From assembly GCA_021413865.1 (NCBI GenBank), contig JAIOPN010000049.1:62001-126000 (forward strand): 64,000 bases of DNA, read 5' to 3'. The stretch comes from Planctomycetota bacterium (lineage in GTDB: Bacteria > Planctomycetota > Phycisphaerae > Phycisphaerales > Phycisphaeraceae). This document shows positions 1 to 64,000 of this stretch, piece after piece. The first letter of the stretch is position 1. The number at the start of each line of letters is the position of its first letter. A model generated the notes under the pieces. That model was not told the origin of the DNA and ran no database searches. It saw only the letters and a list, made by a program, of their open reading frames with translations. Made by a program: the position numbers and the translations under genes.

Positions 1-45
1 CGGCCCGCCGTTTCCGCCGCGCCGCCCGGAGCCCGGAGCCCCAGT

Positions 46-723
46 GTGTCAGTTCACCTCGAACGACAGATCGACAAGCTCAAGAAGCAGATTCTCTCGC
101 TGGGCGCCTTGGCGGAGGAGGCCGTCCGCGGCGCCATCCGTGCCGTCGAGACCCGTGACCCGGCCCTGGCCAAGCAGGTGATCGACGGCGACAACGCCAT
201 CGACCAGGCCGAGATCGACGTCGAGGAGGACTGCCTCCACACGCTGGCGCTCTACCAGCCGGTGGCGTTCGACCTCCGCTTCGTCGTTGCCGTCCTCAAG
301 ATCAACAACGACCTGGAGCGCATCGCCGACCTGGCGGTCAACATCGCCGAGCAGGCGGCCTTCCTCGCCCGGGAAAAGCCCATCGACTTCTCGCACTTCG
401 ACATCTCGACCATGGCCCGCCTCGTGCAGTCCATGCTCAAGCGCAGCCTCGACTCACTGGTGAACATCGACCCCGAGCTGGCGCTGGCGGTCCACGAAGA
501 TGACAACGGCGTGGACGACATGCACCGCGGGATGTACCGCCTCGTCGAGGAGGGCGTCCGCGCCAACCCCGAGCAGACCGAGCAGTACATCCACATCCTC
601 AATGTCTCCCGCCAGCTCGAGCGCATCGGCGACCACTGCGTCAACATCGCCGGCGACGTGGTGTACATGGCTCGGGGCGACATCACCCGCCACGGCGGCA
701 AGCAGCCGCCGGCCGGCGCGTGA
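46..723 (+). CDS. phoU: PhoU family phosphate-signalling regulator
   Basis: This 225-residue protein has the all-alpha PhoU build of two repeated three-helix bundles. Repeat one carries the acidic run around residues 45-60 and the stretch LERIADLAVNIAE. Repeat two carries LERIGDHCVNIAGDVVY near residues 190-207. These are the conserved E/D-rich metal-binding faces of PhoU. PhoU proteins link the Pst phosphate transporter to the PhoR/PhoB sensor pair in the cytoplasm and repress the regulon when phosphate is plentiful. The start is a GTG at 46, chosen because the protein then matches normal PhoU length. Only 45 bases lie upstream, so any pst operon would be outside the window. The stop overlaps a non-preferred GTG of the next frame; the moaC start is set 27 nt downstream. 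Confidence 0.93.
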   Translation: MSVHLERQIDKLKKQILSLGALAEEAVRGAIRAVETRDPALAKQVIDGDNAIDQAEIDVEEDCLHTLALYQPVAFDLRFVVAVLKINNDLERIADLAVNIAEQAAFLAREKPIDFSHFDISTMARLVQSMLKRSLDSLVNIDPELALAVHEDDNGVDDMHRGMYRLVEEGVRANPEQTEQYIHILNVSRQLERIGDHCVNIAGDVVYMARGDITRHGGKQPPAGA

Positions 724-737
724 GCGGGGATTCCGCT

Positions 738-743
738 TACCAT
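738..743 (+). promoter_or_regulatory. -10 hexamer of moaC (leaderless type)
   Basis: TACCAT ends 6 nt before the moaC ATG, and no Shine-Dalgarno sequence precedes that ATG. Transcription starting the usual 6-8 nt after the hexamer would begin at or next to the start codon. No clear -35 box is visible. Confidence 0.45.
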
Positions 744-749
744 ATCCCC

Positions 750-1214
750 ATGGCCCGAAAGCTTCGCCTCAGCCACATCGACGACCGCGGCCGTGCCCGC
801 ATGGTGGACGTGGGCGGTAAGCCCGTTGTTCACCGCGTCGCGGTCGCCGAGGGTGACTTTGTCGCCGCGCCGGCAACACTGGATCGCCTGCTCGCGGGGA
901 ACCTGCCCAAGGGCGAGGCGCTGGCGGTCGCACGTGTCGCCGCCATCCAGGCCGCCAAGCGCGTGGATGAGTTGATCCCGTTGTGCCACTCCCTGCCGCT
1001 TGATCACGTCGGCGTGGACTTCGAGCGTGTCGCACCGGACCGGCTGCGCGTGCGAGCCAAGGCGGGGCTGCACGCAAAAACAGGCGTTGAGATGGAGGCG
1101 CTCACCGCGGTGACGATCGCCTGCCTGACGCTTTACGACATGACCAAGGCTGTGGATAAGGCGCTGCGCATCGAGGGGGTTCACCTGGTCAGTAAGGCCA
1201 AGGGCAAACGGTGA
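750..1214 (+). CDS. moaC: Cyclic pyranopterin monophosphate synthase MoaC
   Basis: MoaC rearranges the MoaA product (3',8-cyclo-GTP) to cyclic pyranopterin monophosphate in molybdenum cofactor synthesis. The 154-residue protein has the LCH motif (residues 78-80), the GVEMEALTAV block (112-121) and YDMTKA with the catalytic Asp130 and Lys133. It ends in LVSKAKGKR, a short version of the usual lysine-rich tail. The ATG at 750 is preferred over an in-frame GTG at 720, because MARKLRLSHID matches the family N-terminus and a -10-like TACCAT sits 6 nt upstream. moaA lies about 13 kb away in the same window, so the pathway is not one operon here. Confidence 0.94.
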   Translation: MARKLRLSHIDDRGRARMVDVGGKPVVHRVAVAEGDFVAAPATLDRLLAGNLPKGEALAVARVAAIQAAKRVDELIPLCHSLPLDHVGVDFERVAPDRLRVRAKAGLHAKTGVEMEALTAVTIACLTLYDMTKAVDKALRIEGVHLVSKAKGKR

Positions 1215-1224
1215 AGGCGATCTT

Positions 1225-1311
1225 CGTAGGGTGGTGCTGAGTCTTCGAAGCCCACCGTTCTTTGGCGCCAAATGAAGATGGTGGGCTTCGAAGACTCAGC
1301 ACCACCCTACG
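1225..1311. repeat. Long inverted repeat between convergent moaC and recX
   Basis: Two perfect 32-nt arms (1225-1256 and 1280-1311) face each other across a 23-nt spacer. The spacer contains a 12-bp palindrome, TTTGGCGCCAAA (1261-1272). The right arm overlaps the last codons and stop of recX. The position between convergent genes suits a bidirectional terminator, but there is no T-tract. The arm length and perfection also fit a miniature palindromic repeat. No second copy was seen in the window. Confidence 0.85.
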
Positions 1312-2020
1312 CCGACATGTAATCCGCGTCCCCCACCTCACCGATTTTTTCCATCGCCGCCCGTACGGTTTCCTCGTCAAACCCGCGCCGGGCGAGCAGG
1401 CCGAACAACCGCCGCCGCCGTGTCGCGGGGTCGAGCCCGCGCAGCGTCACGAGTTTCTTCGTCGCCAGCCGCACCGCCTCATCGACGGGGTTGTTCTGTG
1501 AGCGGTGCTCGGCGAGCGTGCCGTCGATCGTGCCCTCGCCGATGCCTTTGCGTGCCAGTTTGTCGCGCAGCATCGCCTCCCCGGTTGGGCGGCGTGTGTG
1601 CGCGAGGTCCACGATCTCCGCGGCGAGTTTCGTATCATCGATCAGGCCGAGTTCGAGCATCCGGCGTATCGCCCGATCGACGTGGGCCGGTTCGTGCCCG
1701 CGCGCGGCAAGGCGCTTGCGCACCTCGGCCTCGCTCAGCGCCCTCCGGTTGATCATCTTCATCCCCGCCTCAAGCACGCGCTCATAGGTCGCCTCGCCAC
1801 GCGTTTTTTCCTCGATCTCCGGCGTCCACTCCGTGCCGGGTGTGATTTGCAATCGTTCGATCGCGGCGGTGCTGAGCGTCGCCACCGTGCGGCCTTGTTT
1901 GCCCATTTCACCCACCCGGATTGCCGCGCGGCGGGGTTTTTTGGGTGACGGGGTGACGGCTAGGACCACCCGGATCGGTGAGGTTGGGCCGAAAAGCTCG
2001 CCGTATGGGGCGGATTCCAT
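1307..2020 (-). CDS. recX: RecX family regulatory protein
   Basis: This 237-residue protein looks like RecX, the RecA-filament inhibitor. Its second half carries the repeated three-helix RecX pattern: RRALSEAEVRKRLAARGH, then ELGLIDDTKLAAEIVD, then RPTGEAMLRDKLARKGI, and a last repeat RRRLFGLLARRGFDEETV. The N-terminal ~70 residues are basic and poorly conserved. The reading frame is open further upstream, but that part translates a palindromic repeat, so the ATG at 2020 is used. A TACGAT hexamer 6 nt upstream supports it. recA is not in the window. The C-terminus runs into the inverted repeat shared with moaC. Confidence 0.82.
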   Translation of the reverse strand: MESAPYGELFGPTSPIRVVLAVTPSPKKPRRAAIRVGEMGKQGRTVATLSTAAIERLQITPGTEWTPEIEEKTRGEATYERVLEAGMKMINRRALSEAEVRKRLAARGHEPAHVDRAIRRMLELGLIDDTKLAAEIVDLAHTRRPTGEAMLRDKLARKGIGEGTIDGTLAEHRSQNNPVDEAVRLATKKLVTLRGLDPATRRRRLFGLLARRGFDEETVRAAMEKIGEVGDADYMSA

Positions 2021-2026
2021 GGGGAT

Positions 2027-2032
2027 ATCGTA
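2027..2032 (-). promoter_or_regulatory. -10 hexamer of recX (leaderless type)
   Basis: TACGAT on the minus strand ends 6 nt before the chosen ATG at 2020, and no ribosome binding site lies between. It supports the shorter recX start. Confidence 0.4.
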
Positions 2033-2048
2033 TCGCGGTGATCGGGCG

Positions 2049-2071
2049 GAAGCCCCGCATTGGCATGACGG
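2049..2071 (+). repeat. Single unit of palindromic repeat family B
   Basis: These 23 bases (GAAGCCCCGCATTGGCATGA followed by CGG) are identical to 4642-4664. They also match the reverse complement of the 4592-4620 arm with one mismatch. Here the unit is single and lies between the recX promoter and the 85-residue gene. Confidence 0.8.
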
Positions 2072-2181
2072 TGCTTCGGGGCCGTTTTTGTACCGCGAGA
2101 ATGGCCGGGCAGGCGGGCGAATCGTATGGTTGATCCCGTGGCGGACGAGGCTGTCCACCCGCCATTGGGGAGAGAAACCGG

Positions 2182-2439
2182 ATGACGTACACGATCTCGA
2201 TTGCCTCGCTGCGTGCCGACCTGGACCGCCTCCGCGTGGCGCTCCACGAGGGCGAGGTCGGTGAACTCGAGATCATCGCCGTCCGCATCCGCACGGTCGA
2301 GGCGCTCGAACAATCGCGCGGCCAGCCCATCGAGCACGCCCTGGTCACCATCGAGCAACTGCTCGGCGACATGCAGCGCATCGTCCGGGCCCAGTCGCAG
2401 ATGCGTCTGCTCTGTCGGCAGCCCGTGAAGGTGGCGTGA
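2182..2439 (+). CDS. Small helical hypothetical protein
   Basis: This 85-residue protein is not recognised. It is predicted mostly alpha-helical (LRADLDRLRVALHEGEVGEL, then a heptad-like IEHALVTIEQLLGDMQRIV) and has neither signal peptide nor membrane segment. The ATG at 2182 has a weak GGAGAG about 10 nt upstream. It stands alone between two dispersed palindromic repeats. It could be a small coiled-coil adaptor, but nothing in the context assigns a role. The in-frame third-position GC pattern looks coding; some chance remains that it is spurious. Confidence 0.5.
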   Translation: MTYTISIASLRADLDRLRVALHEGEVGELEIIAVRIRTVEALEQSRGQPIEHALVTIEQLLGDMQRIVRAQSQMRLLCRQPVKVA

Positions 2440-2441
2440 CG

Positions 2442-2499
2442 GGTTAGCCGTCGGCCTACACATCCGGGCGTCAGCGTCGGGCGAGCCCGACGGCTAACC
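2442..2499. repeat. Palindromic repeat family C, copy 1
   Basis: The outer arms 2442-2455 and 2485-2499 begin and end with GGTTAGCCGTCGG and its complement. The segment 2472-2498 matches 29340-29366 with two mismatches in 27 bases, so this is one copy of a dispersed intergenic element. It lies between the small gene ending at 2439 and the convergent dehydratase gene, so it may also terminate transcription. Confidence 0.75.
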
Positions 2500-2510
2500 A
2501 TCGTTCATCC

Positions 2511-3686
2511 TCACCAGTTCGTGTGGCTACCATCCGGCTTGTGGAAATGCGGCATGTCCTTGCCCGAATGCGGGTGCTTGCCCGCGGCGATCTCGTCGAA
2601 CTCCACCCCCAGGCCCGGCCGCGTGGGCAGCGGGAAGAACGGCCCGGTGCGCTCGAGCTGCACCGGGAAGATGTCGCTGCCGCCCTCGTTGATACCGGGG
2701 TTGATCTCGAGCCACGCGAAGTTGTTGACGGCGAAGCAGAGGTGCACGGTGGCGGCGGTGCAGACGGCGCCCAGCGGGTTGTGAGGCATCAGGTCGATGT
2801 AGTGCGCCTCGCACCAGCCGGCGACTTTTTTCGCCTCGGTGAACCCGCCGATGTTGCAGACGTCGAGCCGGCAGAACTCTGCGAGGCCCTGCTCGATGTA
2901 GGGCCTCGCCTGCCACTTGCCGGGCCACTCCTCGCCGATGGCGAAGGGGACGTCGGTCATGCGGCGGAGCTGGGCGTACGCCTCGGGGGTCTCGTCGCGG
3001 ATCGGTTCCTCGAGATAGGCCATGCTGCCGGGCGGGAGGAGCTGGCAGAACGTCGCGGCCTCGGCGACGCTCAGGCGGTGGTGGTAGTCCAGGCCCAACG
3101 GGATTTCTTTGGGTAATGCGTGCCAGATTTCCTTGAAGTGCTCGGCGCTGGCGGCGATGGAGGCGCGGGGCTCGAACATGTTGACGCGGTCCGGGTCCTG
3201 GGCGTGCCACTTTTTCGCCCAGCCGGGGATCGCCTGCGACGGGCCGAAGCGCAGGCAGGGCCAGCCCTCGGCGATGGCGTTTTTGCTCCGCTCGATCAGG
3301 GCCGGGTCGCCCAGGCTGCCGGTCGTGATGAAGCCCCACACGCGGTCGCGGCACGCCCCGCCGAGCAGTTGCCACACCGGCACGCCGAGCTTCTTGCCCA
3401 TGATGTCCCACAGGGCGACGTCGATCGCGCTGATCGCGCCGGTGAGGATACGGCCGCCCTCGTGGTAGTTGCTGCGGTAGCACTTCTGCCAGATGTGCTC
3501 AATGCGGAGCGGGTCCATGCCAAGGAGGAATTTCTTGAAGTGGTGGACGGCGGCGGCCTCGGCGTGCTCGCGCGAGGAGCAGCCCGCCTCGCCCAGGCCG
3601 TAGATGCCCTCGTCGGTCTCGACCTTCACCACGATGATGTCGCGCGCGGCGAACAGCGGGAACGTCTTGATGTCGGTGATGCGCAT
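2511..3686 (-). CDS. Mandelate racemase/enolase family, D-galactonate dehydratase-like
   Basis: This 391-residue enolase-superfamily enzyme most resembles the DgoD (D-galactonate dehydratase) branch. Such enzymes abstract the proton alpha to a sugar-acid carboxylate and eliminate water to give a 2-keto-3-deoxy acid. The visible metal ligands are Asp200 (LDYHHR), Glu226 (LEEP) and Glu252 (GEEW). His202 and His302 (PHNPLG) sit where DgoD has its general acid/base residues. The N-terminal capping domain is complete (MRITDIKTFPL). The substrate is a prediction, since related sugar-acid dehydratases share this signature. The ATG at 3686 has TATGAT 6 nt upstream and no Shine-Dalgarno. It is monocistronic, flanked by repeat C and a degenerate hairpin. 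Confidence 0.85.
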   Translation of the reverse strand: MRITDIKTFPLFAARDIIVVKVETDEGIYGLGEAGCSSREHAEAAAVHHFKKFLLGMDPLRIEHIWQKCYRSNYHEGGRILTGAISAIDVALWDIMGKKLGVPVWQLLGGACRDRVWGFITTGSLGDPALIERSKNAIAEGWPCLRFGPSQAIPGWAKKWHAQDPDRVNMFEPRASIAASAEHFKEIWHALPKEIPLGLDYHHRLSVAEAATFCQLLPPGSMAYLEEPIRDETPEAYAQLRRMTDVPFAIGEEWPGKWQARPYIEQGLAEFCRLDVCNIGGFTEAKKVAGWCEAHYIDLMPHNPLGAVCTAATVHLCFAVNNFAWLEINPGINEGGSDIFPVQLERTGPFFPLPTRPGLGVEFDEIAAGKHPHSGKDMPHFHKPDGSHTNW

Positions 3687-3692
3687 GGGGAC

Positions 3693-3698
3693 ATCATA
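3693..3698 (-). promoter_or_regulatory. -10 hexamer of the galactonate dehydratase-like gene
   Basis: TATGAT (5 of 6 to TATAAT) ends 6 nt before the ATG at 3686 on the minus strand, again with no ribosome binding site between. Confidence 0.5.
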
Positions 3699-3702
3699 TA
3701 TC

Positions 3703-3728
3703 CCTCTCCCCCAATGGGAGTGAGAGGC
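3703..3728. repeat. Imperfect CCTCTCCC/GGGAGAGG hairpin
   Basis: CCTCTCCCCC pairs imperfectly with GGGAGTGAGAGG in the gap between the deacetylase stop and the dehydratase promoter. It resembles the perfect hairpin at 52093-52115 and may help end the deacetylase transcript. No T-tract follows. Confidence 0.4.
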
Positions 3729-3768
3729 CAGAAAACGTGCCGCGATCGAGCGACGCTAAACGGAGACG

Positions 3769-4551
3769 TTATTTCTTGCGTGATTGTTCCAGCATCGTTT
3801 GCACGTACCTCGCCACCGTTTTCACCGGCGCGACCCAGTACGGCCCCGCGTGCAGGTGGGCGATCAGCGTTTTGTGCGCTGCGCGCTCGGTGGTGGGGTT
3901 CGTGCCGCCGATGCCGTGGAAACCGATCACGGCCCAACCGCCGACGGCCACCGCCTGTTCGCACGGCTTGATGAGCGGCGCCACGTCACCGCCGTAATGG
4001 TCGCCGTTGGAGGAGGCGATGCGCAGGAAGTTCACGGCCAACGGGTCGTTGACGCAGCCGTCCGCGCCACCGACGCGGGCCGCGAAGTGGTGGCGCAGCA
4101 CCGCCGCGTCGTACGACTTCTCATCCGGCGGGTCGCCGATCGCCACCGCCCCGCAGGGGTAGGCGAACGTGCGGTCGGGGTCGGGGCCGATATTTTCGCG
4201 GAGCCAGTCGGCGGCGGCGGTGACCTCATCGTCGATCATTTTCGGAGTGAACTTCTCGAGCGGGAGCGGCATCCAGTCGGGCAGCTTGCCATAGGCTTTC
4301 ATATACGGCTCGCCCCGGCCCGCGTGGCGGACGGTGTGGTTGCCGATCTCGTGGCCGCGCTTGTGCGCCGCCTGCCAGTCGGCGGCGCGCTGCTTCACGT
4401 CGCCCCGGCCGACGTGCAGGTAGAACGTCCCGCGCAGCTCAACGGCCTCCAGGTCGGGCATCGCCTCGTTGATCAGGCTCCCGTCGCCGTCGTCATAGGT
4501 GAGGCTGACCGCGGCGCGGGCACGGTTCGGCCAGGTCCAGGGTGCGGGCAT
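3769..4551 (-). CDS. Polysaccharide deacetylase family protein
   Basis: This 260-residue protein has the NodB-type carbohydrate esterase 4 fold. TYDDGDGS near residue 20 supplies the catalytic/metal Asp. HEIGNHTVRH near residue 75 supplies the two His metal ligands. A later FAYPCGA motif and GFHGIGG near the C-terminus complete the site. The family removes acetyl groups from N-acetylated sugars in chitin, peptidoglycan or similar polymers. No signal peptide is visible with this start. The ATG at 4551 is chosen because further upstream the open frame only translates a palindromic repeat and the antisense of the metallophosphoesterase. Its substrate is not evident. Confidence 0.82.
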   Translation of the reverse strand: MPAPWTWPNRARAAVSLTYDDGDGSLINEAMPDLEAVELRGTFYLHVGRGDVKQRAADWQAAHKRGHEIGNHTVRHAGRGEPYMKAYGKLPDWMPLPLEKFTPKMIDDEVTAAADWLRENIGPDPDRTFAYPCGAVAIGDPPDEKSYDAAVLRHHFAARVGGADGCVNDPLAVNFLRIASSNGDHYGGDVAPLIKPCEQAVAVGGWAVIGFHGIGGTNPTTERAAHKTLIAHLHAGPYWVAPVKTVARYVQTMLEQSRKK

Positions 4552-4591
4552 GGGGGCACTCGCGGGAGGGGTGCTTACACAATAGATTTCG

Positions 4592-4669
4592 CAGCCCCGC
4601 CATGCCAATGCGGGGCTTCTTCGGCGTGCGATGGTCGGCAAGAAGCCCCGCATTGGCATGACGGGGCTC
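4592..4669. repeat. Palindromic repeat family B, paired inverted units
   Basis: Arms 4592-4620 and 4641-4669 are reverse complements over 27 of 29 bases, with a 20-base spacer. Each arm is itself a hairpin (AGCCCCG ... CGGGGCT around a CATTGGCATG core). The same unit recurs singly at 2049-2071. The element lies between the metallophosphoesterase stop and the deacetylase start, both on the minus strand. Confidence 0.85.
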
Positions 4670-4696
4670 CGGGTGTCGATCGAATAGACACCGCGT

Positions 4697-5605
4697 TCAC
4701 GCCTGGGTGTGCGAATGGTGGACGTGGCCGTGGCGGTGCGGGTGGGCGGGGGCTCTGCGGAGGGTGAGCAGGGCGACCTCGGCAGGGCAGTTGACGCGCA
4801 GGGGGAACCACGCGCCGATGCCGGTGGTGACGTAGAGGTAGCTGTTGTCACGGCGATACAACCCGCGCGGGTAGCGGGAGGTGAGGCTGGCCAAACCCAG
4901 CGAGCCCTTGCGCGTCACGCCGTTGCCGAGGATGAACTGCCCGCCGTGCGTGTGGCCCGAGAGCGTGAGGTCCACGCGGTGGCGGCAGGCGGGATCGAAC
5001 GCGTCGGGGTGGTGCGCCAGGAGGAGCGAGAGGTCGAAGCGCGGCGTGGAGGGCGTGGGCCGGGCGGCGCGCAGCGTGTCGTGCACCACGCGTGACAGGC
5101 CTCGCTTGCCGTGCACGAAATCCACCCCCGCGATGCACATCCGACAGCCCGCGTGCTCGACGATCTCCGCCTCGTTGAGCATCAGCCGCAGCCCCGCGGC
5201 GCGGAAGCGATCGACGAACCCGTGCGGGTCCACCAGGTAGTCGTGATTGCCCGGCACCATGTACACGCCCAGCGGCGCGCTGAGCTTGTGCATCGCCGCG
5301 ATCACGTCGTCGAGCACCTTGAGCGACAGGTCGATGAAGTCGCCCGTCACCGCGATCATGTCCCCTTTGGCGGAGGCGACCACCTCCAGGATGCGTGGCA
5401 ATTGCGCGGCGGTGGTGAGCCGGCCGATGTGCAGGTCCGACAGGTGCGTGATGGTCAGGCCGTCCAGCGCCTGGGGCAGGTTGGGCAATGTGATGGTGTG
5501 CCGCGCCAGGCAGAGCGGTCGGTTGTTGTGCGCCCGGCCGAACGACCCGCGCGAGAGCCAGAGCGGCGCCGAGGTGAATGCGACGTGGCGGAGCGTGGCG
5601 CGCAC
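4697..5605 (-). CDS. Metallophosphoesterase (YaeI/YkuE-like)
   Basis: This 302-residue calcineurin-like phosphoesterase has all five metal motifs in order: SDLHIG (about 56), GDFID (about 87), GNHDY (about 118), HHPD (about 198) and SGHTHGGQ (about 215). YaeI/YkuE-type members hydrolyse lipid-linked phosphates such as UDP-diacylglucosamine at the membrane. The specific substrate here is unknown. The N-terminal SAPLWLSRG segment is only weakly hydrophobic. The C-terminus is a histidine-rich tail (HPHRHGHVHHSHTQA). The GTG at 5605 is used. An ATT codon about 20 codons upstream, preceded by GGGGAGA, is a rarer alternative start. Confidence 0.85.
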   Translation of the reverse strand: MRATLRHVAFTSAPLWLSRGSFGRAHNNRPLCLARHTITLPNLPQALDGLTITHLSDLHIGRLTTAAQLPRILEVVASAKGDMIAVTGDFIDLSLKVLDDVIAAMHKLSAPLGVYMVPGNHDYLVDPHGFVDRFRAAGLRLMLNEAEIVEHAGCRMCIAGVDFVHGKRGLSRVVHDTLRAARPTPSTPRFDLSLLLAHHPDAFDPACRHRVDLTLSGHTHGGQFILGNGVTRKGSLGLASLTSRYPRGLYRRDNSYLYVTTGIGAWFPLRVNCPAEVALLTLRRAPAHPHRHGHVHHSHTQA

Positions 5606-5705
5606 CCGGCGCGAGGTGAGCCGGCGGTGCGTTTTGCGTGCGGCCTTGGCGGATGGCGCGTCGTTTGGAATGGCGGGTCTCCCCTGGTCGGTCGCGTGCG
5701 TGCTC

Positions 5706-5975
5706 CGTTACGCGTCCCGGACGATTCTAGCCCGTGTGGGCTTGGGGCAACGCCCGATTTACGGATTCGCCCGACAAGCCACACGCAGATTGCGTGCGCG
5801 GGCGGGGCATATCGTGGCTGGGAATAAAGCCGCGCGTGCGGGTTTACACCCAGCTGATCGTGCGGTGGGCTGCGTCCTATAATCTTTATTCTCAGCCCCA
5901 AGCCGTATATCCCGCACAGACCAACCTACACTTATCGCGGAATCGCGTTTTGGGCTTGAAAATTAGGCCCACAAA
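5706..5975. other. Intergenic region without a recognised gene
   Basis: About 490 bases separate the divergent metallophosphoesterase and 3D-domain genes. This part holds a TATAAT at 5878-5883 and a short hairpin around 5952-5973 (TGGGC ... GCCCA). A small RNA is possible, but I see no recognisable RNA family. Confidence 0.4.
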
Positions 5976-5979
5976 TTGG

Positions 5980-6007
5980 TTGCGTGCCCCCGGAATGGGG
6001 TTATAAT
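5980..6007 (+). promoter_or_regulatory. Promoter of the 3D-domain gene
   Basis: TTGCGT (5980-5985), a 16-nt spacer and a perfect TATAAT (6002-6007). Transcription would start near 6014 and leave an ~80-nt leader before the ATG at 6096. Confidence 0.6.
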
Positions 6008-6095
6008 CTCCACATTCCACGCGGGGGTGGAAGCGTCACAGAGTAGGGGGAGGCCGGCACGGGGCAGCCGTACGCTGGAGGCGTTGGAGCCTGAC

Positions 6096-6779
6096 ATGCG
6101 GGTCATGCAACACAACCATCACGGCCGAGCTGAGCGTGGTTCAGTCCTCATCTGGACCGCGGCGTCCCTGCTCGTCGCCATGACCGGCGTCGCGGGCATC
6201 CGCTACTACCAGTCGCACGCCACCAGTCCCGTGAACCTCATGGTGGTCGACTCGATCGCCGACGCCGCGACACTCCCGCCTGTCACAACCCCGATCCAGC
6301 GCCTCGCCCCCGCCGTTGCAGCGCCCGTCGCACCGGCCGCTCCCGCCATCGTCGCCGCGCCGAAGCCCGCCATCGCGCAAACCGCCAAGCCCGCGGCCAC
6401 CGTGGCGCCCGCGCGCCGCCGCGCGGCACAACCGACCTTCGACAACCGCCCGCTCCGCGTCGCACGCACCATCACCATGGTCGTCACCGCCTACAGCCCC
6501 GACGCCCGCTCCTGCGGCAAGTCGGCCGACGGCATCACCGCCTCGGGCTACAGCGTCTGGACCAACGGCATGAAGATGGTCGCCGCCGACACCCGCCTGC
6601 TCCCCTTCGGCACTCTGCTGACCATCCCCGGCTACCACGGCGGCAAGCCCGTCCCCGTCCTGGACCGCGGCGGGGCCATCAAGGGCAACCGCCTCGACCT
6701 GCTCTTCCCCACCCACGAGCAGGCCCGCCAGTTCGGCCGCAAAACCCTCACCGTCACGGTGTGGGAATACGCGGACTGA
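6096..6779 (+). CDS. 3D-domain (RlpA/MltA-like double-psi barrel) protein
   Basis: This 227-residue protein has one transmembrane helix (about 18-33, SVLIWTAASLLVAMTGVAG), so it is anchored in the inner membrane with its C-terminus outside. An Ala/Pro-rich linker (70-120) follows, and then a 3D domain named for three conserved aspartates. VVTAYSPDARSCG, VAADTRLLPFGTLL, DRGGAIKGNRLDL and a closing TVTVWEYAD are all visible. 3D domains occur in peptidoglycan-lytic and resuscitation-type proteins, so cell-wall turnover is the best guess. The ATG at 6096 follows a purine-rich GGAGGCGTTGGAG. An in-frame upstream extension was rejected because the promoter lies within it. Confidence 0.8.
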   Translation: MRVMQHNHHGRAERGSVLIWTAASLLVAMTGVAGIRYYQSHATSPVNLMVVDSIADAATLPPVTTPIQRLAPAVAAPVAPAAPAIVAAPKPAIAQTAKPAATVAPARRRAAQPTFDNRPLRVARTITMVVTAYSPDARSCGKSADGITASGYSVWTNGMKMVAADTRLLPFGTLLTIPGYHGGKPVPVLDRGGAIKGNRLDLLFPTHEQARQFGRKTLTVTVWEYAD

Positions 6780-6972
6780 GCGTCCGACATCTTTTGTTTT
6801 TACTACCACCAAGCCCGATGACGAGTCCGCGAGTCGCCGGGGTGCGCTGCTTCATGGAGTTTTATTGTGCAAAGCAACTCCGGGAGAGGGGAGTGATCGG
6901 CGATATCACCGGCAATCACCCGCACCCGTTCACGGCACCCCTTCGACATGTAATCTGACGAACCAAACCACG
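6780..6972. other. Convergent intergenic gap, nothing recognised
   Basis: This gap separates the 3D-domain gene from the convergent 128-residue gene. No T-tailed terminator or repeat is evident. Confidence 0.3.
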
Positions 6973-7359
6973 TCATCGCTTCTTCCGCAGAATAAAGTGA
7001 AACCGTGTCCGGCCGTCCGAGCTTAGCGCCTCAACATGCTCGTGATAACCCTTGTCCTGTGACGAATCAATCTCGGCCAATGCGAGAAGATATTGAGCCA
7101 GTGCGCGATAGCCTCTGCTCGTGCCGTAGACGTTGACTTGGAAACCTCCCCTAACGGTTGGTGTATGGTCTTTCGGATTCCAGACCCCGTTTCGACCCCG
7201 GTGCTCTCTGTCCACCGTAAAACGGAGCGAACGCCCCGGGCGTGGCACGGGCACGCCGCCGCCGAAACCCCCGCGCCCGATCCGGGCCACCGAGCCGTCA
7301 CCGACGAACTCAACCTCGACGCTGACCCGCTTCTTCGAATGCTTGGGTTGCTTGCGCAT
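6973..7359 (-). CDS. Hypothetical protein with basic N-terminus
   Basis: This 128-residue protein is not firmly recognised. The first ~15 residues are strongly basic (MRKQPKHSKKR). A beta-rich middle follows, then a helix (SRGYRALAQYLLALAEID), an HEHVEALSSDGRTRF segment and a basic C-terminus. The arrangement of an aliphatic helix ending in LALAE followed by a His-rich strand recalls small Imm32-like immunity proteins. That similarity is a weak impression only, and no toxin gene is adjacent. The ATG at 7359 is preferred over an upstream in-frame ATG at 7482, which would overlap the next gene. Confidence 0.6.
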   Translation of the reverse strand: MRKQPKHSKKRVSVEVEFVGDGSVARIGRGGFGGGVPVPRPGRSLRFTVDREHRGRNGVWNPKDHTPTVRGGFQVNVYGTSRGYRALAQYLLALAEIDSSQDKGYHEHVEALSSDGRTRFHFILRKKR

Positions 7360-7468
7360 GTGTGGATTTCCGCACGGTTTCGCCGAGTGCGCTTCAGCGC
7401 ACCCCGCCCAACTATTTCGCCACATCCGAATCATGACGGTTGATAAAAATAAACCCCGCACAATCCAT

Positions 7469-7894
7469 TCACGGCGCGTCACGGCGTGTAGCCGTTCTCG
7501 CGGCTCTTTGCGCTCGCCATTCCCGTTCGGCCTCCCGCACCGCCTCCAATCGCTTGGTCTGCGGACCGCTCAGTTTGACGTGCTTGATCGCCCGCATCAG
7601 CTTCGCCCGCATGTACCCCGAGCGGACGAAATAGGGACGCTCTTCCAAAAAAACCAGCGAGGCCTCGATCGCGTCCGGATCGTTTTCCCGCAGCCGGACC
7701 ACGCCCGACGCATAACCCCCGGGAAATGCCAGGGCATCATATTCAGCGTGAAATGCCGCGCACGCCTGTTGCCACGCCTTCCGCCCCTCCGCCGTGTCGC
7801 GGTTGCGCAGCGTTTCATGGATACGGGCGTGCATCTCACAAATCCGCTTGCCATTGGCCCGAAACAGCTCTCGATAGTCGGTTGATTTCTTCAT
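7469..7894 (-). CDS. Hypothetical protein, helical
   Basis: This 141-residue soluble protein is rich in helices and in Arg/Glu. A distinctive segment (ENDPDAIEASLVFLEERPYF, then RSGYMRAKLMRAIKH) is the most likely conserved core. No catalytic motif, signal peptide or membrane helix is seen. It precedes the 128-residue hypothetical on the same strand with a 109-base gap, so the two may share a transcript. TAAACT about 45 nt upstream of the ATG is a possible -10. Confidence 0.65.
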   Translation of the reverse strand: MKKSTDYRELFRANGKRICEMHARIHETLRNRDTAEGRKAWQQACAAFHAEYDALAFPGGYASGVVRLRENDPDAIEASLVFLEERPYFVRSGYMRAKLMRAIKHVKLSGPQTKRLEAVREAEREWRAQRAARTATRRDAP

Positions 7895-8000
7895 CGACCG
7901 TTTCGTCCGGCGGGGCGCAACCGCTGCCTCCGTTCTAGTTTACTCTGCGCCCGACGGCACGCTCGCATATCTCACCACGCGCCGGGTGACGCGGATTCTC

Positions 8001-8029
8001 TTGACCGCCCCCACAAGACGGGCGACAAT
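8001..8029 (+). promoter_or_regulatory. Sigma-70-like promoter of the FlgI-like gene
   Basis: TTGACC (8001-8006), a 17-nt spacer and GACAAT (8024-8029) make a good housekeeping promoter about 60 nt upstream of the GTG at 8088. Confidence 0.65.
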
Positions 8030-8087
8030 CACCCCTTGCCGCGTCCGGCGGCGCACCGCCACCCCCACCATTTGAGGAAGGCCCCGC

Positions 8088-9971
8088 GTGATCCAGTTGC
8101 AGCGACGGAATGGACCGCGTCGGCGATCGGCGATGATCGTGGCGGCGTTGGTTGTGTCGGCGGTGTTCTTGGTGTCCTGCGCGGAGAAGAAAGAAAAGAA
8201 GGCCGCCGCGGTGCCGCCCCCGCCGACGTTTGTCGGGCCGGCGTACCTGCACGGGACGATCGGGTCGCTCACCAGCCTGCGCGGGTATGAGCCGTTGCTG
8301 GTCAGCGGTTACGGGCTGGTGGTGGGGCTGAACAACACCGGGGCTGGCAATGCGCCGGCCTACCTGCGTCAATGGCTGCTCAACGAGATGCGGCGTGAGG
8401 GCGTGGGGCGGATCCAGCTCCGCACGCTTCTCAACGCCACCCCCGAGCAGTTGCTCGCCAGCACGGAGACGTCGCCGGTGGTGATCGAGGGGCTGATCCC
8501 GCCCGGGTCGGTGAAGGGGACGCGGTTCGACCTGCTGGTCAGCGCGCTGCCGCAGACCGAGACGACGAGCCTGCAGGGCGGGCAGTTGTGGACGGCGGAC
8601 CTGTCGATCGGCGGGGCGAACCCGCAGATGAAGTTCACCCGTCCGCTCGCCCGCGCCAGCGGGCCGATGTACATCAACCCGTTCGTGGAGGGGGTGGTGT
8701 CGCAGGGGGATCGGCCGGACGTGGAGCGGCAGGGCGTGGTGCTGGCGGGGGGCCTGGTGACGGCGGACCGCCGCGTGGAACTGGTGCTCAACCAACCGAG
8801 CAACGACCGCGCCCGCATGATCGCCAACCGCATCAACGAGCGTTACCCGCACGAGAAGGCGACGGAGGTGTTCAACACCGCCGTCGCCGCGAATGACCAG
8901 GTGATCCGGATCAGCATCCCGGCCAAGTGGGCGGGCCGGCCCGATGACCTGCTGCAACTCATCGGCCACCTTTTCCTCCAGCGATCGCCCGGGTTCGAGC
9001 CCGAGAAGGCGCAGCAACTCGGCGAGCTGCTCGCGGTGGAGCCCAAGAACGCGCCACACGTCATCCTGGCGTGGCAGACGCTGGGCAAGACGGCGATCCC
9101 CGTGGTCCGCCGGTTCCAGAGCCACCCCGCGGAGCACGTCCGGCTGGCGGCGCTGGAGGCCGGGGCACGCATGGGCGACGAGCGTGCATCCGAGGGCCTG
9201 CTCGCCCTGTCGCGCTCCAGCGACCCGGCGCTGCGCCGCAAATCCGCCGAGCTGTTCATGCACCTGCCCGTCAGCGAGGTCGGCGCCCGCGTCCTCAAGA
9301 CGCTCCTGGACGACGATGACCGCACCGTCCGCGTCGCGGCATATGAATCCATGTCCCGCGTGGGCGACCCGCTCATCCAGCGCGTGCCTATCGGCAGCGG
9401 CGCCGACTTCAAGTTCATCCTCGACCTGGTCCCCTCCGAAAAACCGCTGATCTACATCACCCAGACCGGCGTGCCGCGGCTGGCGATCTTTGGCCCCAAC
9501 CTCGGCTTCGTCACGCCCACCGTCGCCCGCCTCTGGGACAACCACCTGATGGTCCGCGTCCCCGATCCCAAGCAGCCCGCCACCGTCTTCTTTCAACCCT
9601 ACGGCGAGACCGAGGGCAAGACCTATTCCATCGCGCCGACAGTCGCCAACCTCGTCCTGCTGCTGTCACACAAGACGACCTCGCGCGAGCCGATGGACGG
9701 CTTGGACATGACCTACGGCCGTGTCTGTGCGACGGTGTATCGCCTCTGCAAGGATGGGAAGGTCGCCGCGCCGGTGGAGGTCCGCATCGGTCCGCTGGCC
9801 GAGGCCATCGCCCGGGCGCGGGACACGGAACCCTCGCTGCCCCGGCCCGAAACCGAAGGCCAGGCGCCCGCCCCCGGCGTCGCCCCGGCAGCGCCCCAAA
9901 CCGGCCGTCCCGAGGGCGGTGACGAGATCGAATCCGCCCCGCAACAACCGCCCGTGCCTGTGGTCCCGTGA
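8088..9971 (+). CDS. FlgI-like lipoprotein with HEAT-like repeats
   Basis: This 627-residue protein starts with a lipoprotein signal peptide (basic N-region, hydrophobic 15-28, lipobox LVSC with Cys31). Residues about 50-330 resemble FlgI, the flagellar P-ring protein. SLRGYEPLLVSGYGLVVGLNNTGAG matches the FlgI GVRxNQLxGYGLVVGLxGTGD block, and the later PPGSVKGTRFDLLVSALP with TSLQGGQLW matches the second. Residues about 330-440 form short helical pairs typical of HEAT repeats (PAEHVRLAALEAGARMGDER and following). The C-terminal 50 residues are Pro-rich. No other flagellar gene is present, so a ring- or pore-like envelope role is possible. The GTG at 8088 has GAGGAAGG upstream. Confidence 0.75.
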   Translation: MIQLQRRNGPRRRSAMIVAALVVSAVFLVSCAEKKEKKAAAVPPPPTFVGPAYLHGTIGSLTSLRGYEPLLVSGYGLVVGLNNTGAGNAPAYLRQWLLNEMRREGVGRIQLRTLLNATPEQLLASTETSPVVIEGLIPPGSVKGTRFDLLVSALPQTETTSLQGGQLWTADLSIGGANPQMKFTRPLARASGPMYINPFVEGVVSQGDRPDVERQGVVLAGGLVTADRRVELVLNQPSNDRARMIANRINERYPHEKATEVFNTAVAANDQVIRISIPAKWAGRPDDLLQLIGHLFLQRSPGFEPEKAQQLGELLAVEPKNAPHVILAWQTLGKTAIPVVRRFQSHPAEHVRLAALEAGARMGDERASEGLLALSRSSDPALRRKSAELFMHLPVSEVGARVLKTLLDDDDRTVRVAAYESMSRVGDPLIQRVPIGSGADFKFILDLVPSEKPLIYITQTGVPRLAIFGPNLGFVTPTVARLWDNHLMVRVPDPKQPATVFFQPYGETEGKTYSIAPTVANLVLLLSHKTTSREPMDGLDMTYGRVCATVYRLCKDGKVAAPVEVRIGPLAEAIARARDTEPSLPRPETEGQAPAPGVAPAAPQTGRPEGGDEIESAPQQPPVPVVP

Positions 9972-10118
9972 ACCGATTTCATGTACAACTATTGACACGG
10001 GTCGCGCGTCCGTGATCCGGGTCTGAATGTTCGGCGGAGCCGGACCCCGGAGAGGGGGGAATTCGGCGATCAAATCGGCATCTACAGGCCGATAATCGAC
10101 AGGGAGGTCGATCATCCC

Positions 10119-13100
10119 ATGCGTTTAGCCAAGCTTACCGTTACGGGGTTCAAGTCCTTCGCGGACCGCACCGAGATCGCCTTCGACGCCCCGATCTCGG
10201 GCATCGTCGGCCCCAACGGGTGCGGCAAGTCCAACGTCGTTGACGCCATCAAGTGGGTCCTCGGCGAACAGTCCGCCAAGAGCCTCCGCGGCGGCGCGAT
10301 GATGGACGTCATCTTCAACGGCTCGGCCACGCGCAAGCCCTCGGGCATGGCGTCGGTCACGCTCACCTTCGACAACCCGATCGTCGAGGGCCTCCAACTC
10401 CCCGTCACGCCCGTTGCACGGCCGGTCGAAGAGCCCGCCGCGGAACCGCAAGACTCGGAGGCCGCGCCCGCCGAAAACAAACCGGTCGTCGCCGAGGTTG
10501 CCCGCCCGCGCCGCATCCTTCCCATCGACACCGATCAGGTCGCCGTCACCCGCCAGCTCTACCGCGACGGGTCGTCGGAATATCTCATCAACAAGCAGCG
10601 GGCCCGTCTGCGCGACATCCGCGAGCTGTTCATGGATACGGGCATCGGCACCGACGCCTACTCGATCATCGAGCAGGGCAAGGTGGATGTGATGCTGCAA
10701 GCCAACCCCGTCGAGCGCCGCGAGATATTCGAGGAGGCGGCGGGCATCTCCCGCTTTAAGGCCCGCAAGAAGGAAGCCCTCCGCAAACTGGAGCGCACCG
10801 AGCAGAACCTGGGGCTGTCGCGTCAGCGTCTGGAGGACCTGGAGAAGCGGCTGCGCAGCGTGAAGGTGCAGGCCGGCCGGGCGCGCAACCATCAGGAATA
10901 CACCGGCCAGCTGCGCGAGCTGCAACTGACCTACGCTCTGGCGGATTACCACCGCCTCAAGACGCAGCTCAAGGAAGTGACGGATCGGCTGGAGCAGTTG
11001 GAGGCGGACCGCGCCGCCGCCGCGCGGGAACAGGCCAAGGCCGAGCAGGCGCTTTCGGACGCCGAACTGGATCGCCAACAGGTTTTGCAGCAGCAGAAAC
11101 AGGTCGAGCAGGAGCGGATGCAGCAGCAGGCCGCCCGCGACCAGGCGGAGCAGCGCATCCAGTTCGCCCAGACCACGCTCAAGGACCTGGAGCACCAGAT
11201 CGAGCGTGACTCCAAGCGCGTGGCGGAGCTCGCCGAGCGCGGCGCCCAACTCGCGAAAGAGCACGCCGAGCAATCTTCCTCCGCCGGTTCGCTGACGCAG
11301 GCGCAGACCGATCTGGCCGCGCGGCTCGAATCGTTGCAGGAGCAGCACCGCACGCTCCAGCACGAGCTGAACGAGAAGCGCAACGCCATCGAGGACGAGC
11401 AGGCGGGGATCGTCACCCTGATGCGCCGCACCGCGCAGCTGCACAACGAGATCAACTCGATCGGCGCGTTCGAGAAGAACCTGGTCAGCACGCGTGAGAA
11501 GCTCGACCAGCGGGCCGCGCAGGTGACGAACGACCTGGAGCGGCTGTTGACGCTGCGCGACGAGGCGACCGAGAAGCACGCCGAGGCCGCCGCGCTGATC
11601 GCCGCGGAGAGCGCCAAGCTCGAAGAGCTCAAGCAGCAGGCGTCGGAGCTCGACGGCCGGCAGCGCGAGCTCTCGCAGCGGCTCGCGGCCGCCAAGGAAG
11701 AGCGGTCCGGCCTGGACTCGCGGCGCTCGCTGTTGCAGGAGATGCAGGACAAGCAGGAGGGCGTCGCCGACCCGGTCAAGGCCGTGCTGGCGCGGCGCAA
11801 CACCGCCCACAACAACGGGGGGGTGTTCGGCTTCGTCCTGGGGCTGCTCGCCGACATGCTCGAGGTCGAGCACGACCAATCGGGTAACGCCCGGCTCGTC
11901 GAGGCCGCGCTGGGCGACCGCCAGCAGGCGCTGGTCGTCAGCAGTCTGACCGACCTCTGCGACACCGCACGCGGGCAGGAGGCGATTAAGTCCCTGGCGG
12001 GCCGCGTGATGTTCCTCCCCATCGACCAGTGTGCGATCCCGACCGTCTCGGGTGACGAGACGATCAACGGCTTCGCGCTGCCCGCCGACGTGAAGCCGGT
12101 GCTGGAACTGGTGAAATACGCCGAGTCGATCGCGCCGGTGGCGCACCGCCTGCTGGGCCGGACGCTCGTCGTGCCGACGCTCGAGGGGGCGATGATGCTC
12201 CGCTCGCTGATGCCGTCGGGGTATCGTTTCGTGACCCGCGCGGGCGAGGTGCTCGAGGCCGACGGCCGCGTGATCGCCGGGCCCTCCGCCAGCGCCGAGG
12301 GGACCGGGCTGATCTCACGCCGCAGTGAATTGACCCGTCTCAACCGCAGGCTTGCGGAATTGGACGCCGTCATCGCCGCCGACCAGCAGTCGTTGGCGGC
12401 GCTCTCCGATCGGGCATCGCACCTGGAGAACATCTCGCAGGAGCTGCGGCAGGCGATCTACGAGGCCAACACCGTCCGTGTGGAGCTGGCCAGCCGGCTT
12501 GGCACGCTCACGGGGCAGATCGCGCAGCTCGAGCGTGAGCAGCCGGTGATCTCCGCCGAGACCGAGCAGGTCCACCGCCAGCTCCGCGACGCCGACGCCA
12601 AGCGGCGCGTCCACCAGGAGGACGCCCGTCGATTGGAGGAAGATTCCGCCGCACGGCAGACACGGCTGAGCGAACTCGCCCAATCCGTGACCGACCTGAC
12701 CAAGGGTGTCGAGGCCGCCAGTGAGTCGCTCACCACCGCCCGCATTGAGAGCGGCAAGATCGCCGAGCAGCTCAGCGCCGCCGTCCGGCAGGTGCGCCAG
12801 ATCGAGATCGCCCGCGCCGACACCGAGCGGCAGCACCGCTCGCTGGATGAGCAGGTCGCCCACCACCGCACGCGCATCGAGGTGCTGACGGAGACCGCGC
12901 ACGAGGCGAAGCGTCAGGTCGAACAGTCGGACGTCCGCCTGCGCGAGCTTGGCGTGCGGATCGATCTGGTGCTGCACAAGCTGAACAAGGCGGAGACGGC
13001 GATGGCGGAGCTGCGGGCTGTTGCCCTGGAGCGTCGCCAGGCCGTCGAGACGGCCGACCGTGAGCTGAATGCCTCGCAGGTCTCCAAGCGCGAGGTCGAG

Positions 13101-14135
13101 GTGAAGATCGAGGGCTTGCTGCAACGCGGCCAGGAGCAGTTGGCGCTGGACGTTGCCTACGCCTACCAGAGCTACGAGCCGCGCGAGATCGACTGGCCCG
13201 CCGTCGAGACGCTCATGAAGGAGCTGCGCGGCAAGCTCGACCGATTGGGTTCCGTGAACCTCGACGCGATCGGTGAGCAGGACGAACTCGAAAAGTCCCA
13301 CACCGACATGTCCGCCCAGGTGAGCGACATCGAGCAGGCGAAAGTCTCGCTTGAGGAGCTTATCCGGCAGATCAACGACGACTCGCGCAAGCGGTTCGAG
13401 GAGTCGTTCAACAAGATCCGCGACGCCTTCGCCGGGCAGGACGGGATGTTCCGCAAGCTCTTCGGCGGCGGCAAGGCCGACGTCATCCTCCAGCCCGACG
13501 AGAACGGCAACATCGACGTGCTGGAATCGGGCATCGAGATCATGGCCAAGCCCCCGGGCAAGGAGCCCTGCTCCATCAGCCAGCTCTCGGGCGGCGAGAA
13601 GACGATGACAGCCGTCGCGCTGCTGATGAGCATCTTCCAGACGCGGCCAAGCCCGTTCTGCGTGCTCGACGAAGTGGACGCCGCGCTCGACGAGGCCAAC
13701 GTCGAACGTTTCACCCACGTCATCAAGAGCTTCCTGGACCGCAGCCACTTCATCGTCATCACGCACCACAAGCGCACCATGCAGGTGTGCGACCTCTTGT
13801 ACGGCATCACGATGCAGGAGCGCGGCGTCTCCCGCCGGGTGGCGGTGCGGTTCGAGGACATCGCCTCGGTCAAGGACGGCCAGGACGTGCGCATCAGCGA
13901 CTCGGCGATCGCCGCCCAGGCACAGCGCGACGCGCAGGCGCCGGCGGAAGCACCGGCAACGCAAGAGCCGGCCGCGCCACTGGAGCCCGTCATCACGGTC
14001 ACGCGGCCGTCGCCCGAACCCGTCGCGGTGGCCGCGGGCGAGCCGGGTGGAAACGGCAAGGGCAAGAAGACCTCATCGCGGCAAAAGCTCGCCGCCATGC
14101 TCGGCGAGCCGGTACGCATCGAGGCCGGGAAATAG
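10119..14135 (+). CDS. smc: Chromosome segregation protein SMC
   Basis: This 1,338-residue SMC ATPase forms the core of the condensin-like complex with ScpA/ScpB. Order: Walker A GPNGCGKS (31-38); first coiled coil (about 190-540); hinge (about 545-690); second coil (about 700-1060); LSGGEK signature (1156-1161); Walker [11 protein letters not shown] soon after. Two features are unusual. An insert of ~40 Pro/Ala/Glu-rich residues (about 92-132) lies in the N-terminal head, where most SMCs run straight from the FDN motif into LPID. A ~75-residue low-complexity tail also extends the C-terminus. The ATG at 10119 has AGGGAGG upstream. moaA follows within about 40 bases. Confidence 0.95.
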
Positions 14136-14162
14136 CGCCCGGTCTGCCGCCGCGACGCCCTC

Positions 14163-14168
14163 TATAAT
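14163..14168 (+). promoter_or_regulatory. Perfect -10 hexamer of moaA (leaderless type)
   Basis: TATAAT ends 7 nt before the ATG at 14176. An alternative in-frame ATG at 14167 overlaps the hexamer itself, which argues for the later start. Confidence 0.6.
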
Positions 14169-14175
14169 GCAGGCG

Positions 14176-15219
14176 ATGCCCGTTGCACTCCCTATTTTCG
14201 ACGCGCAACCCGTGCGGCCCGTGTTTGCGCAGGGGCCGCGCAGCCTCTCGGCTGTCCGGCTGCTGCGGCTGAGCGTGACCGACCGCTGCAACCTGCGGTG
14301 CCAGTACTGCATGCCCGAGGATGGCGTCGCGTTCAGCGAGCGAGCGGACCTGCTCTCGGCGGGCGACATCGTCGCCGTCGCGGCGGCGGCCGCCTCGGTC
14401 GGTGTGGACCATTTCAAGGTCACCGGCGGGGAGCCCACGGTGCGCGGGGATTTGCTCGACATCATCGCCGGGGTGGCCGCGCTCTCGCCACGCGACTTGT
14501 CGATGACGACCAACGGCATGCTGCTCGACAAGCTCGCGCATGACCTCCGGCGTGCGGGGCTGATGCGGCTGACGGTGAGCTGCGACTCGCTGCGGGCCGA
14601 CCGTTTCGAGCGGATTGTGCGCGGCGGCGTGCGGGGGTTGGGCGGGTTGCCCCGCCTGATGCGCGGCCTGGAGGCGGCGGGCGAGTCGGGCTTCGATCGC
14701 ATCAAGATCAACGTGGTCGTGATGGGCGGGATCAACGATGACGAGGCGGCGGACTTCGCCCGGCTCACAATCGATCGGCCATGGACGGTGCGGTTCATCG
14801 AGTACATGCCGCTGGGAGAGAGCACGCTGGTGGAGGACGCGCCGACCTTTACGGTGGACAACGCGCAGGTGCGGCGACGCATCGAGGAAGAATTGGGCGT
14901 GATGACGCCCGTGTCGCGCGAGAACGAAGCGGGCGTCGGGCCGGCGGATGTGTTCACGCTGCCGGGCGCGGCGGGGCGTGTTGGGTTTATCAGCGCCATG
15001 AGCCGGCCGTTCTGCGAGACGTGCAACCGCCTGCGGCTTACGGCCACGGGCGAGTTGCGCAGCTGCCTGTTCGACGGCGGGGAGGTGAGCGTGCTTGACG
15101 CGCTGCAGCCCTCGCCGGACCGCGCGAGGCTTGTGGAGATGATGCGGCGGTGCGTGGCGCTCAAGCCCGAGGTTCATTCGAGCCGCGGCAATCGCGCGAT
15201 GAACCAGTTGGGTGGATGA
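14176..15219 (+). CDS. moaA: GTP 3',8-cyclase MoaA
   Basis: MoaA is the radical-SAM enzyme that converts GTP to 3',8-cyclo-GTP, the first step of molybdenum cofactor synthesis and the substrate source for MoaC. With this start the protein has 347 residues. The N-terminal cluster motif is Cys38-x3-Cys42-x2-Cys45 (TDRCNLRCQYC). The SAM-binding TGGEP follows. The C-terminal second [4Fe-4S] site is Cys280-x2-Cys283-x13-Cys297. The protein ends in the conserved, functionally required Gly-Gly. The start is set by TATAAT 7 nt upstream. An extension back into smc is possible but unlikely. Confidence 0.93.
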   Translation: MPVALPIFDAQPVRPVFAQGPRSLSAVRLLRLSVTDRCNLRCQYCMPEDGVAFSERADLLSAGDIVAVAAAAASVGVDHFKVTGGEPTVRGDLLDIIAGVAALSPRDLSMTTNGMLLDKLAHDLRRAGLMRLTVSCDSLRADRFERIVRGGVRGLGGLPRLMRGLEAAGESGFDRIKINVVVMGGINDDEAADFARLTIDRPWTVRFIEYMPLGESTLVEDAPTFTVDNAQVRRRIEEELGVMTPVSRENEAGVGPADVFTLPGAAGRVGFISAMSRPFCETCNRLRLTATGELRSCLFDGGEVSVLDALQPSPDRARLVEMMRRCVALKPEVHSSRGNRAMNQLGG

Positions 15220-15264
15220 AGTAGTAAGGCCAGAGCGGTAAGCCGCAAGGGGCGGGGCGGTTTG

Positions 15265-15270
15265 TACACT
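15265..15270 (+). promoter_or_regulatory. -10 hexamer of the mutarotase gene (leaderless type)
   Basis: TACACT ends 7 nt before the ATG at 15278, with no Shine-Dalgarno sequence. Confidence 0.45.
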
Positions 15271-15277
15271 GTCGCGC

Positions 15278-16153
15278 ATGAAATATCCCAATCCGCTCCC
15301 CCCCGGCGTCACGATTGAGTCCGGCCCCAACGGCTTAGACCGCGTCGCGGTGAGCACGAGGCTCTGCGAGGGCCACATGTATCCGCACGGGGCGCACGTC
15401 GCCCATTACCAGCGGCCGGGCGAGAAACCGATCCTCTGGATGAGCGGCAAGAGCATGTTCGATGCGGGCAAGCCGATCCGCGGCGGGGTGCCGGTCTGTT
15501 TCCCGTGGTTCGGGGCGCGGCAAGGGCGGCCCGATTCGCCTAGTCACGGATTTGCACGGTTGATGGAGTGGAAGCTCGGCGGGGTCGTCGCCGATGCGGA
15601 CGGTGCGGTGGCGGTCACGATGTCGCTGGGTTCGAGCGACGCGACACGTGCCCAGTGGCCGCACGATTTTGCCGCGGTGATGCGGGTCGGCTTCGGTCGT
15701 GAACTCACCATGACGCTGGCCGTGACGAATACGGGCAAGGAGCCGTTCACGTTCGAGGAGGCGATGCACACGTATTTCACCGTGGGTGACGTGAGGAAGG
15801 TGCGCGTGCTCGGGCTGGAGAACGTGAAATATCTGAGCAAGGTCGAGGGGGGCGCGATCAAGAGCGGCGACCAGCCGATCACGATCACAGCCGAGACGGA
15901 TCGTGTCTATATGAACACGGGAGCCGCGTGCGTGCTGGACGATGCGTCGCTCAACAGGCGGGTGACGGTGAGCAAGAGCGGTTCGGAGACGACGGTGGTG
16001 TGGAACCCGTGGGTCGCCAAGGCCCATGCGATGCCCGATTTCGGCGACGACGAATGGCCGGGGATGATCTGCATCGAGACCGCCAACGCCGGCGTCGGCG
16101 CGGTGATGCTCAAGCCCGGCGCGGCCCACGAGATGACCGCGCGGATCGCGTGA
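15278..16153 (+). CDS. D-hexose-6-phosphate mutarotase (aldose 1-epimerase family)
   Basis: This 291-residue protein belongs to the YeaD branch of the galactose mutarotase superfamily, which interconverts alpha and beta anomers of hexose 6-phosphates. The hallmark RGGVPVCFPWFGA (about 67-79) is followed by SHGFAR (about 89). FTFEEAMHTYFTVGD (about 161) carries the catalytic His, and a late MICIETANA block carries the probable catalytic Glu. It is a beta-sandwich, cytoplasmic enzyme with no signal peptide. It is convergent with the ABC cluster, with only 9 bases between the two stops. Confidence 0.88.
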   Translation: MKYPNPLPPGVTIESGPNGLDRVAVSTRLCEGHMYPHGAHVAHYQRPGEKPILWMSGKSMFDAGKPIRGGVPVCFPWFGARQGRPDSPSHGFARLMEWKLGGVVADADGAVAVTMSLGSSDATRAQWPHDFAAVMRVGFGRELTMTLAVTNTGKEPFTFEEAMHTYFTVGDVRKVRVLGLENVKYLSKVEGGAIKSGDQPITITAETDRVYMNTGAACVLDDASLNRRVTVSKSGSETTVVWNPWVAKAHAMPDFGDDEWPGMICIETANAGVGAVMLKPGAAHEMTARIA

Positions 16154-16162
16154 CGCCGGCCG

Positions 16163-18109
16163 TTATTTCACTTCGAGCGCGGCGGGGCTTTGCTCGTGGC
16201 GCTCGGTCTGGATCGGGGCGGGTGGGTGGGCCTTGCGCCACTCGTCCATGCCCTCCGGCTCGGGGAAGGCTTTGGCCGGATCAAGACCGGCGGCGGTGGC
16301 GGCTTTGTCCGCGACTTCCTTGAATCGGTCGTAGGTGCCGCGGCGCAGATCGGGGGGGGTGTTGCTCCAGATGCGGAACCGGCGGAGCGCATCGACCTGC
16401 GGCAACTGGAGGAAGTTGACGAACCCGTCTGCAAGCATGCGCTGGAACGGCGGCAGGCCCTGTGGGTCCTGTGGCGCGTTGGGCACGGAGCGGACGTTCT
16501 CGTTGAACTTTTTGTGGACGCGCTCGGCCATGCCCAGGAAGCGGTTGAAGACGTCCGGCCGGTTGTTCATCAGCCCCTCGTTGAACGCCTTAATCATCAT
16601 ACCGTCGATGAACTGCCGGGCGTGGTAGAGCAGGTCGAGGTTGCGGAAGGTCTCCTCGTACACGACGTCGTCCAGGGCCTTGGTGTACCGCGGCTGGCCG
16701 ACGCGGTCGGGCAGCTTGCCGAAGAGGCCCTGGGCGCGGTCGAGGTATTTCTGCGCCTGCTCGCGGTCGCCGTAAAAATAGGAGTAAACGACTGCGGTAA
16801 AGAGGAAGTTCTCGTACCCGGCGCCGAACTGCATGGTGGGGTCCTTGGCGTCGCCCTCCTGACCACTCACCTCGTTCATGGCGCGCTGGAGCGCCGTGTC
16901 ATAAGAATCGATGAAGCGGGGGTCGGGCAGCAGGTCGGGGGGGTGCCCGCCGCTGGGGTCGAAGCTGACGCGGCCGCGGAACATCAGCTCCTGCAGGGCG
17001 TGCATCACGCCGCGGTGGCTGTTGATGAGGTCGGTGTCTTTATCCTCCGCGATGGCCTTGGCGCGTATGGCATCGAGTGATTTGCGCAGCTCGGCGATCT
17101 TGTCGGTGCAGAGGCTGGACCAGTAGCAGGCGTGGGAAGCCGGGTGGCGCCAATCGAAGGGCCCGTAGCGTTGCATGAGCGTGAGCATGTACGCCGGGTC
17201 CATGCGGTAGTTGTCGGTGATGACGCGCTTGCGTAGGTAGGCCAGATAGAGCTTGATGGCCGGGGCGAGCTCCGGGTCTTCGATGATGTTGAAGACGGAG
17301 CGTGCCTTGTCGTCCAAGGCGCCGGTGCTAAGCCCCATGGCCTTGGCGTCAAGCGAGGAGGTGAACATGATGATGCGCCCAATCGCGCGGAGCGTGGCCT
17401 CGTCAGGGTTTGCACCCACGGCGCGGAGACGGTCGAGCAGCCTGGGCATCAGCGGGTGGGACGCGGTGAGATGCTCCAGGGTGTCGGGTGCGTCGGCGAC
17501 CACCTTGAACCGGGCGATGGCCTCCTGGGTGGTCGCGCCGTCGGGGGGGGCGCCAAGGACCTCCTGCCACTCCCTCGCCAGGCGTGTCTTGTAGTACCAG
17601 TTCATGTTGTCGGAGAACTGGCCGATCTTGTGGAAGAAGATCCACGCCTCCTCGCGGTAGAGGCGGATGGCGTTGGGGTTGTTGGGGATGCCGCGCTCGC
17701 GCAGGATGCGGATGCCCTTGTTGACCCAGTCCCACCGCTCCTCGGGGGTGTTGGTGGCGACCGAGACATTGTACGCCATGTTCCACGCCATGAACGACCA
17801 GACGGCCGGGAAGCGGGGCTGCAGCGTGACCAGCCAGTTGCTGATCTGGTTGATCTCGTAAAAGCTGCCCTCCTCCTTGAGGCGGTTCATGCGGTACCAG
17901 AGCACGTCCACGGCCAAGCCGCGGAAGACGGAGAGCGCGGCGGCGGTCAGCGCCTCGTTGGGCGGCAGGGTGCGCACGGCCGCGTCGCTCATGGTGTTGA
18001 GCTGCAGGTCGTTGCGCTGCCGGTTGATCGACGGCACCATCATCGACGCGCCGATCGTGCCGGCGATGATCAGGAAGATGCAGAGGATTTGAACGGTGCG
18101 TGACTTCAT
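16163..18109 (-). CDS. Membrane-anchored helical-repeat protein of an ABC cluster
   Basis: This 648-residue protein has one N-terminal membrane helix (about 6-26, VQILCIFLIIAGTIGASMMV). A long, mostly helical extracytoplasmic part follows with TPR-like pairs (FYEINQISNWLVTLQPRFPAVWSFMAWNMAYNVS; EQAQKYLDRAQGLFGKLPDRV). No enzyme motif is visible, and I do not recognise a named family. It is the last gene of the minus-strand cluster, 10 bases after the ABC-2 permease stop. A partner or periplasmic adaptor of that exporter is therefore the natural guess. The start ATG at 18109 lies just past the permease stop. Confidence 0.75.
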   Translation of the reverse strand: MKSRTVQILCIFLIIAGTIGASMMVPSINRQRNDLQLNTMSDAAVRTLPPNEALTAAALSVFRGLAVDVLWYRMNRLKEEGSFYEINQISNWLVTLQPRFPAVWSFMAWNMAYNVSVATNTPEERWDWVNKGIRILRERGIPNNPNAIRLYREEAWIFFHKIGQFSDNMNWYYKTRLAREWQEVLGAPPDGATTQEAIARFKVVADAPDTLEHLTASHPLMPRLLDRLRAVGANPDEATLRAIGRIIMFTSSLDAKAMGLSTGALDDKARSVFNIIEDPELAPAIKLYLAYLRKRVITDNYRMDPAYMLTLMQRYGPFDWRHPASHACYWSSLCTDKIAELRKSLDAIRAKAIAEDKDTDLINSHRGVMHALQELMFRGRVSFDPSGGHPPDLLPDPRFIDSYDTALQRAMNEVSGQEGDAKDPTMQFGAGYENFLFTAVVYSYFYGDREQAQKYLDRAQGLFGKLPDRVGQPRYTKALDDVVYEETFRNLDLLYHARQFIDGMMIKAFNEGLMNNRPDVFNRFLGMAERVHKKFNENVRSVPNAPQDPQGLPPFQRMLADGFVNFLQLPQVDALRRFRIWSNTPPDLRRGTYDRFKEVADKAATAAGLDPAKAFPEPEGMDEWRKAHPPAPIQTERHEQSPAALEVK

Positions 18110-18119
18110 TTGATCCGCA

Positions 18120-20042
18120 TCACACGATGACCCGCGCCAATTCCCGACAACGGAAGATCACCAGCCCCGTCACGGCGCATACGCCGGTTGAGACCAGTCC
18201 CAGCCAGAGCGCCGCGTCGCGGAGCAATTCCCACGACACCAGCATCCCGTCCGCCATCAGCGGCACGGGGTTGAACTTGCTGAAGGAGGGGATGAGCAGC
18301 ACGACCGCGTCGCCCAGGAGGGCGATGGGCATCTTCACCGCTTCCCATATCTCGCCGGCGGACAGGTGGCTGAAGAATACCGTGATCGTCCAGACGATCT
18401 GCTGCCAGATGGTCAGGCTGCTGGGGGCGGAGGATGCGAAGGATTCGAGGGATTCCGCCAGGAACCCGGCGGAGATCGCGGTGACATAAATCAGGAGTGA
18501 GAAGAGGCAGGCGACGGGGAATCCCAGGAAGGTGGACGCCGCCAGCCCCAACATCCCCAGGAAAACGAGCCGCAGCCATAGGATCAGCAGTGTGCGTGTG
18601 AGGTTGGCCTCGAACCCGCCGACGCGGTAGAGCACCGCAAGCCCCTTGCCCGGCTTGAAGCCCACGCTGACGGAGAGGGTTTTGTCCTGGGTCTCGCGGT
18701 TTTCATTGCTGAGGGTGATATCGATCGTGCCGTTGGCGTCGATCTCGGAGACGGGGATGGGCAGGACGTGGAAATCATCCGCGCTGACCATGACGGGTTG
18801 CTGCCTCCCGGTCACGGGGTCGTACGGGTAGGGCCTGCCATTGAGCCACATGCCGAAATAGATGCGCTTGTCTTCGGGCTGTGGGTAGGCCTGCGCTTTG
18901 AAGCGGAGCTGGACGGTGTCGGTGTACTGCCCGGCGCCCTGGAGGCCGGTGAAGCGGTAGGTCTGTCTGGCCCTGGGGGCGATGGAGTGCCACTTAGCCT
19001 CGACCGCGGTGTTGATCTCGCTGGTCAGTTGAGGGGGGAGCTTCTGCAGCGCGTTGTTGAGCACCGCGGGGTCGTCAAGATTAAGACTTACCTCGCCGCC
19101 CCAGCGCACCGGGTCTTCGCCGTAGAGCTGTCTGAAGCGTTCGACGAAGAGCGACTGGCGGTTCATGTCCGGCGGCATCTGGGGCAACACGGACTCCCGC
19201 GCGACGAGAACCTTCTCGTCCACCGCCACACGGTCCCACGCCTCCATCGCCGGCTGCTGCGCCAGCAGCCACGTGAATGAATAAACGGCCAGGCCCGACA
19301 CCGAGACCAGGAGCAGGTTAAGCAGGGCGATGCCCAGCCACTTGCCCGCCAGATACTGGGCGCGGCCGATGGGCTTGGTCATGGTGAGGAAAATTTGCTT
19401 CTGTTGCAGTTCGGTCGAGATGGTGCCGCACGCCAGGAAAATGGTCATGAGGCTCAGGAGGACGGACATGCCCGAGACGGAGTAGGTGAGAAAGGTCTGG
19501 ATGCGGTACTCGAGGCGTTCACCGGAGGCGAGGCTGACGGGGAGGACCGGGACCAGCAGGATGATGCCGACGATGAAGACCAGCGCAACCTTCATGCGGA
19601 TCGCTTCGTCAACGAGGGTTCGCGCGACGCCTGTGACGGGGTGGCCGTAACCGAGCACGAAGCGGATCATCGCCAGCCCGCCGACGAAAGCGGCGGTCAT
19701 GGCCCAGACGCCGGCGATGACGATGGAGAGCGTGCGCGGGCCGGTGTTCCACAACACGATCGCCGCACCGACGCAGGCGACGCTGGCGAGCACGGCAACG
19801 GAGGCCTTGCGCACCCACGGGACGGTTCGCCACGCCCAGAAGCCGTAACACAACCACGCGAAGGCGAGCACCCAGCCGGCGGTGACGACGATGACACCGC
19901 CGCCGCGCAGCTGCTGAAGGATGAGCAGCACACCCATGCCCTGGCTGACGAGGATGAGACCGATGAAGGTCGCCAGCCAGAAACGCCAGGAACGTGGCGA
20001 GCGGCTGGGCGGGTGGTTGGGTGGGTCGGGGGCGGCCATCAT
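18120..20042 (-). CDS. ABC-2 type permease with large periplasmic domain
   Basis: This 640-residue inner-membrane protein has about six membrane helices before residue 250. A large extracytoplasmic domain of some 220 residues follows (about 255-475, containing DMNRQSLFVERFRQLYGED and RKRIYFGMWLNG-like stretches). Further helices at the C-terminus span about 490-640. The motif LTKPIGRAQYLAGKW (near 220) is typical of ABC-2 permeases of the NosY/CcmB-like type. Its ATPase is the next gene upstream, 26 bases away. Tandem ATGs at 20042 and 20039 leave the start uncertain by one codon. The cargo is unknown. Confidence 0.85.
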   Translation of the reverse strand: MMAAPDPPNHPPSRSPRSWRFWLATFIGLILVSQGMGVLLILQQLRGGGVIVVTAGWVLAFAWLCYGFWAWRTVPWVRKASVAVLASVACVGAAIVLWNTGPRTLSIVIAGVWAMTAAFVGGLAMIRFVLGYGHPVTGVARTLVDEAIRMKVALVFIVGIILLVPVLPVSLASGERLEYRIQTFLTYSVSGMSVLLSLMTIFLACGTISTELQQKQIFLTMTKPIGRAQYLAGKWLGIALLNLLLVSVSGLAVYSFTWLLAQQPAMEAWDRVAVDEKVLVARESVLPQMPPDMNRQSLFVERFRQLYGEDPVRWGGEVSLNLDDPAVLNNALQKLPPQLTSEINTAVEAKWHSIAPRARQTYRFTGLQGAGQYTDTVQLRFKAQAYPQPEDKRIYFGMWLNGRPYPYDPVTGRQQPVMVSADDFHVLPIPVSEIDANGTIDITLSNENRETQDKTLSVSVGFKPGKGLAVLYRVGGFEANLTRTLLILWLRLVFLGMLGLAASTFLGFPVACLFSLLIYVTAISAGFLAESLESFASSAPSSLTIWQQIVWTITVFFSHLSAGEIWEAVKMPIALLGDAVVLLIPSFSKFNPVPLMADGMLVSWELLRDAALWLGLVSTGVCAVTGLVIFRCRELARVIV

Positions 20043-20068
20043 GATGCGTCGATCGGGGGGGCGAACGG

Positions 20069-21613
20069 TTATTTTTTCTGCCCGGGCTTGTCCTCGTCTT
20101 CGCCCTTGAAGGGGGGGACATTTTGCAGCGCCTTGATGAAGCTTTCGTCGGGCTTTTCGCCGGACTCGGAGGCTTTCAGCGGCGGCGGTGTGACGGTTGG
20201 GGCGGGGGCGATCTTGGCGGTGACCGGCGGTGGGGGCGGTGGAGCTTCCACGGCTGGCGGAGCAGTGGTTAGCGGTGCCGGCACTTCCGTGGGTGCGATT
20301 GCCTGCGGCGCGATTGGGGCGGGGGCTTGCTGTGCCGGGGGCGGGGCGGGCTCGGCTATCGATACGTGTTGTGGCGTGGGCGCCGGTACTGGTGCGGGCG
20401 CGGTGACGGGCCTGCTCTGGGTTCCGGGCGAGATCAGCGTTTCCAGAACCGAGAGATCGGGCTTGGGTTCATTCTTTGTCGTTGCGGTTGCGATCGGTGC
20501 CGGGGGGGCGGGTGGTGGGCTGAGATTTTCGATGACCTGATTGATCGGTTGCGGCGGCGCGAGCACGGGCGCGGGTGTCGCGGCCGGTGCGGCGGGCGGG
20601 GGTTCGGCCCGCATTAGTTGCCGGATGACGGCATCACCTTCGGGGGCCTCGGAGTGGACGAGGAACTCGGCGAGCTTGCCGTCCGAGCGGGCGCCGCTGG
20701 TGGCCAGCCCCTCGGCCTGGGCGCGCTGCACAATGTCGAGGAAGAGCGATTCGAGTTTCTGCCGCGGTTGTTCGATGCTGGTGAGCCGCTTGCCGCGGGC
20801 GGTCAGCACTTCCTTGATCTGACGGATCGTTTCGTCGTCCAGGGTTTCGGTCTGGAGCGTCGTCGTGTCGTGGCGGGTGAGGAGCGAGGCGACGGTGCCC
20901 TCGGCGCGGACCTTCCCGCCGTACATGATGGAGACACGGTCGCAGACGTCCTCGACGTCGGCCAGCAGGTGGGAGCAGAGGAGGATGGTTTTCCCGCGTG
21001 CGGCGAGGGCGACGATGATGTCCTTGATCTGTCGGGTGCCGATGGGGTCGAGACCCGTGGTGGGTTCGTCGAGGATGAGGAGCTGCGGGTCGTTGATGAG
21101 CGCCTGCGCCAGGCCGATGCGGCGCTGCATGCCCTTGGAGTATTCGCCGACGGGGCGGCGCTGCACGGCCTCGAGGCCGACCATCTCCAGCAACATGTCC
21201 ACGCGGCGGCGGCGCTGCTCGCGGCCCTGGTGGAAGAGGCGTGCGTAGTAGTCGAGGGTCTCGCGGGCGTTGAGGAAGCGGTAGAGGTACGACTCCTCGG
21301 GGAGGTAGCCGATGATTTTTTTCGTGGCGACGTCTTCGGGCGGCTTGCCGAAAACGGCGATGCGGCCGGAGGTGGGTTTGAGCAGGCCGAGCATCATCTT
21401 GATGGTGGTTGACTTGCCCGAGCCGTTGGGCCCCAGCAGGCCGAACACCTCGCCCTGGCGGATATCCATGTCGATCGCATCGACGGCGCGGACGCGGTTG
21501 CGGAGCCAGAAGTCGCGGAAGATTTTGGAGAGCGACGCGCAGCGGACGACGACCGGGGCGTCGGGGGGAGGGGGCGTGCGTGCGGGCGTGGTGTCAACGG
21601 GCGTGGCGGTCAT
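20069..21613 (-). CDS. ABC transporter ATPase with Pro/Ala-rich tail
   Basis: This 514-residue protein has a standard ABC ATPase in residues about 20-325: Walker A GPNGSGKS (61-68), Q-loop region, signature YSKGMQRR, Walker B LLILDEPTTGLDP and a switch histidine (LLCSHLL). It then carries an unusual ~190-residue low-complexity tail, very rich in Pro and Ala, ending in a charged segment. It pairs with the ABC-2 permease downstream and possibly also with the divergent permease at 26370. A TAGAAT hexamer 6 nt before its ATG suggests its own promoter inside the cluster. The tail may be a flexible tether, but its function is unknown. Confidence 0.88.
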   Translation of the reverse strand: MTATPVDTTPARTPPPPDAPVVVRCASLSKIFRDFWLRNRVRAVDAIDMDIRQGEVFGLLGPNGSGKSTTIKMMLGLLKPTSGRIAVFGKPPEDVATKKIIGYLPEESYLYRFLNARETLDYYARLFHQGREQRRRRVDMLLEMVGLEAVQRRPVGEYSKGMQRRIGLAQALINDPQLLILDEPTTGLDPIGTRQIKDIIVALAARGKTILLCSHLLADVEDVCDRVSIMYGGKVRAEGTVASLLTRHDTTTLQTETLDDETIRQIKEVLTARGKRLTSIEQPRQKLESLFLDIVQRAQAEGLATSGARSDGKLAEFLVHSEAPEGDAVIRQLMRAEPPPAAPAATPAPVLAPPQPINQVIENLSPPPAPPAPIATATTKNEPKPDLSVLETLISPGTQSRPVTAPAPVPAPTPQHVSIAEPAPPPAQQAPAPIAPQAIAPTEVPAPLTTAPPAVEAPPPPPPVTAKIAPAPTVTPPPLKASESGEKPDESFIKALQNVPPFKGEDEDKPGQKK

Positions 21614-21619
21614 GCGTCT

Positions 21620-21625
21620 ATTCTA
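21620..21625 (-). promoter_or_regulatory. -10 hexamer of the ABC ATPase gene
   Basis: TAGAAT on the minus strand ends 6 nt before the ATG at 21613. The gap to the upstream hflK-like stop is only 40 bases, so this would be an internal promoter. Confidence 0.45.
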
Positions 21626-21653
21626 AGGGCGTCATTTGGCGCTGGCGTGTTGC

Positions 21654-23024
21654 TTACGGATTGCCGCGTGGCGCGGGGGATTCGCCGCGTTTCAGGCCGG
21701 TGCCTGAGGTGCTAAGGCCCCGAGCCTTGAGGTCGTCCATCTGGCGCTCGTGCGTCACGTTCGGGTCGCGGTTGAGCTTGATCCACGCGTGGCCGGGCGG
21801 GACGTACATCGTCTCCACGTCGCCGGTCAGGAGGTCGCGCCGCGCCTCCTGCCAGAGCCGGTTAATGACGATGCGGCGGCGGGCGGGGTCGTTCTTGAAG
21901 GTGTCGTAGTAGTTGCGGAACCTGCTGGCGTCGGCCTCGATCTGGGCGCCGATCGAGGAGCGATACGACAGCGCCTCGTTGATCACCTGTGCCGCCGCGC
22001 CGCTGATCGGAACGGTTCCGAACTCCGCGCCGGTGTTGAGGGTGCCGAACGCCTCATCGATCTGTGCCTCGCGCTTCGCGATCGCGGCCTGGTCGCCGGC
22101 GACCAGGTCTTTCTCGTAGGCGCGGATCATGCCGAGCAGCGGCTTGTGCGCTTCGCCCGCGGCCGCGCCCAGGATAGTCGCCCGGTCCTGCAATGCCTTC
22201 TCGATGTCGCGGGCCTTGTTGCTCTCGGCGCGGGTGACGGCCTGGAAGGCGTCACGCACGGCCATCGGCGGCGTGGGCTGGGCGATGGAGAGTTGTTCCA
22301 CCCGCACGCCGGTCTCCAGGGCGTCGAGCGTCTGCTGGATGTTGCGGATCGCCTCCTCGCGGTCGATCTGGCCCTTGACCACTTCGTCGGCGGTCAGCCT
22401 CGCGACGGAGCGGAGGATGCCCGCCTCCGCCGCCGAGTGCACGACCGCCAGCGCGGCCTTCTCGTCGCCCACGTTTTTCAGGTACGCCACCGGGTCGATG
22501 ACCTTGTAGCTCAGCGACCAGCGTGCGTGGACGATGTTGGCGTCGCCGGTGATCAGCGAGCCGTCGCGCTCGGGGTTGAGCGCTTTGGGTGTGGAGGCGC
22601 CGGCGGTGGCGAGCTGATCGAGGGTCAGGCCCACCTGATCGGGGGTCAGGTTGAACCAGAACTCGGTCGCAAGGTCGAACTGCTGCACCGAGGTGGGGAT
22701 GCGCACGACCTGCTCGATCGGGAAGGGCAGGGCGAAGTGGGGCCCGCCGGGGTTGATCACCTGTTTGCCGGGTTCGCCGACGATCTGCCCGAAGCGGAGG
22801 CGGACCGCGACCTCCGTCGAAGGGACGCTGAAGATATTGCTGCAGAGGTAGAACACGACGACGATCAGCATCGCGACCTTGAGGACCCAGAAGCTCACGC
22901 GCAGCGCGTCGTTGAGTGACTGCTGCGCCGGGTCGAACTCTTCCTCCAGGGGCGCACCGTGATCGTGGTCATGGTCGTGACCATGGTGGTGGTGGTGCTC
23001 GAAGGGGTTGCGGGTCTCGGCCAT
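21654..23024 (-). CDS. HflK-like SPFH protein with His-rich N-terminus
   Basis: This 456-residue SPFH/Band 7 protein has one membrane helix (about 48-68, VAMLIVVVFYLCSNIFSV). The SPFH domain follows (STEVAVRLRFGQIVGE, then PFPIEQVVRIPTSVQ), then an Ala/Glu-rich helical C-terminal region. HflK and HflC form a large periplasmic cage around the FtsH protease in proteobacteria. The N-terminus is cytoplasmic and starts with an unusual metal-binding-like stretch (HHHHHGHDHDHDHG, about 10-23). hflC lies immediately upstream on the same strand, with a 40-base gap. ftsH is not in the window. Confidence 0.85.
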   Translation of the reverse strand: MAETRNPFEHHHHHGHDHDHDHGAPLEEEFDPAQQSLNDALRVSFWVLKVAMLIVVVFYLCSNIFSVPSTEVAVRLRFGQIVGEPGKQVINPGGPHFALPFPIEQVVRIPTSVQQFDLATEFWFNLTPDQVGLTLDQLATAGASTPKALNPERDGSLITGDANIVHARWSLSYKVIDPVAYLKNVGDEKAALAVVHSAAEAGILRSVARLTADEVVKGQIDREEAIRNIQQTLDALETGVRVEQLSIAQPTPPMAVRDAFQAVTRAESNKARDIEKALQDRATILGAAAGEAHKPLLGMIRAYEKDLVAGDQAAIAKREAQIDEAFGTLNTGAEFGTVPISGAAAQVINEALSYRSSIGAQIEADASRFRNYYDTFKNDPARRRIVINRLWQEARRDLLTGDVETMYVPPGHAWIKLNRDPNVTHERQMDDLKARGLSTSGTGLKRGESPAPRGNP

Positions 23025-23064
23025 GTCTTATCCGTGATGCGTGGGCGGGAACGGTACGCGGGGT

Positions 23065-24087
23065 TTACTTGTTGTCCGACTTGCCCTCTGGCTTCCACGT
23101 CTCGTTGAAGTGGTCCAGCGGCGAGAAAATCTGCGTGGCGTCGAGGATGAAGGTGGTCCTAAAGGCGAGCATCTTCCTAAGGCTCTCGATCTGCGAGAGG
23201 AAGATGGCGAACTGCTCGTCCTTCTCGAACTCCTTGTACGACGCGGCCGCCTTGCGGTCGCCCTCGGCGCGGATGCTCTGCGCCCTCCGCTCGGCGAAGG
23301 CGAGGATTGTCTTCTTGGCGCTCTCGGCCTCCTCGCGGATGCTGCTGGCCTGGGCGTCGCCGGTTGATTTGGCGTCCTGCGACAGCCGGTCGCGCGTTGC
23401 GCGCATCCGATTGAACACCGACTCGGTCACGCGCTCGGGCACCATAAGCCGGCGGATCCCCACGTTCTCCACCGTGATGCCGTAGTGCGTCTTGCTGTCC
23501 GCCAGCCGCTTGCGGACCTGCGCCAGGGCGTCGTCCTGGACCTGTTTGAGCTTGAGCTTGGACGGGTCGGTGTTGACCAGTTGGTTGAAGTCGTATTTGC
23601 CCAGCACGCCGCTCATTTCACTCAGCAGCGACTGGAGCTGCTTGCGGGCCTCGTCCACGTTTCTGAGGCTGACGAAGAAGGCGTGCGGGTCTTCGATGCG
23701 CCACGCCAGGTCGGTCTTGATGACGACGCTGAAGCTGTCGCGGGTCTGGTATTCCTGGAGCGGGCCCTCCAGGAGCTGCACGCGGCGGCTGTAGTACTGG
23801 ACCTTCTGGAAGGGGTAGAACATGCGGAAGTAGAGGCCCGGTCGGTCGCGCAGGCTGCCCGGTTCGATCAGCGTGCCGTCGGGGTTGCGGGCGAGGGTGC
23901 CCACCGCCTGCGGGGAGCCGTCGGCATTGGTCGCGCGGTCGCCCTCGGTGTTGTACTTAGGCGGGGTGGCGCGGTCGAAGGTCGTCAGCACGGCGACCTC
24001 GTCGTAGCGCACCTGGAAGAAGACCGTGTACGCCGCCAGCACCAGAACAATGATGACGCCCAGCACGAATGTGAATCGGTTTTTCAT
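23065..24087 (-). CDS. HflC-like SPFH protein
   Basis: This 340-residue SPFH protein has one N-terminal membrane helix (about 5-24). VRYDEVAVLTTFDRATPP starts the Band 7 domain, and PGLYFRMFYPFQKVQYYSRRVQLLEG follows. A helical coil around residues 220-290 (EEAESAKKTILAFAERRAQSIRAEGDRKAAASYKEF in part) is typical of HflC. Residues about 44-75 form a short insertion (NTEGDRATNADGSPQAVG) not usual in the family. It probably forms hetero-oligomers with the adjacent HflK-like protein. The gaps to its neighbours are 40 and 48 bases. Confidence 0.87.
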   Translation of the reverse strand: MKNRFTFVLGVIIVLVLAAYTVFFQVRYDEVAVLTTFDRATPPKYNTEGDRATNADGSPQAVGTLARNPDGTLIEPGSLRDRPGLYFRMFYPFQKVQYYSRRVQLLEGPLQEYQTRDSFSVVIKTDLAWRIEDPHAFFVSLRNVDEARKQLQSLLSEMSGVLGKYDFNQLVNTDPSKLKLKQVQDDALAQVRKRLADSKTHYGITVENVGIRRLMVPERVTESVFNRMRATRDRLSQDAKSTGDAQASSIREEAESAKKTILAFAERRAQSIRAEGDRKAAASYKEFEKDEQFAIFLSQIESLRKMLAFRTTFILDATQIFSPLDHFNETWKPEGKSDNK

Positions 24088-24135
24088 CGCACGTCTCTCG
24101 TCTTTCCGCTCGGGGCCAAGTCGGCAGCGCCCCGG

Positions 24136-26244
24136 TCATTTCGGCTTCATCAGGCTCTCAACGGTGGATTGCGCGTCGGTCAGGTCGATGTCGAACGTCG
24201 GCGAGGTCTGGTTATCGACGGTGGTGACGATCTTGCGAGCCCCGGCCATGCCTTCCGCCAGCACCTGGAGGTAAGACCTCATGCGGTAGTACTCGGGGGC
24301 GTTCCTGTACGCGAGCAGGTCGGAGCTGAACCGGTCCGCCTTGGCACGCTGGGTGATGGCACGCTCCCAGCGGTAGGCACGCGCTTCATAGATCAGCTTG
24401 GCGGCGTTGCCCCGCGCCCCGGCGAAGAGCTCCTCGACTTCCTGCTCCCGGCTGGCGACCTGGCGTTCCTTCTCCTTCACGGCGTCGGCGTTCTGCGGCG
24501 TGGCGGCGCGCAGGGCATTAAGCTCGTTCTCGGCGTCGGAGAGCTCGCCGATCGCCTTGAGCAGGCCGCGGGCACGCTCGGTGGAACCCGAGACCTCGGC
24601 GAGGGCGCGGATGGCGTAGGCCCCCGCGATCTCGATGGCACTCTGTTTCTGCTGGAGCGCGGAGACCTGGCCCTGGAACGACTCGGCGACCTGTTTCTCC
24701 GAAGGCGGGTGCACACCCTCAAGGGTCACCAGGATGACCTGCAGACCCAGGCCCGCACGGTCGGCGGCGGCCTGGACTTTGTCTCGCAGCTCATCGCCGG
24801 CGTGAATACGCCCCTGCCCGATGATCGTGTCGATGTCACGCAGCGCCAGGTGGTCGCACAACAATTGCTCCGAGAGCGACGTGAGCATCTCGAGCGGGTC
24901 GTCGTTGTTGCGGACATAGGCGAGCAGGTCGTGGATGCGGTACTGCACGTTCATCTGCAGGCCGACCATTGAGACCGGCGGCACCCGGATGCCCTCGGCC
25001 AGTTGGGAGTTCTGGTCATCCACGAACGGGGTCGGCGCGGTGAGGAGGTACTCCTCTTTTTCCTTGCTGTGCGGCGTGGTCCAGAGCAGCGACACCACCT
25101 GGCCGCTGGCCTCGTCCGTCTTGAAGCCGCCGCGCGCTGAGCCGACGCTGATCTGCTGCACCCGCCCGATGTCGAATTTCTGCGTGGTGTCGAACGGCCA
25201 GGGGAGCTTGAAATGGAGGCCCGGCCCCAGCGGCTCGCCGATTATCCGGCCCGACCGCAGCACCAGCGCCTGCTCCTGCGGCTGGACGAGGACGATCGAA
25301 GTCATCGCCAGCAGCACCGCCAGGCCCAGGAGAAAGAGCGGGGTGACGGCCTTGCCCAGGAGGCGGTAGAACCATGAGCTGGAGACCTCGAAACCGAACT
25401 GGTAGTTGATCGCATCGGAGAGCGCCTTGGCCAGCGACTTGGGGCTGGTGAGCAGGCCCAGGATGCGGCTGTCGAAGGCGGCGCGGGTGTGTTCGCCGGG
25501 TCGGCGGGGGCGATAGACGTTGAGCAGGAAGTTGAAGAGGACCTCGAGCCCTTGCAGGATCATGACGCCCGGGACGACCATGCACATGGCGCCCAGCGGG
25601 CCGTCGTTCTCGAAGGCGGAGAACGCCAGCCCGACGGCCAGCAGGAAGGCGACCAGGGCGTTGCCCATGAGGAAGCCGGCCCCGCCGCGCAGCGCCTGAT
25701 ACTCGGCGATCCGGGTCATGCCCGACTCGTAGCGGGCGACGATGAAGCCGACGAAGACGATCGCGATACAGGCGACGGCTGCGGCGATGGGGCTGACGTC
25801 GTTGCGTGCCTCCCCGACGAGCGTGTAGTTTTGTAAGAGGGTCAGGGCCTTGTAGAAGTAGATGCCGCCCAGGGTCAGCAGATAGGCCGCGGTGACCAGG
25901 CCGGCGATGCCCATGCCGACGCGGTAGATGGAGTCGAGGCGGCGGCGGGCGATGCGCAGGTCGTCGGCGGCCTCGTTGAAAAGGGCGTTGGATTTGGTTT
26001 CGGCGCGGGCGAGTTGCTCGGCCTCCAGCGCCTCGGCCCGCTCGAGCCGATGCTGGTGGAACAACATCAGCAGGACGATCCAGATGGGCAGGCCGCCCGC
26101 CAACTGCCAGGTCGCGGCGTAGAGGGCCGGGCTTTGAACGGCCAATCCCGCCAGCGCCATGACGGCGGTAAGGACGACCTGGACGACCAGCCCGAACAAC
26201 GCCGCGTTAGCGGCCCGTCGGTAGGTCTGAAGGTCCTGAGCCAT
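24136..26244 (-). CDS. Polytopic membrane protein fused to an SPFH domain
   Basis: This 702-residue protein combines about six N-terminal membrane helices (residues about 15-260) with an HflK-like SPFH region (about 300-680). A last helix at about 300-320 (AVTPLFLLGLAVLLAMTSIVLV) leads straight into the SPFH start (QPQEQALVLRSGRIIGEPLGPGLHFKLPWPFD). The C-terminal part has the usual coiled helices (QKQSAIEIAGAYAIRALAEV). A polytopic domain in front of SPFH is unusual and suggests a membrane scaffold. The ATG at 26244 is used; an upstream in-frame ATG at 26289 would lie inside the divergent promoter region. It is the first gene of the minus-strand cluster. Confidence 0.82.
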   Translation of the reverse strand: MAQDLQTYRRAANAALFGLVVQVVLTAVMALAGLAVQSPALYAATWQLAGGLPIWIVLLMLFHQHRLERAEALEAEQLARAETKSNALFNEAADDLRIARRRLDSIYRVGMGIAGLVTAAYLLTLGGIYFYKALTLLQNYTLVGEARNDVSPIAAAVACIAIVFVGFIVARYESGMTRIAEYQALRGGAGFLMGNALVAFLLAVGLAFSAFENDGPLGAMCMVVPGVMILQGLEVLFNFLLNVYRPRRPGEHTRAAFDSRILGLLTSPKSLAKALSDAINYQFGFEVSSSWFYRLLGKAVTPLFLLGLAVLLAMTSIVLVQPQEQALVLRSGRIIGEPLGPGLHFKLPWPFDTTQKFDIGRVQQISVGSARGGFKTDEASGQVVSLLWTTPHSKEKEEYLLTAPTPFVDDQNSQLAEGIRVPPVSMVGLQMNVQYRIHDLLAYVRNNDDPLEMLTSLSEQLLCDHLALRDIDTIIGQGRIHAGDELRDKVQAAADRAGLGLQVILVTLEGVHPPSEKQVAESFQGQVSALQQKQSAIEIAGAYAIRALAEVSGSTERARGLLKAIGELSDAENELNALRAATPQNADAVKEKERQVASREQEVEELFAGARGNAAKLIYEARAYRWERAITQRAKADRFSSDLLAYRNAPEYYRMRSYLQVLAEGMAGARKIVTTVDNQTSPTFDIDLTDAQSTVESLMKPK

Positions 26245-26369
26245 ACGTGAGATTCCCAAAAACCGCTCGGGTTGCCCGCCCGCGTCCATCCGCCGATCAA
26301 AAGGGCGTCTATAAACGTATCATGTTGGGGCGTCGATCCAGCCCCGCTCGGTCCCCGACAGGCGAACCC

Positions 26370-27341
26370 ATGTTCCAGCAATTGATCACGGTCGGTCGCA
26401 ACACCTTCATTGAGAGCATACGTCAGCCGATCTTTGTGGTTCTGATCATCGTGGGGATTATCGCCCTGACCCTGAACCCGATGCTGGCCGCCTACACGCT
26501 CGAAGGCGACAATGATAACAAGCTCATGATCGACATGGGCATCTCCACGCTGTTCATGATCGGGCTTTTCCTCGCGGCCTTCACGGCCACGGGGGTGCTG
26601 AACCGGGAGATCGAAAACAAAACGGTGCTGACGGTGGTCAGCAAGCCGGTCTCCCGGCCTGTGTTCGTGCTGGGCAAGTTCGCCGGCGTCGCCGCGGCGC
26701 TGGGGCTGGCGTTCTGGTGCCTTTCGCTCGTGCTCCTCTTCACCGTCCGGCACCACGTCATCCAGACCACTTCCAGCGACTTCGACGAGCCGGTCATCAC
26801 CTTCGCCCTCCTGGGCCTGGCCCTCACGCTGGGAGTCGCCACCGTCGGCAACTACCTCTACAACTGGGTCTTCACCTCCAGCTTTTCACTCTGCTTCTTC
26901 CTCTTCGAGACCGCCGCGTGGGTGCTCATCATGCACATCTCGCGGGAGTGGCAGTTCCAGTCGCCGCTGACCGACATCAACAGCCAGTTGCTCTACGGGC
27001 TGGTGCTGCTGTTCCAAGCGCTGCTCATCATCACCGCGGTGGCGATCGCCGCCTCGACCCGGCTGGGGCAGGTTATGACGCTGGTGACCTGCTTCCTGGT
27101 CTTCGCGCTGGGGCTGATCAACGATTACTTCCTCGGTGGGCTGGCGGGCCGCGCGCTCTGGGCGGAGGTCTTCTACCGCGTTATCCCCAATTTCCAGATC
27201 TTCTGGCCCACCGACGCGCTGACGCAGGGGCACGACTTCACGCACACCTACATCCTCTGGGTCAGCGGGTACTGCGGGCTTTTTGTCACGGCGATCCTCG
27301 CCCTGGCGGTAGGACTCTTCCAGACACGCGAGGTCGGTTGA
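26370..27341 (+). CDS. ABC-2 type permease
   Basis: This 323-residue membrane protein has about six helices and the ABC-2 pattern VSKPVSRPVFVLGKFAGVAAAL (about 88-108). It starts with a short cytoplasmic MFQQLITVGRNTFIESIRQP segment that is typical of NosY-like permeases. It is transcribed away from the SPFH/ABC cluster. The 125-base divergent region holds TATCAT at 26317-26322. No ATPase is adjacent on its strand, so it may share the ATPase at 20069-21613. The ATG at 26370 is chosen by family alignment of the N-terminus. An earlier in-frame ATG exists at 26322 but would add a basic, unconserved extension. Confidence 0.82.
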   Translation: MFQQLITVGRNTFIESIRQPIFVVLIIVGIIALTLNPMLAAYTLEGDNDNKLMIDMGISTLFMIGLFLAAFTATGVLNREIENKTVLTVVSKPVSRPVFVLGKFAGVAAALGLAFWCLSLVLLFTVRHHVIQTTSSDFDEPVITFALLGLALTLGVATVGNYLYNWVFTSSFSLCFFLFETAAWVLIMHISREWQFQSPLTDINSQLLYGLVLLFQALLIITAVAIAASTRLGQVMTLVTCFLVFALGLINDYFLGGLAGRALWAEVFYRVIPNFQIFWPTDALTQGHDFTHTYILWVSGYCGLFVTAILALAVGLFQTREVG

Positions 27342-27393
27342 GGAATCCGCGGTGCCCCGTAGCGGGACGGCGTGACAAGGGCTGTTCGTTTGG

Positions 27394-29202
27394 TCACGCC
27401 CCCGCGCTGACGGGGGGCTCAACTTTTTTTGAGGGCGGGGGCAGCCAGCGAGTGCTGATCTGTTCGGCGGGGGTGCCGGGGTTGGCGTGGCGGATGGCGG
27501 CGGCGACCAGGCCCATGAACATCGGTTGCGGTCGCAGCGGCCTGCCTAGCAGCTCGGGGTGGAACTGGGCGCCGATGAAGTAGGGGTGCACGTGCGTCGG
27601 CAGCTCGAGGATCTGCATGATCGGGTGTTCGGGGTGGCGGCCGGAGAAGATCAGGCCGTGCGATTCGAGCTGCGGGATGTAGTTGGGGTCCACCTCGTAG
27701 CGGTGGCGGAAGCGCTGGCGGATGGAGCGGGCGTTGTCGAAGAGGAAGGACGCCAGCGTGTTGGGCGTGATGAGCACGTCCTTGCCGCCCAGACGCATGT
27801 TGCCGCCGAGGCCCTCGATTTTTTTCTGCTCGGGGAGGATGTCGATCACGGGGTGGGGGCACTTGGCGTCGAACTCGGTGCTGCCGGCGGTCGTCAGGCC
27901 GCAGACGTTGCGGGCGAACTCGATGACCGCCATCTGAAACCCAAGACAGATGCCCAGGTAGGGCAGCCCCTGCTCTCGGCAGTGCTGCACGCAGGCGATC
28001 TTGCTCTCCGTCCCGCGCACGCCGAACCCGCCGGGCACGATCACCGCGTCCACGCCCTCGAGTTTCGTTGATGCTTCAGACGGGTCGAAGCGCGTCGTGT
28101 CGATCCACTGCACCTCCAGGTCCACCGACAGGTGCGCCGAGCAGTGCTCGAGCGCCTTGTCGATCGAGGCGTAGGCGTCGCGCAGTGCGGCGTATTTTCC
28201 CGTGATGCCGACCCGCGCCCGGAAGCGGCGCTTGCCCGTCAGCACGTTCACAAAGCTGCGCCACTTCTCCCGCGCGTCGTCCTCCTGCTCGACCTTAACG
28301 CGCTCGTGGATGTTCAGGAGGGTGAGGATCTCGCGGTCCAGGCCGCTCTTGCGCATCTCCTCGGGGATGGTGTAGATGCTCTTGCGGTCGTGCATGGAGA
28401 ACACACGCTGCATCGGCACGTTGGAGAACATGGCGATCTTCTGCATCACCGAGTCGTTCACCGGGTTCTGCGCCCGGCAGGCGACGATGTGCGGCTGCAC
28501 GCCGGCCTCCATCAGTTTTTTCAGACCGAGCTGCGCCGCCTTGGACTTCTGCTCGCCCAGGGCGTGCGGCTCAATCACGTACGTCAGCGCGACGAAGCAG
28601 ACGCTCTTCTCGCCCTCCTCGAACGCCAGCTCGCGCAGCGCCTCGATGTAGAAGCCGTTCTCGTAGTCGCCCACGGTCCCGCCGACCTCGACGAAGATCA
28701 CGTCGGCGCTCTGCTTCATCGCCAGGTCGCGCAGCATGTACTTCACCTCGCCGGTGACGTGCGGGATCATCTGCACGTCGCGGCCCAGGTATTCGCCGTG
28801 CCGCTCCTTATCGAGCACGCGGCGGAAGATCTGGCCGGAGGTGGTGTAGTTGTCGCGGGTGAGGTTCTGGTCGAGCAGCCGCTCGTAGGTGCCCAGGTCC
28901 ATGTCCGTCTCTAGGCCGTCGTCGAGCACGAACACCTCGCCGTGGCGGTAGGGGTTGAGCGTGCCCGAGTCGATGTTGAGGTAGCCCTCCATCTTGATGG
29001 GGGCGACGGTGAGGCCTTTGTCTTTGAGCAGTTTGGCGAGAGAGGAGGAAAAAATACCTTTTCCCAGTCCCGACATCACGGTGCCGAACACCGCGACGTA
29101 CTTGTGCCGGCCCTTCTGATACCCCTTGGGAACGGGGTTGAAGAACTCGGTTTCCTGGGAGGTATTGCCTGCGGCCGCGAGAAGGTCCTGAGTAGGGGGC
29201 AT
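27394..29202 (-). CDS. pyrG: CTP synthase (divergent synthetase motif)
   Basis: CTP synthase aminates UTP to CTP using glutamine and ATP. The protein has 602 residues, including an extra ~35-residue N-terminus. The synthetase domain has the P-loop-like SGLGKGIFSSSLAKLL, HGEVFVLDDGLETDMDLGTYERL and VEVGGTVGDYEN with the Mg-binding acid. The usual KxDPYxNxDPGT becomes KMEGYLNIDSGT, so the conserved Asp-Pro is Glu-Gly here. The glutaminase domain has the nucleophile in GICLGFQ and the catalytic His-Glu in GAQFHPE. The ATG at 29202 is supported by TACGGT 5 nt upstream and a -35 at 17 nt spacing. It is divergent from bamA across a palindromic repeat. Confidence 0.93.
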   Translation of the reverse strand: MPPTQDLLAAAGNTSQETEFFNPVPKGYQKGRHKYVAVFGTVMSGLGKGIFSSSLAKLLKDKGLTVAPIKMEGYLNIDSGTLNPYRHGEVFVLDDGLETDMDLGTYERLLDQNLTRDNYTTSGQIFRRVLDKERHGEYLGRDVQMIPHVTGEVKYMLRDLAMKQSADVIFVEVGGTVGDYENGFYIEALRELAFEEGEKSVCFVALTYVIEPHALGEQKSKAAQLGLKKLMEAGVQPHIVACRAQNPVNDSVMQKIAMFSNVPMQRVFSMHDRKSIYTIPEEMRKSGLDREILTLLNIHERVKVEQEDDAREKWRSFVNVLTGKRRFRARVGITGKYAALRDAYASIDKALEHCSAHLSVDLEVQWIDTTRFDPSEASTKLEGVDAVIVPGGFGVRGTESKIACVQHCREQGLPYLGICLGFQMAVIEFARNVCGLTTAGSTEFDAKCPHPVIDILPEQKKIEGLGGNMRLGGKDVLITPNTLASFLFDNARSIRQRFRHRYEVDPNYIPQLESHGLIFSGRHPEHPIMQILELPTHVHPYFIGAQFHPELLGRPLRPQPMFMGLVAAAIRHANPGTPAEQISTRWLPPPSKKVEPPVSAGA

Positions 29203-29207
29203 AACAG

Positions 29208-29236
29208 ACCGTACCAAGGCCAACGCCCGAGTTCAA
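29208..29236 (-). promoter_or_regulatory. Promoter of pyrG (leaderless type)
   Basis: On the minus strand, TTGAAC (29236-29231), a 17-nt spacer and TACGGT (29213-29208) precede the ATG at 29202 by 5 nt. This is the best -35/-10 pair among the leaderless-type promoters here. Confidence 0.6.
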
Positions 29237-29266
29237 GCGCGGCCGGTGGGGCGAAGCGATTTTGGC

Positions 29267-29366
29267 GTTAGCCGTCGGCCTCGGCCGACGCTGTTTCCCG
29301 GCAACGGGGGGCGGCACGCGCCCCCGCACGCCCGTACGCCAGCGTCGGTCGAGGCCGACGGCTAAC
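29267..29366. repeat. Palindromic repeat family C, copy 2
   Basis: Arms 29267-29293 and 29340-29366 are reverse complements over 26 of 27 bases and enclose a 46-base spacer. The right arm matches 2472-2498 with two differences. It lies between the divergent pyrG and bamA promoters, so here it cannot act as a terminator for converging genes. Confidence 0.85.
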
Positions 29367-29426
29367 AGCGTGATGTGTAAATCGTCGCGTAACCCTGCGC
29401 TGCTTTCCCCGCGCCCCGGTGTCGGT

Positions 29427-29432
29427 TACACT
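29427..29432 (+). promoter_or_regulatory. Possible -10 of the bamA operon
   Basis: TACACT ends about 47 nt before the TTG start of bamA. No strong -35 is visible, so this is a weak call. Confidence 0.35.
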
Positions 29433-29479
29433 CCGCCCCAACGTCGAGACGGAACGCTTTTCCCCCTCGGAGCCGGCGG

Positions 29480-31876
29480 TTGACCAGACACGCGAATCAG
29501 GGCGCTCGGTGGTTGGGTTTGTGGGCGGCGATAATCACCGTGCTCGCTTGCTGCGCCGGTGCTGGTGCGCAGGGCATCGACGCCACCAATCGCCCCATCG
29601 CCGACATCCATATAGAAGGCCTCAAGCAGGTCCCCGAGCAGTTGGTCCGCAACCAGGTCCGCCTGGCCAAGGGCGACCCCTACGACGCGGCGGTCGTCTC
29701 CGAGGACGTCATCCGCATCACCCACCTGGGCCGGTTCTCCAGCGTGCAGGCACGCATCGAGCCCACGCGCGACGGCGGGGTCGTCCTCACCTACGTCGTG
29801 GTCGAGCAGGCGCTGCTCAGCGACGTGCAGACGGTCGGCAACAAGGTGCTCACCGACCAGGAGCTCCTGGTGCTGGTCGTGCTCAAGGCCGGTGACCCGA
29901 TCGACCCGTTCCTGATCGACCGCGGCAAGCAGGAGATCAAGAGGGCGTACGAGAAGAAGGGCTACTTTGTCACCGACGTGGCGGTGGATGAGGAGGCGTT
30001 GAGCGAGTCAAACATCCTGCTCTACCGCGTCCGCGAAGGCCCCAAGCCCCGCATCCGTGAGATCCGTTTCGAGGGCAACACGGTCTTCCTGGACAAGCAG
30101 CTCCGCAGCAAGATCAAGTCCAATACCAAGCTGATCATCCTCCGCAAGGGGGAGTTGAGCCGCGATCAACTCGACACCGACGCCTCGCTGGTGCGTGACT
30201 TCTACCAGCAAAGCGGCTACCTGGACGCGCAGGTCGGGCGTCGCATCGACCTGAGCCCGGACCAGAAAGAGGCCGTGGTGGTGTTCGTGGTGCAGGAAGG
30301 CAAGCGTTACACCGTCCACGAGATCCGCGTGGAGGGGAACAAGCTGTTCAGCGAGCAGCAGATTGTGGAGACGATGACGCTCAAGGTCGGCGACGTGTTC
30401 TCGCAAGAACGCCTGACCAAGAGCCGGGCGTCGCTGGAGGACATGTACGGCAAGCTCGGGTTCGTAGAGTCCCGCATCAACATTGAACGGCTGTTCCTCC
30501 CCGAGGCGCCGCTGGTGGACGTGGTGGTGCGCGTGACCGAGGGTGGGGCGTACACGGTCGGCAAGGTGTCGGTCTCCGGAAACCAGTTGACTAAGGACAA
30601 GGTGATCCTGCGTCAGGTGCGGGGCGTTACCCCCGGCCGCCGGTACGACCGAGAGGGCATTGAAAAAACCGAACGCCGTCTGAGCGAGTCAGCGCTGTTC
30701 AGCGAGGGTAAGGTCACCATCCTGGGTGATAAAGACGACCCCGTGCGCGACGCGCTGGTCGAGGTGAAGGAGAAGAACACGGGCAGCCTGAGCTTCGGCG
30801 CCGCGGTCAGTTCCGACTCGGGCGTGATCGGCGCGATCGACCTGGTGCAGCGCAACTTCGACATCACGGACCTGCCCGAGAGTCCGGGCGAGTTTTTCAG
30901 CGGGCGGGCCTTCAAGGGCGCTGGGCAGTATTTCGCCCTGAGCCTCCAACCCGGCAACACGACCAGCCGCTACTCGGTGACGTTCCGCGATCCGTACCTG
31001 ATGGAGAGCAACTACTTCCTCGATGCGACGGCGTTCTATTTCAGCCGCGAGCGCACCAATTACGACGAGGAGCGGCTCGGCGGCCACCTGGGGATCGGCC
31101 AGCGATTCGGCGACGTGTGGTCGGCCACGGTGCGCGGCCGCGCCGAGTCGATCGACATCTCCAACGTTGACAACGACGCGCCGCCCGACGTCTTCGACGT
31201 CGAGGGCAAGAGTTTCCTGACCGCACTCTCGTTCATCGTTTCCCGCAACACCACCGACAGCCGCGTTTTCCCCACACGCGGGAGCGTCGCCGAGGCCGGT
31301 TTCAGCCGTTTCGGCGCCTTCGGTGGCGACTACGACTTCTTCGCCGTCACCAGCGAGTTCCACAAGTTCTGGACAGTGGACGAAGACTTTTTTGGCCGCC
31401 GTACCGTTCTAAGCATGCGGCTAGAGACCGGCTACATCTTCGACGCCCAATTCGATTCGGGTGTGGACGGCCACACCATCAACGATGCGCCGGTTTTTGA
31501 GCGCTATTACGCCGGCGGCCACCGCTCGTTCCGCGGCTTCGACTTCCGCGGCGTCGGACCAATCAACCCCAACGAAAACCCCAAGGGCAACACCTCCAAC
31601 GACGTCATCGGCGGCGACTGGCTCTTCCTCCTGGGCCTGGAGTACAACTTCCCGATCTTCCAGGACTTTGTCCGCGGCGTCGTCTTCACCGACACCGGCA
31701 CCGTGCAGGAGGACGTGGGTTTCGACGAATACCGCGTCTCCATCGGCGCCGGCATCCGCATCAAGATACCGTTCCTGGGCCAGGCGCCGTTCGCGATCGA
31801 CTTCGCCTACCCCATCGTCAAGCAGGCCGACGACGACGTCCAATATGTGAGCTTCGACCTCTCGGTCCCATTCTGA
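29480..31876 (+). CDS. bamA: Outer membrane assembly factor BamA
   Basis: BamA inserts beta-barrel proteins into the outer membrane. The 798-residue precursor has a signal peptide ending near AGAQG (about residue 33). Five POTRA domains follow (about 36-420), each opening with an I.V/IxGN pattern such as ADIHIEGLKQV, IREIRFEGNTVF and VHEIRVEGNKLF. The Omp85 barrel occupies about 440-798. The loop-6 Arg-Gly-Phe motif is at 685-687 (SFRGFDFRG), and the last residue is Phe, as expected for an outer-membrane barrel. The TTG start at 29480 is used because it gives a complete signal peptide. It heads bamA-skp-lpxD-lpxC/fabZ-lpxA. Confidence 0.93.
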   Translation: MTRHANQGARWLGLWAAIITVLACCAGAGAQGIDATNRPIADIHIEGLKQVPEQLVRNQVRLAKGDPYDAAVVSEDVIRITHLGRFSSVQARIEPTRDGGVVLTYVVVEQALLSDVQTVGNKVLTDQELLVLVVLKAGDPIDPFLIDRGKQEIKRAYEKKGYFVTDVAVDEEALSESNILLYRVREGPKPRIREIRFEGNTVFLDKQLRSKIKSNTKLIILRKGELSRDQLDTDASLVRDFYQQSGYLDAQVGRRIDLSPDQKEAVVVFVVQEGKRYTVHEIRVEGNKLFSEQQIVETMTLKVGDVFSQERLTKSRASLEDMYGKLGFVESRINIERLFLPEAPLVDVVVRVTEGGAYTVGKVSVSGNQLTKDKVILRQVRGVTPGRRYDREGIEKTERRLSESALFSEGKVTILGDKDDPVRDALVEVKEKNTGSLSFGAAVSSDSGVIGAIDLVQRNFDITDLPESPGEFFSGRAFKGAGQYFALSLQPGNTTSRYSVTFRDPYLMESNYFLDATAFYFSRERTNYDEERLGGHLGIGQRFGDVWSATVRGRAESIDISNVDNDAPPDVFDVEGKSFLTALSFIVSRNTTDSRVFPTRGSVAEAGFSRFGAFGGDYDFFAVTSEFHKFWTVDEDFFGRRTVLSMRLETGYIFDAQFDSGVDGHTINDAPVFERYYAGGHRSFRGFDFRGVGPINPNENPKGNTSNDVIGGDWLFLLGLEYNFPIFQDFVRGVVFTDTGTVQEDVGFDEYRVSIGAGIRIKIPFLGQAPFAIDFAYPIVKQADDDVQYVSFDLSVPF

Positions 31877-31994
31877 ACCGGCCGCTCACGAGGGGATTGC
31901 CAGCGTGGCGTGTGTGTGATAGAAGTCGCGTCTCGGCCGGTAAGCGCGAACCATCGTCGCCGCCGGCCCGTAACAATGCTTTTGGAGTGACAAC

Positions 31995-32609
31995 ATGACC
32001 AAGCGTAACCTTATTGTGCTGATCTCGGCCGCGTCGCTTCTGACGCTTTCGCTCTTCGCCGGCGCGCAGACCGCGAGGCTGCTCAAGGGCAGGCCGACCG
32101 CGATCGGCGTGGTGGACGTCGAGAAGGTCTTCAACACCCTGGCCGAGAAGATGCAGATCGAGGCCGACCTCAACACCCGGCAGGAGAACCTCAAGAAGGA
32201 GCGTGACTCACGCGAGAAAGAGCTGCGCGACCTGAAGAAGGACCTGGAGGTGCTCAACGCCAGCAACCCCGCCTTCAAGACCAAGCAGGAAGAGCTCGAA
32301 AAGAAGGTGTTCGACCTCCAGGCCTGGGCGCAGTGGCAGACCAACATGCTCAGCCGCGAAAACCGGCTCCAGATCACAGGCCTCTACAACAAGATCACCT
32401 CCGCCGCCGGCAAGGTCGCCAAGGACAGCGGATACGACGTGGTCCTCTTCAAGGAACCCGCCGCGGACTTCGGCAACGTCACCCCCGAGCAGCTCAGCAT
32501 GGCCCTCCGCTCCCGCAAGGTGCTCTGGACCGCCGAAGACCTCGACCTGACCGAGCAGGTCGTCCAGGCGATGAACAACGACTACAAGAACGTCGTCAAG
32601 CCCAAGTAA
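31995..32609 (+). CDS. OmpH/Skp-like periplasmic chaperone
   Basis: This 204-residue protein has a cleavable signal peptide (hydrophobic LIVLISAASLLTLSLFAGAQ, about 5-24). The Skp opening IGVVDVEKVFNTL follows, and then a long charged coiled coil (about 52-130) that forms the chaperone tentacles. Skp holds unfolded outer-membrane proteins on the way to BamA. The ATG at 31995 has a GGAG 6 nt upstream. The order bamA-skp-lpxD is the same as in proteobacteria. It is longer than E. coli Skp (161 residues), because the C-terminal part after the coil is extended. Confidence 0.85.
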   Translation: MTKRNLIVLISAASLLTLSLFAGAQTARLLKGRPTAIGVVDVEKVFNTLAEKMQIEADLNTRQENLKKERDSREKELRDLKKDLEVLNASNPAFKTKQEELEKKVFDLQAWAQWQTNMLSRENRLQITGLYNKITSAAGKVAKDSGYDVVLFKEPAADFGNVTPEQLSMALRSRKVLWTAEDLDLTEQVVQAMNNDYKNVVKPK

Positions 32610-32638
32610 TCGGTCCCCGATGCCAGTTTGGGGAAGAG

Positions 32639-33652
32639 ATGCCTTCGTACACGACGCAGCAGATCGCCCAGCGGGTCGGGGGCACGCTCGCGGGCCCGGC
32701 GGATAAGACGCTCCACGGCGTCGAGGGCCTCGACACCGCGGGGCCCGATCACCTGACCTTCATCCGTGACGCGGCCAACGCCTCACGTTGGGACGCGTGC
32801 AAGGCCGGCGGCGCCCTTGTTTCCAAGGGCGTTGAGATCGCCGCTGATCCCTCGCGCGCCCTCATCCACATCCCCGACGCCGACCTGGCGCTGGCGACGG
32901 TGCTCGAGATGTTCGCCCCGCCCCCGGCGCGGCCCGCCGCGGGCGTCCATCCCTCGGCCGTCGTTGATCCCTCGGCCGTCCTGGGCGCCGGCGTCGCCGT
33001 CGGCCCGCACGCCTTCATCGGCCCGCGCGTCCGCATCGGCGACAGCACCGTCATCCACGCCAACGTCACGATCCTCGACGAGACCGTCCTCGGCCGTGAG
33101 TGTGAAATCTTCCCAGGCGTCGTCTTCCGCGACCGCTGCGCGGCGGGCGACCGCGTCATCATCCACCCCAATACCACCATCGGCTCCGACGGCTTCGGCT
33201 ACCGCGCCACCCCGCGCGGGGCGGTCAAAATCCCCCACATCGGCCGAGTCGTCATCGGCTCCGACGTCGAACTGGGCGCCGGCGTCTGCATCGACCGCGG
33301 CAAGTTCTCCGACACCACCATCGGCGACGGCACGAAGATCGACAACCAGGTCCACATCGCCCATAACTGCCGCATCGGCCGATCCTGCCTCATCGCGGGG
33401 CAGGTCGGCTTCGCGGGTTCCGTCACCATGGGCGACGGCGTCATGGTCGGCGGCGCGACGATCTTCCGGGACCACATCACCGTCGGCAGCGGTGCCTCGA
33501 TCGCCGGCGGCTCGGCGGTGCTGGGAGACGTCCCCGACGGCGCGTCGTGGGGCGGGAGCCCGGCGCGCGACATCCGTGAGGCTTTCAAGGAATACGCCGC
33601 ACTGCGCAGGCTGCCCGACCTGCTCAAACAGCTCAAGCAAGTCAAGAAATGA
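32639..33652 (+). CDS. lpxD: UDP-3-O-acylglucosamine N-acyltransferase LpxD
   Basis: LpxD adds the N-linked 3-hydroxyacyl chain in lipid A synthesis. The 337-residue protein has an N-terminal uridine-binding domain (MPSYTTQQIAQRVGGTL ... GVEGLDTAGPDHLTFI). About ten hexapeptide turns of a left-handed beta helix follow from residue 100 (VHPSAVVDPSAVLGAGV and onward). IDNQVHIAHNCRIG near 240 carries the catalytic His of the family. The ATG at 32639 has GGGGAAGAG close upstream, and the gene follows skp by 29 bases. A frame open further upstream only shadows skp. Confidence 0.92.
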   Translation: MPSYTTQQIAQRVGGTLAGPADKTLHGVEGLDTAGPDHLTFIRDAANASRWDACKAGGALVSKGVEIAADPSRALIHIPDADLALATVLEMFAPPPARPAAGVHPSAVVDPSAVLGAGVAVGPHAFIGPRVRIGDSTVIHANVTILDETVLGRECEIFPGVVFRDRCAAGDRVIIHPNTTIGSDGFGYRATPRGAVKIPHIGRVVIGSDVELGAGVCIDRGKFSDTTIGDGTKIDNQVHIAHNCRIGRSCLIAGQVGFAGSVTMGDGVMVGGATIFRDHITVGSGASIAGGSAVLGDVPDGASWGGSPARDIREAFKEYAALRRLPDLLKQLKQVKK

Positions 33653-33677
33653 CGCGCGGTAAACCCTTTGCCCCGCT

Positions 33678-33705
33678 TGCGTCCCGCCTGCGCCGCGATA
33701 CTCTC
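33678..33705 (+). promoter_or_regulatory. Possible internal promoter of lpxC/fabZ
   Basis: TTGCGT (33678-33683), a 16-nt spacer and TACTCT (33700-33705) end 8 nt before the ATG at 33714. This would allow lpxC/fabZ-lpxA to be expressed apart from bamA. Confidence 0.4.
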
Positions 33706-33713
33706 TGATCGAG

Positions 33714-35036
33714 ATGTCCACCGACACCCAAACCACGATCGCCGCGCCCGTCTCGCTCTCGGGCCTGGGCCTCTTCTCGGGCACGCCGGTGACCGTCACC
33801 TTCAAGCCCGCACAGCCCAACCACGGCATCGTCTTTGTCCGCACCGACCTAAACAACAAACCCGTCCCCGCCCTCGTCCAGCACGTCCTCAAGCGCGCCC
33901 GCCGCACCGCGCTCCGCAACGGCGACGCCCTGATCGAGACCTGCGAGCACTGCCTCTCGGCCTGCTCGGGCCTGGGCGTGGACAACCTCGTCATCGAGAT
34001 CAGCGCCGCCGAATTGCCCGGCCTGGACGGCTCCTCGCTGCCGTATGTCGAGGCAATCCGTTCCGTCGGCTTGAAGACCAGCGACGTGGAGCGCCACCGC
34101 CTGGTCATCACCGAGCCGGTGATCCTCCGGCAGGACGACGCCTATATCGCCGCCGTGCCTTCCAACGACAAGGGAGCTCAGCTTGTGTACGAGGTGGACT
34201 ACGGCCGCGGCTCCGTGATCGGCCACCAGGTGGCGACCTTCGACACGGCGACGGGTGATTATGCGGCGCAGATCGCCCCCGCGCGGACGTTCGTCCTCGA
34301 GGCCGAGGCTCAGGCGCTGCGCCAGGCCGGGCTGGGCAAGCACCTCACGCCTGCGGACGTGGTCGTCTTTGGCAAAGAGGGCCCGCTTGGCGGCAACAAG
34401 CTGCGTTTCACCGACGAGCCCTCGCGCCACAAGCTGCTCGACCTGATGGGCGATCTCTATCTCCTGGGCGCGCCGATCCAGGGGCGGATCGTCGCCTACA
34501 AATCGGGCCACTGGCTGAATCAATCGCTCGCCCGCCAGCTCGTCCGCCAGTTCCGCGCCCAGACGCGCGGCCAACTCGCGCTCCACCGCAACGTGATGGA
34601 CATCCGCAAGCTCATCCGGATGATGCCGCACCGCTACCCCTTCCTGCTGGTGGACCGTGTGATCGAGCTCGACGGCGACCGCCGCGCGGTGGGCATAAAG
34701 AACGTGACCATCAACGAGCCGTTTTTCCAGGGCCATTTCCCCGGCACGCCTCTGATGCCCGGCGTGCTGATCGTCGAGGCGATGGCGCAGCTCTCGGGCG
34801 TGCTGGTGGGGCAGAAGCCGGAGAACACCGGCAAGCTCGCGGTGCTCACGTCGCTGGACCGCGTGAAGCTCCGTCGCGCGGTGACGCCGGGCGATCAGTT
34901 GATCATCGAGGCCGAGTCCGTGCGCGTGAAGCGCGGCCTGGCGCACATGCGCTGCCGGGCGTACGTCGGCGAGGACCTGGCCGCCGAGGCGGAGATCAAG
35001 TTTATGCTCGTGGACAACGAGCAGCCCGCGGAGTGA
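33714..35036 (+). CDS. Bifunctional LpxC deacetylase / FabZ dehydratase fusion
   Basis: This single 440-residue polypeptide joins two enzymes. Residues 1-285 are LpxC, the zinc deacetylase that commits UDP-3-acyl-GlcNAc to lipid A. They show catalytic Glu78 and zinc His79 (TCEHCLSA), zinc His237 and Asp241 (RHKLLDLMGDLYLLG), and His264 (KSGHW). Residues 290-440 are FabZ, the 3-hydroxyacyl-ACP dehydratase of fatty acid elongation. They show MPHRYPFLLVD, catalytic His339 (GHFPG) and Glu353 (EAMAQ). The two enzymes compete for the same 3-hydroxyacyl-ACP pool, so the fusion may fix their ratio. Such fusions are known in Bacteroidota and relatives. The ATG at 33714 is leaderless-type. Confidence 0.94.
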   Translation: MSTDTQTTIAAPVSLSGLGLFSGTPVTVTFKPAQPNHGIVFVRTDLNNKPVPALVQHVLKRARRTALRNGDALIETCEHCLSACSGLGVDNLVIEISAAELPGLDGSSLPYVEAIRSVGLKTSDVERHRLVITEPVILRQDDAYIAAVPSNDKGAQLVYEVDYGRGSVIGHQVATFDTATGDYAAQIAPARTFVLEAEAQALRQAGLGKHLTPADVVVFGKEGPLGGNKLRFTDEPSRHKLLDLMGDLYLLGAPIQGRIVAYKSGHWLNQSLARQLVRQFRAQTRGQLALHRNVMDIRKLIRMMPHRYPFLLVDRVIELDGDRRAVGIKNVTINEPFFQGHFPGTPLMPGVLIVEAMAQLSGVLVGQKPENTGKLAVLTSLDRVKLRRAVTPGDQLIIEAESVRVKRGLAHMRCRAYVGEDLAAEAEIKFMLVDNEQPAE

Positions 35037-35070
35037 GCGGGCGAGGGCCGCGTTATCCTGTAGAAATCAC

Positions 35071-35925
35071 ATGGCGACCATCCATCCATCCTCTGTTGTT
35101 GAGCCCGGCGCCACGCTGGCGGAGACCGCCGTCATCGGTCCGTTCTGTTACGTCGGCCCGCGCGTCACGATCGGCCCGGGCACGCGGTTGGTGAGCCACG
35201 TCGCCATCCTCGGCCGCACCACGCTGGGCGAGGGCAACACCGTCTGGCCGCAGGCGACCCTGGGTGCCGCGCCACAGGACCTCAAGTACCGCGGCGAGGA
35301 CAGCGAGCTGGTCATCGGGGACTTCAACGAAATCCGCGAGCTGGTCACCATGCACCTGGGCACCGGCACGGCGGGCGGCGTCACCCGCGTCGGCGACCAG
35401 AACCTCATCATGACAGCCGTCCACGTCGCCCACGACTGCGTCATCGGCAGCCACACGATCCTCTCCTCCAATGTCGGCCTCGCCGGCCACGTTCACGTCC
35501 AGGACCACGCCATCCTCGGCGGCGCGGTGGGCGTCCACCACTTCGTCACCTTCGGTCAGTACTGCTACGTCGGAGGCATGAGCCGCATCGTCCACGATGT
35601 CCCGCCCTTCATGATCGTCGAGGGCGACCCCGGCGACGTCCGCGCCCCCAACATCAAGGGCATGACCCGCCACCAGTTTCCCCCGGCCTCAATCGACATC
35701 GTGAAGCAGGTTTACCGCAACATCTTCCGCCGGCAGTCGGGTGAATCCGAGGCGGCGGCCAACGCCTCGCTCCCCGAGCGGCTCGCCGCCCTCGAACGCG
35801 ACCACCCCGAGGACGAGTGCGTTCAGATCATCGTCCGCTTCATGCGGAACACACTCGTCGGTGTGCACGGCCGATACCAGGAATCCCTCCGCGCCGACAA
35901 GAACGCCCCCGCCCCCGCGCAGTGA
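35071..35925 (+). CDS. lpxA: UDP-N-acetylglucosamine acyltransferase LpxA
   Basis: LpxA makes the first acylation of UDP-GlcNAc in lipid A synthesis. The 284-residue protein is a left-handed beta helix (IHPSSVVEPGATLAETAVIGPF at the start). Catalytic His lies in MTAVHVAHDCVIG (near 116), and the acyl-chain ruler region GGAVGVHHFV follows. A helical C-terminal domain starts near 200 (GMTRHQFPPASIDIVKQVYRNIFRR). TATCCT lies 11 nt before the ATG at 35071. It closes the lipid A set seen here; lpxB and lpxK are not in the window. Confidence 0.93.
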   Translation: MATIHPSSVVEPGATLAETAVIGPFCYVGPRVTIGPGTRLVSHVAILGRTTLGEGNTVWPQATLGAAPQDLKYRGEDSELVIGDFNEIRELVTMHLGTGTAGGVTRVGDQNLIMTAVHVAHDCVIGSHTILSSNVGLAGHVHVQDHAILGGAVGVHHFVTFGQYCYVGGMSRIVHDVPPFMIVEGDPGDVRAPNIKGMTRHQFPPASIDIVKQVYRNIFRRQSGESEAAANASLPERLAALERDHPEDECVQIIVRFMRNTLVGVHGRYQESLRADKNAPAPAQ

Positions 35926-35947
35926 GTCGATTTCGGTAATCCCTGTC

Positions 35948-36706
35948 ATGCCCCTTTCCCCCGCACAACTCGCCGACTACCACCGCGACGGCTACATCCC
36001 CGTCGAGGGGCTGCTCACGCCCGCAGAAACCGACGCCCTGCGGAGCCGCATCCGCGAATACACCCACGGCGACCGCCCGCGCGGGAGCATGGCATTCCAG
36101 ACCGAGCCGCGCATCCACCGCGGCGAGTTCAAGGTCGATCACCCCGGCGACGGCATCCGCAAGATCGACGGCCTCGTCGAATACGACGATCTTTTTCGCG
36201 CCCTGGGCACGCACCCGGACATCGTCGATATCGTCGAGCAAATCCTCGGCCCGGATATCAAGATGTTCCGCAACTCGCTGCTCCTCAAGCCCCCCGAGGT
36301 CGGCTCCGCCAAGGGCATGCACCAGGACTCCCCGTACTGGCCTATCGAGCCCATGAGCCTCTGCTCCTGCTGGTTCGCCATCGACGACGCCACGCCGGAG
36401 AACGGCTGCATGGCCGTCATCCCCGGCGCGCACGCGCCGCTGCCGCACGTCAGCGTCACCGACGACTTCGTCATCGACGAAAAATATTACGACCGGGGCA
36501 AGATGGTTCTCGCCCCGTTGAAGGCGGACGGCGGGCTCTTTTTTCACTCGCTCACGCCGCACTACACCGCGCCCAACCGCTCGAAAAACTGGCGGCGTGC
36601 GATCGCGCTTTCTTACATGTCCGCCAAATCACGCTTCACCGGGAAACCGCCCGGCCCGGAGTACCTCACCATTCGCGGGCAGACGTACCCCGATTGCGTC
36701 CGATGA
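35948..36706 (+). CDS. Phytanoyl-CoA dioxygenase (PhyH) family protein, copy 1
   Basis: This 252-residue Fe(II)/2-oxoglutarate oxygenase has the facial triad His125-x-Asp127 (GMHQDSPYW) and a distal His at 200 or 205 (FFHSLTPHYTAPN). An Arg near 217 binds 2-oxoglutarate. The family hydroxylates small molecules, and bacterial members often act on natural products or osmolytes; the substrate is unknown. It follows lpxA by 22 bases and could be read with it. The next genes (Gfo/Idh, esterase, enolase) run the other way, with stops 3 bases apart. The ATG at 35948 is chosen because MPLSPAQLADYHRDGYIPVEG matches the family N-terminus. Confidence 0.87.
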   Translation: MPLSPAQLADYHRDGYIPVEGLLTPAETDALRSRIREYTHGDRPRGSMAFQTEPRIHRGEFKVDHPGDGIRKIDGLVEYDDLFRALGTHPDIVDIVEQILGPDIKMFRNSLLLKPPEVGSAKGMHQDSPYWPIEPMSLCSCWFAIDDATPENGCMAVIPGAHAPLPHVSVTDDFVIDEKYYDRGKMVLAPLKADGGLFFHSLTPHYTAPNRSKNWRRAIALSYMSAKSRFTGKPPGPEYLTIRGQTYPDCVR

Positions 36707-36709
36707 TCC

Positions 36710-37744
36710 TCACTTCACCTTCACGACGCGCTTGGTCTTGATCGCCTGGTTGATGGCGAAGGCCACCTCGTGCACGTGCGCGGCGGCCGTCAAGTCGTTG
36801 TGCGGGCGCGCGCCGGTGCGGATGCAATCGACGAAGTATTCGAGCTGCCCCATGTAGGGGTGGTCGTTCACGTCGCCCGAGTCGGGCAGGGCGGTGGGGA
36901 TTTTCGCCCACTTGTCCTTGGGCGTGCCCGGCCAGTCGATGGTGCTGAGCTGGTCGTTCCAGATGGTGCCCTTGTCGCCCTGGAAGAGGACGGGGAAGAG
37001 GTAGGGCTGGCGGCACTCGATGCTGGTGGCGACCTTGCCGATGGCGCCGTTGGCGAACTTGAGGATGGCGACGCTGTTGGGGTCGTATTCGTACTTGAGC
37101 GGGTTCTTCGGGCTGGTATTGGAGAAGGCGCAGGCCTCGACGACGGGGCTGCCCATGCACCAGATGAGGGCGTCCAGGGCGTGGCAGCCGGCGGTGAGCA
37201 GGGCGTCGCCACCCATGGATTTCTTGATGTTCCATTTCCACTGGCCGTACCACGGGCCGATGCCGTGGAAGTAGGAGCACTCGCCGTAGAACACGCGGCC
37301 GATGAGGTTCTGCTTGAGGATGGCCTGGATGTTCTTGAACAGACCCATCCAGTGCAGCTCGAAGCAGACGCTGGTGAGGACCTTGGCCTTGTTCACTTCG
37401 GCGACCATCTTGTGGAGCGAGGCGGGGTCGAGGGCGACGGGCTTCTCGATGACGATGTGTTTGCCGGCGCGGGCGGCGGCGATGGTCTGCGCAGGGTGCT
37501 CGGGGTGCGGCGTGCAGATGACGACGATGTCCAGGTCCGGGTGCTTGAGGAAGTCGCGCAGGTCGTCGTACGCCTCGGCATCGGGGACGCCGTGGGCGCG
37601 CGCCTTGGCGCGGGCGCGTTCGAGGTCGCGCGAGCAGAGCGCGACGACCTTGCAGCCCTTGATCCCCTTGAAGTTGTCGATGTGCGCCCCGGCGACCCAG
37701 CCCGTGCCGATGATGCCGACGCCCAGTTCCTTCACCTCGCCCAT
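36710..37744 (-). CDS. Gfo/Idh/MocA family oxidoreductase
   Basis: This 344-residue NAD(P)-dependent sugar oxidoreductase has a Rossmann N-terminus with GIIGTGWVAGAHI (about 10-22). The catalytic-face motif EKPVALDP is at about 98-105. GGDALLTAGCHALDAL (about 180) carries the conserved His/Asp of the C-terminal beta-sheet domain. The family oxidises or reduces sugars and inositols, and the substrate is open. The ATG at 37744 has AGGAG 7 nt upstream, which settles the start. It is the last gene of a minus-strand run that begins with the second PhyH gene at 43105. Confidence 0.88.
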   Translation of the reverse strand: MGEVKELGVGIIGTGWVAGAHIDNFKGIKGCKVVALCSRDLERARAKARAHGVPDAEAYDDLRDFLKHPDLDIVVICTPHPEHPAQTIAAARAGKHIVIEKPVALDPASLHKMVAEVNKAKVLTSVCFELHWMGLFKNIQAILKQNLIGRVFYGECSYFHGIGPWYGQWKWNIKKSMGGDALLTAGCHALDALIWCMGSPVVEACAFSNTSPKNPLKYEYDPNSVAILKFANGAIGKVATSIECRQPYLFPVLFQGDKGTIWNDQLSTIDWPGTPKDKWAKIPTALPDSGDVNDHPYMGQLEYFVDCIRTGARPHNDLTAAAHVHEVAFAINQAIKTKRVVKVK

Positions 37745-37827
37745 GACGTGCTCCTGTTTTGAGTCTGAATCGTGCGGGGACGCCGTAATATCCGGCAACA
37801 GACGCGGGAAGGCAACCGGCGGCACAT

Positions 37828-39333
37828 TTAGAAATTGGAAACCGTCACGCCCGGCCAGTCATCCGTGCGGAACGGCGCGGCGGGGAGGCCGGTCGAGTCG
37901 GTGAGGTTCGAGTCGGGGTTTTGCGCCCAGGCGTGACGTGTCGCGACGGGGTGCGGTACGGAAGGAGCATGGAGGATCAGGTCGTCGCCCTCGATTCTCG
38001 CGTCGGCCCAGACGAAGTTGCGGTTGCCCTTCGTGAAGTCATCGCAGCCCGGCGAGACGGCGAAGCCGCGCGGGGGCTGGTTGTCGCTCGTGCGCAGCCC
38101 GCCGTGCGTGTTTTTGAAACGGAGACGGAGGCGGTCGCCCTCGACGGACATGGATTCGAGCACCGGGCCGGTGTGTGGGATGTTTTCGCCATACACCACG
38201 GCGCGGGCCGCGAGCGCAAGGCGCTCACCCAGCGGGCGCTTGCACTTGGGGTGCACGTCGGTCGCATCGCCCGTTCCCAATCCGACGGCCATCGCCGTGC
38301 TCGGCTCGGCCAGGGCCATCGCCTGGGCCTCGCGCAGCTCCGCCCAGGAGTGTTCGCAAGGCTGGTCGCGCCGCGGGCCGAACTCCGCCTCCTGCACGAA
38401 GAGGAACGGCATTGCCGGGTCGTGCCACCACCAGCGCCAGGCGCGGATGAGTTCGCGGAAGAGCATGCGGTACTGGAAGCCGCGGTCCGGCGCGCCTGCC
38501 CCCTGATACCAAGCGACGCCTCGGATAGGCGTGGAGGTGAGCGGGGCGATCATGCCGTGGAACAGACCGGCGGGCGTCCACGGGTGGCCGGGCGGGATGA
38601 GCTTGGGGTGCGGGCCGGGGATCGGCCGGCCCTCGCGCTCGGCGAGGTCGGCGTCGTGGTCCCATTGCTTAAACGCCTGCTCGTAGCGCTTCTCGGGGTC
38701 TGGAAAGTCCGCGAGCGACTGCCGCCAGCGCGCCATGATCGGGCGCAGCTCGTGGTGCCCCTCCATCACATACCGCGGCGTCCACGATTCAGCGGGCGTC
38801 GCGCCGACCGCCGCCTGGATCAGCCCGATCGGCACTCCGAGCGATTCCGCCAGGCGCAGGCCGAACCAGTAACCCACGGCCGAGAAATCACCGGCGACCT
38901 CGGGGCTGCACCGCCGCCACCTGGCCTCGGGCGTGAGCGGGGCGGGAGCGTCGGCGACCGCGTTCGGGATGGTCATCAAGCGGATGTCGCCCCGCGTGGC
39001 GCGCGACATTTCCTCTTCGCCGCCCTCGCTGTGCCGCAGCGCCATCACCATGTTCGACTGGCCCGAGCAGACCCAGACGTCGCCGACGAGCACGTCACGG
39101 GTCACCGTCGCCGGGCCGCCCTCGATCGAGAGCGTCACGTCACCGGGTCCGCCGGCATTGAAGGGTCCGATGCACAGGCCCCATTTGCCGTGTGCGTCGG
39201 CGCGGGTGGTCCACGTTTTCCCGCGGAATGTGAGCGACACGGCGGCGCCCGGCGTGCCATCGCCCAGGATCGGGAGCATCCGGTCGCGTTGCCAGACGGC
39301 GTGGTCGCTGAGGAGGGTTGGGTTCATGTTCAT
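37828..39333 (-). CDS. SGNH acetylesterase, sialate O-acetylesterase-like
   Basis: This 501-residue protein resembles 9-O-acetylesterases. A beta-sandwich N-terminus (residues 1-95) precedes the SGNH hydrolase core. The nucleophile Ser lies in WVCSGQSNM (about 98), and the catalytic Asp/His pair lies in DVHPKCK (about 395). It probably removes O-acetyl groups from sugars. No convincing signal peptide is present at this start, which is unusual because many relatives are exported. The second ATG, two codons in, is an equal start choice. Gene order with the enolase and glycosidase suggests a shared carbohydrate substrate. Confidence 0.82.
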   Translation of the reverse strand: MNMNPTLLSDHAVWQRDRMLPILGDGTPGAAVSLTFRGKTWTTRADAHGKWGLCIGPFNAGGPGDVTLSIEGGPATVTRDVLVGDVWVCSGQSNMVMALRHSEGGEEEMSRATRGDIRLMTIPNAVADAPAPLTPEARWRRCSPEVAGDFSAVGYWFGLRLAESLGVPIGLIQAAVGATPAESWTPRYVMEGHHELRPIMARWRQSLADFPDPEKRYEQAFKQWDHDADLAEREGRPIPGPHPKLIPPGHPWTPAGLFHGMIAPLTSTPIRGVAWYQGAGAPDRGFQYRMLFRELIRAWRWWWHDPAMPFLFVQEAEFGPRRDQPCEHSWAELREAQAMALAEPSTAMAVGLGTGDATDVHPKCKRPLGERLALAARAVVYGENIPHTGPVLESMSVEGDRLRLRFKNTHGGLRTSDNQPPRGFAVSPGCDDFTKGNRNFVWADARIEGDDLILHAPSVPHPVATRHAWAQNPDSNLTDSTGLPAAPFRTDDWPGVTVSNF

Positions 39334-39387
39334 GGAGAAAGACCCCGGGGACTCGCGGACTCGTCCCCGGGCCTGGCGGGTGGGGCG

Positions 39388-40764
39388 TTATTGCAGGTCG
39401 GAGGTGCGGGTGATGCGGTACGTGGGGTACTTGGGGTTGAAGAACTCGGGGTTGAAGGCGGTGCCGATGCCATGGCCGCGCGGCAGCTCGATGTGGCCGT
39501 TCTTGATGACGGGCTGGATGGTGATGATGTCCTTGTAAACCGTGCGGATCTGGGCGCGGACGGTCTCCTGCATGCAGCAACCCGGGACGGCCGCGTTGAC
39601 GTGGACGCCGGCGAACAGTGTGAGCGGGCCGGTGCAGTCGTGCATGGTGGAGGGGACGTTGAAGCCCTGGGCGATGTGGGCGAGGCGGGCCGTCTCGGAG
39701 ATGCCGCCGACCCAGGTGGGGTCGATCATGACGTAGTCGGCCGCCTGGTTGATGAGCACGTCGAGGTAATCGGCGCGGGCGAGGAGCATCTCGCTGACCG
39801 AGACGGGGACGCGCGCCTGCCTGCGGAAATCGGCGAGGGTGCGGAGGTTGTCGGTCTTGAGCACGTCCTCGAGCCAGAGCGGGCGCAGGTCGCGGAGCGC
39901 GTCGGCGATGCGGAGCGCCGCGGGGAGCATGAAGAACCCATGGCCGTCCACCATGAACTCCATGCGGTCGCCGAAGTGGTCGCGGATTTTCCGCAGCGGG
40001 GCAACGGCCTTGTCGAGGTCGGTCAGGCTGATGCGCATGCCGCCCGAGCGGTGGGCCGCGTAGTCGAAGCCCCAGGTCTTGATGGCGTTGATCCCCTCGG
40101 AGAGCAGGTCCTCGCAGAGGCGGATGGGGTCGTGGAAGAGGTAGTAGGAGTCGGCCAGCGGCCCGGGCTCGCCGATCGAGCCGTAGCCGGACCAGCCGTG
40201 GCGGGTGATGCGTTTGCGCGTGGCGATGGGGCCGTAGCCGGGGTTGCCGCAGGAGTTGTACACGGCCACGCTCTCGCGCACCGGGCCGCCGAGCAGGCGG
40301 TAGATCGGCTGCTTGCAGACCTGGCCCAGGATGTCCCAGAGGGCGACGTCGATGGCGGAGATGGCGCGCAGCTCCGCGCCGCGCACGCCGAAGTTGGCGC
40401 AGCGCTCGTAGAGGAAGCGCCAGTGCGATTCGATCGCCAGCGCGTCCTGCCCGAGCAGCCGCTGGCACATCCAGTCGTGGATGCAGGCCGCGACGGCCTG
40501 GGGGATGTAGTACGTGTCGCCGCAGCCGACGATGCCCGCGTCGGTGTGGATACGCACGAGCAACAGGCCCGGGAAGAGGTCGTCGGGGATGGAGGTCTCG
40601 ATCGCGGTGATGCGGATGTTGCCGCTCCCCTCCAGCGGCGTGGGGGGCAGGTACATCTTCGACATCTTGGGCATGCCGGGCATGATCTGGCGCAGGGGGC
40701 CGTCGTGGTCGATCGGCCCGGCGGAGGGTTTGGCAGCGGTTTTGGATTTGAGTTTGCGGGCCAT
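39388..40764 (-). CDS. Mandelate racemase/enolase family enzyme
   Basis: This 458-residue enolase-superfamily protein has a ~40-residue basic, Pro-rich N-terminal extension, then a complete capping domain and barrel. The metal ligands are Asp273 (FMVDGHG), Glu299 (WLED) and Glu325 (VSVSE). His275 and the His375-Asp376 pair (STMHDC) are candidate acid/base residues. It is only distantly like the galactonate-dehydratase-like gene at 2511-3686. The gap to the esterase is 54 bases and to the glycosidase 58, so they are probably co-transcribed. The reaction is likely a sugar-acid dehydration or epimerisation. Substrate unknown. Confidence 0.83.
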   Translation of the reverse strand: MARKLKSKTAAKPSAGPIDHDGPLRQIMPGMPKMSKMYLPPTPLEGSGNIRITAIETSIPDDLFPGLLLVRIHTDAGIVGCGDTYYIPQAVAACIHDWMCQRLLGQDALAIESHWRFLYERCANFGVRGAELRAISAIDVALWDILGQVCKQPIYRLLGGPVRESVAVYNSCGNPGYGPIATRKRITRHGWSGYGSIGEPGPLADSYYLFHDPIRLCEDLLSEGINAIKTWGFDYAAHRSGGMRISLTDLDKAVAPLRKIRDHFGDRMEFMVDGHGFFMLPAALRIADALRDLRPLWLEDVLKTDNLRTLADFRRQARVPVSVSEMLLARADYLDVLINQAADYVMIDPTWVGGISETARLAHIAQGFNVPSTMHDCTGPLTLFAGVHVNAAVPGCCMQETVRAQIRTVYKDIITIQPVIKNGHIELPRGHGIGTAFNPEFFNPKYPTYRITRTSDLQ

Positions 40765-40822
40765 GTGACTCTCTTGGTTTAGCGGCGGCCCAAATGGGGC
40801 CGTGTTTCTTCGATCACGAAAA

Positions 40823-42328
40823 TCAAACGCTCATGTCAACGGACCGTCCCGCGGGGACGCGGACGCTCTTGCGGCGCTTGCCGATCTTCAGCACGAGTTG
40901 GATCGGGGAATCGGATTCGACGCACAGGCGGGCCGCGCGGCCGTCGCAGCGCTCACAGATCAGCGAGGCGTGGCCGAGCTTGCCGAGCGAGAGGTTCTCG
41001 ACGCCGAACGCCCCCTTGCGGCGGCGCAATGTCCAGTTCACCGTCGCGGCGGGCACGTCGGCGCGGATGCCGATCACGTTCTCGATGAGCATCGCGATCG
41101 GCCCGAGGCCGGACCAGCCGACGAAATCGGGCTTCACACGGTGGTTGCGGTAAGCGGTCAGGCCCGGCTCGGGCTTCTCGGGGGAGTTGCATTCCCACAG
41201 GGTGTGCGGCGTGGCCTTGCGGAAGGTCGCCTCGAGGCCGGTGAGGTAGCGCACGGCGATGTCATGCGCGAGGTCGCCTTGGCCGACGTGCATCAGGCCG
41301 CGCGTGACCATGTAGTTGGTCGGAGGCCAGACGCCGCCGATCCAATAGGTGCCGCGCTTGTCGTAGTTGGGGTCGTCGGCGGAGAGGCTGGGGACGGGGA
41401 TTGGGCGGCGGAACTCGCGCGGGTTGGTGAGGTGGCCGACGAGTGACTCAACGTGCGCGGGCGTGCAGACGCCGGCGATCATGGGCCAGAACCCCGCCAC
41501 GGTTTTGCTGGGCATGAAGTTCGTCGGGATCATCCGGTCGTGATAGAAGTTGGTGGCGGGGGACCAGAGTTCGTCGTTGATCAACTTAGACAGCGCCTTG
41601 TGCCGCTTGGCCCAGTACGCCGCGCGGGCCTTGTTTTTCATGACCTTGTGCATCAGCGCGAGCAGGCGGAACGAGAGCGCCATCTGGGATGAAAGGTCGA
41701 TCCAGTCGAAGTGTTTGCCCGCCTCCTCGATCCGGGGTGAGCGGGGCGCGTCGTCCATGCCCGAGGAGCCGCCGTCCTCGAAGAAGTAGAGGCGGTAGGT
41801 GTCGCGGGACTGGCCGACCCCTTCCATCGGGCCGTCGGAGGCGCGGCGGCGGCGGTGCGGCGCGTTGAGGCGGTTGGCGTCGATCCACGCCATAAGTTTT
41901 TCGATGCGCCGCACGGCGTGCGGAAAGCGTGAGGCGTCGCCGGTCGCCAGGTAGTGCTCCCACTCGACCCAGGCGAAGAGCGGCGGGTTGATGCGGTTGG
42001 GCCAGGGCTCCTCGCTCGTGGTCATGTCGTAGGTCATGCCGATGTGGCCCTCGGCACTCTGGCGGTCGTAGAAATTGTCCAGGCTCTGCACGCCGGGGAA
42101 CTGGTCCGGGGCGTAGCGGCAGTACATCGCCATGAAGCAGGTGTCCCAGACCCACTGGAAGTTGCGATTGGGGTCCCAAGCGGCGTCCATGTGCGGCCGG
42201 CCGTTGGTGACGCGGACGTTGCGCGCCGCGATCGACCACGCCTTGTGATAGAGCGCGACCCAGCCGGGCTTTTCGTCGAGCACGGGGCGGGGGAGGCGTG
42301 TCAGGTCGATAGCGGGGCGCTGGGGCAT
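40823..42328 (-). CDS. Alpha/alpha-barrel glycoside hydrolase (GH37/GH63-like)
   Basis: This 501-residue protein looks like an (alpha/alpha)6-barrel glycosidase related to trehalases and mannosylglycerate/glucosylglycerate hydrolases. Helical hallmarks include WDPNRNFQWVWDTCFMAMYCRYA (about 52-74), the repeated GVWPPTNYMVTRGL segment (about 348) and HTLWECNSPE (about 390), which carries a probable catalytic Glu. No signal peptide is seen, so it acts inside the cell. It follows the second PhyH gene by 6 bases on the same strand. Whether it degrades a compatible solute such as trehalose or glucosylglycerate is an inference. Confidence 0.72.
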   Translation of the reverse strand: MPQRPAIDLTRLPRPVLDEKPGWVALYHKAWSIAARNVRVTNGRPHMDAAWDPNRNFQWVWDTCFMAMYCRYAPDQFPGVQSLDNFYDRQSAEGHIGMTYDMTTSEEPWPNRINPPLFAWVEWEHYLATGDASRFPHAVRRIEKLMAWIDANRLNAPHRRRRASDGPMEGVGQSRDTYRLYFFEDGGSSGMDDAPRSPRIEEAGKHFDWIDLSSQMALSFRLLALMHKVMKNKARAAYWAKRHKALSKLINDELWSPATNFYHDRMIPTNFMPSKTVAGFWPMIAGVCTPAHVESLVGHLTNPREFRRPIPVPSLSADDPNYDKRGTYWIGGVWPPTNYMVTRGLMHVGQGDLAHDIAVRYLTGLEATFRKATPHTLWECNSPEKPEPGLTAYRNHRVKPDFVGWSGLGPIAMLIENVIGIRADVPAATVNWTLRRRKGAFGVENLSLGKLGHASLICERCDGRAARLCVESDSPIQLVLKIGKRRKSVRVPAGRSVDMSV

Positions 42329-42334
42329 GCCTGT

Positions 42335-43105
42335 TCAATCTTTGACGATGTGCCGGCTGATGTGTTTGCCGCGCTCGGACAGCTTGTTGTACAGGGCGCG
42401 GGGCAGGTGTTTGTCTTCGGCGGGGTGATACCACGGGGCGAAGTAACCGGCGCTGACCATGGGGCGGGTCTGCTTGGAGGTGTTGGCGGTGCCGCCGTGC
42501 CAGCAGCGGACGTCGCGGATGATGGCGGTGCCCGCGGGGGCGCAGACGATGTTTTCCCGCATCCACGTCGGCTCCTCGGCGAGCGAGGGGACCGCGAACC
42601 GGGACCGCTGCGTGCAGGGGATGAAGCGGATCGCGCCGTTCTCCTTCGTGAAGTCCACCGTGGTCCAGTTGATGACGATGAACGGCGCGGGCACGTCCTG
42701 GAAGTTCACCGCCTTCCACGGGTCATTGATGAAGTCGCCCATGTCGGCGTGCAGCGGCTGGATCTCCGCGCCGGGGAGGGAATAATCCCCGCCCGCGCCG
42801 GTGGCGAAGAACTCCGGCGAGCCCCAGATTTTTTCAATGATCGGCAGCGTGGTGGGGAGGTCCAGCAGCATCGCCCACTCGGGGTTCTGCGTCTGGTACC
42901 CGAACGAGTAGCGGTGGTGCCCGCGGTTGCCCTTGCGCTCGGGGTCGGCGTCGGTCTGCTCGCGGATCACCCGCTCTGCACCGGCTGCGGCGAACTTGAG
43001 CTGCTCGGCTGTCAACGTGTTTTTTACACAGACAAAACCGTCGCGATGGAAGACCGTCGCGGCCTTTTCGATGTCGGTCGGTTCGAGGATATCCACCTTC
43101 AACAT
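42335..43105 (-). CDS. Phytanoyl-CoA dioxygenase (PhyH) family protein, copy 2
   Basis: This 256-residue Fe(II)/2-oxoglutarate oxygenase has the triad His119-x-Asp121 (PLHADMG) with distal His203 (RCWHGGTAN), and Arg214 for the co-substrate. It heads the minus-strand run PhyH - glycosidase - enolase - esterase - Gfo/Idh. TAAACT about 35 nt upstream and GGAGAG before the ATG at 43105 give a promoter and ribosome site. It shares little sequence with copy 1 beyond the motif residues, so this is not a recent duplication. Confidence 0.87.
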   Translation of the reverse strand: MLKVDILEPTDIEKAATVFHRDGFVCVKNTLTAEQLKFAAAGAERVIREQTDADPERKGNRGHHRYSFGYQTQNPEWAMLLDLPTTLPIIEKIWGSPEFFATGAGGDYSLPGAEIQPLHADMGDFINDPWKAVNFQDVPAPFIVINWTTVDFTKENGAIRFIPCTQRSRFAVPSLAEEPTWMRENIVCAPAGTAIIRDVRCWHGGTANTSKQTRPMVSAGYFAPWYHPAEDKHLPRALYNKLSERGKHISRHIVKD

Positions 43106-43199
43106 GACGCGCTCTCCGGCTGGGGGTGAAGCGGAGAGTTTACCGGGGAACAGGGGATGTTTCGCGCGGAGGCTAAGCCGCGGGCGGCCGGAGGGGGCG

Positions 43200-44000
43200 T
43201 TACACCACGTCGCCGAACTTGCGGGTGCGCTTGGCGTAGGCGTGCAGGGCCTTGCGCAGCTCCTCGACGGTGAAGTCGGGCCAGCAGACGTCGGCGACGT
43301 AAAGCTCGGCGTAGCTGATCTGCCAGAGCAGGTAGTTCGAGACGCGCATCTCGCCGGCGGTGCGGACCAGCAGGTCCGGGTCGGGCCACCGCGCCGTGTA
43401 GAGGTGCTTGGCGACCGTCTCTTCCGTGATGGCGTCGGGGTCGAGCCGGCCGGACTTCACCTCGGCGGCGATGCCACGGACGGCGTCGGTGATCTCGGTG
43501 CGCGAGCCGTAGTTGATCGCCAGCACCAGCGTCATGCCTGTGTTGCCGGAGGTGATCTCAATGGTTTTGTCCAGCTCGCGGAGAACAGAATCGGACAACC
43601 CCTGCCGCCGGCCGATCTGGGCGAAGCGCACGTTGTTCTCCATCATCGTGCGGCGCTCCTCCTGCAGGTAATCGACGTAGAGCTGCATGAGGAAGTCCAC
43701 CTCGTCGGCGGGGCGTTTCCAGTTCTCGATGGAGAAGCTGTAGAGGGTGAGGACGTCGAGCTCGAGGCGGGCGCACTCGGTGACGATGGCGCGGACGGAC
43801 TTGGCGCCTTCCTGGTGGCCGAACATGCGGGGCTTGCCGCGCTGCTGCGCCCAGCGGCCGTTGCCGTCCATGATGACGGCGATGTGGCGGGGCAGCGACG
43901 CCTTGTCCAGGCCCAGCGCGGCGAAGGCCTCGGCGGTCTGCCGGGCGCGGGTCGCCTGCGCGGCGGCGTCGGGGGTTTGGGTCCGTGAGGTCGATGACAT
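43200..44000 (-). CDS. uppS: Undecaprenyl diphosphate synthase (isoprenyl transferase)
   Basis: UppS builds the C55 lipid carrier for peptidoglycan and other glycan synthesis by adding isopentenyl units in cis to farnesyl diphosphate. The 266-residue protein has HIAVIMDGNGRWAQQRG with the catalytic Asp at residue 45. YSFSIENWKRP follows near 95. RTAGEMRVSNYLLWQISYAELYV is near 215, with FTVEELRKALHAYAKR at the end. An N-terminal ~38 residues is an Ala/Thr-rich extension. It lies 27 bases after purA on the same strand. Confidence 0.94.
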   Translation of the reverse strand: MSSTSRTQTPDAAAQATRARQTAEAFAALGLDKASLPRHIAVIMDGNGRWAQQRGKPRMFGHQEGAKSVRAIVTECARLELDVLTLYSFSIENWKRPADEVDFLMQLYVDYLQEERRTMMENNVRFAQIGRRQGLSDSVLRELDKTIEITSGNTGMTLVLAINYGSRTEITDAVRGIAAEVKSGRLDPDAITEETVAKHLYTARWPDPDLLVRTAGEMRVSNYLLWQISYAELYVADVCWPDFTVEELRKALHAYAKRTRKFGDVV

Positions 44001-44027
44001 CGGGCGTGGCTCGTGCGGATCGGCGGC

Positions 44028-45422
44028 TTAGCGGATCAGCGTCTGATCGCGGCGGGGGCCGACGCTGATGATAGTCACGGGAACCCCGACGTGTTTCTCG
44101 ATGAGCTTCACATAATCGTGCGCCTGCGCGGGCAGGTCGGCGAAGCGGCGGCACTCGCTGACGGGCGTGACGAAGCCGGGCAGGTCCACATAGACCGGTT
44201 CGACCCTGACGAGGACCTCGGCGTCGGCGGGGAAGGCGGTGAGGAGCTTGCCGTTGTGGCGGTAGGCGGTGCAGACGCGGAGCTTCTCGTGGCCCGAGAG
44301 CACGTCCAGCAGCATCAGGCCGATGCCCGTCGCGCCGCTGAGCATGGCGGAGTACTTGACGGCGACTAGGTCGAGCCAGCCGCAGCGGCGGGGGCGTCCG
44401 GTGGTGGTGCCGTACTCACGGCCGACCTCGCGGATGCGGTCGCCCGTGGCGTCCTTCAATTCGGTGGGCATGGGCCCGCCGCCGACGCGCGTCGAGTAGG
44501 CCTTCATAATGCCGACGATGTTGGTCACCTTGTGCCCGGGCACACCCGTGCCGGTGTGCACGCCCAGCGAGGAGCAGTTGGAGGAGGTGACGAAGGGGTA
44601 CGTGCCGTGGTCTATGTCGAGCAGCGTCGCGTTGGCGCCCTCGAAGAGGAGGGACCGGCCGCCGGACATGGAGTCGTGCAGGAGCTGCGTGGTGTCACAG
44701 ATGTGCTCGCGCAGGGCGGCGCCGTATCCGGCGTAGGTCTTGGCGAGTTCGTCCGCGTCGAGTGGCTGGAACGGCTGGCCGCATTCAGCCGCCAGCGCGG
44801 CGAGCACGGCGTTTTTCACGCGCACGATGTGCGGCAGCTTCGCCGCCAAGTGGTCGGGGCGGAGCAGCTCGCCCATGCGGACGGCGGTGGTGCGCATGGC
44901 CTTGTCGGCGTAACAGGGGCCGATGCCACGGCCGGTCGTGCCGATCTTCTGCCCGTCGCCATGCGACTTGCTGATGGCGGCTTCGAGGAGTGCGTCTTCG
45001 AGCTTGTGATAGGGGAAGACCGCGTGGGCGCGGTCGCTGATGCGGAGGTTGGCGCCGATGGCGACACCGCGCTTGCGCAGGCCGTCGATCTCGCCCAGCA
45101 GCGTGCCCGGGTCGATGACCACGCCATTGCCCAGCACGTTGAGTTTGTCGGGGTTGAGGATGCCCGAGGGGATGAGGTGGAGGGCGTAGCGTTCGCTGCC
45201 GACCTGGACGCTGTGGCCGGCGTTGGCGCCGCCGTTATAGCGGACGATCAGGTCGTAGCGGCGGGAGAGCAGGTCAACGATCTTGCCCTTGCCCTCGTCG
45301 CCCCATTGCAGGCCGACCACGGCACAGTGCCCCTTGCCCAGGGGCAGGTCGCGCACCAGCGCGGCGACGGAGGCTTCATCGTTCGGGGCGGGCACGGTCG
45401 TGGCGGAACCTGTCGGCGTCAT
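44028..45422 (-). CDS. purA: Adenylosuccinate synthetase
   Basis: PurA joins IMP and aspartate with GTP in AMP synthesis. The P-loop-like WGDEGKGKIVDLL lies near residue 40, followed by NGGANAGHSV with the catalytic His. GRGIGPCYADKAMR, TGVPGHKVTNIVGIMKAYSTRVGGGPMPTEL and TTTGRPRRCGWLDLV follow in the normal order. The ATG at 45422 (464 residues) is chosen over the ATG four codons upstream, because GGGAG lies 5 nt before it. TACAAT at 45460-45465 is the likely -10. Confidence 0.95.
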   Translation of the reverse strand: MTPTGSATTVPAPNDEASVAALVRDLPLGKGHCAVVGLQWGDEGKGKIVDLLSRRYDLIVRYNGGANAGHSVQVGSERYALHLIPSGILNPDKLNVLGNGVVIDPGTLLGEIDGLRKRGVAIGANLRISDRAHAVFPYHKLEDALLEAAISKSHGDGQKIGTTGRGIGPCYADKAMRTTAVRMGELLRPDHLAAKLPHIVRVKNAVLAALAAECGQPFQPLDADELAKTYAGYGAALREHICDTTQLLHDSMSGGRSLLFEGANATLLDIDHGTYPFVTSSNCSSLGVHTGTGVPGHKVTNIVGIMKAYSTRVGGGPMPTELKDATGDRIREVGREYGTTTGRPRRCGWLDLVAVKYSAMLSGATGIGLMLLDVLSGHEKLRVCTAYRHNGKLLTAFPADAEVLVRVEPVYVDLPGFVTPVSECRRFADLPAQAHDYVKLIEKHVGVPVTIISVGPRRDQTLIR

Positions 45423-45459
45423 CACTGCTCCCATGGCTGAGGTCGGGGCGAACCGAACA

Positions 45460-45465
45460 ATTGTA
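45460..45465 (-). promoter_or_regulatory. -10 hexamer of purA-uppS
   Basis: TACAAT on the minus strand would start transcription near 45453, giving a leader of about 30 nt that contains GGGAG before the ATG at 45422. Confidence 0.5.
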
Positions 45466-45594
45466 ACAAGTCGGGTATGTGGTACACGGCGTGTGGTGCG
45501 TGAAAAAGCGGGTGGTTTCCCGGCACGCCACGCACCAGGCGCAGCATAATTTGCTTCTTACGACACCGATTTCCGTTTTTGGGCATTCCCGTCT

Positions 45595-45600
45595 TACAAT
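45595..45600 (+). promoter_or_regulatory. -10 hexamer of the Rrf2 gene
   Basis: TACAAT, 58 nt before the ATG at 45659. No clear -35 is seen. Rrf2 proteins often repress their own promoters, so an operator may overlap here. Confidence 0.45.
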
Positions 45601-45658
45601 GGGTCCGCGTCGGTTTTCCCTTTGCCCAATTCCGGGTCTTTCCACGGGGTGTTGATCG

Positions 45659-46147
45659 ATGATCTATTCCAGGGCCTGTTCGTACGCCATCCGCGCCATG
45701 TCCCGGCTGGCGATGCTGCGGCCCGAGGGTTACGTCCTCCTGGAAGAGCTCTGCGAGGGCACCGACCTGCCCAAGCATTTTGTGGCCAAGATTTTCCAGG
45801 AGCTGGTCCGACGGGGCCTGCTCTCCAGCGCCAAGGGGCGGGGCGGCGGCTTCGCCCTGTCACGCGCGCCGGCGAAGATCACGCTCTATGACATCGTGGC
45901 CGCGGTCGATGGCGTTGAAGAGCTGGACCACTGCGTTGTCGGCATGGCGAGGTGCGACGACGAGCAGCCCTGCCCGCAGCACGATCAGTGGAAGGCCGTC
46001 CGCAACCAGCTCCGCAGGTTCCTCGCGGAGACCACGCTCGAACGCATGAGCACCACCCTCCACAAAAAACTGGAGTTGATGGGCGGCCCCGTCCCCGTTC
46101 TCAAGCACAAGTCCAAGCCCATGCCCCTGGCCGGCGACGAGGCATGA
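45659..46147 (+). CDS. Rrf2 family regulator with probable Fe-S cluster
   Basis: This 162-residue protein has the Rrf2 winged-helix fold: YACSYAIRAMSRLA-like helix, PKHFVAKIFQELVRRGLLSSAKGRGGGFAL for the recognition helix and wing. The cluster motif is Cys92-x6-Cys99-x5-Cys105 with His108, close to IscR (Cys-x5-Cys-x5-Cys and a His three residues after the last Cys). It probably binds a [2Fe-2S] or [4Fe-4S] cluster and senses iron, oxygen or nitric oxide. No isc/suf gene is adjacent, and the downstream gene is a 2-oxoglutarate oxygenase. The extended C-terminus after residue 120 is basic. Confidence 0.9.
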   Translation: MIYSRACSYAIRAMSRLAMLRPEGYVLLEELCEGTDLPKHFVAKIFQELVRRGLLSSAKGRGGGFALSRAPAKITLYDIVAAVDGVEELDHCVVGMARCDDEQPCPQHDQWKAVRNQLRRFLAETTLERMSTTLHKKLELMGGPVPVLKHKSKPMPLAGDEA

Positions 46148-46192
46148 CACGGGCCGCGTGACCGTAAAATACAAGACGGATTGGATCAACCC

Positions 46193-46990
46193 ATGCGCCT
46201 CACCAAGAAGCAACTGCGGCACTACAACGAGAAGGGCTGGCTCGTCGTCAACGGCGTCTTCACGGCGGAGCAGGTGGAGCGAGTCGCTTCCGTCGCGCTC
46301 GAACAGGCCAACAAGACCATCGCACCCGACGCCGGAACCTACGCACTCGACCGCGCCCCCGACGGCACGCTCATCGGCCCGCGCAAGCTCAACAGACCCT
46401 TCGAGAGCAACCCACAGGTCTATGGCGGGCTTATCTTCGACAGCCCCATGCCCGACCTCATCGAGCAGCTCACCGGCGCGCCGCCGCTGCTCTTCACCGA
46501 CCAGATCTTCTTCAAGCCCCCGCACCACGGCTCGCCCAAGGCCTACCACCAGGACAACGGCTACTTCCTCATGCACCCCGACGGCCACGTCATCACCGCA
46601 TGGATCGCCATGGACGACGTGGACGAGGAGAATGGATGTCTCCGCTATATCGACGGCTCCCAACTGGGCGAGATACTTCCCTGCGCGGCCATCCCCGGCC
46701 GTGAGCACGACCTCACGCCCGACCCGGCGCTCATCGACCTGTCGAAGGAGTCGCTGGCCATCGTGAAGAAGGGGGGAGTCGTGTTCCACCACTCCAAGGC
46801 GCTGCACTGCTCGGGCGAAAACCGCTCGCCGCGCTGGCGGCGCGGCTACGCCACGCACTGGGTCGCCGCGGACGTGACCTGCGAGACCGACCTGCTCAAG
46901 ACCGGCTACTACAAACGCCCGGAACTCTTCGCCGATCTCTCCGGCCGCGCGGCCCTCGTCCGCGAGTTGCCCGAGTCGGTCACCAAGTAA
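46193..46990 (+). CDS. Phytanoyl-CoA dioxygenase (PhyH) family protein, copy 3
   Basis: This 265-residue Fe(II)/2-oxoglutarate oxygenase has the triad His119-x-Asp121 (YHQDNGYF) and distal His205 (KALHCSGEN), with Arg near 214. Among the three copies it is the one closest to typical bacterial PhyH. It opens a plus-strand group with the aldo/keto reductase and ankyrin genes. The ATG at 46193 is used; a TTG four codons upstream is an alternative. TAAAAT at 46165-46170 may be its -10. Confidence 0.87.
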   Translation: MRLTKKQLRHYNEKGWLVVNGVFTAEQVERVASVALEQANKTIAPDAGTYALDRAPDGTLIGPRKLNRPFESNPQVYGGLIFDSPMPDLIEQLTGAPPLLFTDQIFFKPPHHGSPKAYHQDNGYFLMHPDGHVITAWIAMDDVDEENGCLRYIDGSQLGEILPCAAIPGREHDLTPDPALIDLSKESLAIVKKGGVVFHHSKALHCSGENRSPRWRRGYATHWVAADVTCETDLLKTGYYKRPELFADLSGRAALVRELPESVTK

Positions 46991-47045
46991 TTCTTCTCCT
47001 CAGCCGCTCGCGGCTTAGCGTCTTGCCCCCGAGACCCTCCCCATC

Positions 47046-48026
47046 ATGAAAAAACGCACCCTCGGCCGCACAGGCCTCTCCGTCACCGAACTTTCCCTGG
47101 GCGGCCTTTTCGTCTCGCGCTACGGCGGCGAGTACGAGCAGGGCAAGGCGGCGATCCTCCGCGCCCTGTCGCACGGCATAAACTACGTCGATACCGCGCC
47201 CGGTTACGGCGACAGCGAGGAGGTCATCGGCAGGGCGCTCGAGGGCGTTACCACGCCGCTCATTTTCTCCACCAAGCTCGGCGGCAGGCCCACGCCTTTC
47301 GAGCCGCGCAACAAGGCGCACCTCGTCGCGTCGATTGAGACCAGCCTCAAGCTCCTCAAACGCGACGCGGTGGACATGCTCATGATCCACGAGCCCGACC
47401 GGCCCGGGCAGTACGACTGGTGGACGGACTGGGACAACGCCGACGGCCCGGTGATGGAGGTGCTGGGCGACCTGAAAAAACAGGGCCTCGTCAGGTTCCT
47501 GGGCCTGGGCGGCACGACGGTTTATGAATTGGCGAAGTTCTGCCGCACGGGGAAATTCGACGTCGTCCTCACCGCGTTCAACTACAGCCTGCTCTACCGC
47601 GAGGCGGCCGTTGACGTGATCCCCGCCGCGAAGGAGCAGAACATGGGCATCGTGATCGGCTCGCCGCTGCAGCAGGGCACGCTCGCCAAGCGGCACGACC
47701 TCGACAAGGCCAAATGGCTCAGCAAGCCGCGGCGGGCGCAGTTCGACGCGCTCTACAAACTGCTCGACGAGGTGGAGATCCCGTTGCCGGAGTTGGGCCT
47801 GCGATTTGTCCTGTCGAATCCGGACATCTCGACAGTTTTGATGGGCCCGCGCTCCGCCGCCGAGGTGGACGCCAACGTCGCCGCGGCGCAGAAGGGCCCG
47901 CTGCCGGCGGACCTGCTCGCGAAAATCGATCGGATCGCCGCGATGGTCCCGTTCCGCCCGTGCGAGGAGCCGTTCAGCCTGCCGTGGTGGGGCAACTACC
48001 GCGGCCCGGCGATCGCGGGCCATTGA
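47046..48026 (+). CDS. Aldo/keto reductase
   Basis: This 326-residue NADPH-dependent TIM-barrel reductase has the full catalytic tetrad: Asp49 and Tyr54 (VDTAPGYGDSEE), Lys77 (FSTKLGG) and His115 (LMIHEPD). The sequence is nearest to L-fucose/D-threo-aldose dehydrogenase-like AKRs. It follows the third PhyH gene by 55 bases and precedes the ankyrin gene by 7, so they form one transcript unit. A joint role in oxidising or reducing a sugar-derived compound is plausible but unproven. Confidence 0.9.
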   Translation: MKKRTLGRTGLSVTELSLGGLFVSRYGGEYEQGKAAILRALSHGINYVDTAPGYGDSEEVIGRALEGVTTPLIFSTKLGGRPTPFEPRNKAHLVASIETSLKLLKRDAVDMLMIHEPDRPGQYDWWTDWDNADGPVMEVLGDLKKQGLVRFLGLGGTTVYELAKFCRTGKFDVVLTAFNYSLLYREAAVDVIPAAKEQNMGIVIGSPLQQGTLAKRHDLDKAKWLSKPRRAQFDALYKLLDEVEIPLPELGLRFVLSNPDISTVLMGPRSAAEVDANVAAAQKGPLPADLLAKIDRIAAMVPFRPCEEPFSLPWWGNYRGPAIAGH

Positions 48027-48033
48027 GGCCGTG

Positions 48034-49059
48034 ATGGTGAGTGAAAGCGCAAAACTTCTGAGGGAGGCGATCGACGCCGACGACGTGGAGGGCGTGAAGC
48101 GACTGATCTCCGCGCAGCCCGGGCTCGTGCGCGAGCACGTCCTCTGGCAGGAACCGCACTACAAGAAGCAGCGCCCGCTCACCTACGCCGCGCAAGCCGG
48201 GCGGGCGAAAATCGTGGCGCTGTTGTTGGAGGCCGGCGCCGACCCGCGCGAGGACGGCAACCTGCCGATGGCCCGCGCCTCGCTCAACGCCCGCAACATC
48301 CCCGTCCTCGAACTCCTCGTCGCCCACGGTGCGGATGTGAACGCGCAGGCGTACAACTGGGGCCCGATCATCACCCACCCGTGCGAGTCGCTCAACGTGG
48401 CGGGCATCCGCTGGCTGCTCGAGCACGGGGCCGATCCCAATCTCCGTTTCCCGGGTCAGTCGTTCGACGGCTCGCCGCTCGACCTGGTCCTGGGCACCTA
48501 CGGCCGGTCGCCGGATTTCCACTCCTGCGTCAACCTGCTCGTCGAGGCGGGCGGGAAGAGCAAATACCCCGACGGCCCGGCGATGGACATCCATCGCGGC
48601 CGGCTGGACCTTTTAGAACGGCGACTCGACGCCGCCCCGTCGCTCGTGCACCGCCGGTTCCCCGAACTCGACTACGGCACGACGGCCCATCGCGGGCTCA
48701 CGCTGAGCGGCGCGACGCTGCTGCACGTCGCGGCGGAATACGGCGACGTTGAGGCGGCCAGGCTGCTGCTGGACCGCGGGGCCAACGTGAACGCGCGGGC
48801 GGGAGATGGAAACCCGACCGGCCAGACGCCGATCTTCCACGCCGTGACGCAATACTTTAACTGGGGCCTGCCCGTCGCCGAATATCTCATCGGGCGCGGC
48901 GCGGACCTGACCATTCGCGCAACGCTGGCGGGCGATTACGAAAAGCCGGGCGAGGTGATCGAGTGCACGCCGCTGGGCTACGCGCTGCGTTACCCGCCCA
49001 GTGGGGCGTTCGAGAACAAGGCGATCGACCTGCTGCGCTCGCGCGGCGCGCCGGAGTAG
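48034..49059 (+). CDS. Ankyrin-repeat protein
   Basis: This 341-residue cytoplasmic protein is built from about seven ankyrin repeats. Clear ones are RPLTYAAQAGRAKIVALLLEAGADPRED, NIPVLELLVAHGADVNAQ, AGIRWLLEHGADPNLR and TLLHVAAEYGDVEAARLLLDRGANVNAR. Repeats mediate protein contacts and no catalytic domain is attached. The ATG at 48034 directly follows an in-frame GTG. Tight linkage (7 bases) to the aldo/keto reductase suggests it binds that enzyme or a partner in the same pathway. Its stop is 3 bases from the convergent serA stop. Confidence 0.85.
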   Translation: MVSESAKLLREAIDADDVEGVKRLISAQPGLVREHVLWQEPHYKKQRPLTYAAQAGRAKIVALLLEAGADPREDGNLPMARASLNARNIPVLELLVAHGADVNAQAYNWGPIITHPCESLNVAGIRWLLEHGADPNLRFPGQSFDGSPLDLVLGTYGRSPDFHSCVNLLVEAGGKSKYPDGPAMDIHRGRLDLLERRLDAAPSLVHRRFPELDYGTTAHRGLTLSGATLLHVAAEYGDVEAARLLLDRGANVNARAGDGNPTGQTPIFHAVTQYFNWGLPVAEYLIGRGADLTIRATLAGDYEKPGEVIECTPLGYALRYPPSGAFENKAIDLLRSRGAPE

Positions 49060-49062
49060 CAC

Positions 49063-50721
49063 TCACTCCTTGGGCAGCTTCACCGTCGCCACCTTGAGAA
49101 TCCCCGGCCGGGCGCGGAGACGGTTGAGCAGGGAATCGGGCACGTCGCCGTCCACCTTCAGCACCATGAGCGCGGTGATCTTGCCGTCGGGGGTTTCGCG
49201 GCGGGAGATCGCCATGTCGGCGATGTTGACGCCGGCGGCGCCGAACTCGCTGCCGACCACGCCGATGATGCCGGGGCGGTCCTCGTTCTGGATCAGCGCC
49301 ATCGCGCCGGCGGGGACCATGTCCATGAAATAGCCGTTGATCTCGACGACGCGCGGGCGCATGTCCTGATAGACACGGCCGACGATGCGCCGTGTGCGGT
49401 CGGCGGCGGGGGTGTCACTGGCGACCGCGCCCTCCGGGCCGTGCACCTCGATGGTGAGCTGCGGGCCGGTGGGCGCGGGGCCCGAGGGGTCGGTGCTCTT
49501 GATGGTTTGGAGCTTGATACCGCGCTGCTCGGCGACGTGGCGGACGTTCACGACGTTGAGCGGGACGTCCATGTGCCCCTGGAGAAGGCCGACGAGCGCC
49601 ATGCGTTCGAGGGTGCCGGCGGCGGCGGCGATGGAGTCGCCGGAGATCTCGAAGGTCACGCGGCCGATGCCGCGCGTGATCATGGGGCTGATGAGGCGGG
49701 CCATGCGCTGCGCCAGGTCCACGTAGCGCTGCTGGAGCGGGTCGAGGTCGAGGCGGATGCCGCCGGCGTTGACCGCGCCGTGGATGCCCTCGCCGCGCAG
49801 GTACGCCAGCACCGAAGCGGCGGCGTCCACGCTGACGGCCTGCTGCGCCTCGACGGTGCTGGCACCCAGGTGGGGCGTGAGCAGGACCTTCGGGTGCTTG
49901 CGCAGGGGGTTGTTGGCGGCGGGGGGCTCGGTCTCGAAAACGTCCAGCGCCGCGCCGCCGCACTGCCCGGCGTCGATAGCGGGGATGACGGCCGATTCAT
50001 CCACTACGCCGCCGCGCGATGCGTTGACCACCAGCACGCCCTTGCGGCACTTGCAGAAGCTCTCCTTGTTGAGCAGGCCACGCGTCTGCTCGTTGAGCGG
50101 GACGTGGAAGGTGAGGATGTCGGCGTGGGGGACGAGGTCGATGAACTGGGAGAACATGCGGACCTTGCCGTCCATCATGGTGGCGGCGTTGATGAAGGGG
50201 TCGTAGGCGACGACGTTCATGCCGAAGGCGAGCGCGCGCTCGGCGACGGTGCGGCCGATGCGGCCGAAGCCGACGACGCCGAGCGTCTTGCCCGCGAGCT
50301 GCCGGCCGTTGAACTTGTTGCGGTCCCATCCGCCCTCGGCCATGACCTTGTACGCCGGGCCGATGTTCCGCGCCAGCGCCATGAGGAGGGCGAAGGCGTG
50401 TTCGGCGGTGGTGATGGTGGAGGCCTCGGCGGAGTTGACGACGAGGATGCCCTTGGATGTCGCGGCCTCGAGGTCGATGTTGTCCACGCCGACGCCGGCG
50501 CGGGCGATGATTTTCAGCCTGCCGGGGTTTTCGAGCACCTTCGCGGTGACGGTGACGCCGGAGCGGACGATCATGCCGTCGTGCTCTCCGATGATCCTGG
50601 CCAACTCGTCTTCCTTGATGCCGGCCTTGTTGACGAGCTCGACGTCGGGCTGGGAGCGGAGGAAGTCGAGCCCTTCATCGGCGAGCTTGTCGGCGGCGAG
50701 GATGCGGAACTTGTCGGGCAT
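49063..50721 (-). CDS. serA: D-3-phosphoglycerate dehydrogenase
   Basis: SerA oxidises 3-phosphoglycerate in the first step of serine synthesis. The 552-residue long form has the catalytic/NAD domain: GVGVDNIDLEAAT near 85, GVVGFGRIGRTVA with the NAD-binding glycines near 147, the active-site Arg and the LTPHLGASTVEAQ His. An allosteric substrate-binding domain follows (about 325-450), then a C-terminal ACT domain (about 470-552) for serine feedback. The ATG at 50721 matches the family start MPDKFRILAADKLADEGL. hemL ends 22 bases upstream on the same strand, so the two are probably co-transcribed with cimA's region. Confidence 0.94.
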   Translation of the reverse strand: MPDKFRILAADKLADEGLDFLRSQPDVELVNKAGIKEDELARIIGEHDGMIVRSGVTVTAKVLENPGRLKIIARAGVGVDNIDLEAATSKGILVVNSAEASTITTAEHAFALLMALARNIGPAYKVMAEGGWDRNKFNGRQLAGKTLGVVGFGRIGRTVAERALAFGMNVVAYDPFINAATMMDGKVRMFSQFIDLVPHADILTFHVPLNEQTRGLLNKESFCKCRKGVLVVNASRGGVVDESAVIPAIDAGQCGGAALDVFETEPPAANNPLRKHPKVLLTPHLGASTVEAQQAVSVDAAASVLAYLRGEGIHGAVNAGGIRLDLDPLQQRYVDLAQRMARLISPMITRGIGRVTFEISGDSIAAAAGTLERMALVGLLQGHMDVPLNVVNVRHVAEQRGIKLQTIKSTDPSGPAPTGPQLTIEVHGPEGAVASDTPAADRTRRIVGRVYQDMRPRVVEINGYFMDMVPAGAMALIQNEDRPGIIGVVGSEFGAAGVNIADMAISRRETPDGKITALMVLKVDGDVPDSLLNRLRARPGILKVATVKLPKE

Positions 50722-50743
50722 GGGGGGACTCCAATTCGATGGA

Positions 50744-52042
50744 TCAAGCACGGGCCGCCGCGAATGCCGCGCGGGAGGCTTCAATTGTCTGGTCGATGCA
50801 GGCGTCGTCGTGGGCGGTGCTGACGAACCACGTCTCGTACTGGCTGGGCGGCAGGACCACCCCGTTGTCGAGCAGGCTGTTGAAGAAACGGGTGAAGGCC
50901 TTGGTGTCGCTGCGCACGGCCTGCTCGTAATTCTCGATGGGCGTGGCGCAGAAGAAGACGCAGACCATGGAACCGACGCGTGTGATCTGTACGGGGACAC
51001 CGGCTTCGGAGGCGGCGCGGGCCAGGCCGTCGGTGAGGCGTTTGGAGGAGCGATCGAGCTGGGCGTAGGCCTTGCCGTCCTTTAGCGATTCGAGCATCGC
51101 GATGCCCGCCGCCATCGCGAGGGGGTTTCCGCTGAGGGTGCCCGCCTGATAGACGGGGCCCTCGGGCGCGATCTGTTTCATGAGGTCGGTGCGTCCGCCG
51201 TAGGCGGCGCATGGGAGGCCGCCGCCGACGATTTTGCCCAGGCAGGTGAGGTCCGGCGTGACCTTATATATGGACTGCGCCCCGCCGTAGGCGACGCGGA
51301 AGCCGGTCATCACCTCGTCGAAGAGGAGCAGGACGCCGTGTTTCGTGCACAGGTCGCGGAGGCCCTGGAGGTAGCCGGGCTTTGGCGGGACGCACCCCAT
51401 GTTGCCGGCGATGGGCTCGACCATGAGGCCGGCGACGTCGCGGCCATGCTCGTTGAGCACGCGTTCGACGGCGGCAAGGTCGTTAAACGGTACGAGCAGC
51501 GTGCTGCCTGTGATGGAGGCGGGCACGCCCGGCGAGCTGGGCACGCCGATCGTCGTCGCACCGCTGCCTGCCTCGACGAGCAACGCGTCGCTGTGGCCGT
51601 GGTAGCACCCGGTGCACTTGATCACCTTGCTGCGCTTCGTCGCCGCGCGGGCCAGGCGGATGGCGCTCATGCACGCCTCGGTGCCGCTGTTGACGAAGCG
51701 GACCTTTTCGACCGAGGGCACGGCCTCGATGACGAGCTGCGCGAGGCGCGTCTCCGCCTCGGTGGGCATGCCGAAGCTTGTCCCGTTGACGACGGCCTTC
51801 TGCAGCGCGGCCTCGACGGCGGGGGGGCAGTGGCCCAGGAGCAGCGGGCCGTAGCTCATCACGTAGTCGATGTAGGAATTGCCATCGACGTCGGTGACGC
51901 GCGCGCCTTTGCCGGAGCGGACGACGATCGGGTCGCGGCCGACGGATTTGTAGGCGCGGACGGGCGAATTGACGCCACCGGGGAGCACGCGTTTGGCGGC
52001 CTCGAACGCTCGGGAGGAATTGGTGTAACGCGGGTTGGTCAT
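50744..52042 (-). CDS. hemL: Glutamate-1-semialdehyde 2,1-aminomutase
   Basis: HemL makes 5-aminolevulinate from glutamate 1-semialdehyde, the C5 entry to haem. The 432-residue PLP enzyme shows FEAAKRVLPGGVNSPVRA at the start, then the amino-group pocket GTEACMSAIRLAR. The PLP lysine is in LTCLGKIVGGGLP (near 263), and AGTLSGNPLAMAAG follows. Haem supply is relevant to the octahaem cytochrome nearby. The ATG at 52042 has TACACT 9 nt upstream and no clear ribosome site. Confidence 0.94.
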   Translation of the reverse strand: MTNPRYTNSSRAFEAAKRVLPGGVNSPVRAYKSVGRDPIVVRSGKGARVTDVDGNSYIDYVMSYGPLLLGHCPPAVEAALQKAVVNGTSFGMPTEAETRLAQLVIEAVPSVEKVRFVNSGTEACMSAIRLARAATKRSKVIKCTGCYHGHSDALLVEAGSGATTIGVPSSPGVPASITGSTLLVPFNDLAAVERVLNEHGRDVAGLMVEPIAGNMGCVPPKPGYLQGLRDLCTKHGVLLLFDEVMTGFRVAYGGAQSIYKVTPDLTCLGKIVGGGLPCAAYGGRTDLMKQIAPEGPVYQAGTLSGNPLAMAAGIAMLESLKDGKAYAQLDRSSKRLTDGLARAASEAGVPVQITRVGSMVCVFFCATPIENYEQAVRSDTKAFTRFFNSLLDNGVVLPPSQYETWFVSTAHDDACIDQTIEASRAAFAAARA

Positions 52043-52051
52043 GGGTGGGGG

Positions 52052-52057
52052 AGTGTA
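52052..52057 (-). promoter_or_regulatory. -10 hexamer of hemL
   Basis: TACACT on the minus strand ends 9 nt before the ATG at 52042, giving a leader of at most a few bases. hemL can thus be read independently of cimA. Confidence 0.45.
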
Positions 52058-52092
52058 ACAGGCGTGCTTGGAAATCGATGCGCGGCTCTGAT

Positions 52093-52115
52093 CCCCTCTC
52101 CCGGAGGGAGAGGGG
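52093..52115. repeat. Perfect hairpin after cimA
   Basis: CCCCTCTCCC (52093-52102) and GGGAGAGGGG (52106-52115) form a 10-bp stem with a 3-base loop, just past the cimA stop and before the hemL promoter. It may terminate cimA, but no T-tract follows on either strand. A degenerate relative is at 3703-3728. Confidence 0.6.
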
Positions 52116-52127
52116 GTTAGAAACAAC

Positions 52128-53744
52128 TTATTGCGCGGGTTTCGCCCCGATCTCGATCAGGTGGTAGGTGAAGGCGTCGGTGAGCGCCTGCCACGAAGCG
52201 TCCACGATGTTTTCGTTGACGCCCACGGTGCTGAAGTGGTGCGAGGCGGCGCCGTCGGGTGTCTCCATGACGGCGAACTCGGCGACGACGCGCACCTTGG
52301 CCGCGGATTCAGCGGTCGGGTTCACCACACGCACCTTGTAGTCGCGCAGGTGGACCCGTGAGAGTTGGGGGTAGTGCGGTTCCAGGCACTTTCGCAGCGC
52401 AGCGTCCAGGGCGTTAACCGGGCCGTCGCCCCGGGCGGTTTGTTGGCTGGGGCGAGCGCCAATCCTGGTCTTCACGCTCGCTTCGGTGATGCAGGGGCCG
52501 GCGCCGGATTTTTCGATGGCACAGCGGTAGTGATCGAGCGTCCAGAAGGTCGGGCGTTTGCCCATCGCCTCATAGAGGAGCAGTTCGAAGCTCGCGCCGG
52601 CGGCCTCGAACTGGTAGCCCTGGTATTCGAGCGCCATCAGGCGTTCGAGCACCTTGCGCTGCAGGGCCTTGTCGTCGGCGATGTTGAACTTCGCTCCCAG
52701 CGTGGCTGCGATGTTGCTCGCGCCGGAGAGTTCGCTCACGAGCACGCGGCGGGTGTTGCCGACGGACTCGGGGGTGACGTGCTCGTAGCTGCGCGAGACG
52801 CGCTGCACCGCGTGGACGTGCATCCCGCCCTTGTGGGCGAATGCGGCCGTGCCGACGAATGGCTGACCGGACCAGAGATTCAGGTTCGCCACCTCGTAAA
52901 CGAACCGGCTGGTTTCGGTGAGCTTCGCGGTGGAGTCGTCGGTGAGGCAGTCCATGCCCATCTTGAGTCGGAGGTTGGCGGCCACGGTGGTCAGGTCCAC
53001 GTTGCCGCAGCGCTCGCCGATGCCGTTGATCGTGCCCTGCACCTGGATACAGCCGGCCTCGACCGCTGCCAGGGAGTTGGCGACCGCCAGCCCGCCGTCG
53101 TTGTGCACGTGGATGCCGAGCTTGGCGTCGGGGAACACGGAGAGCACGTCATTGACGGCCTGGGCGATGCGGCCGGGGAGCGTGCCGCCGTTGGTGTCGC
53201 ACAGGACCAGGCGCGTCGCGCCGCCCTCCAGCGCGGCGCGCAGGGTCTTGAGCGTGTAATCCCGGTCGGCGTTGTAACCGTCGAAGAAGTGCTCGGCGTC
53301 GTAGAACACCTCGCGGCCGGCGCGGCGGCAGAAATCCACCGTCTCGTGGATCATCGCCAGGTTCTCTTCGAGATCGACGCGCAGCACCTCCTCGACGTGC
53401 AGGTTCCACGTCTTGCCGACGATGGTGACGACCGGCGTGCCGGCGTCGATGAGCGACTGCATGCCCGGGTCTTCGGCGGGGGAGACGCCCTTGCGGCGGG
53501 TCATGCCGAAGGCGCAGACCTTGGCGTGGGCGAGCTTGAGCGACTTGACCTCGGCGAAGTAGGCGGCGTCCTTGGGGTTGGAGAGGGGGTAGCCGCCCTC
53601 GATGTAGTCCACGCCCAGGGCGTCGAGCGCTTTGGTGATCTTGATCTTGTCCACCAGGCTGAAGGCGATGCCCTCGCCCTGCGAGCCGTCGCGGAGGGTG
53701 GTGTCGTAGATCTCGACGCGTCGTTTGGGGGTGGGCGGTGTCAT
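52128..53744 (-). CDS. cimA: Citramalate synthase
   Basis: CimA condenses pyruvate with acetyl-CoA to (R)-citramalate, the entry to threonine-independent isoleucine synthesis. The 538-residue protein has the HMGL/LeuA-type barrel with YDTTLRDGSQGEG (about 13-25) and IEGGYPLSNPKDAAYF, which marks the CimA branch rather than LeuA. HVHNDGGLAVANS (about 216) supplies the metal His pair. A C-terminal regulatory LeuA dimer domain starts near 410. The ATG at 53744 has no Shine-Dalgarno. It overlaps by ATGA the stop of a 29-codon frame that starts inside the leader. Upstream lies a complete-looking isoleucine attenuator, which independently supports the CimA call. Confidence 0.9.
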   Translation of the reverse strand: MTPPTPKRRVEIYDTTLRDGSQGEGIAFSLVDKIKITKALDALGVDYIEGGYPLSNPKDAAYFAEVKSLKLAHAKVCAFGMTRRKGVSPAEDPGMQSLIDAGTPVVTIVGKTWNLHVEEVLRVDLEENLAMIHETVDFCRRAGREVFYDAEHFFDGYNADRDYTLKTLRAALEGGATRLVLCDTNGGTLPGRIAQAVNDVLSVFPDAKLGIHVHNDGGLAVANSLAAVEAGCIQVQGTINGIGERCGNVDLTTVAANLRLKMGMDCLTDDSTAKLTETSRFVYEVANLNLWSGQPFVGTAAFAHKGGMHVHAVQRVSRSYEHVTPESVGNTRRVLVSELSGASNIAATLGAKFNIADDKALQRKVLERLMALEYQGYQFEAAGASFELLLYEAMGKRPTFWTLDHYRCAIEKSGAGPCITEASVKTRIGARPSQQTARGDGPVNALDAALRKCLEPHYPQLSRVHLRDYKVRVVNPTAESAAKVRVVAEFAVMETPDGAASHHFSTVGVNENIVDASWQALTDAFTYHLIEIGAKPAQ

Positions 53745-53830
53745 GGTTGGTGCTTGGGGTTGTGATTAGAGCCGGTTCGGGTGCGTGAGACAAAAAAACC
53801 CTGCCTCGCGGCAGGGTTGTTGACGTTCAT
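53741..53830 (-). other. Short open frame across the cimA terminator
   Basis: A 29-codon frame starts with ATG at 53830, runs through the terminator hairpin and ends in a stop that overlaps the cimA ATG (ATGA). It could couple translation to cimA in read-through transcripts, since cimA lacks a ribosome site. It has no Shine-Dalgarno of its own, so this is tentative. Confidence 0.25.
53792..53818 (-). terminator. Intrinsic terminator (attenuator) before cimA
   Basis: On the minus strand AACCCTGCC and GGCAGGGTT form a 9-bp stem closed by a GCGA tetraloop, followed by a run of seven T (two of them in the stem). It lies between the promoter and cimA, so it must be regulated. Its 5' arm can instead pair with 53848-53857 to form an antiterminator. 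Confidence 0.85.
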
Positions 53831-53857
53831 GGGTGATGATCGCCGGGCCCTACCGCG
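53807..53857 (-). promoter_or_regulatory. Antiterminator pairing of the cimA leader
   Basis: CGCGGUAGGG (53857-53848) can pair with CCCUGCCGCG (53816-53807) over 10 bp with one G-U pair. The first segment contains the UAG stop codon of the leader peptide. The second is most of the 5' arm and loop of the terminator. The two structures are mutually exclusive. Confidence 0.7.
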
Positions 53858-53909
53858 TGTGTGCGGGGCTAATGCTGATCCGGCTAATGATGGAAGAGGC
53901 GAGCAACAT
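53850..53909 (-). CDS. Isoleucine-rich leader peptide of cimA
   Basis: The frame reads MLLASSIISRISISPAHTR (19 residues), with four Ile codons among eight consecutive codons (ATC ATT ... ATC ... ATT) and two Leu codons at its start. Its ATG lies 8 nt after a TACAAT -10, so the mRNA would be leaderless, like several genes in this window. A ribosome stalled on Ile codons would leave the stop-codon region free to form the antiterminator. A ribosome that reaches the UAG would cover it and let the terminator form. This matches amino-acid attenuation as known for his, leu and ilv operons. The frame is short and has no other evidence of translation. Confidence 0.65.
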   Translation of the reverse strand: MLLASSIISRISISPAHTR

Positions 53910-53917
53910 TGAGGAGC

Positions 53918-53945
53918 ATTGTACCCGCCGAGTCGCGCCGGGCAA
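53918..53945 (-). promoter_or_regulatory. Promoter of the cimA leader
   Basis: TTGCCC (53945-53940), a 16-nt spacer and TACAAT (53923-53918; 5 of 6) on the minus strand. Transcription would begin at about 53910, at the leader-peptide ATG. Confidence 0.65.
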
Positions 53946-54133
53946 GGCGCGGGATGTGGAAGACCTGTCGCGGCGTTGCGGGCGTGGTCGAAAACCAGTA
54001 AAAGGTTGCAGTCCCGCGCTCGGGTCATAAAGAGTCGGCCGGTCGGTGGTTGTCTTTTGTCAGGGGATGGCGTGGTCATCCCGTCCGGTTACGACGCCCG
54101 GGTTGCCGCGCTGACGCAGCGAGTAAGCCGTTC
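53946..54133. other. Divergent region between cimA leader and cytochrome gene
   Basis: About 190 bases without a gene. TTGCAG at 54006-54011 with CATAAA at 54026-54031 (14-nt spacing) is a poor candidate promoter for the cytochrome gene. No repeat or operator was recognised. Confidence 0.3.
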
Positions 54134-57100
54134 ATGCCTGTACCCACAGAAACCTTCTGGAATATCAAGAAGCTCAACGTGGTCTTCGCGGCCAGCGCGG
54201 TGATCCTGTTGGGTTCGTTCCTCCTGTTGATCAAAGAGGACCAGAACGTCGCCTGGCGCGGGTATCAAAAGGACGCGCGGGTGTGGGACGCCGCGATGAC
54301 GACCGACGCCATCAAGTACGCCCTGAGCGCGTCGGACAAGGCGGAGTTGGAGAAGATCAAGACCGACATCGCACAGATCGGCGGCGAACTGGAGAAGGAC
54401 GAAAAGCTCAAAGAGCTGAACAAGAAAAAGGCTGACATCGAGGCCGGGATCAACATCGCAACGATGCCCGCCGCGACGATTAAGGGTCAGATCACCCCGC
54501 TGTCGCAATTGGTCGAGAAGGCCACCCTCGAGTTCGGCGCGGATCACGCTAAGACCAAGAAGCTGATGGCCGAGCTGAACGCGGCCAAGCAGAAGTCGGA
54601 CAAGGAAGAGGCGACGCTGGCCGCCCTGGACCGGCAACTGATCGAAACCAATAGCGCGATCGAGAAGGAGAAATCTCGCCTCAGCGCCCTGACCAAATCC
54701 CGCGACGACAAGCTCCGCCGCCTCAACTCGCTCGAGGAACGCCTGGCAAAGGTCAACCCGACCGGCGCGGCGTGGCTCGGCGAGCAGATCCGCAACGCCC
54801 CGCTCCAGGACTGGTTCAACCCCTCCCTGGCCGTGCAGCAGGTGGTCGTCCCCGACGTCCGCACCGACTTTAACTTCCTCACCACCGAGACAATCGATCG
54901 TTGCAGCACCTGCCACGTCAACATCGACAACCCGCGGTTCGAGGAGAAGGAGATCGTCTCCTTCGCCGAGCGACAGGTGGCGATGGGCGACGGTCAGGAC
55001 GTGGCGACGATCGACCCGCACAAGCCGGTCGTGATGCTCGGCTTCTGGGTCAACGCCGCGAAGCTGCGCGTCGCATCGGACGCGTACGGCATGCCTGCGT
55101 TGGCCAAGGGGGTAGAGGCTCTCAAGGCCGCGGCGCTGGACCGCGTCAAGGAACTCCGCGCCAAGGCGGGCATGTCGCCGCTGGCCGACAACGCGGACGT
55201 CGTCGCCGAGATCGAGTCGCTGCTCAAGCAGGGCGAGAGCCGCGACAAAGAAGAGAAGATCGCCGTCACCCGCGCCGAGTGGTACGCCCCGGCGGCCTAT
55301 TTCTTGACGGACCTGAAGGGCCTGCTTGAGAAGCAACTGAGCAAGGGCGAGTACCGCGAGCTGCGCGACCTCTACCGCCAGGAACTCATCGGGAGCTACA
55401 ACCACCTCCGCACCAACTCCTCGCAGGGCCTGCCGGCGCTGAGCGCCAACCCCGTGCTGATGGCACACCCGCGCCTCGATCTTTACGCCGACGCGGACTC
55501 GAAGCACCCCATGAAATCGATGGGCTGCACCGTGTGCCACGAGGGCTCGGGTCAGGAGACGGAGTTCAAGCACACCGCCCACACGCCGCGCGAGGTCTGG
55601 GTTGACGAGAAGACGGGCTCCCCGGTGCCGGCGTTCCTGATTCGACCGGCGGAGCCGAAGGTTCCTGTCGCGATGACGGTCTCCGCCGCACAGGTCCACG
55701 AGGCGCCGCGGGCTACCGCGGTGAAAGAGGGTGAAACAGGCGAACATGGCTTCACCTTCGACGACCTGAACCTGGCCAACCCGAACAACCCCAAGCCCTT
55801 CGCCCCGGACTCGGGCCACATCGAAGAGACCGCCGCCTATGTCTCTCCCGCCGCGGCCCGGGGCGAAAAGCCCCGCGGCGTCGTCCGCCAGGAGGCCTAC
55901 TGGACCAAGGCCTACCACTGGGAGCAGGTCCACTACATGCACTGGGAAAAGCCGATGAACTCGCAGGAGTTCATCGAGTCCAGTTGCAACAAGTGCCACA
56001 CGCAGGTGTTCGATCTGAAGGAATCGGCGCCCCGGCTGTTCGAGGGCCGCAAGCTCTTCGCCCAGCTCGGCTGCGCGAACTGCCACGCGGTTGATGCGGT
56101 CAAGGACCACCTCGACGTCAAGAAGGTCGGCCCGAGCCTCGTGCACGTGAAGGAAAAACTCTCCCCCACGATGATGTCGTCGTGGATCTGGGCGCCCAAG
56201 GCCTTCCGCCCGATGTCGCGGATGCCGCACTACTTCATGCTGGAGAACAACTCCACGCCGGTGGACATTCTCCGCACGCGAACCGAGGTCGCGGCGATCA
56301 CGCACTACCTCCAGCACTCGACGCCCGCCGAGGGCACCCCCGAGTACAAGCCCGAGCCGCCCCCCTCTACCCCCGGCGACGCCAAGGCCGGCCGCGCGGT
56401 ATTCAACTCCGTCGGCTGCCTGGCGTGCCATACCAACATGGCCGAGTCGGGTGAGAAGTGGATCGCCGAAGACCTGATCAAACGCACCGGCGTGTCGGCG
56501 GACGAGGCGAAGAAGCAGTACGACGCGATGGGCTACAACCAGCGGCACTGGTACGCGCTGGAGCACATCCCGGAGAAGCTCACGATCGTCGGCCCGGAGC
56601 TGTCGGGCGTGGGCACCAAGCTCAAGGCCGGCCGCACCGTGGATCAGGCCCGCGCGTGGGTATACGACTGGGTGCGCAATCCGCGCCACTACTCCAGCTA
56701 CACAATCATGCCCAGCCTGCGCCTCAGCGAGCAGGAGGCCAACGACCTGTCCGCCTATCTGCTCGCCCAGGAACGGCCGGACTACACGCCGGTTGACTTC
56801 ACGAATCTCGACGGCGACGGCAAGGCGATGCTGAACCAGATCGTCGGCGCCCTGCCCGACCCCGCGGGCAAGGTGAGCCTGCAATCGACGCAGGACGAGA
56901 AGCTCGAGTACGTCGGCCGGAAGATGATCGCCAACTACGGCTGCAACGGCTGCCACCTGATCAACGGCTTCGAGAACGCCGCCTCTGCCTGCGCCGAGCT
57001 GAACGAGTGGGGCCTGAAGGACCCGCACAAGCTGGACTTCGGCTACTTCGACCACGCCTACACCGCCGAGCGCAAGAACCGCATCGAGGTCTGGAAGGTC

Positions 57101-59512
57101 GCGCACGAGGGCCTCGCCTCCGACGCGCCGCACGTCAACTACCACAGCGCCGAGGCGCCCGAGGGCAAGCCCGCCGAGCTGCGAAAGGTCGCCATCCAAT
57201 GGGAGGAGATGGACCTGGAGCGCCGCCCGTGGCTGTACAACAAGCTGCACAACACGCGCATCTACGACCGCGGCCGCAAGCTTTTTGACTCCACGCAGGA
57301 CACCCCCGAGAAGGTCGCCGAGGCCGTCAAGGCGGGCAGCATTGACTTGGGCCGTCCATACGACAAGATCAAGATGCCCAAGTTCTTCCTCGCCGACGAC
57401 CAGGTCAAGGCCCTGGTGACGTTCGTGACCAGCGTGCGCAAGCCGCTGGTGAGCGACACGATCCAGCACAAGACCTATTCGGAGTCCCGGCTGCGCGTGG
57501 CGAGAGGCCGACAGGTGGCGACCGTGCTGAACTGCTACGGCTGCCACAACATCGAGGGTAACGAGGTCGCGATCCACAAGTACCTGGACGTCTTCAGCGA
57601 AGACGGCTCCGAGGACATGGCCAAGCTCAACGCGGCCGCGCCGCCGCGGCTGGTCGGCCAGGGGTCGCGCACCCAGCCGGACTGGCTGCACTACTTCCTC
57701 CGCAGCCCCTTCCCGCTCCGCCCGTGGCTCAAGGTCCGCATGCCCAGCTTCCCGTTCCACGACGAGCACGGCTCGCTCCTGGTGAGCGGGGCGGTGGACT
57801 ACTTCGCCGGCGCGAGCCAGGTGATGGCCGACGAGATCTCGCCGTGGGTCACGCAGATCGAAACCTACCGCGCGACGAACAAGGACGACGCCGACTGGTA
57901 CAAGGCCTCGGCCCTGGCCAAGCCGACCGATCAGCTCGCGGCGTTCATGGTGAAGGACGACCTGAACCACGCACGCGACTTTGACCCGCGGCAGGCGACG
58001 CAGGAAGACCTGCGGACGACGTGGGAGGGCGTGCTCAAGAGCGCTCAGTTCCTGACCAAGCTGAACCACGTTGAGTACCCGTTCCCCGTCACACCGCGGC
58101 CGAACCCCGACCCCGAGCGGTTCGCGCGGGGCAAGGCGCTCTACAGCGAGTTGAAGTGCTACCAGTGCCACGCGCTGGGCGATGAATCGCAGTTGCTGGC
58201 GTCCTGGAAGGCGACCTACGGCGAGTCCGCGGCCAAGGCCGCGCCGGCGCCGGCCGAGCCCGAGGACGCGGGCTACGGCGAGGAGCCGGCCAAGACCGGC
58301 GGCGATGAAGGCTACGGCGAGGAAGCCCCCGCCGCGGCGCCCAAGCCGACCGGGCCGGTCTATACCGCGCCGAACCTGGCCAACGTCGGCCGACGCCTGC
58401 AATGGAACTGGGTCAACAACTGGTTCCAGAACCCCGCGACCATCCAGCCGGGCACCAGCATGCCCCAGTGGTTCCCCGACGGCGTCTCGGCTTTCGACAA
58501 GTACCCACCCGAGCAGAAGGACCGGCTGCACTCCATGTACGGGTACACCGGCAAGGACCAGATCGCGGTCCTGATGGACTTCGTTTACGCCGCGGGCCTG
58601 CGGAACTACACCTACTTCCCGCCGGACTGGAAGGCGCCCGTCGGCGGCGCTGCCGAGGCCCCGGTTGAGATCAAGCCGATGGCTGCGCCGCCCGCAGCCA
58701 AGCCGACCGAAGAGAAGAAGGCCGAGCCCGCCGCCAAGGTGCCGACGGAACCGTCGGCCACGCCGGCTGCCACCCCGACGCCGGCCGCAACCGCGCCGCC
58801 CGCCGAGGTCCGCACCGAGCCGGACCATTCCACCATCGTGTTGAACGACGGAAAGGCTCCGTTCGAGGGAACCCGCGTGGTAGGCCTGGTGAAGTACGAC
58901 GGCAAGCTCCCGCGCCGCACCATCATCCGCATGGACGCCGACGCCCGCTGCATGGCCCAGCACAAGACCCGCCCGGTCGGCCAGGACCTGATCGTCAACC
59001 CGGACAAGACGCTGCAGAACGCGTTCATCTATGTGAGCCAGGGCCTGGAAGGCAAGATCGACGCCAAGCCGACCAACAAGGCCGAGTTAGACCAGAGCGG
59101 CTGCCTCTTCCTCCCGCACGTGCAGGGCGTGGTGGTGAATCAGGAACTCTTGATCCAGAACAACGACCCGACGATGCACAACGTGCACATGACCAGCCAG
59201 AAGAACGGCACGTTCAACATGAGCATGCCCGCGCCGGGGATGAAGGACGTTAAGAAGTTCGGCAAGCCCGAGATGGGCGTGTTGTTCAAGTGCGACGTCC
59301 ACCCCTGGATGCAGGCGTACCTGTACGTGATGCCGCACCCGTTCTTCGCGGTATCCGACGTGGAGGGGCGGTTTGAGATCAAGGGTCTCCCGCCCGGCCA
59401 GTACCAGTTGACGGCGATCCATGAGGACAAGGCGATCCCGCCGGTGACCTTCGCCGTGACGGTGGAGGCCAACACGTCCGTACGCTCGGACGTAACCTTG
59501 GTCCAAAAATGA
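54134..59512 (+). CDS. Giant octahaem c-type cytochrome with C-terminal cupredoxin-like domain
   Basis: This 1,792-residue protein has one membrane helix (about 15-35), then RGYQKDARVWD and a long coiled coil (about 60-225). Eight CxxCH haem motifs start at residues 257, 465, 618, 647, 762, 937, 1134 and 1342. A low-complexity linker follows near 1375-1410 (GYGEE twice) and a Pro/Ala linker near 1515-1565. The last ~220 residues resemble a blue-copper-like domain: His1682 (MHNVHM) and Cys1720-x2-His1723-x2-Met1726 (FKCDVHPWM). Next come a paralogue of this domain, coxB and coxA. It could therefore carry electrons from quinol oxidation to the oxidase outside the inner membrane. The ATG at 54134 is chosen by the MPVPTETFWNIKKLN start. 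Confidence 0.85.
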   Translation: MPVPTETFWNIKKLNVVFAASAVILLGSFLLLIKEDQNVAWRGYQKDARVWDAAMTTDAIKYALSASDKAELEKIKTDIAQIGGELEKDEKLKELNKKKADIEAGINIATMPAATIKGQITPLSQLVEKATLEFGADHAKTKKLMAELNAAKQKSDKEEATLAALDRQLIETNSAIEKEKSRLSALTKSRDDKLRRLNSLEERLAKVNPTGAAWLGEQIRNAPLQDWFNPSLAVQQVVVPDVRTDFNFLTTETIDRCSTCHVNIDNPRFEEKEIVSFAERQVAMGDGQDVATIDPHKPVVMLGFWVNAAKLRVASDAYGMPALAKGVEALKAAALDRVKELRAKAGMSPLADNADVVAEIESLLKQGESRDKEEKIAVTRAEWYAPAAYFLTDLKGLLEKQLSKGEYRELRDLYRQELIGSYNHLRTNSSQGLPALSANPVLMAHPRLDLYADADSKHPMKSMGCTVCHEGSGQETEFKHTAHTPREVWVDEKTGSPVPAFLIRPAEPKVPVAMTVSAAQVHEAPRATAVKEGETGEHGFTFDDLNLANPNNPKPFAPDSGHIEETAAYVSPAAARGEKPRGVVRQEAYWTKAYHWEQVHYMHWEKPMNSQEFIESSCNKCHTQVFDLKESAPRLFEGRKLFAQLGCANCHAVDAVKDHLDVKKVGPSLVHVKEKLSPTMMSSWIWAPKAFRPMSRMPHYFMLENNSTPVDILRTRTEVAAITHYLQHSTPAEGTPEYKPEPPPSTPGDAKAGRAVFNSVGCLACHTNMAESGEKWIAEDLIKRTGVSADEAKKQYDAMGYNQRHWYALEHIPEKLTIVGPELSGVGTKLKAGRTVDQARAWVYDWVRNPRHYSSYTIMPSLRLSEQEANDLSAYLLAQERPDYTPVDFTNLDGDGKAMLNQIVGALPDPAGKVSLQSTQDEKLEYVGRKMIANYGCNGCHLINGFENAASACAELNEWGLKDPHKLDFGYFDHAYTAERKNRIEVWKVAHEGLASDAPHVNYHSAEAPEGKPAELRKVAIQWEEMDLERRPWLYNKLHNTRIYDRGRKLFDSTQDTPEKVAEAVKAGSIDLGRPYDKIKMPKFFLADDQVKALVTFVTSVRKPLVSDTIQHKTYSESRLRVARGRQVATVLNCYGCHNIEGNEVAIHKYLDVFSEDGSEDMAKLNAAAPPRLVGQGSRTQPDWLHYFLRSPFPLRPWLKVRMPSFPFHDEHGSLLVSGAVDYFAGASQVMADEISPWVTQIETYRATNKDDADWYKASALAKPTDQLAAFMVKDDLNHARDFDPRQATQEDLRTTWEGVLKSAQFLTKLNHVEYPFPVTPRPNPDPERFARGKALYSELKCYQCHALGDESQLLASWKATYGESAAKAAPAPAEPEDAGYGEEPAKTGGDEGYGEEAPAAAPKPTGPVYTAPNLANVGRRLQWNWVNNWFQNPATIQPGTSMPQWFPDGVSAFDKYPPEQKDRLHSMYGYTGKDQIAVLMDFVYAAGLRNYTYFPPDWKAPVGGAAEAPVEIKPMAAPPAAKPTEEKKAEPAAKVPTEPSATPAATPTPAATAPPAEVRTEPDHSTIVLNDGKAPFEGTRVVGLVKYDGKLPRRTIIRMDADARCMAQHKTRPVGQDLIVNPDKTLQNAFIYVSQGLEGKIDAKPTNKAELDQSGCLFLPHVQGVVVNQELLIQNNDPTMHNVHMTSQKNGTFNMSMPAPGMKDVKKFGKPEMGVLFKCDVHPWMQAYLYVMPHPFFAVSDVEGRFEIKGLPPGQYQLTAIHEDKAIPPVTFAVTVEANTSVRSDVTLVQK

Positions 59513-59658
59513 GCTTGCGGCGGTTCGTTCGGGACCGGGGAAAAACGGACTGCCAGTGGATACGGGTTCGACAATCCAATAGGATACAAATCACTCCCGT
59601 GATCGCAGGGTAGCGCCACGGGTGATTGCAAGAGTTCCAGCTAACCGAGGAGCCGGTC
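59513..59658. other. Gap with an imperfect inverted repeat
   Basis: Contains an imperfect inverted repeat around 59590-59626 (ATCAC ... CCGTG with its complement CACGGGTGAT). It may be a weak terminator or processing site between the giant cytochrome and the cupredoxin gene. Confidence 0.35.
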
Positions 59659-60447
59659 ATGAAAACGGATTGGATGCGTCTAAGTGTCGTTGCGATGATT
59701 ACATGCGTCGGGCTGCTAAGCCCCGTTGCTCCTGTTCACGCCGAGGAAAGCGCGGCGAACATTGGCGGCGTGCACGACGGCAAGGGTGGCAGCATCACCG
59801 GCACCGTGAAGTTCAGCGGTGATCAGAAGAAGCCCAAGATCAACCGTGACATCGTCAACGACGCCTACTGCGGCAAGCAGCACAAGGACCCGGTTCTCGA
59901 CGAGACATTCGTTTGGGGCGACAACGGCACGCTCCAGAACGTGCTCGTCTATGTGAGCAAGGGCCTCGAGGGCAAGACCCTGCCCGCGCCCGAGGCCAAG
60001 GCTGAACTCGACCAGATCGGCTGCGTCTACGTCCCGCACGTTGTGGGCGTGGTGGTCAACCAGCCCCTGACGATCCTCAGCAACGACGAGACGCTGCACA
60101 ACGTACAGGCCAATTGCAAGTCCAACACCCCGTTCAACGAAGGCATGCCCGCCAAGGGCATGAAGCTGAGCAAGAAGTTCACCAAGCCCGAGTTGGGCAT
60201 GGTCTTCAAGTGCAACGTGCACGGCTGGATGACGGCGTACGTCCACGTCATGTCGAACCAGTTCTTCGCGGTCACGCAGAAGGCCGGCACGTTCGAGATC
60301 AAGGGCCTCCCGCCCGGCGAGTACGAGCTGAGTGTGTGGCACGAGCTCAAGGCCTTCCAGCCCGACCACCAGACGATCACGGTCAAGGTTGAAGAGGGCA
60401 AGGCGTCCGACGTGACGTTCACCTACTCGCCTCCCGCCAAGAAGTAA
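59659..60447 (+). CDS. Secreted cupredoxin-like protein, paralogue of the cytochrome C-terminus
   Basis: This 262-residue protein has a signal peptide (MRLSVVAMITCVGLLSPVAPVHA) cleaved near residue 28. The rest aligns end to end with the last ~220 residues of the upstream cytochrome. The shared parts are the cysteine-containing YCGKQHKDPV, NVLVYVSKGLEGK, IGCVYVPHVVGVVVNQ, His147 (TLHNVQA) and Cys185-x2-His188-x2-Met191 (FKCNVHGWM). Both end in a carboxypeptidase-regulatory-like beta-sandwich (FEIKGLPPGEYEL). The Cys-His-Met set suggests type 1 copper and periplasmic electron transfer. The ATG at 59659 has GAGGAG 7 nt upstream. Confidence 0.82.
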   Translation: MKTDWMRLSVVAMITCVGLLSPVAPVHAEESAANIGGVHDGKGGSITGTVKFSGDQKKPKINRDIVNDAYCGKQHKDPVLDETFVWGDNGTLQNVLVYVSKGLEGKTLPAPEAKAELDQIGCVYVPHVVGVVVNQPLTILSNDETLHNVQANCKSNTPFNEGMPAKGMKLSKKFTKPELGMVFKCNVHGWMTAYVHVMSNQFFAVTQKAGTFEIKGLPPGEYELSVWHELKAFQPDHQTITVKVEEGKASDVTFTYSPPAKK

Positions 60448-60486
60448 GCCGGCCGCACATCCCGGGACCCCGCGCCGCTGATCCGT

Positions 60487-60492
60487 TATGAT
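60487..60492 (+). promoter_or_regulatory. -10 hexamer of coxBA
   Basis: TATGAT, 67 nt before the coxB TTG start. No convincing -35 is visible. Confidence 0.4.
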
Positions 60493-60559
60493 GCCGCCGG
60501 TGCAGACATCGCTCAGGGGCGTGTCGGCACACCATACGATTCCATCCAAGGAGCGAGCC

Positions 60560-61471
60560 TTGCGATCGCCAAGACCCACGCACGCTGTTTACGGTTTCCT
60601 GGTCGCCGCCGTGCTGATGCTAACGGCTTCGGCGGCGTTGGCGGGTGAGACCAGCTTCCGCCCGAGTTACTGGCTGCCCGAGAACGTCTTCCCACCCGCC
60701 ATGGTCGTGGACAAGATTTTCTACGGCATCCTCTACCTGACGCTGGTTGTGAACATCCTGGTCTTCATCTTCATGGCGATCTTCCTCGTGAAGTTCCGCC
60801 ACCGCGAGGGCCGGCACGCCCGCTTCATCCATGGCAACAACAGGCTCGAGACGGTCTGGACGATCGTCCCCGCCGTCATCCTGGCGATGACCGCCGTGCT
60901 CAGCGAGTCCTCCTGGTCGAACATCAAGAGCCCCTCGGCCAGCATGGCGACCGACCCGAGCGTGATGCACATCGAGGTCATCGGCCGGCAGTTCGCCTGG
61001 TATTTCCACTACCCCGGCAAGGACGGCAAGCTCGGCGTGCGCAACCCGACCAAGGTCAACCCGCTCAGCAGCATCCCCGAGGAACTGGTGGGCCTGGACC
61101 GCAACGACCCCGACTCCGCCGACGACCTGCTCACCACCCGCCTGGTCGTCCCGGTGAAACAGAAGGTTTACGCCAACGTGACCAGCGTGGACGTGATCCA
61201 CAGCTTCTTCCTGCCCAACTTCCGCATCAAGCAGGACGCGATGCCCGGCCTCCGGGCGCGGGTGTGGCTCGAAGCGACCAAGACCAGCGCCGAGGTCATC
61301 GGCACCAAGCCCGACGGTACGCCCAAGCCCTTCGACATCGTCTGCGCCGAACTCTGCGGCCAGGGCCATTACACGATGCGCGGTGAGCTCTACGTCGTCT
61401 CCCCCGCTGAATACGAGAAGTTCATCGCCGAAGAGGCCGGGATGCTCACCCCCGCCGGCGAAGCGTACTGA
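60560..61471 (+). CDS. coxB: Cytochrome c oxidase subunit II
   Basis: Subunit II accepts electrons at its CuA centre. The 303-residue protein has a signal peptide (to about ALAGE, 29), two membrane helices (about 50-78 and 92-116), and a periplasmic cupredoxin domain. The CuA ligands are His214 (DVIHSFFLPNF) and Cys262-x3-Cys266-x3-His270-x2-Met273 (CAELCGQGHYTM). There is no fused cytochrome c at the C-terminus, unlike many caa3 enzymes. The TTG at 60560 has AAGGAG 7 nt upstream and gives a proper signal peptide. Earlier in-frame starts at 60488 and 60500 were judged less likely. Confidence 0.93.
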   Translation: MRSPRPTHAVYGFLVAAVLMLTASAALAGETSFRPSYWLPENVFPPAMVVDKIFYGILYLTLVVNILVFIFMAIFLVKFRHREGRHARFIHGNNRLETVWTIVPAVILAMTAVLSESSWSNIKSPSASMATDPSVMHIEVIGRQFAWYFHYPGKDGKLGVRNPTKVNPLSSIPEELVGLDRNDPDSADDLLTTRLVVPVKQKVYANVTSVDVIHSFFLPNFRIKQDAMPGLRARVWLEATKTSAEVIGTKPDGTPKPFDIVCAELCGQGHYTMRGELYVVSPAEYEKFIAEEAGMLTPAGEAY

Positions 61472-61558
61472 TCCGCACACTCTCCCCACCGCCGCGGCGC
61501 CCGCCCGGCGGCTCACGGCACAAACGGACCGCGACCCCAACCCACAGGTTTACGACCC

Positions 61559-64000
61559 ATGTCCACCCACGACAACGATCACGGACACGATGACCACGGC
61601 GGCGGCCACCACGGCCCGACCCACTTCTGGTCCAAGTACGTCTTCTCCACAGACCACAAGATCATCGGCATCCAGTTCCTCTTCTCCGGCCTGCTGTTCG
61701 TCATCCTCGGCGGCCTGCTGGCGCTGGGGGTCCGCTATCAGCTCGCCTGGCCCATGCAGGACGTCCCCTACGCCAAGCTCCTCCCCGGCAAGATGACCAG
61801 CAGCGCCCCTGAGTCGAACCTCGCGCTCTGGAACAACGGCCACCCGGTCACGCTCAAGGAAGATCAACTCGTCAACGGCGCGAAGATCCCCGCCGGGGCA
61901 CAGGCGTTCCTGCACGGCTTCCCCGAGCGGCTGGCCGTCACCATCCAGCCCGGCACGGTGGTCAAGGACGACGCCGGCGAGCGCACGCTCACCGAGCCGC
62001 TCAACGCCAGAGTCGATCGCTCCGAGGTGATGGGTGATTACAACAACCACAAGACCGAGGCCCGCGCCATCCCCGGTACGGTCGTGACCCTCGATGAGAA
62101 GGGTGGCGAGCACCGGGTGACGCTCGAGGCGACCGAGTACATGGAGCCAGGCGCCACGACGCCGACGCGTTCCACCGGCCATATCCTCTTGGCGATCCGC
62201 AGCGCGGACACCGTGGTCGCGCTGAATATCCCGGCGCAGAAAGTCCCCGCCCAGCCCGAGCCGGGCCAGGCCCAGATCGATGTCCCCGCGGCCTCCGCCC
62301 AGGCCGTGCCCGCCGCCAACGTGGAGTACACCAAGGAGACCCTCTCCTCCCAGGCCTACCTCCAGCTCTTCACCATGCACGCGTCGATCATGATCTTCTT
62401 CGTGATCATCCCCACCCTCGTGGGCGCGTTCGGCAACTTCGTCGTGCCGATCATGATCGGCGCCCGCGACATGGCGTTCCCCAAGCTCAACGCCGTCTCC
62501 TTCTGGATCAGCATCCCCGCCGGCCTGCTCATGCTCATCAGCTTCTGGACCGACGCGGGCTCGGCGTTCGGCGGGTGGACCAGCTACCCCACGCTCTCCA
62601 CCGCCGCCTACGCACCCAACATCGGCACCACCCTCTGGATCATCGGCGTGGGCCTGGTCGGCTTCTCCTCCGTCATCGGCGCCCTCAACTACGTCACCAC
62701 GATCATCAACATGCGTGCCCCGGGCATGGGTATGTTCCGCATGCCGCTCACCGTCTGGTCGATCCTCATCACCGCGACGCTGGCGCTCTTCTCCACGCCC
62801 GTGCTCACCGCCGCCATGGTGCTCCTGCTCCTGGACCGCACACTGGGCACGATGTTCTTCTCGCCGACCCTGCACGTGATGGTCAACGGGGTGGACACCG
62901 TCCGCATCGCCGGTGGTCAGCCGCTGATGTGGCAGCACCTCTTCTGGTTCTACTCCCACCCGGCGGTGTACATCATGATCCTGCCCGCCATGGGCATCGT
63001 CAGCGACGTGCTCTCGACCTTCTCGCGCAAGCCGGTCTTCGGCTACAAGCCCATGGTCTTCGCCATCTGCGGCATCGCGGGCCTGGGCTTCATCGTCTGG
63101 GGCCACCACATGTTCCAGTCCGGCATGAACCCCGTGCTGGGCACAACGTTCATGGCCTCGACGATCATGATCGCCGTCCCCTCGGCGATCAAAACCTTCA
63201 ACTGGCTGGGCACCCTCTGGGGCGGCAACATCAAGTTCACCCCCGCCATGCTCAACGCCCTGGCCTTCGTGAGCATGTTCGTCATCGGCGGCCTCTCGGG
63301 CATCTTCATGGCCTCCGCCCCCGTTGACGTGTACATCCACGATACCTACTTCATCGTCGCCCACATCCACTACGTCCTCTTCGGCGGCTCCATGTTCGGC
63401 ATCTTCGCCGGCATCTACTACTGGTTCCCCAAGATGTTCGGCAGGCAGCTCAACCAGAAGTGGGGCGTCATCCATTTCTGGATGAACATCATTGCCTTCA
63501 ACGGCACCTTCTTCACCATGCACATCCTGGGCGTCGGCGGCCACCCGCGCCGCTACGCCTCGATCATGGAATACCCCACCCTCCAGCACCTCCAGCCGCT
63601 CAACGTCTTCATGACCATCTGTGCCATGATGCTGGGCATGGCGCAGGTCCCGTTCTTCTACAACTTCTTCACCTGCCTCCCGCGCAAGCTCGGCCGGGCG
63701 ATGGCCGCATTCTTCATCATCATGCTCACCGCGCCGGCGGTCATCGGCCTGTCCGCGTGGGACATGTGGGCCGGTTCGGGCACGTTCCTCGGCCGTCAGT
63801 TCTACGCCCTCGTGGGCATGGTCCCCTCCGCCGGCGACGTCGCCGCCCACTTCAGCCAGACCCAGGTCACCCTGGGGTACATCTTCCTGCTGGGCGCGAT
63901 CATCGTGATCTCGGGCCTGATGTTCCGCAGCTACACCACCGGCCCGCGCTGGACGATCGCCTGCAGCGTTCTCCCGCTGCTCGCCCTGATCCTGACGATC
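61559..64000 (+). CDS. coxA: Cytochrome c oxidase subunit I with large insertion (3' end outside window)
   Basis: Haem-copper oxidase catalytic subunit; 814 residues are visible and the frame is still open at the edge. The N-terminus is His/Asp-rich (residues 4-22). Helix I follows near 40-58. A soluble stretch of about 200 residues (about 66-265) precedes helix II with the haem a ligand His274 (FTMHASIMIFF). Later come His467 and Tyr471 (YSHPAVYIM), CuB His516-His517 (WGHHMF), and the haem ligands His602 and His604 (VAHIHYV). Ala469 replaces the D-channel Glu, and the preceding Tyr-Ser fits A2-type oxidases such as Thermus caa3. The insertion lies on the periplasmic side, where normal enzymes have ~40 residues. 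The ATG is 87 bases after coxB. Confidence 0.93.
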   Translation, partial: MSTHDNDHGHDDHGGGHHGPTHFWSKYVFSTDHKIIGIQFLFSGLLFVILGGLLALGVRYQLAWPMQDVPYAKLLPGKMTSSAPESNLALWNNGHPVTLKEDQLVNGAKIPAGAQAFLHGFPERLAVTIQPGTVVKDDAGERTLTEPLNARVDRSEVMGDYNNHKTEARAIPGTVVTLDEKGGEHRVTLEATEYMEPGATTPTRSTGHILLAIRSADTVVALNIPAQKVPAQPEPGQAQIDVPAASAQAVPAANVEYTKETLSSQAYLQLFTMHASIMIFFVIIPTLVGAFGNFVVPIMIGARDMAFPKLNAVSFWISIPAGLLMLISFWTDAGSAFGGWTSYPTLSTAAYAPNIGTTLWIIGVGLVGFSSVIGALNYVTTIINMRAPGMGMFRMPLTVWSILITATLALFSTPVLTAAMVLLLLDRTLGTMFFSPTLHVMVNGVDTVRIAGGQPLMWQHLFWFYSHPAVYIMILPAMGIVSDVLSTFSRKPVFGYKPMVFAICGIAGLGFIVWGHHMFQSGMNPVLGTTFMASTIMIAVPSAIKTFNWLGTLWGGNIKFTPAMLNALAFVSMFVIGGLSGIFMASAPVDVYIHDTYFIVAHIHYVLFGGSMFGIFAGIYYWFPKMFGRQLNQKWGVIHFWMNIIAFNGTFFTMHILGVGGHPRRYASIMEYPTLQHLQPLNVFMTICAMMLGMAQVPFFYNFFTCLPRKLGRAMAAFFIIMLTAPAVIGLSAWDMWAGSGTFLGRQFYALVGMVPSAGDVAAHFSQTQVTLGYIFLLGAIIVISGLMFRSYTTGPRWTIACSVLPLLALILTI

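Follow-up and report, generated by a model that had tools for sequence, protein, structure and literature searches.

Complex III usually delivers its electrons through a subunit with one or two haems and then a small carrier. In anammox planctomycetes of the Kuenenia type, Rieske/cytochrome b complexes occur with multihaem cytochromes, and these complexes appear to be the nearest known kind to the system considered here. The window we analysed, a 64,000-nucleotide stretch forming a portion of contig C55 in a 4.37-Mb planctomycete genome, encodes a giant multihaem protein next to a cytochrome oxidase operon. We consider it likely, at a probability of roughly 0.8, that this protein, with its eight haems, serves a planctomycete b6-type bc complex as its cytochrome c partner, in place of cytochrome c1 or f.

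Several described systems share part of this plan. The anammox complexes (Kuenenia-type, and the anammox-like L131 among our loci) resemble it in a b6-type cytochrome b with subunit IV, a Rieske protein, a KAPWY motif and a multihaem cytochrome c in the place of c1; they differ in having a hexahaem and a separate 588-aa octahaem protein, whereas the planctomycete b6 loci carry a single chain that includes five class I domains and is linked to aa3 genes. In the anammox-like cluster (L131:9846-13005), a 586-aa gene of another kind sits between the Rieske and b6 genes. The actinobacterial bcc-aa3 supercomplex is similar in that a c subunit tied to the bc complex (QcrC, a dihaem cytochrome cc) takes over from soluble cytochrome c in supplying aa3; QcrC, however, has two haems and a model length of 253, and the eight-haem giant, at 36.3 bits against an NCBIfam cut-off of 200, is not a member. 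Alternative complex III (ACIII) with its linked aa3 oxidase is likewise a multihaem quinol:oxidase link, and close relatives without the giant encode ACIII-type NrfD. A search across the window's genome found neither NrfD nor ActC, the quinol site there would be that of a b6-type Rieske complex, and the giant was rejected as an ACIII relative on the absence of NrfD. Finally, cytochrome b6f shares the split into b6 and subunit IV, and the Rieske protein of the bc genes on contig C66 of this genome is nearest the PetC type by best profile; those genes differ in having no adjacent cytochrome f, a putative octahaem partner, and KAPWY rather than PEWY as the Qo motif.

The gene of the giant (1,792 aa) runs on the forward strand, as do the parts of the giant and the operon genes placed below, from an ATG at 54134 to a stop at 59512. 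Its GC content by codon position (0.62/0.43/0.91) matches the expectation for a high-GC gene and thus supports a real gene; an overlapping reverse-strand open frame of 1,624 aa (54089-58963) probably results from GC-rich third positions. Assembly artefact was rejected as an explanation on the recurrence of the gene in 17 loci of named records, all of them metagenome-assembled genomes (MAGs) and labelled mostly Phycisphaeraceae, Phycisphaerales or Planctomycetota. The first-pass annotation had described one chain with a membrane anchor, a coiled coil, eight CxxCH sites and a copper-like C-terminus, and sequence, profiles and fold comparison bear this out. Hydropathy gives a single hydrophobic segment, the anchor (residues ~13-34, 54170..54235), in an N-terminus conserved in the family alignment; with one membrane helix and no quinol-binding membrane domain, the giant was discarded as a stand-alone quinol oxidase. 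The coiled coil (residues ~59-208, 54308..54757) is recognised by SMC/Rad50 and EibD/gp26 profile matches. The eight CxxCH motifs extend over 1,090 residues from first to last; shuffles of the same composition contain 0.008 such motifs on average, and none of 2,000 had more than 1. Pfam assigns class I cytochrome c domains and a carboxypeptidase-regulatory domain, and no cytochrome c1 or f family appears among the Pfam and NCBIfam matches, which comprise general class I and multihaem domains only.

Family and phylum alignments allow the haem chain to be read in some detail. Haem 1 (CSTCH, C257, 54902..54916), invariant in 19 sequences, is probably bis-His; haem 2 (CTVCH, C465, 55526..55540) is flanked by the additional histidines His445, His458 and His483; and haem 3 (CNKCH, C618, 55985..55999) follows. 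The remaining five each have a candidate Met ligand: haem 4 (CANCH, C647, 56072..56086; also seen by Pfam) has M697 in an MP motif, haem 5 (CLACH, C762, 56417..56431) M859, haem 6 (CNGCH, C937, 56942..56956) M1081, haem 7 (CYGCH, C1134, 57533..57547) M1203, and haem 8 (CYQCH, C1342, 58157..58171, placed by both alignments) M1443. Across 19 octahaem sequences (10 Phycisphaerales proteins and nine from seven other families, 25-51% identical), all eight sites align one-to-one, and the three histidines and five methionines are invariant in 19/19; in the window's giant each of these methionines lies within a Met-Pro motif. The simplest reading is that three haems are probably bis-His ligated and are followed by five His/Met domains. 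Two side observations concern relatives: haem 8 is CX4CH in two of them (CMAGACH and CMAGQCH; L049:8854-14106 and L021:277-4967), and a PDZ domain lies between haems 5 and 6 of the octahaem protein in a complete f32 genome (L125:12138-16301).

Predicted models of the giant have low overall confidence (pLDDT 53 for residues 225-1240 and 60 for 600-1792) and are reliable only in the cupredoxin domain and in some of the class I domains. Cupredoxins filled the fold-match list, the haem part being without a match among the matches listed, and a sequence search of the PDB found no relative of the whole protein. The C-terminal domain itself (residues ~1649-1734, 59078..59335) is supported by the family alignment, the model and its fold matches, and superposes on plastocyanin over 84 residues (Z 12.5, rmsd 1.5 Å) and on amicyanin (Z 11.8). 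Its C-x2-H-x2-M motif corresponds to C1720, H1723 and M1726, with H1682 as the fourth predicted ligand, and family-wide conservation of each of the four is 90% or higher. The predicted domain has the cupredoxin fold and the His, Cys, His and Met ligands of a type-1 copper domain, and its motif spacing is that of amicyanin. A carboxypeptidase-regulatory (transthyretin-like) beta domain (59336..59509; PF13620, with fold matches to carboxypeptidase D/N) ends the chain.

The first-pass annotation had placed the giant just upstream of coxB-coxA. The position is right, with one gene intervening: a free cupredoxin-like protein of 273 aa (59626..60447; open reading frame, profiles and sequence search) with a signal-like N-terminus, a paralogue of the giant's C-terminal domain at 48% identity. 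coxB (60488..61471) carries the CuA motif C-x3-C-x3-H-x2-M, which reads CAELCGQGHYTM and classes the adjacent oxidase as CuA-type (aa3). coxA (1,003 aa; 61559..64000) continues past the window end to window-equivalent position 64570, and both cox genes were identified from open reading frames and profiles. The operon order is giant, 273-aa cupredoxin-like protein, coxB, coxA, ctaA, ctaB, coxC, a coxD-like gene and an ABC transporter, with the names past coxA assigned by reading the sequence. Elsewhere in the window, two Band 7/SPFH proteins adjoin an ABC transporter ATPase gene at 20072-26289.

CoxA of the window (61559-64000, L004:8559-11570) is unusual in two respects: some 200 additional residues separate TM1 from TM2, and the C-terminus is prolonged by a long membrane extension. 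Among giant-bearing members of the window's own family, CoxA is mostly 870-1,160 aa and its match to the COX1 profile begins only near position 31, whereas in ACIII genomes the principal aa3 gene encodes about 560-670 aa; within this family, the extra length goes with the giant and not with ACIII. The insertion is a possible docking site. Going further, one may picture an octahaem chain, with a fused copper domain at its end in Phycisphaerales, that permanently hard-wires the b6-type complex III to aa3, docks on the ~200-residue periplasmic CoxA insertion and dispenses with soluble cytochrome c in a large part of the phylum, a proposal that we regard as tentative and on balance doubtful. A permanent III-IV bridge of this kind would imply one stable complex.

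Where the quinol is oxidised is suggested by the rest of the genome. The first-pass annotation saw no bc1 or ACIII gene, and the same holds for 44-64 kb of the window and the L004 sequence downstream. Next to coxA there is also no complete bc1 complex or ACIII with its own cytochrome c, a neighbour that would count against the built-in wire which that annotation had proposed. Its suggested search for a quinol reductase succeeded, at a distance: contig C66, not the neighbourhood of the giant, holds a cluster of a HEAT protein, a ferredoxin-Rieske fusion, cytochrome b6 and subunit IV. The b6, subunit IV and Rieske components of a b6-type bc complex are thus present in the genome, and no haem-c gene (cytochrome c1 or f) lies beside them. 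Genome-wide there is one PF13631 cytochrome b, and one of six Rieske-domain matches adjoins it. Judged from this gene content, quinol oxidation in this genome is done by the orphan b6-type complex. The wire reading consequently needs amendment: comparative genomics keeps the giant on a quinol-to-aa3 path, in the place of c1 and soluble cytochrome c, but complex III is not missing, as a Rieske/b6 complex is encoded on C66 and octahaem genes occur across the phylum in its cluster. Two features of the C66 cluster may be recorded here. The Rieske protein (L014:11248-12321) has an N-terminal 4Fe-4S ferredoxin motif, CIVCDACETDCP, of a type kept in several family members and not found in the loci from other families; and the membrane-anchored HEAT-repeat protein (L014:12394-13557), which perhaps has an assembly role, heads the bc cluster in most relatives read.

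The C66 bc genes score above cut-off for PF00033, PF00032 and PF00355, and the KAPWY Qo motif is found in b6/subunit IV throughout the loci. At finer resolution, b6 and subunit IV fall nearest ExtP/ExtQ and b6f, below cut-offs, the closest NCBIfam names being those of the ExtP/ExtQ/ExtS set (selenite/tellurite reduction). This resemblance could place the giant in an extracellular or metal- or selenite-reducing path. We think that very improbable: no curated cut-off is reached (ExtP 256.7 bits against 290, ExtQ 54 against 150, ExtS about 30 against 100), the window's family has the giant within an aa3 operon, and in several other families the cluster includes cox genes, linking the system to genes of oxygen reduction.

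Since the bc genes are on another contig, the partnership in the window's genome rests on comparative evidence, beginning with close relatives. In 41 genomes from the family and order of the window, 14 with the giant, an orphan b6 accompanies it in 14/14 and occurs in 0/27 of those without (Fisher 2.8e-11, uncorrected for relatedness). The orphan b6 proteins of the 14 are 75-92% identical, against 30-47% for the remaining cytochromes b in the set. Within the window's family, ACIII-type NrfD shows the reverse pattern, 0/10 with the giant versus 14/15 without; G016 was counted as non-ACIII, its higher-scoring NrfD differing in score class and lying far from coxA. Seven family members keep the order giant, cupredoxin-like gene, coxB, coxA and ctaA. 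In family f5, the giant stands alone in four members, and other NrfD genes are present.

A wider survey extends the association to the phylum. A search of 392 Planctomycetota genomes with b6 matched 177, and 32 of the matched loci, picked by b6 and not by cytochrome, were read. The one locus from the window's own family (G220) has the same split arrangement. Outside that family, 26 of 31 loci, spanning 24 families, have an octahaem homologue inside the bc cluster, to which the gene is not adjacent in the window's own genome. The homologue lies directly after subunit IV in 25 of the 26 and upstream of Rieske in the other, and is often followed by one or two separate cupredoxin-like genes and coxB-coxA. 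Lengths range from 986 to 1,704 aa outside the window's family and reach about 2,200 aa in Phycisphaerales; the f31 homologue has just seven CxxCH. No such homologue occurs in the stretch read at five loci (f28, f64, f54 twice and f50), and the f50 locus has a hexahaem protein and a 588-aa octahaem protein instead. Phycisphaerales are monophyletic in both the octahaem and the b6 tree, and the distances in the two are correlated (r 0.80, or 0.77 outside Phycisphaerales; 0/2000 permutations), in part because of shared species history. Octahaem genes in bc clusters across the phylum, together with the one-to-one haem alignment, argue that the giant would be the c-type partner of the bc complex.

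Some of these data would also suit a collecting role, in which the giant gathers electrons from a number of periplasmic donors, including the bc complex, and delivers them to the aa3 oxidase. Eight haems are more than a link from bc to CuA requires, the gene stands by itself in f5, and the f50 locus indicates that multihaem proteins of other kinds can serve a b6-type complex. We nevertheless find this unlikely, because the position directly after subunit IV in 25/31 loci, the perfect co-occurrence with the orphan b6 and the parallel trees all tie the giant to the bc complex.

The onward step from the giant is where two versions of the partnership diverge. Loci from outside Phycisphaerales encode their cupredoxin-like proteins as genes of their own. 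In Phycisphaerales, the octahaem chain has a cupredoxin fused to it and is encoded apart from the bc genes; in the window's own family, a second cupredoxin-like gene stays separate and the giant stands in front of the aa3 operon. The most economical history would be a split from the bc genes and a cupredoxin fusion in Phycisphaerales. The giant could take electrons from the bc complex and have soluble proteins (a class I cytochrome c or the 273-aa cupredoxin-like protein) as its main acceptors, with no direct wire to the oxidase, a variant compatible with the octahaem partnership. A free, signal-bearing cupredoxin-like protein encoded right after the giant speaks for it, as does the gene order in most other families, where cupredoxin-like proteins encoded on their own, in some cases with a dihaem cytochrome, come between the octahaem gene and coxB, while the fusion in Phycisphaerales suggests tethered transfer; we put this variant somewhat short of even odds.

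Alongside the observed anatomy, conservation, gene order, co-inheritance and co-occurrence, we infer physical binding, an order of electron flow and its rates for the octahaem partner of the b6-type complex. The complex would comprise Rieske, cytochrome b6, subunit IV, the HEAT protein and the octahaem cytochrome c, the last held in the membrane by its N-terminus with its coiled coil extending into the periplasm. Quinol would be oxidised at the Qo site of b6/subunit IV, with electrons passing to Rieske and then into the haem chain, in which three bis-His haems are probably followed by five class I cytochrome c domains with His/Met ligation. From there they may reach the type-1 copper domain fused to the end of the Phycisphaerales giant, the free 273-aa cupredoxin-like protein, or both, and through the copper domain(s) the CuA of CoxB and the aa3 centre.

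A 2024 survey reported ACIII in Phycisphaerales and no Phycisphaerales genome with a bc1 complex (PMC11266412), and a b6f-type Rieske has been mentioned in Planctomycetes (PMC4013037). The former statement can now be qualified: in the genomes studied here under the labels Phycisphaerales or Phycisphaeraceae, a b6-type complex is present with its genes divided between two loci, an arrangement that standard annotation may miss. In the open literature, with few subscription papers covered, no description of the octahaem subunit was found; the complex III variant of which it is probably a part is real and widespread in the phylum, and "undescribed" is a provisional label with respect to that literature. 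A PDB sequence search found no solved structure of the family, which makes it a clear candidate for structure determination in cultured relatives. In at least 24 planctomycete families and in Phycisphaerales, the place of c1 and carrier appears to be filled by an eight-haem chain of about 1,000-2,200 residues, and such a partner would explain how planctomycetes without ACIII could supply electrons to their oxidase.

Follow-up and report, generated by a model that had tools for sequence, protein, structure and literature searches.

In several electron transport chains, a blue copper protein replaces cytochrome c between a quinol-oxidizing complex and its acceptor; plastocyanin, which connects the b6f complex to photosystem I, is one case, and the sulfocyanin and auracyanin chains are others. 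The cupredoxin of three-domain copper nitrite reductases (9cck, 6hbe) is fused to the redox enzyme and is a tethered donor. The sections of PMC12954380 on the Rieske/cytochrome b complexes of Kuenenia (Kustd1480-1485 and Kuste4569-4574) describe a four-helix b6-like cytochrome b, a subunit IV, and, in place of cytochrome f, a cytochrome c of the hexa- or octahaem type. In addition, nxr clusters of anammox bacteria and nitrite oxidizers encode proteins that are termed 'cupredoxin-like' or 'blue copper' in the relevant parts of PMC3578206 and PMC11791136.

The locus described here lies near the end of a window of 64,000 nucleotides, this being the whole stretch of DNA that was analyzed, and all of its features are on the plus strand. 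A giant ORF, from an ATG at 54134 to the stop at 59512 (54134..59512), encodes an octahaem cytochrome c. Its architecture comprises an N-terminal predicted membrane helix, read from the sequence (LNVVFAASAVILLGSFLLLI, 54173..54232), that would act as the tether; a coiled-coil segment (coiled-coil-like SMC matches over residues 58-208); eight haem-binding CxxCH motifs spanning 54902..58171, with starts at 54902, 55526, 55985, 56072, 56417, 56942, 57533, and 58157; a Pro/Ala-rich linker; and a C-terminal module of 224 residues (58838..59509) recognized by its paralogy to the free copy and by profile matches. Pfam Cytochrom_C matches the ORF in four stretches (E 2.5e-21), and the low-complexity linker of 76 residues (58610..58837) that joins the octahaem part to the tail is 82% P/A/E/T/K/S/G/Q. 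The following gene (59659..60447) encodes a free version of the module, a protein of 262 residues that is predicted to be secreted on the basis of its hydrophobic, signal-peptide-like residues 1-28 (59659-59742). The first-pass annotation had one copy tethered and one secreted, and the sequence agrees with that prediction. A scan of the intergenic gap between the fused and free genes found no promoter or terminator. Next come CoxB, subunit II of cytochrome c oxidase (60488..61471; COX2 E 2.4e-11, COX2_TM E 2.9e-11), with the CuA motif CAELCGQGHYTM and without a haem-c domain, and CoxA, the 1003-residue oxidase subunit I (61559..64000; COX1 E 1.4e-142), which extends past the window; CtaA-like, CtaB, CoxC, CoxD, and ABC-transporter genes then follow beyond it. 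Fusion of a cupredoxin to a redox enzyme is shared with the three-domain nitrite reductases, but the predicted cupredoxin of the window is fused to an octahaem cytochrome, and a free paralogue adjoins it. Full-text searches of the open-licence literature listed no paper describing such a fusion of cupredoxin and octahaem cytochrome, which is weak evidence of novelty.

The module has been duplicated, and the tail and the free protein are paralogues, as had been proposed: 108 of 222 residues (49%) are identical (BLASTP E 2e-63, far beyond chance). The accompanying observation that both copies keep Cys-x2-His-x2-Met and one upstream His was also correct; the loop reads CDVHPWM in the fused copy and CNVHGWM in the free copy, and the upstream His sits in 'HNV' in both. 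By codon start, the predicted type-1 copper ligands are His 59177, Cys 59291, His 59300, and Met 59309 in the fused copy (59177..59311), and His 60097, Cys 60211, His 60220, and Met 60229 in the free copy (60097..60231). When 107 related modules were aligned, the four ligand columns were His, Cys, His, and Met in every one, with the exact C-x2-H-x2-M spacing in 104 and C-x3-H in the other three; two further Cys columns were conserved in 107/107 and 103/107 modules. A profile built from 46 modules matched a copper nitrite reductase at its C-terminal cupredoxin (9cck, E 3e-6), a blue type-1 copper domain (5fc9, E 1.4e-4), and amicyanin (1sfd, E 2.2e-4), in each case within the cupredoxin part of the module, and in the 9cck alignment both C-x2-H-x2-M and the upstream His were in register with the profile. 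Binding of type-1 copper by the module is a prediction from these sequence features.

Weak Pfam matches to Copper-bind and Cupredoxin_1 were obtained for 11 and 9 of the 46 members, respectively, and single-sequence Pfam scans of the window copies recovered the transthyretin-like half only. The latter matched PF13620 (carboxypeptidase regulatory-like) at E 9e-8 for the tail alone (32.8 bits, the cut-off being 32.3) and at E 3e-6 for the free copy (27.9 bits, under the same cut-off), and 45 of the 46 members matched this family in their C-terminal half at E <=0.1. The beta-sandwich ending that the copies were said to share corresponds to this half. The description of the module as cupredoxin-like stands where its profile matches amicyanin and blue-copper domains, but not over its whole length, since only the other part is a predicted cupredoxin, of the amicyanin type, and the C-terminal half is transthyretin-like. 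With amicyanin and type-1 blue-copper proteins (1sfd, 5fc9) the module shares a predicted cupredoxin core, the upstream His, and the C-x2-H-x2-M loop, but it differs from them in its extensions at both ends (~85 residues at the N-terminus and the transthyretin-like half at the C-terminus) and in its gene neighbors. No mau (methylamine dehydrogenase) genes were present among the identified neighbors of the module, and the NCBIfam model for amicyanin proper, TIGR02657, gave no match to the window modules and weak matches to 4/46 members (best E 0.0042). AlphaFold models made with the window copies and the Acidobacteria copy L069 only, and thus with few aligned sequences, had pLDDT values of 38 and 36, too low to assign a fold; the Greek-key cupredoxin fold is predicted from the sequence profile.

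Fused and free copies are both present in 18 of the 61 genomes searched, the window's own included; in one of the 18 (G018) the fused copy is cut by a contig end and is taken as fused by assumption. The fused-free-CoxB arrangement is kept in 11 of the 12 genomes of the window's family that have the fused copy, and in family f5 CoxB likewise follows five of the six free copies. In loci outside the window's order, the module is encoded free of the cytochrome, often directly after the octahaem cytochrome gene and/or directly before coxB. CoxB was the first or second recognized gene downstream of the module at 27 of 40 phylum loci, and the remaining 13 lacked it there, in a survey that went down the ranked genomes with one best module match from each, and is thus not a random sample, and that left out modules spanning <150 profile positions. 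At the genome level, the module and COX2 co-occurred no more than expected by chance (Fisher p 0.57; of 294 phylum genomes, 139 had both, 45 the module only, 87 COX2 only, and 23 neither), although the COX2 scan has misses, G152 being scored as module only when a CoxB-like gene adjoins its module (L169). Many oxidases therefore operate without this module, which also serves other partners. NirK-like genes directly adjoin it in three genomes, and a third, more distant paralogue in the window genome (contig C37, 38% identity) sits directly before a NirK-like gene. For families f38 and f60, the genes around the module encode a bd-like oxidase subunit, mono- and dihaem cytochromes, and an EB_dh-type protein; by gene content, these neighborhoods resemble the nxr cluster in the relevant part of PMC3578206, except that such clusters serve nitrite oxidation and not a CuA oxidase. 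In an Acidobacteria locus the module adjoins a dihaem cytochrome gene, and no copper enzyme was recognized there. One candidate from the search for related loci, L070, was rejected; the matched stretch, which is presumably a HIT-like protein, does not contain the module. The suggestion in the first-pass annotation that the free copy shuttles electrons to CoxB has gene order in its favor, but a role confined to CoxB is too narrow for a module with NirK-like, bd-like, and octahaem neighbors that is also present in genomes without a detected COX2.

Matches to the cytochrome were found in 20 of the 61 genomes, of which two were left out of the counts: G002, where the tail was not seen and the contig stops just after the match, and G020, where 404 residues of the N-terminal part are matched and no tail was seen. 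All 16 complete orthologues have eight haem motifs (C-x2-CH or C-x4-CH) and a linker of 70-120 residues, and the orthologue N-termini display a hydrophobic stretch. Inside the window's order, the homologous cytochrome carries the tail in 17/17 cases and has Rieske/cytochrome b neighbors in 0/17 fetched stretches; outside the order, the tail is found in 0/26 homologues, and Rieske/CytB/CytB_C genes lie on the same strand in 24/26. Among these 24, cytochrome, free module, and CoxB follow one another at loci L133, L159, L162, L169, and L172, and also at L131 and L128/L130, where a dihaem cytochrome or a further module intervenes. That a domain is fused in one lineage and is a neighboring gene elsewhere suggests a shared function. 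As far as PMC12954380 describes them, the Kuenenia complexes are like those of the phylum relatives in gene content: a split b6-like cytochrome b with a second cytochrome-b part, a Rieske protein, and a large multihaem cytochrome c. The window cytochrome differs from the Kuenenia proteins described there in its predicted cupredoxin tail and in being encoded apart from the bc genes, at the head of the cox operon. The cytochrome b and Rieske genes of the window genome are on another contig (C66), with no cytochrome c1 gene beside them, and NrfD had no match in the genome; there is therefore no sign of alternative complex III. The cytochrome is best read as a putative octahaem subunit of a Rieske/cytochrome b complex, but in the window's order we infer that partnership by homology only because the bc genes lie apart from the cytochrome gene there.

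Gene content and sequence together make it probable, in our judgment, that the module is a secreted blue-copper carrier that accepts electrons from a b6f-like complex in which the octahaem cytochrome replaces cytochrome f, one copy being tethered and the other free by CoxB. The carrier would have the amicyanin type of loop (His...Cys-x2-His-x2-Met), with the transthyretin-like half as an extension, and electrons would pass from quinol to Rieske, the octahaem cytochrome, the cupredoxin, and finally the CuA of CoxB. Free cupredoxin genes would fill this role in most of the phylum. In the window's order, one of the duplicated copies would have been joined by the flexible linker to the cytochrome C-terminus as a tethered exit site, whereas the second would have remained a separate gene immediately upstream of coxB and would supply the mobile carrier. 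Both the direction of electron flow and the mobility of the tail are of course what we infer. By analogy, the proposed role is similar to that of plastocyanin, sulfocyanin, and auracyanin in their chains, although it would be performed here without a photosystem or an archaeal Sox complex. More tentatively, and somewhat beyond what we would expect, a 'plastocyanin-style' respiration may extend across the phylum, with octahaem b6f-like complexes reducing a cupredoxin-transthyretin carrier, not a soluble cytochrome c, that supplies CuA oxidases (and, through sister copies, NirK and other acceptors); in one order, the tethered copy might load the free copy at the oxidase in a two-copper relay. 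If true, this would name the complex III to complex IV electron carrier of a large bacterial group, in which profile annotation labels the module just 'carboxypeptidase regulatory-like', since Pfam recognizes no more than the transthyretin-like half. It would also provide a natural experiment, a neighboring gene in most lineages and a fused domain in one, on what is gained by tethering a mobile carrier to its donor.

In a tree of 107 rows, the tail and free copies of the window's order fall together in a single clade of 39 rows and, as the duplication had led the first-pass annotation to expect, do not branch with different families. The window free copy belongs to the CoxB-adjacent clade, and the C37 paralogue falls in another clade with its counterparts (support 99). 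An earlier tree left out L060, two fragments of one stop-split gene, and the partial G043 row; the G018 row (L059 4882/4885), truncated at a contig end, was counted as fused in the trees and topology tests. A single origin of the fusion is neither established nor rejected. Two independent fusion/duplication events, in f1 and f5, instead of one would be compatible with the carrier reading and are possible, though we rather doubt them: in the best trees the f1 fused copies group with the f1 free copies and the f5 fused copies stand apart, and an extra loop of the free copies is present in part in f1 fused copies and not at all in f5 fused copies. However, a single clade of all fused copies was not rejected (AU p 0.088), nor was one of all free copies (p 0.052); of the 18 fused copies, 17 have Arg212, a residue outside the common states of free copies and of other modules; and the extra loop, rare elsewhere, occurs in nearly all free copies of both f1 and f5.

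Frequent adjacency to copper enzymes, namely CoxB and, in three genomes, NirK-like proteins, together with the two additional conserved Cys columns, could mean that the module acts as a periplasmic chaperone or store of copper, helping to build CuA (and NirK copper sites), and that fusion only brings it near the oxidase. This appears unlikely, as this ligand set and loop are typical of type-1 electron-transfer sites, the profile matches are to amicyanin and blue-copper domains, the module is fused to or adjoins octahaem cytochromes, and it is found beside haem enzymes with no recognized copper enzyme (the Acidobacteria dihaem cytochrome and the bd-like oxidase genes). The lack of genome-level co-occurrence with COX2, and the NirK-like, bd-like, and dihaem cytochrome genes next to other copies, would fit a free copy that serves a nitrite reductase, a peroxidase, or some other acceptor and not the adjoining CoxB; we think this quite improbable, given that the separate C37 paralogue already precedes a NirK-like gene in its own well-supported clade and that the window free copy groups with CoxB-adjacent modules. 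Finally, most of the positions that consistently set fused copies apart from free ones belong to the transthyretin-like half (Trp188, Phe194, loop 198-199, and Arg212), so that surface contacts of the tail may have changed, and the tail could be a docking or structural domain whose transthyretin-like half keeps CoxB or the free cupredoxin close to the cytochrome, its own copper site being of minor importance. That is distinctly doubtful in comparison with a tethered carrier, as all four ligand columns are retained in each of the 18 fused copies, as selection on the copper site would predict.

The giant octahaem cytochrome ORF runs on the plus strand from an ATG at 54134 to a stop at 59512, and the second ORF, encoding the free copy of the module, occupies 59659-60447 on the same strand; reading of the ORFs thus agrees with the coordinates of the first-pass annotation for both copies. 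The whole-length paralogy that it had claimed was also borne out: the last 222 residues of the giant ORF align with the full length of the mature free protein at 49% identity (E = 2e-63), and the upstream His, the C-x2-H-x2-M motif, and the C-terminal half, which had been described as a shared ending, are indeed present in the fused and free copies alike. A 1624-residue open frame lies antisense to the giant cytochrome (54089-58963, minus strand) and most likely arose as a side effect of G+C-rich codon usage.

In Pfam, the window's two copies were matched only over their C-terminal half, by a carboxypeptidase-regulatory-like (transthyretin-like) domain. A profile of 46 copies (18 fused and 28 free), in which His116, Cys154, His157, Trp159, and Met160 are invariant, was compared with the PDB. 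Its middle part matched 9cck, a copper nitrite reductase whose C-terminal domain is a cupredoxin (E = 3e-6), the blue type-1 copper domain 5fc9 (1.4e-4), and amicyanin 1sfd (2.2e-4); its last part matched NOMO2, EMC7, and cell-wall-anchored proteins, and the first ~70-85 residues had no match in the profile search. In a wider set, the four ligand columns H/C/H/M are kept in 107/107 copies. Because of these PDB matches and the retained ligands, the module, judged by sequence, combines a cupredoxin with a transthyretin-like half. It opens with G-x-I-x-G-x-V, similar to strand one of a transthyretin-like domain, and we suspect that the cupredoxin is inserted into that domain; two structure predictions were of low confidence (pLDDT 38 and 36). 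Two further Cys columns, represented in the free copy by Cys122 (window 60022, plus strand; kept in 107/107 copies) and Cys71 (window 59869, plus strand; 103/107), lie outside the copper site and possibly pair in a disulfide or bind a second metal. C-x3-H replaces C-x2-H in the ligand loop of three modules (L132 12587, L135 4824, and L174 6174), the first two of which are directly 3' of an octahaem gene.

The cytochrome body contains eight CxxCH motifs, one N-terminal hydrophobic helix, and a coiled-coil-like stretch, and is followed by a 76-residue linker (82% P/A/E/T/K/S/G/Q) before the tail. All eight haem motifs are found in 16/16 complete orthologues, and a body profile search detected shorter homologues phylum-wide, most of ~1040-1600 aa. 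The module is fused to the cytochrome in one lineage and is its gene neighbour in others. Within the order that holds the window's family (f1) and f5, the tail is present on 17/17 cytochromes, and the bc genes (Rieske, cytochrome b, and CytB_C) occur in 0/17 fetched stretches. Outside it, the module is in frame in 0/26 homologues, and one or more of the bc genes lie on the same strand of the fetched stretch in 24/26, a non-random sample since 14 were fetched by cytochrome-profile match and 12 by module match, including a contig-edge fragment (L171) and a weak match (L145).

The window genome's own bc genes are on another contig (C66; L073 6119-9322), where a Rieske protein with a ferredoxin-like N-terminal part, as read from its sequence, adjoins a split cytochrome b, consisting of a four-helix-size gene and a separate second part. 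No cytochrome c1 gene was found adjacent to them, nor was NrfD, the membrane subunit of alternative complex III, found in the genome. In Kuenenia, published work reports Rieske/cytochrome b complexes in which a hexa- or octahaem cytochrome c stands in for cytochrome f, alongside a b6-like cytochrome b and a subunit IV; one such multihaem cytochrome is large, with long helices wrapped round the complex (PMC12954380). Likened by description, the giant cytochrome would best be read as a relative of this kind of multihaem subunit.

The gene order in the window is octahaem-module, module, CoxB, CoxA, and then CtaA-like, CtaB, CoxC, and CoxD. Fused-free-CoxB recurs in 11/12 f1 genomes with a fused copy; in the exception, G025, free copies are upstream of two other CoxB genes. 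That genome has three separate CoxB-CoxA loci (L061, L062, and L063), each with its own module before it, one being the fused copy. In f5 the fused copy is located separately, and 5/6 free copies lie directly before CoxB. Elsewhere in the phylum, full layouts (L128, L130, L131, L159, and L172) follow the general pattern Rieske, CytB, CytB_C, octahaem, module, (module), (dihaem cytochrome), CoxB, CoxA. CoxB was the first or second recognised downstream gene in 27/40 loci, a ranked, non-random survey of the best module per genome in 40 genomes outside f1 and f5. The window's CoxA (61559-64000; L049 1560-4571) is unusually long at 1003 aa; its COX1 match begins only at residue 259, which suggests that a lengthy additional segment lies near the N-terminus.

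In a 46-row tree, the 12 f1 fused copies form one clade (100/99), the 15 f1 free copies another (96/93), and the six fused and six free copies of f5 one clade each. A 107-row tree grouped the order's 39 fused and CoxB-side free rows as a single clade (SH-aLRT 86); its sister group (joint support 80) comprises f26/f28 modules, mostly 3' of an octahaem cytochrome; the tandem module pairs of G177 and G154 have separate origins. A single origin was not rejected for all fused copies (AU p = 0.088) or for all free copies (p = 0.052). Loop and residue differences give mixed signals: Arg212 is common to 17/18 fused copies, and the free copies' loop extension is partly present in f1 fused copies and absent from those of f5.

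The module is probably an electron carrier. We infer that, with copper bound, it would most likely act in a route from quinol through Rieske, octahaem cytochrome, and cupredoxin to CuA, the tail being a tethered exit site on the octahaem cytochrome and the free copy a mobile carrier at CoxB. The main functional rivals, copper delivery by the module and a structural role for the fused tail, are both unlikely. There are precedents for blue copper carriers, for tethered cupredoxins, and for Rieske/cytochrome b complexes that include multihaem cytochromes. Among the matches listed by full-text searches of open-licence literature, none described an octahaem cytochrome fused to a cupredoxin whose free paralogue lies in the cox operon, which is weak evidence of novelty.

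Electron carriage by the module may extend to other acceptors. A third paralogue in the window's genome (contig C37; L006 6285-8906) is flanked on one side by an Rrf2 regulator and directly precedes a two-domain multicopper oxidase, with an ScdA-type protein nearby; the oxidase is read as putatively NirK-type on the basis of its size, its neighbours, and a pair of multicopper-oxidase Pfam domains. The pair recurs in G007 and G032 (the G010 counterpart stops at a contig end), suggesting that nitrite reductase, too, may receive electrons from this carrier family. Families f38, f56, and f60, for the most part without a COX2 hit, have the module 3' of an octahaem cytochrome (L182, L185, L190, L193, and, with bc genes, L186), upstream of a bd-like oxidase subunit (PF01654 in both cases tested) that is followed by haem proteins, or both. 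Across 294 genomes, there was no association between module and COX2 (p = 0.57; 139 with both, 45 with the module only, 87 with COX2 only, and 23 with neither). Given this and the NirK- and bd-like neighbours, the octahaem/bc side seems the more constant partner, with the acceptor varying. In L177, L178, L182, L190, and other f38 and f60 loci, the module heads a cluster that also encodes a bd-like oxidase subunit, an EB_dh-type protein, and cytochromes with one or two haems; such clusters resemble those of the nxr type in anammox bacteria or nitrite oxidisers.
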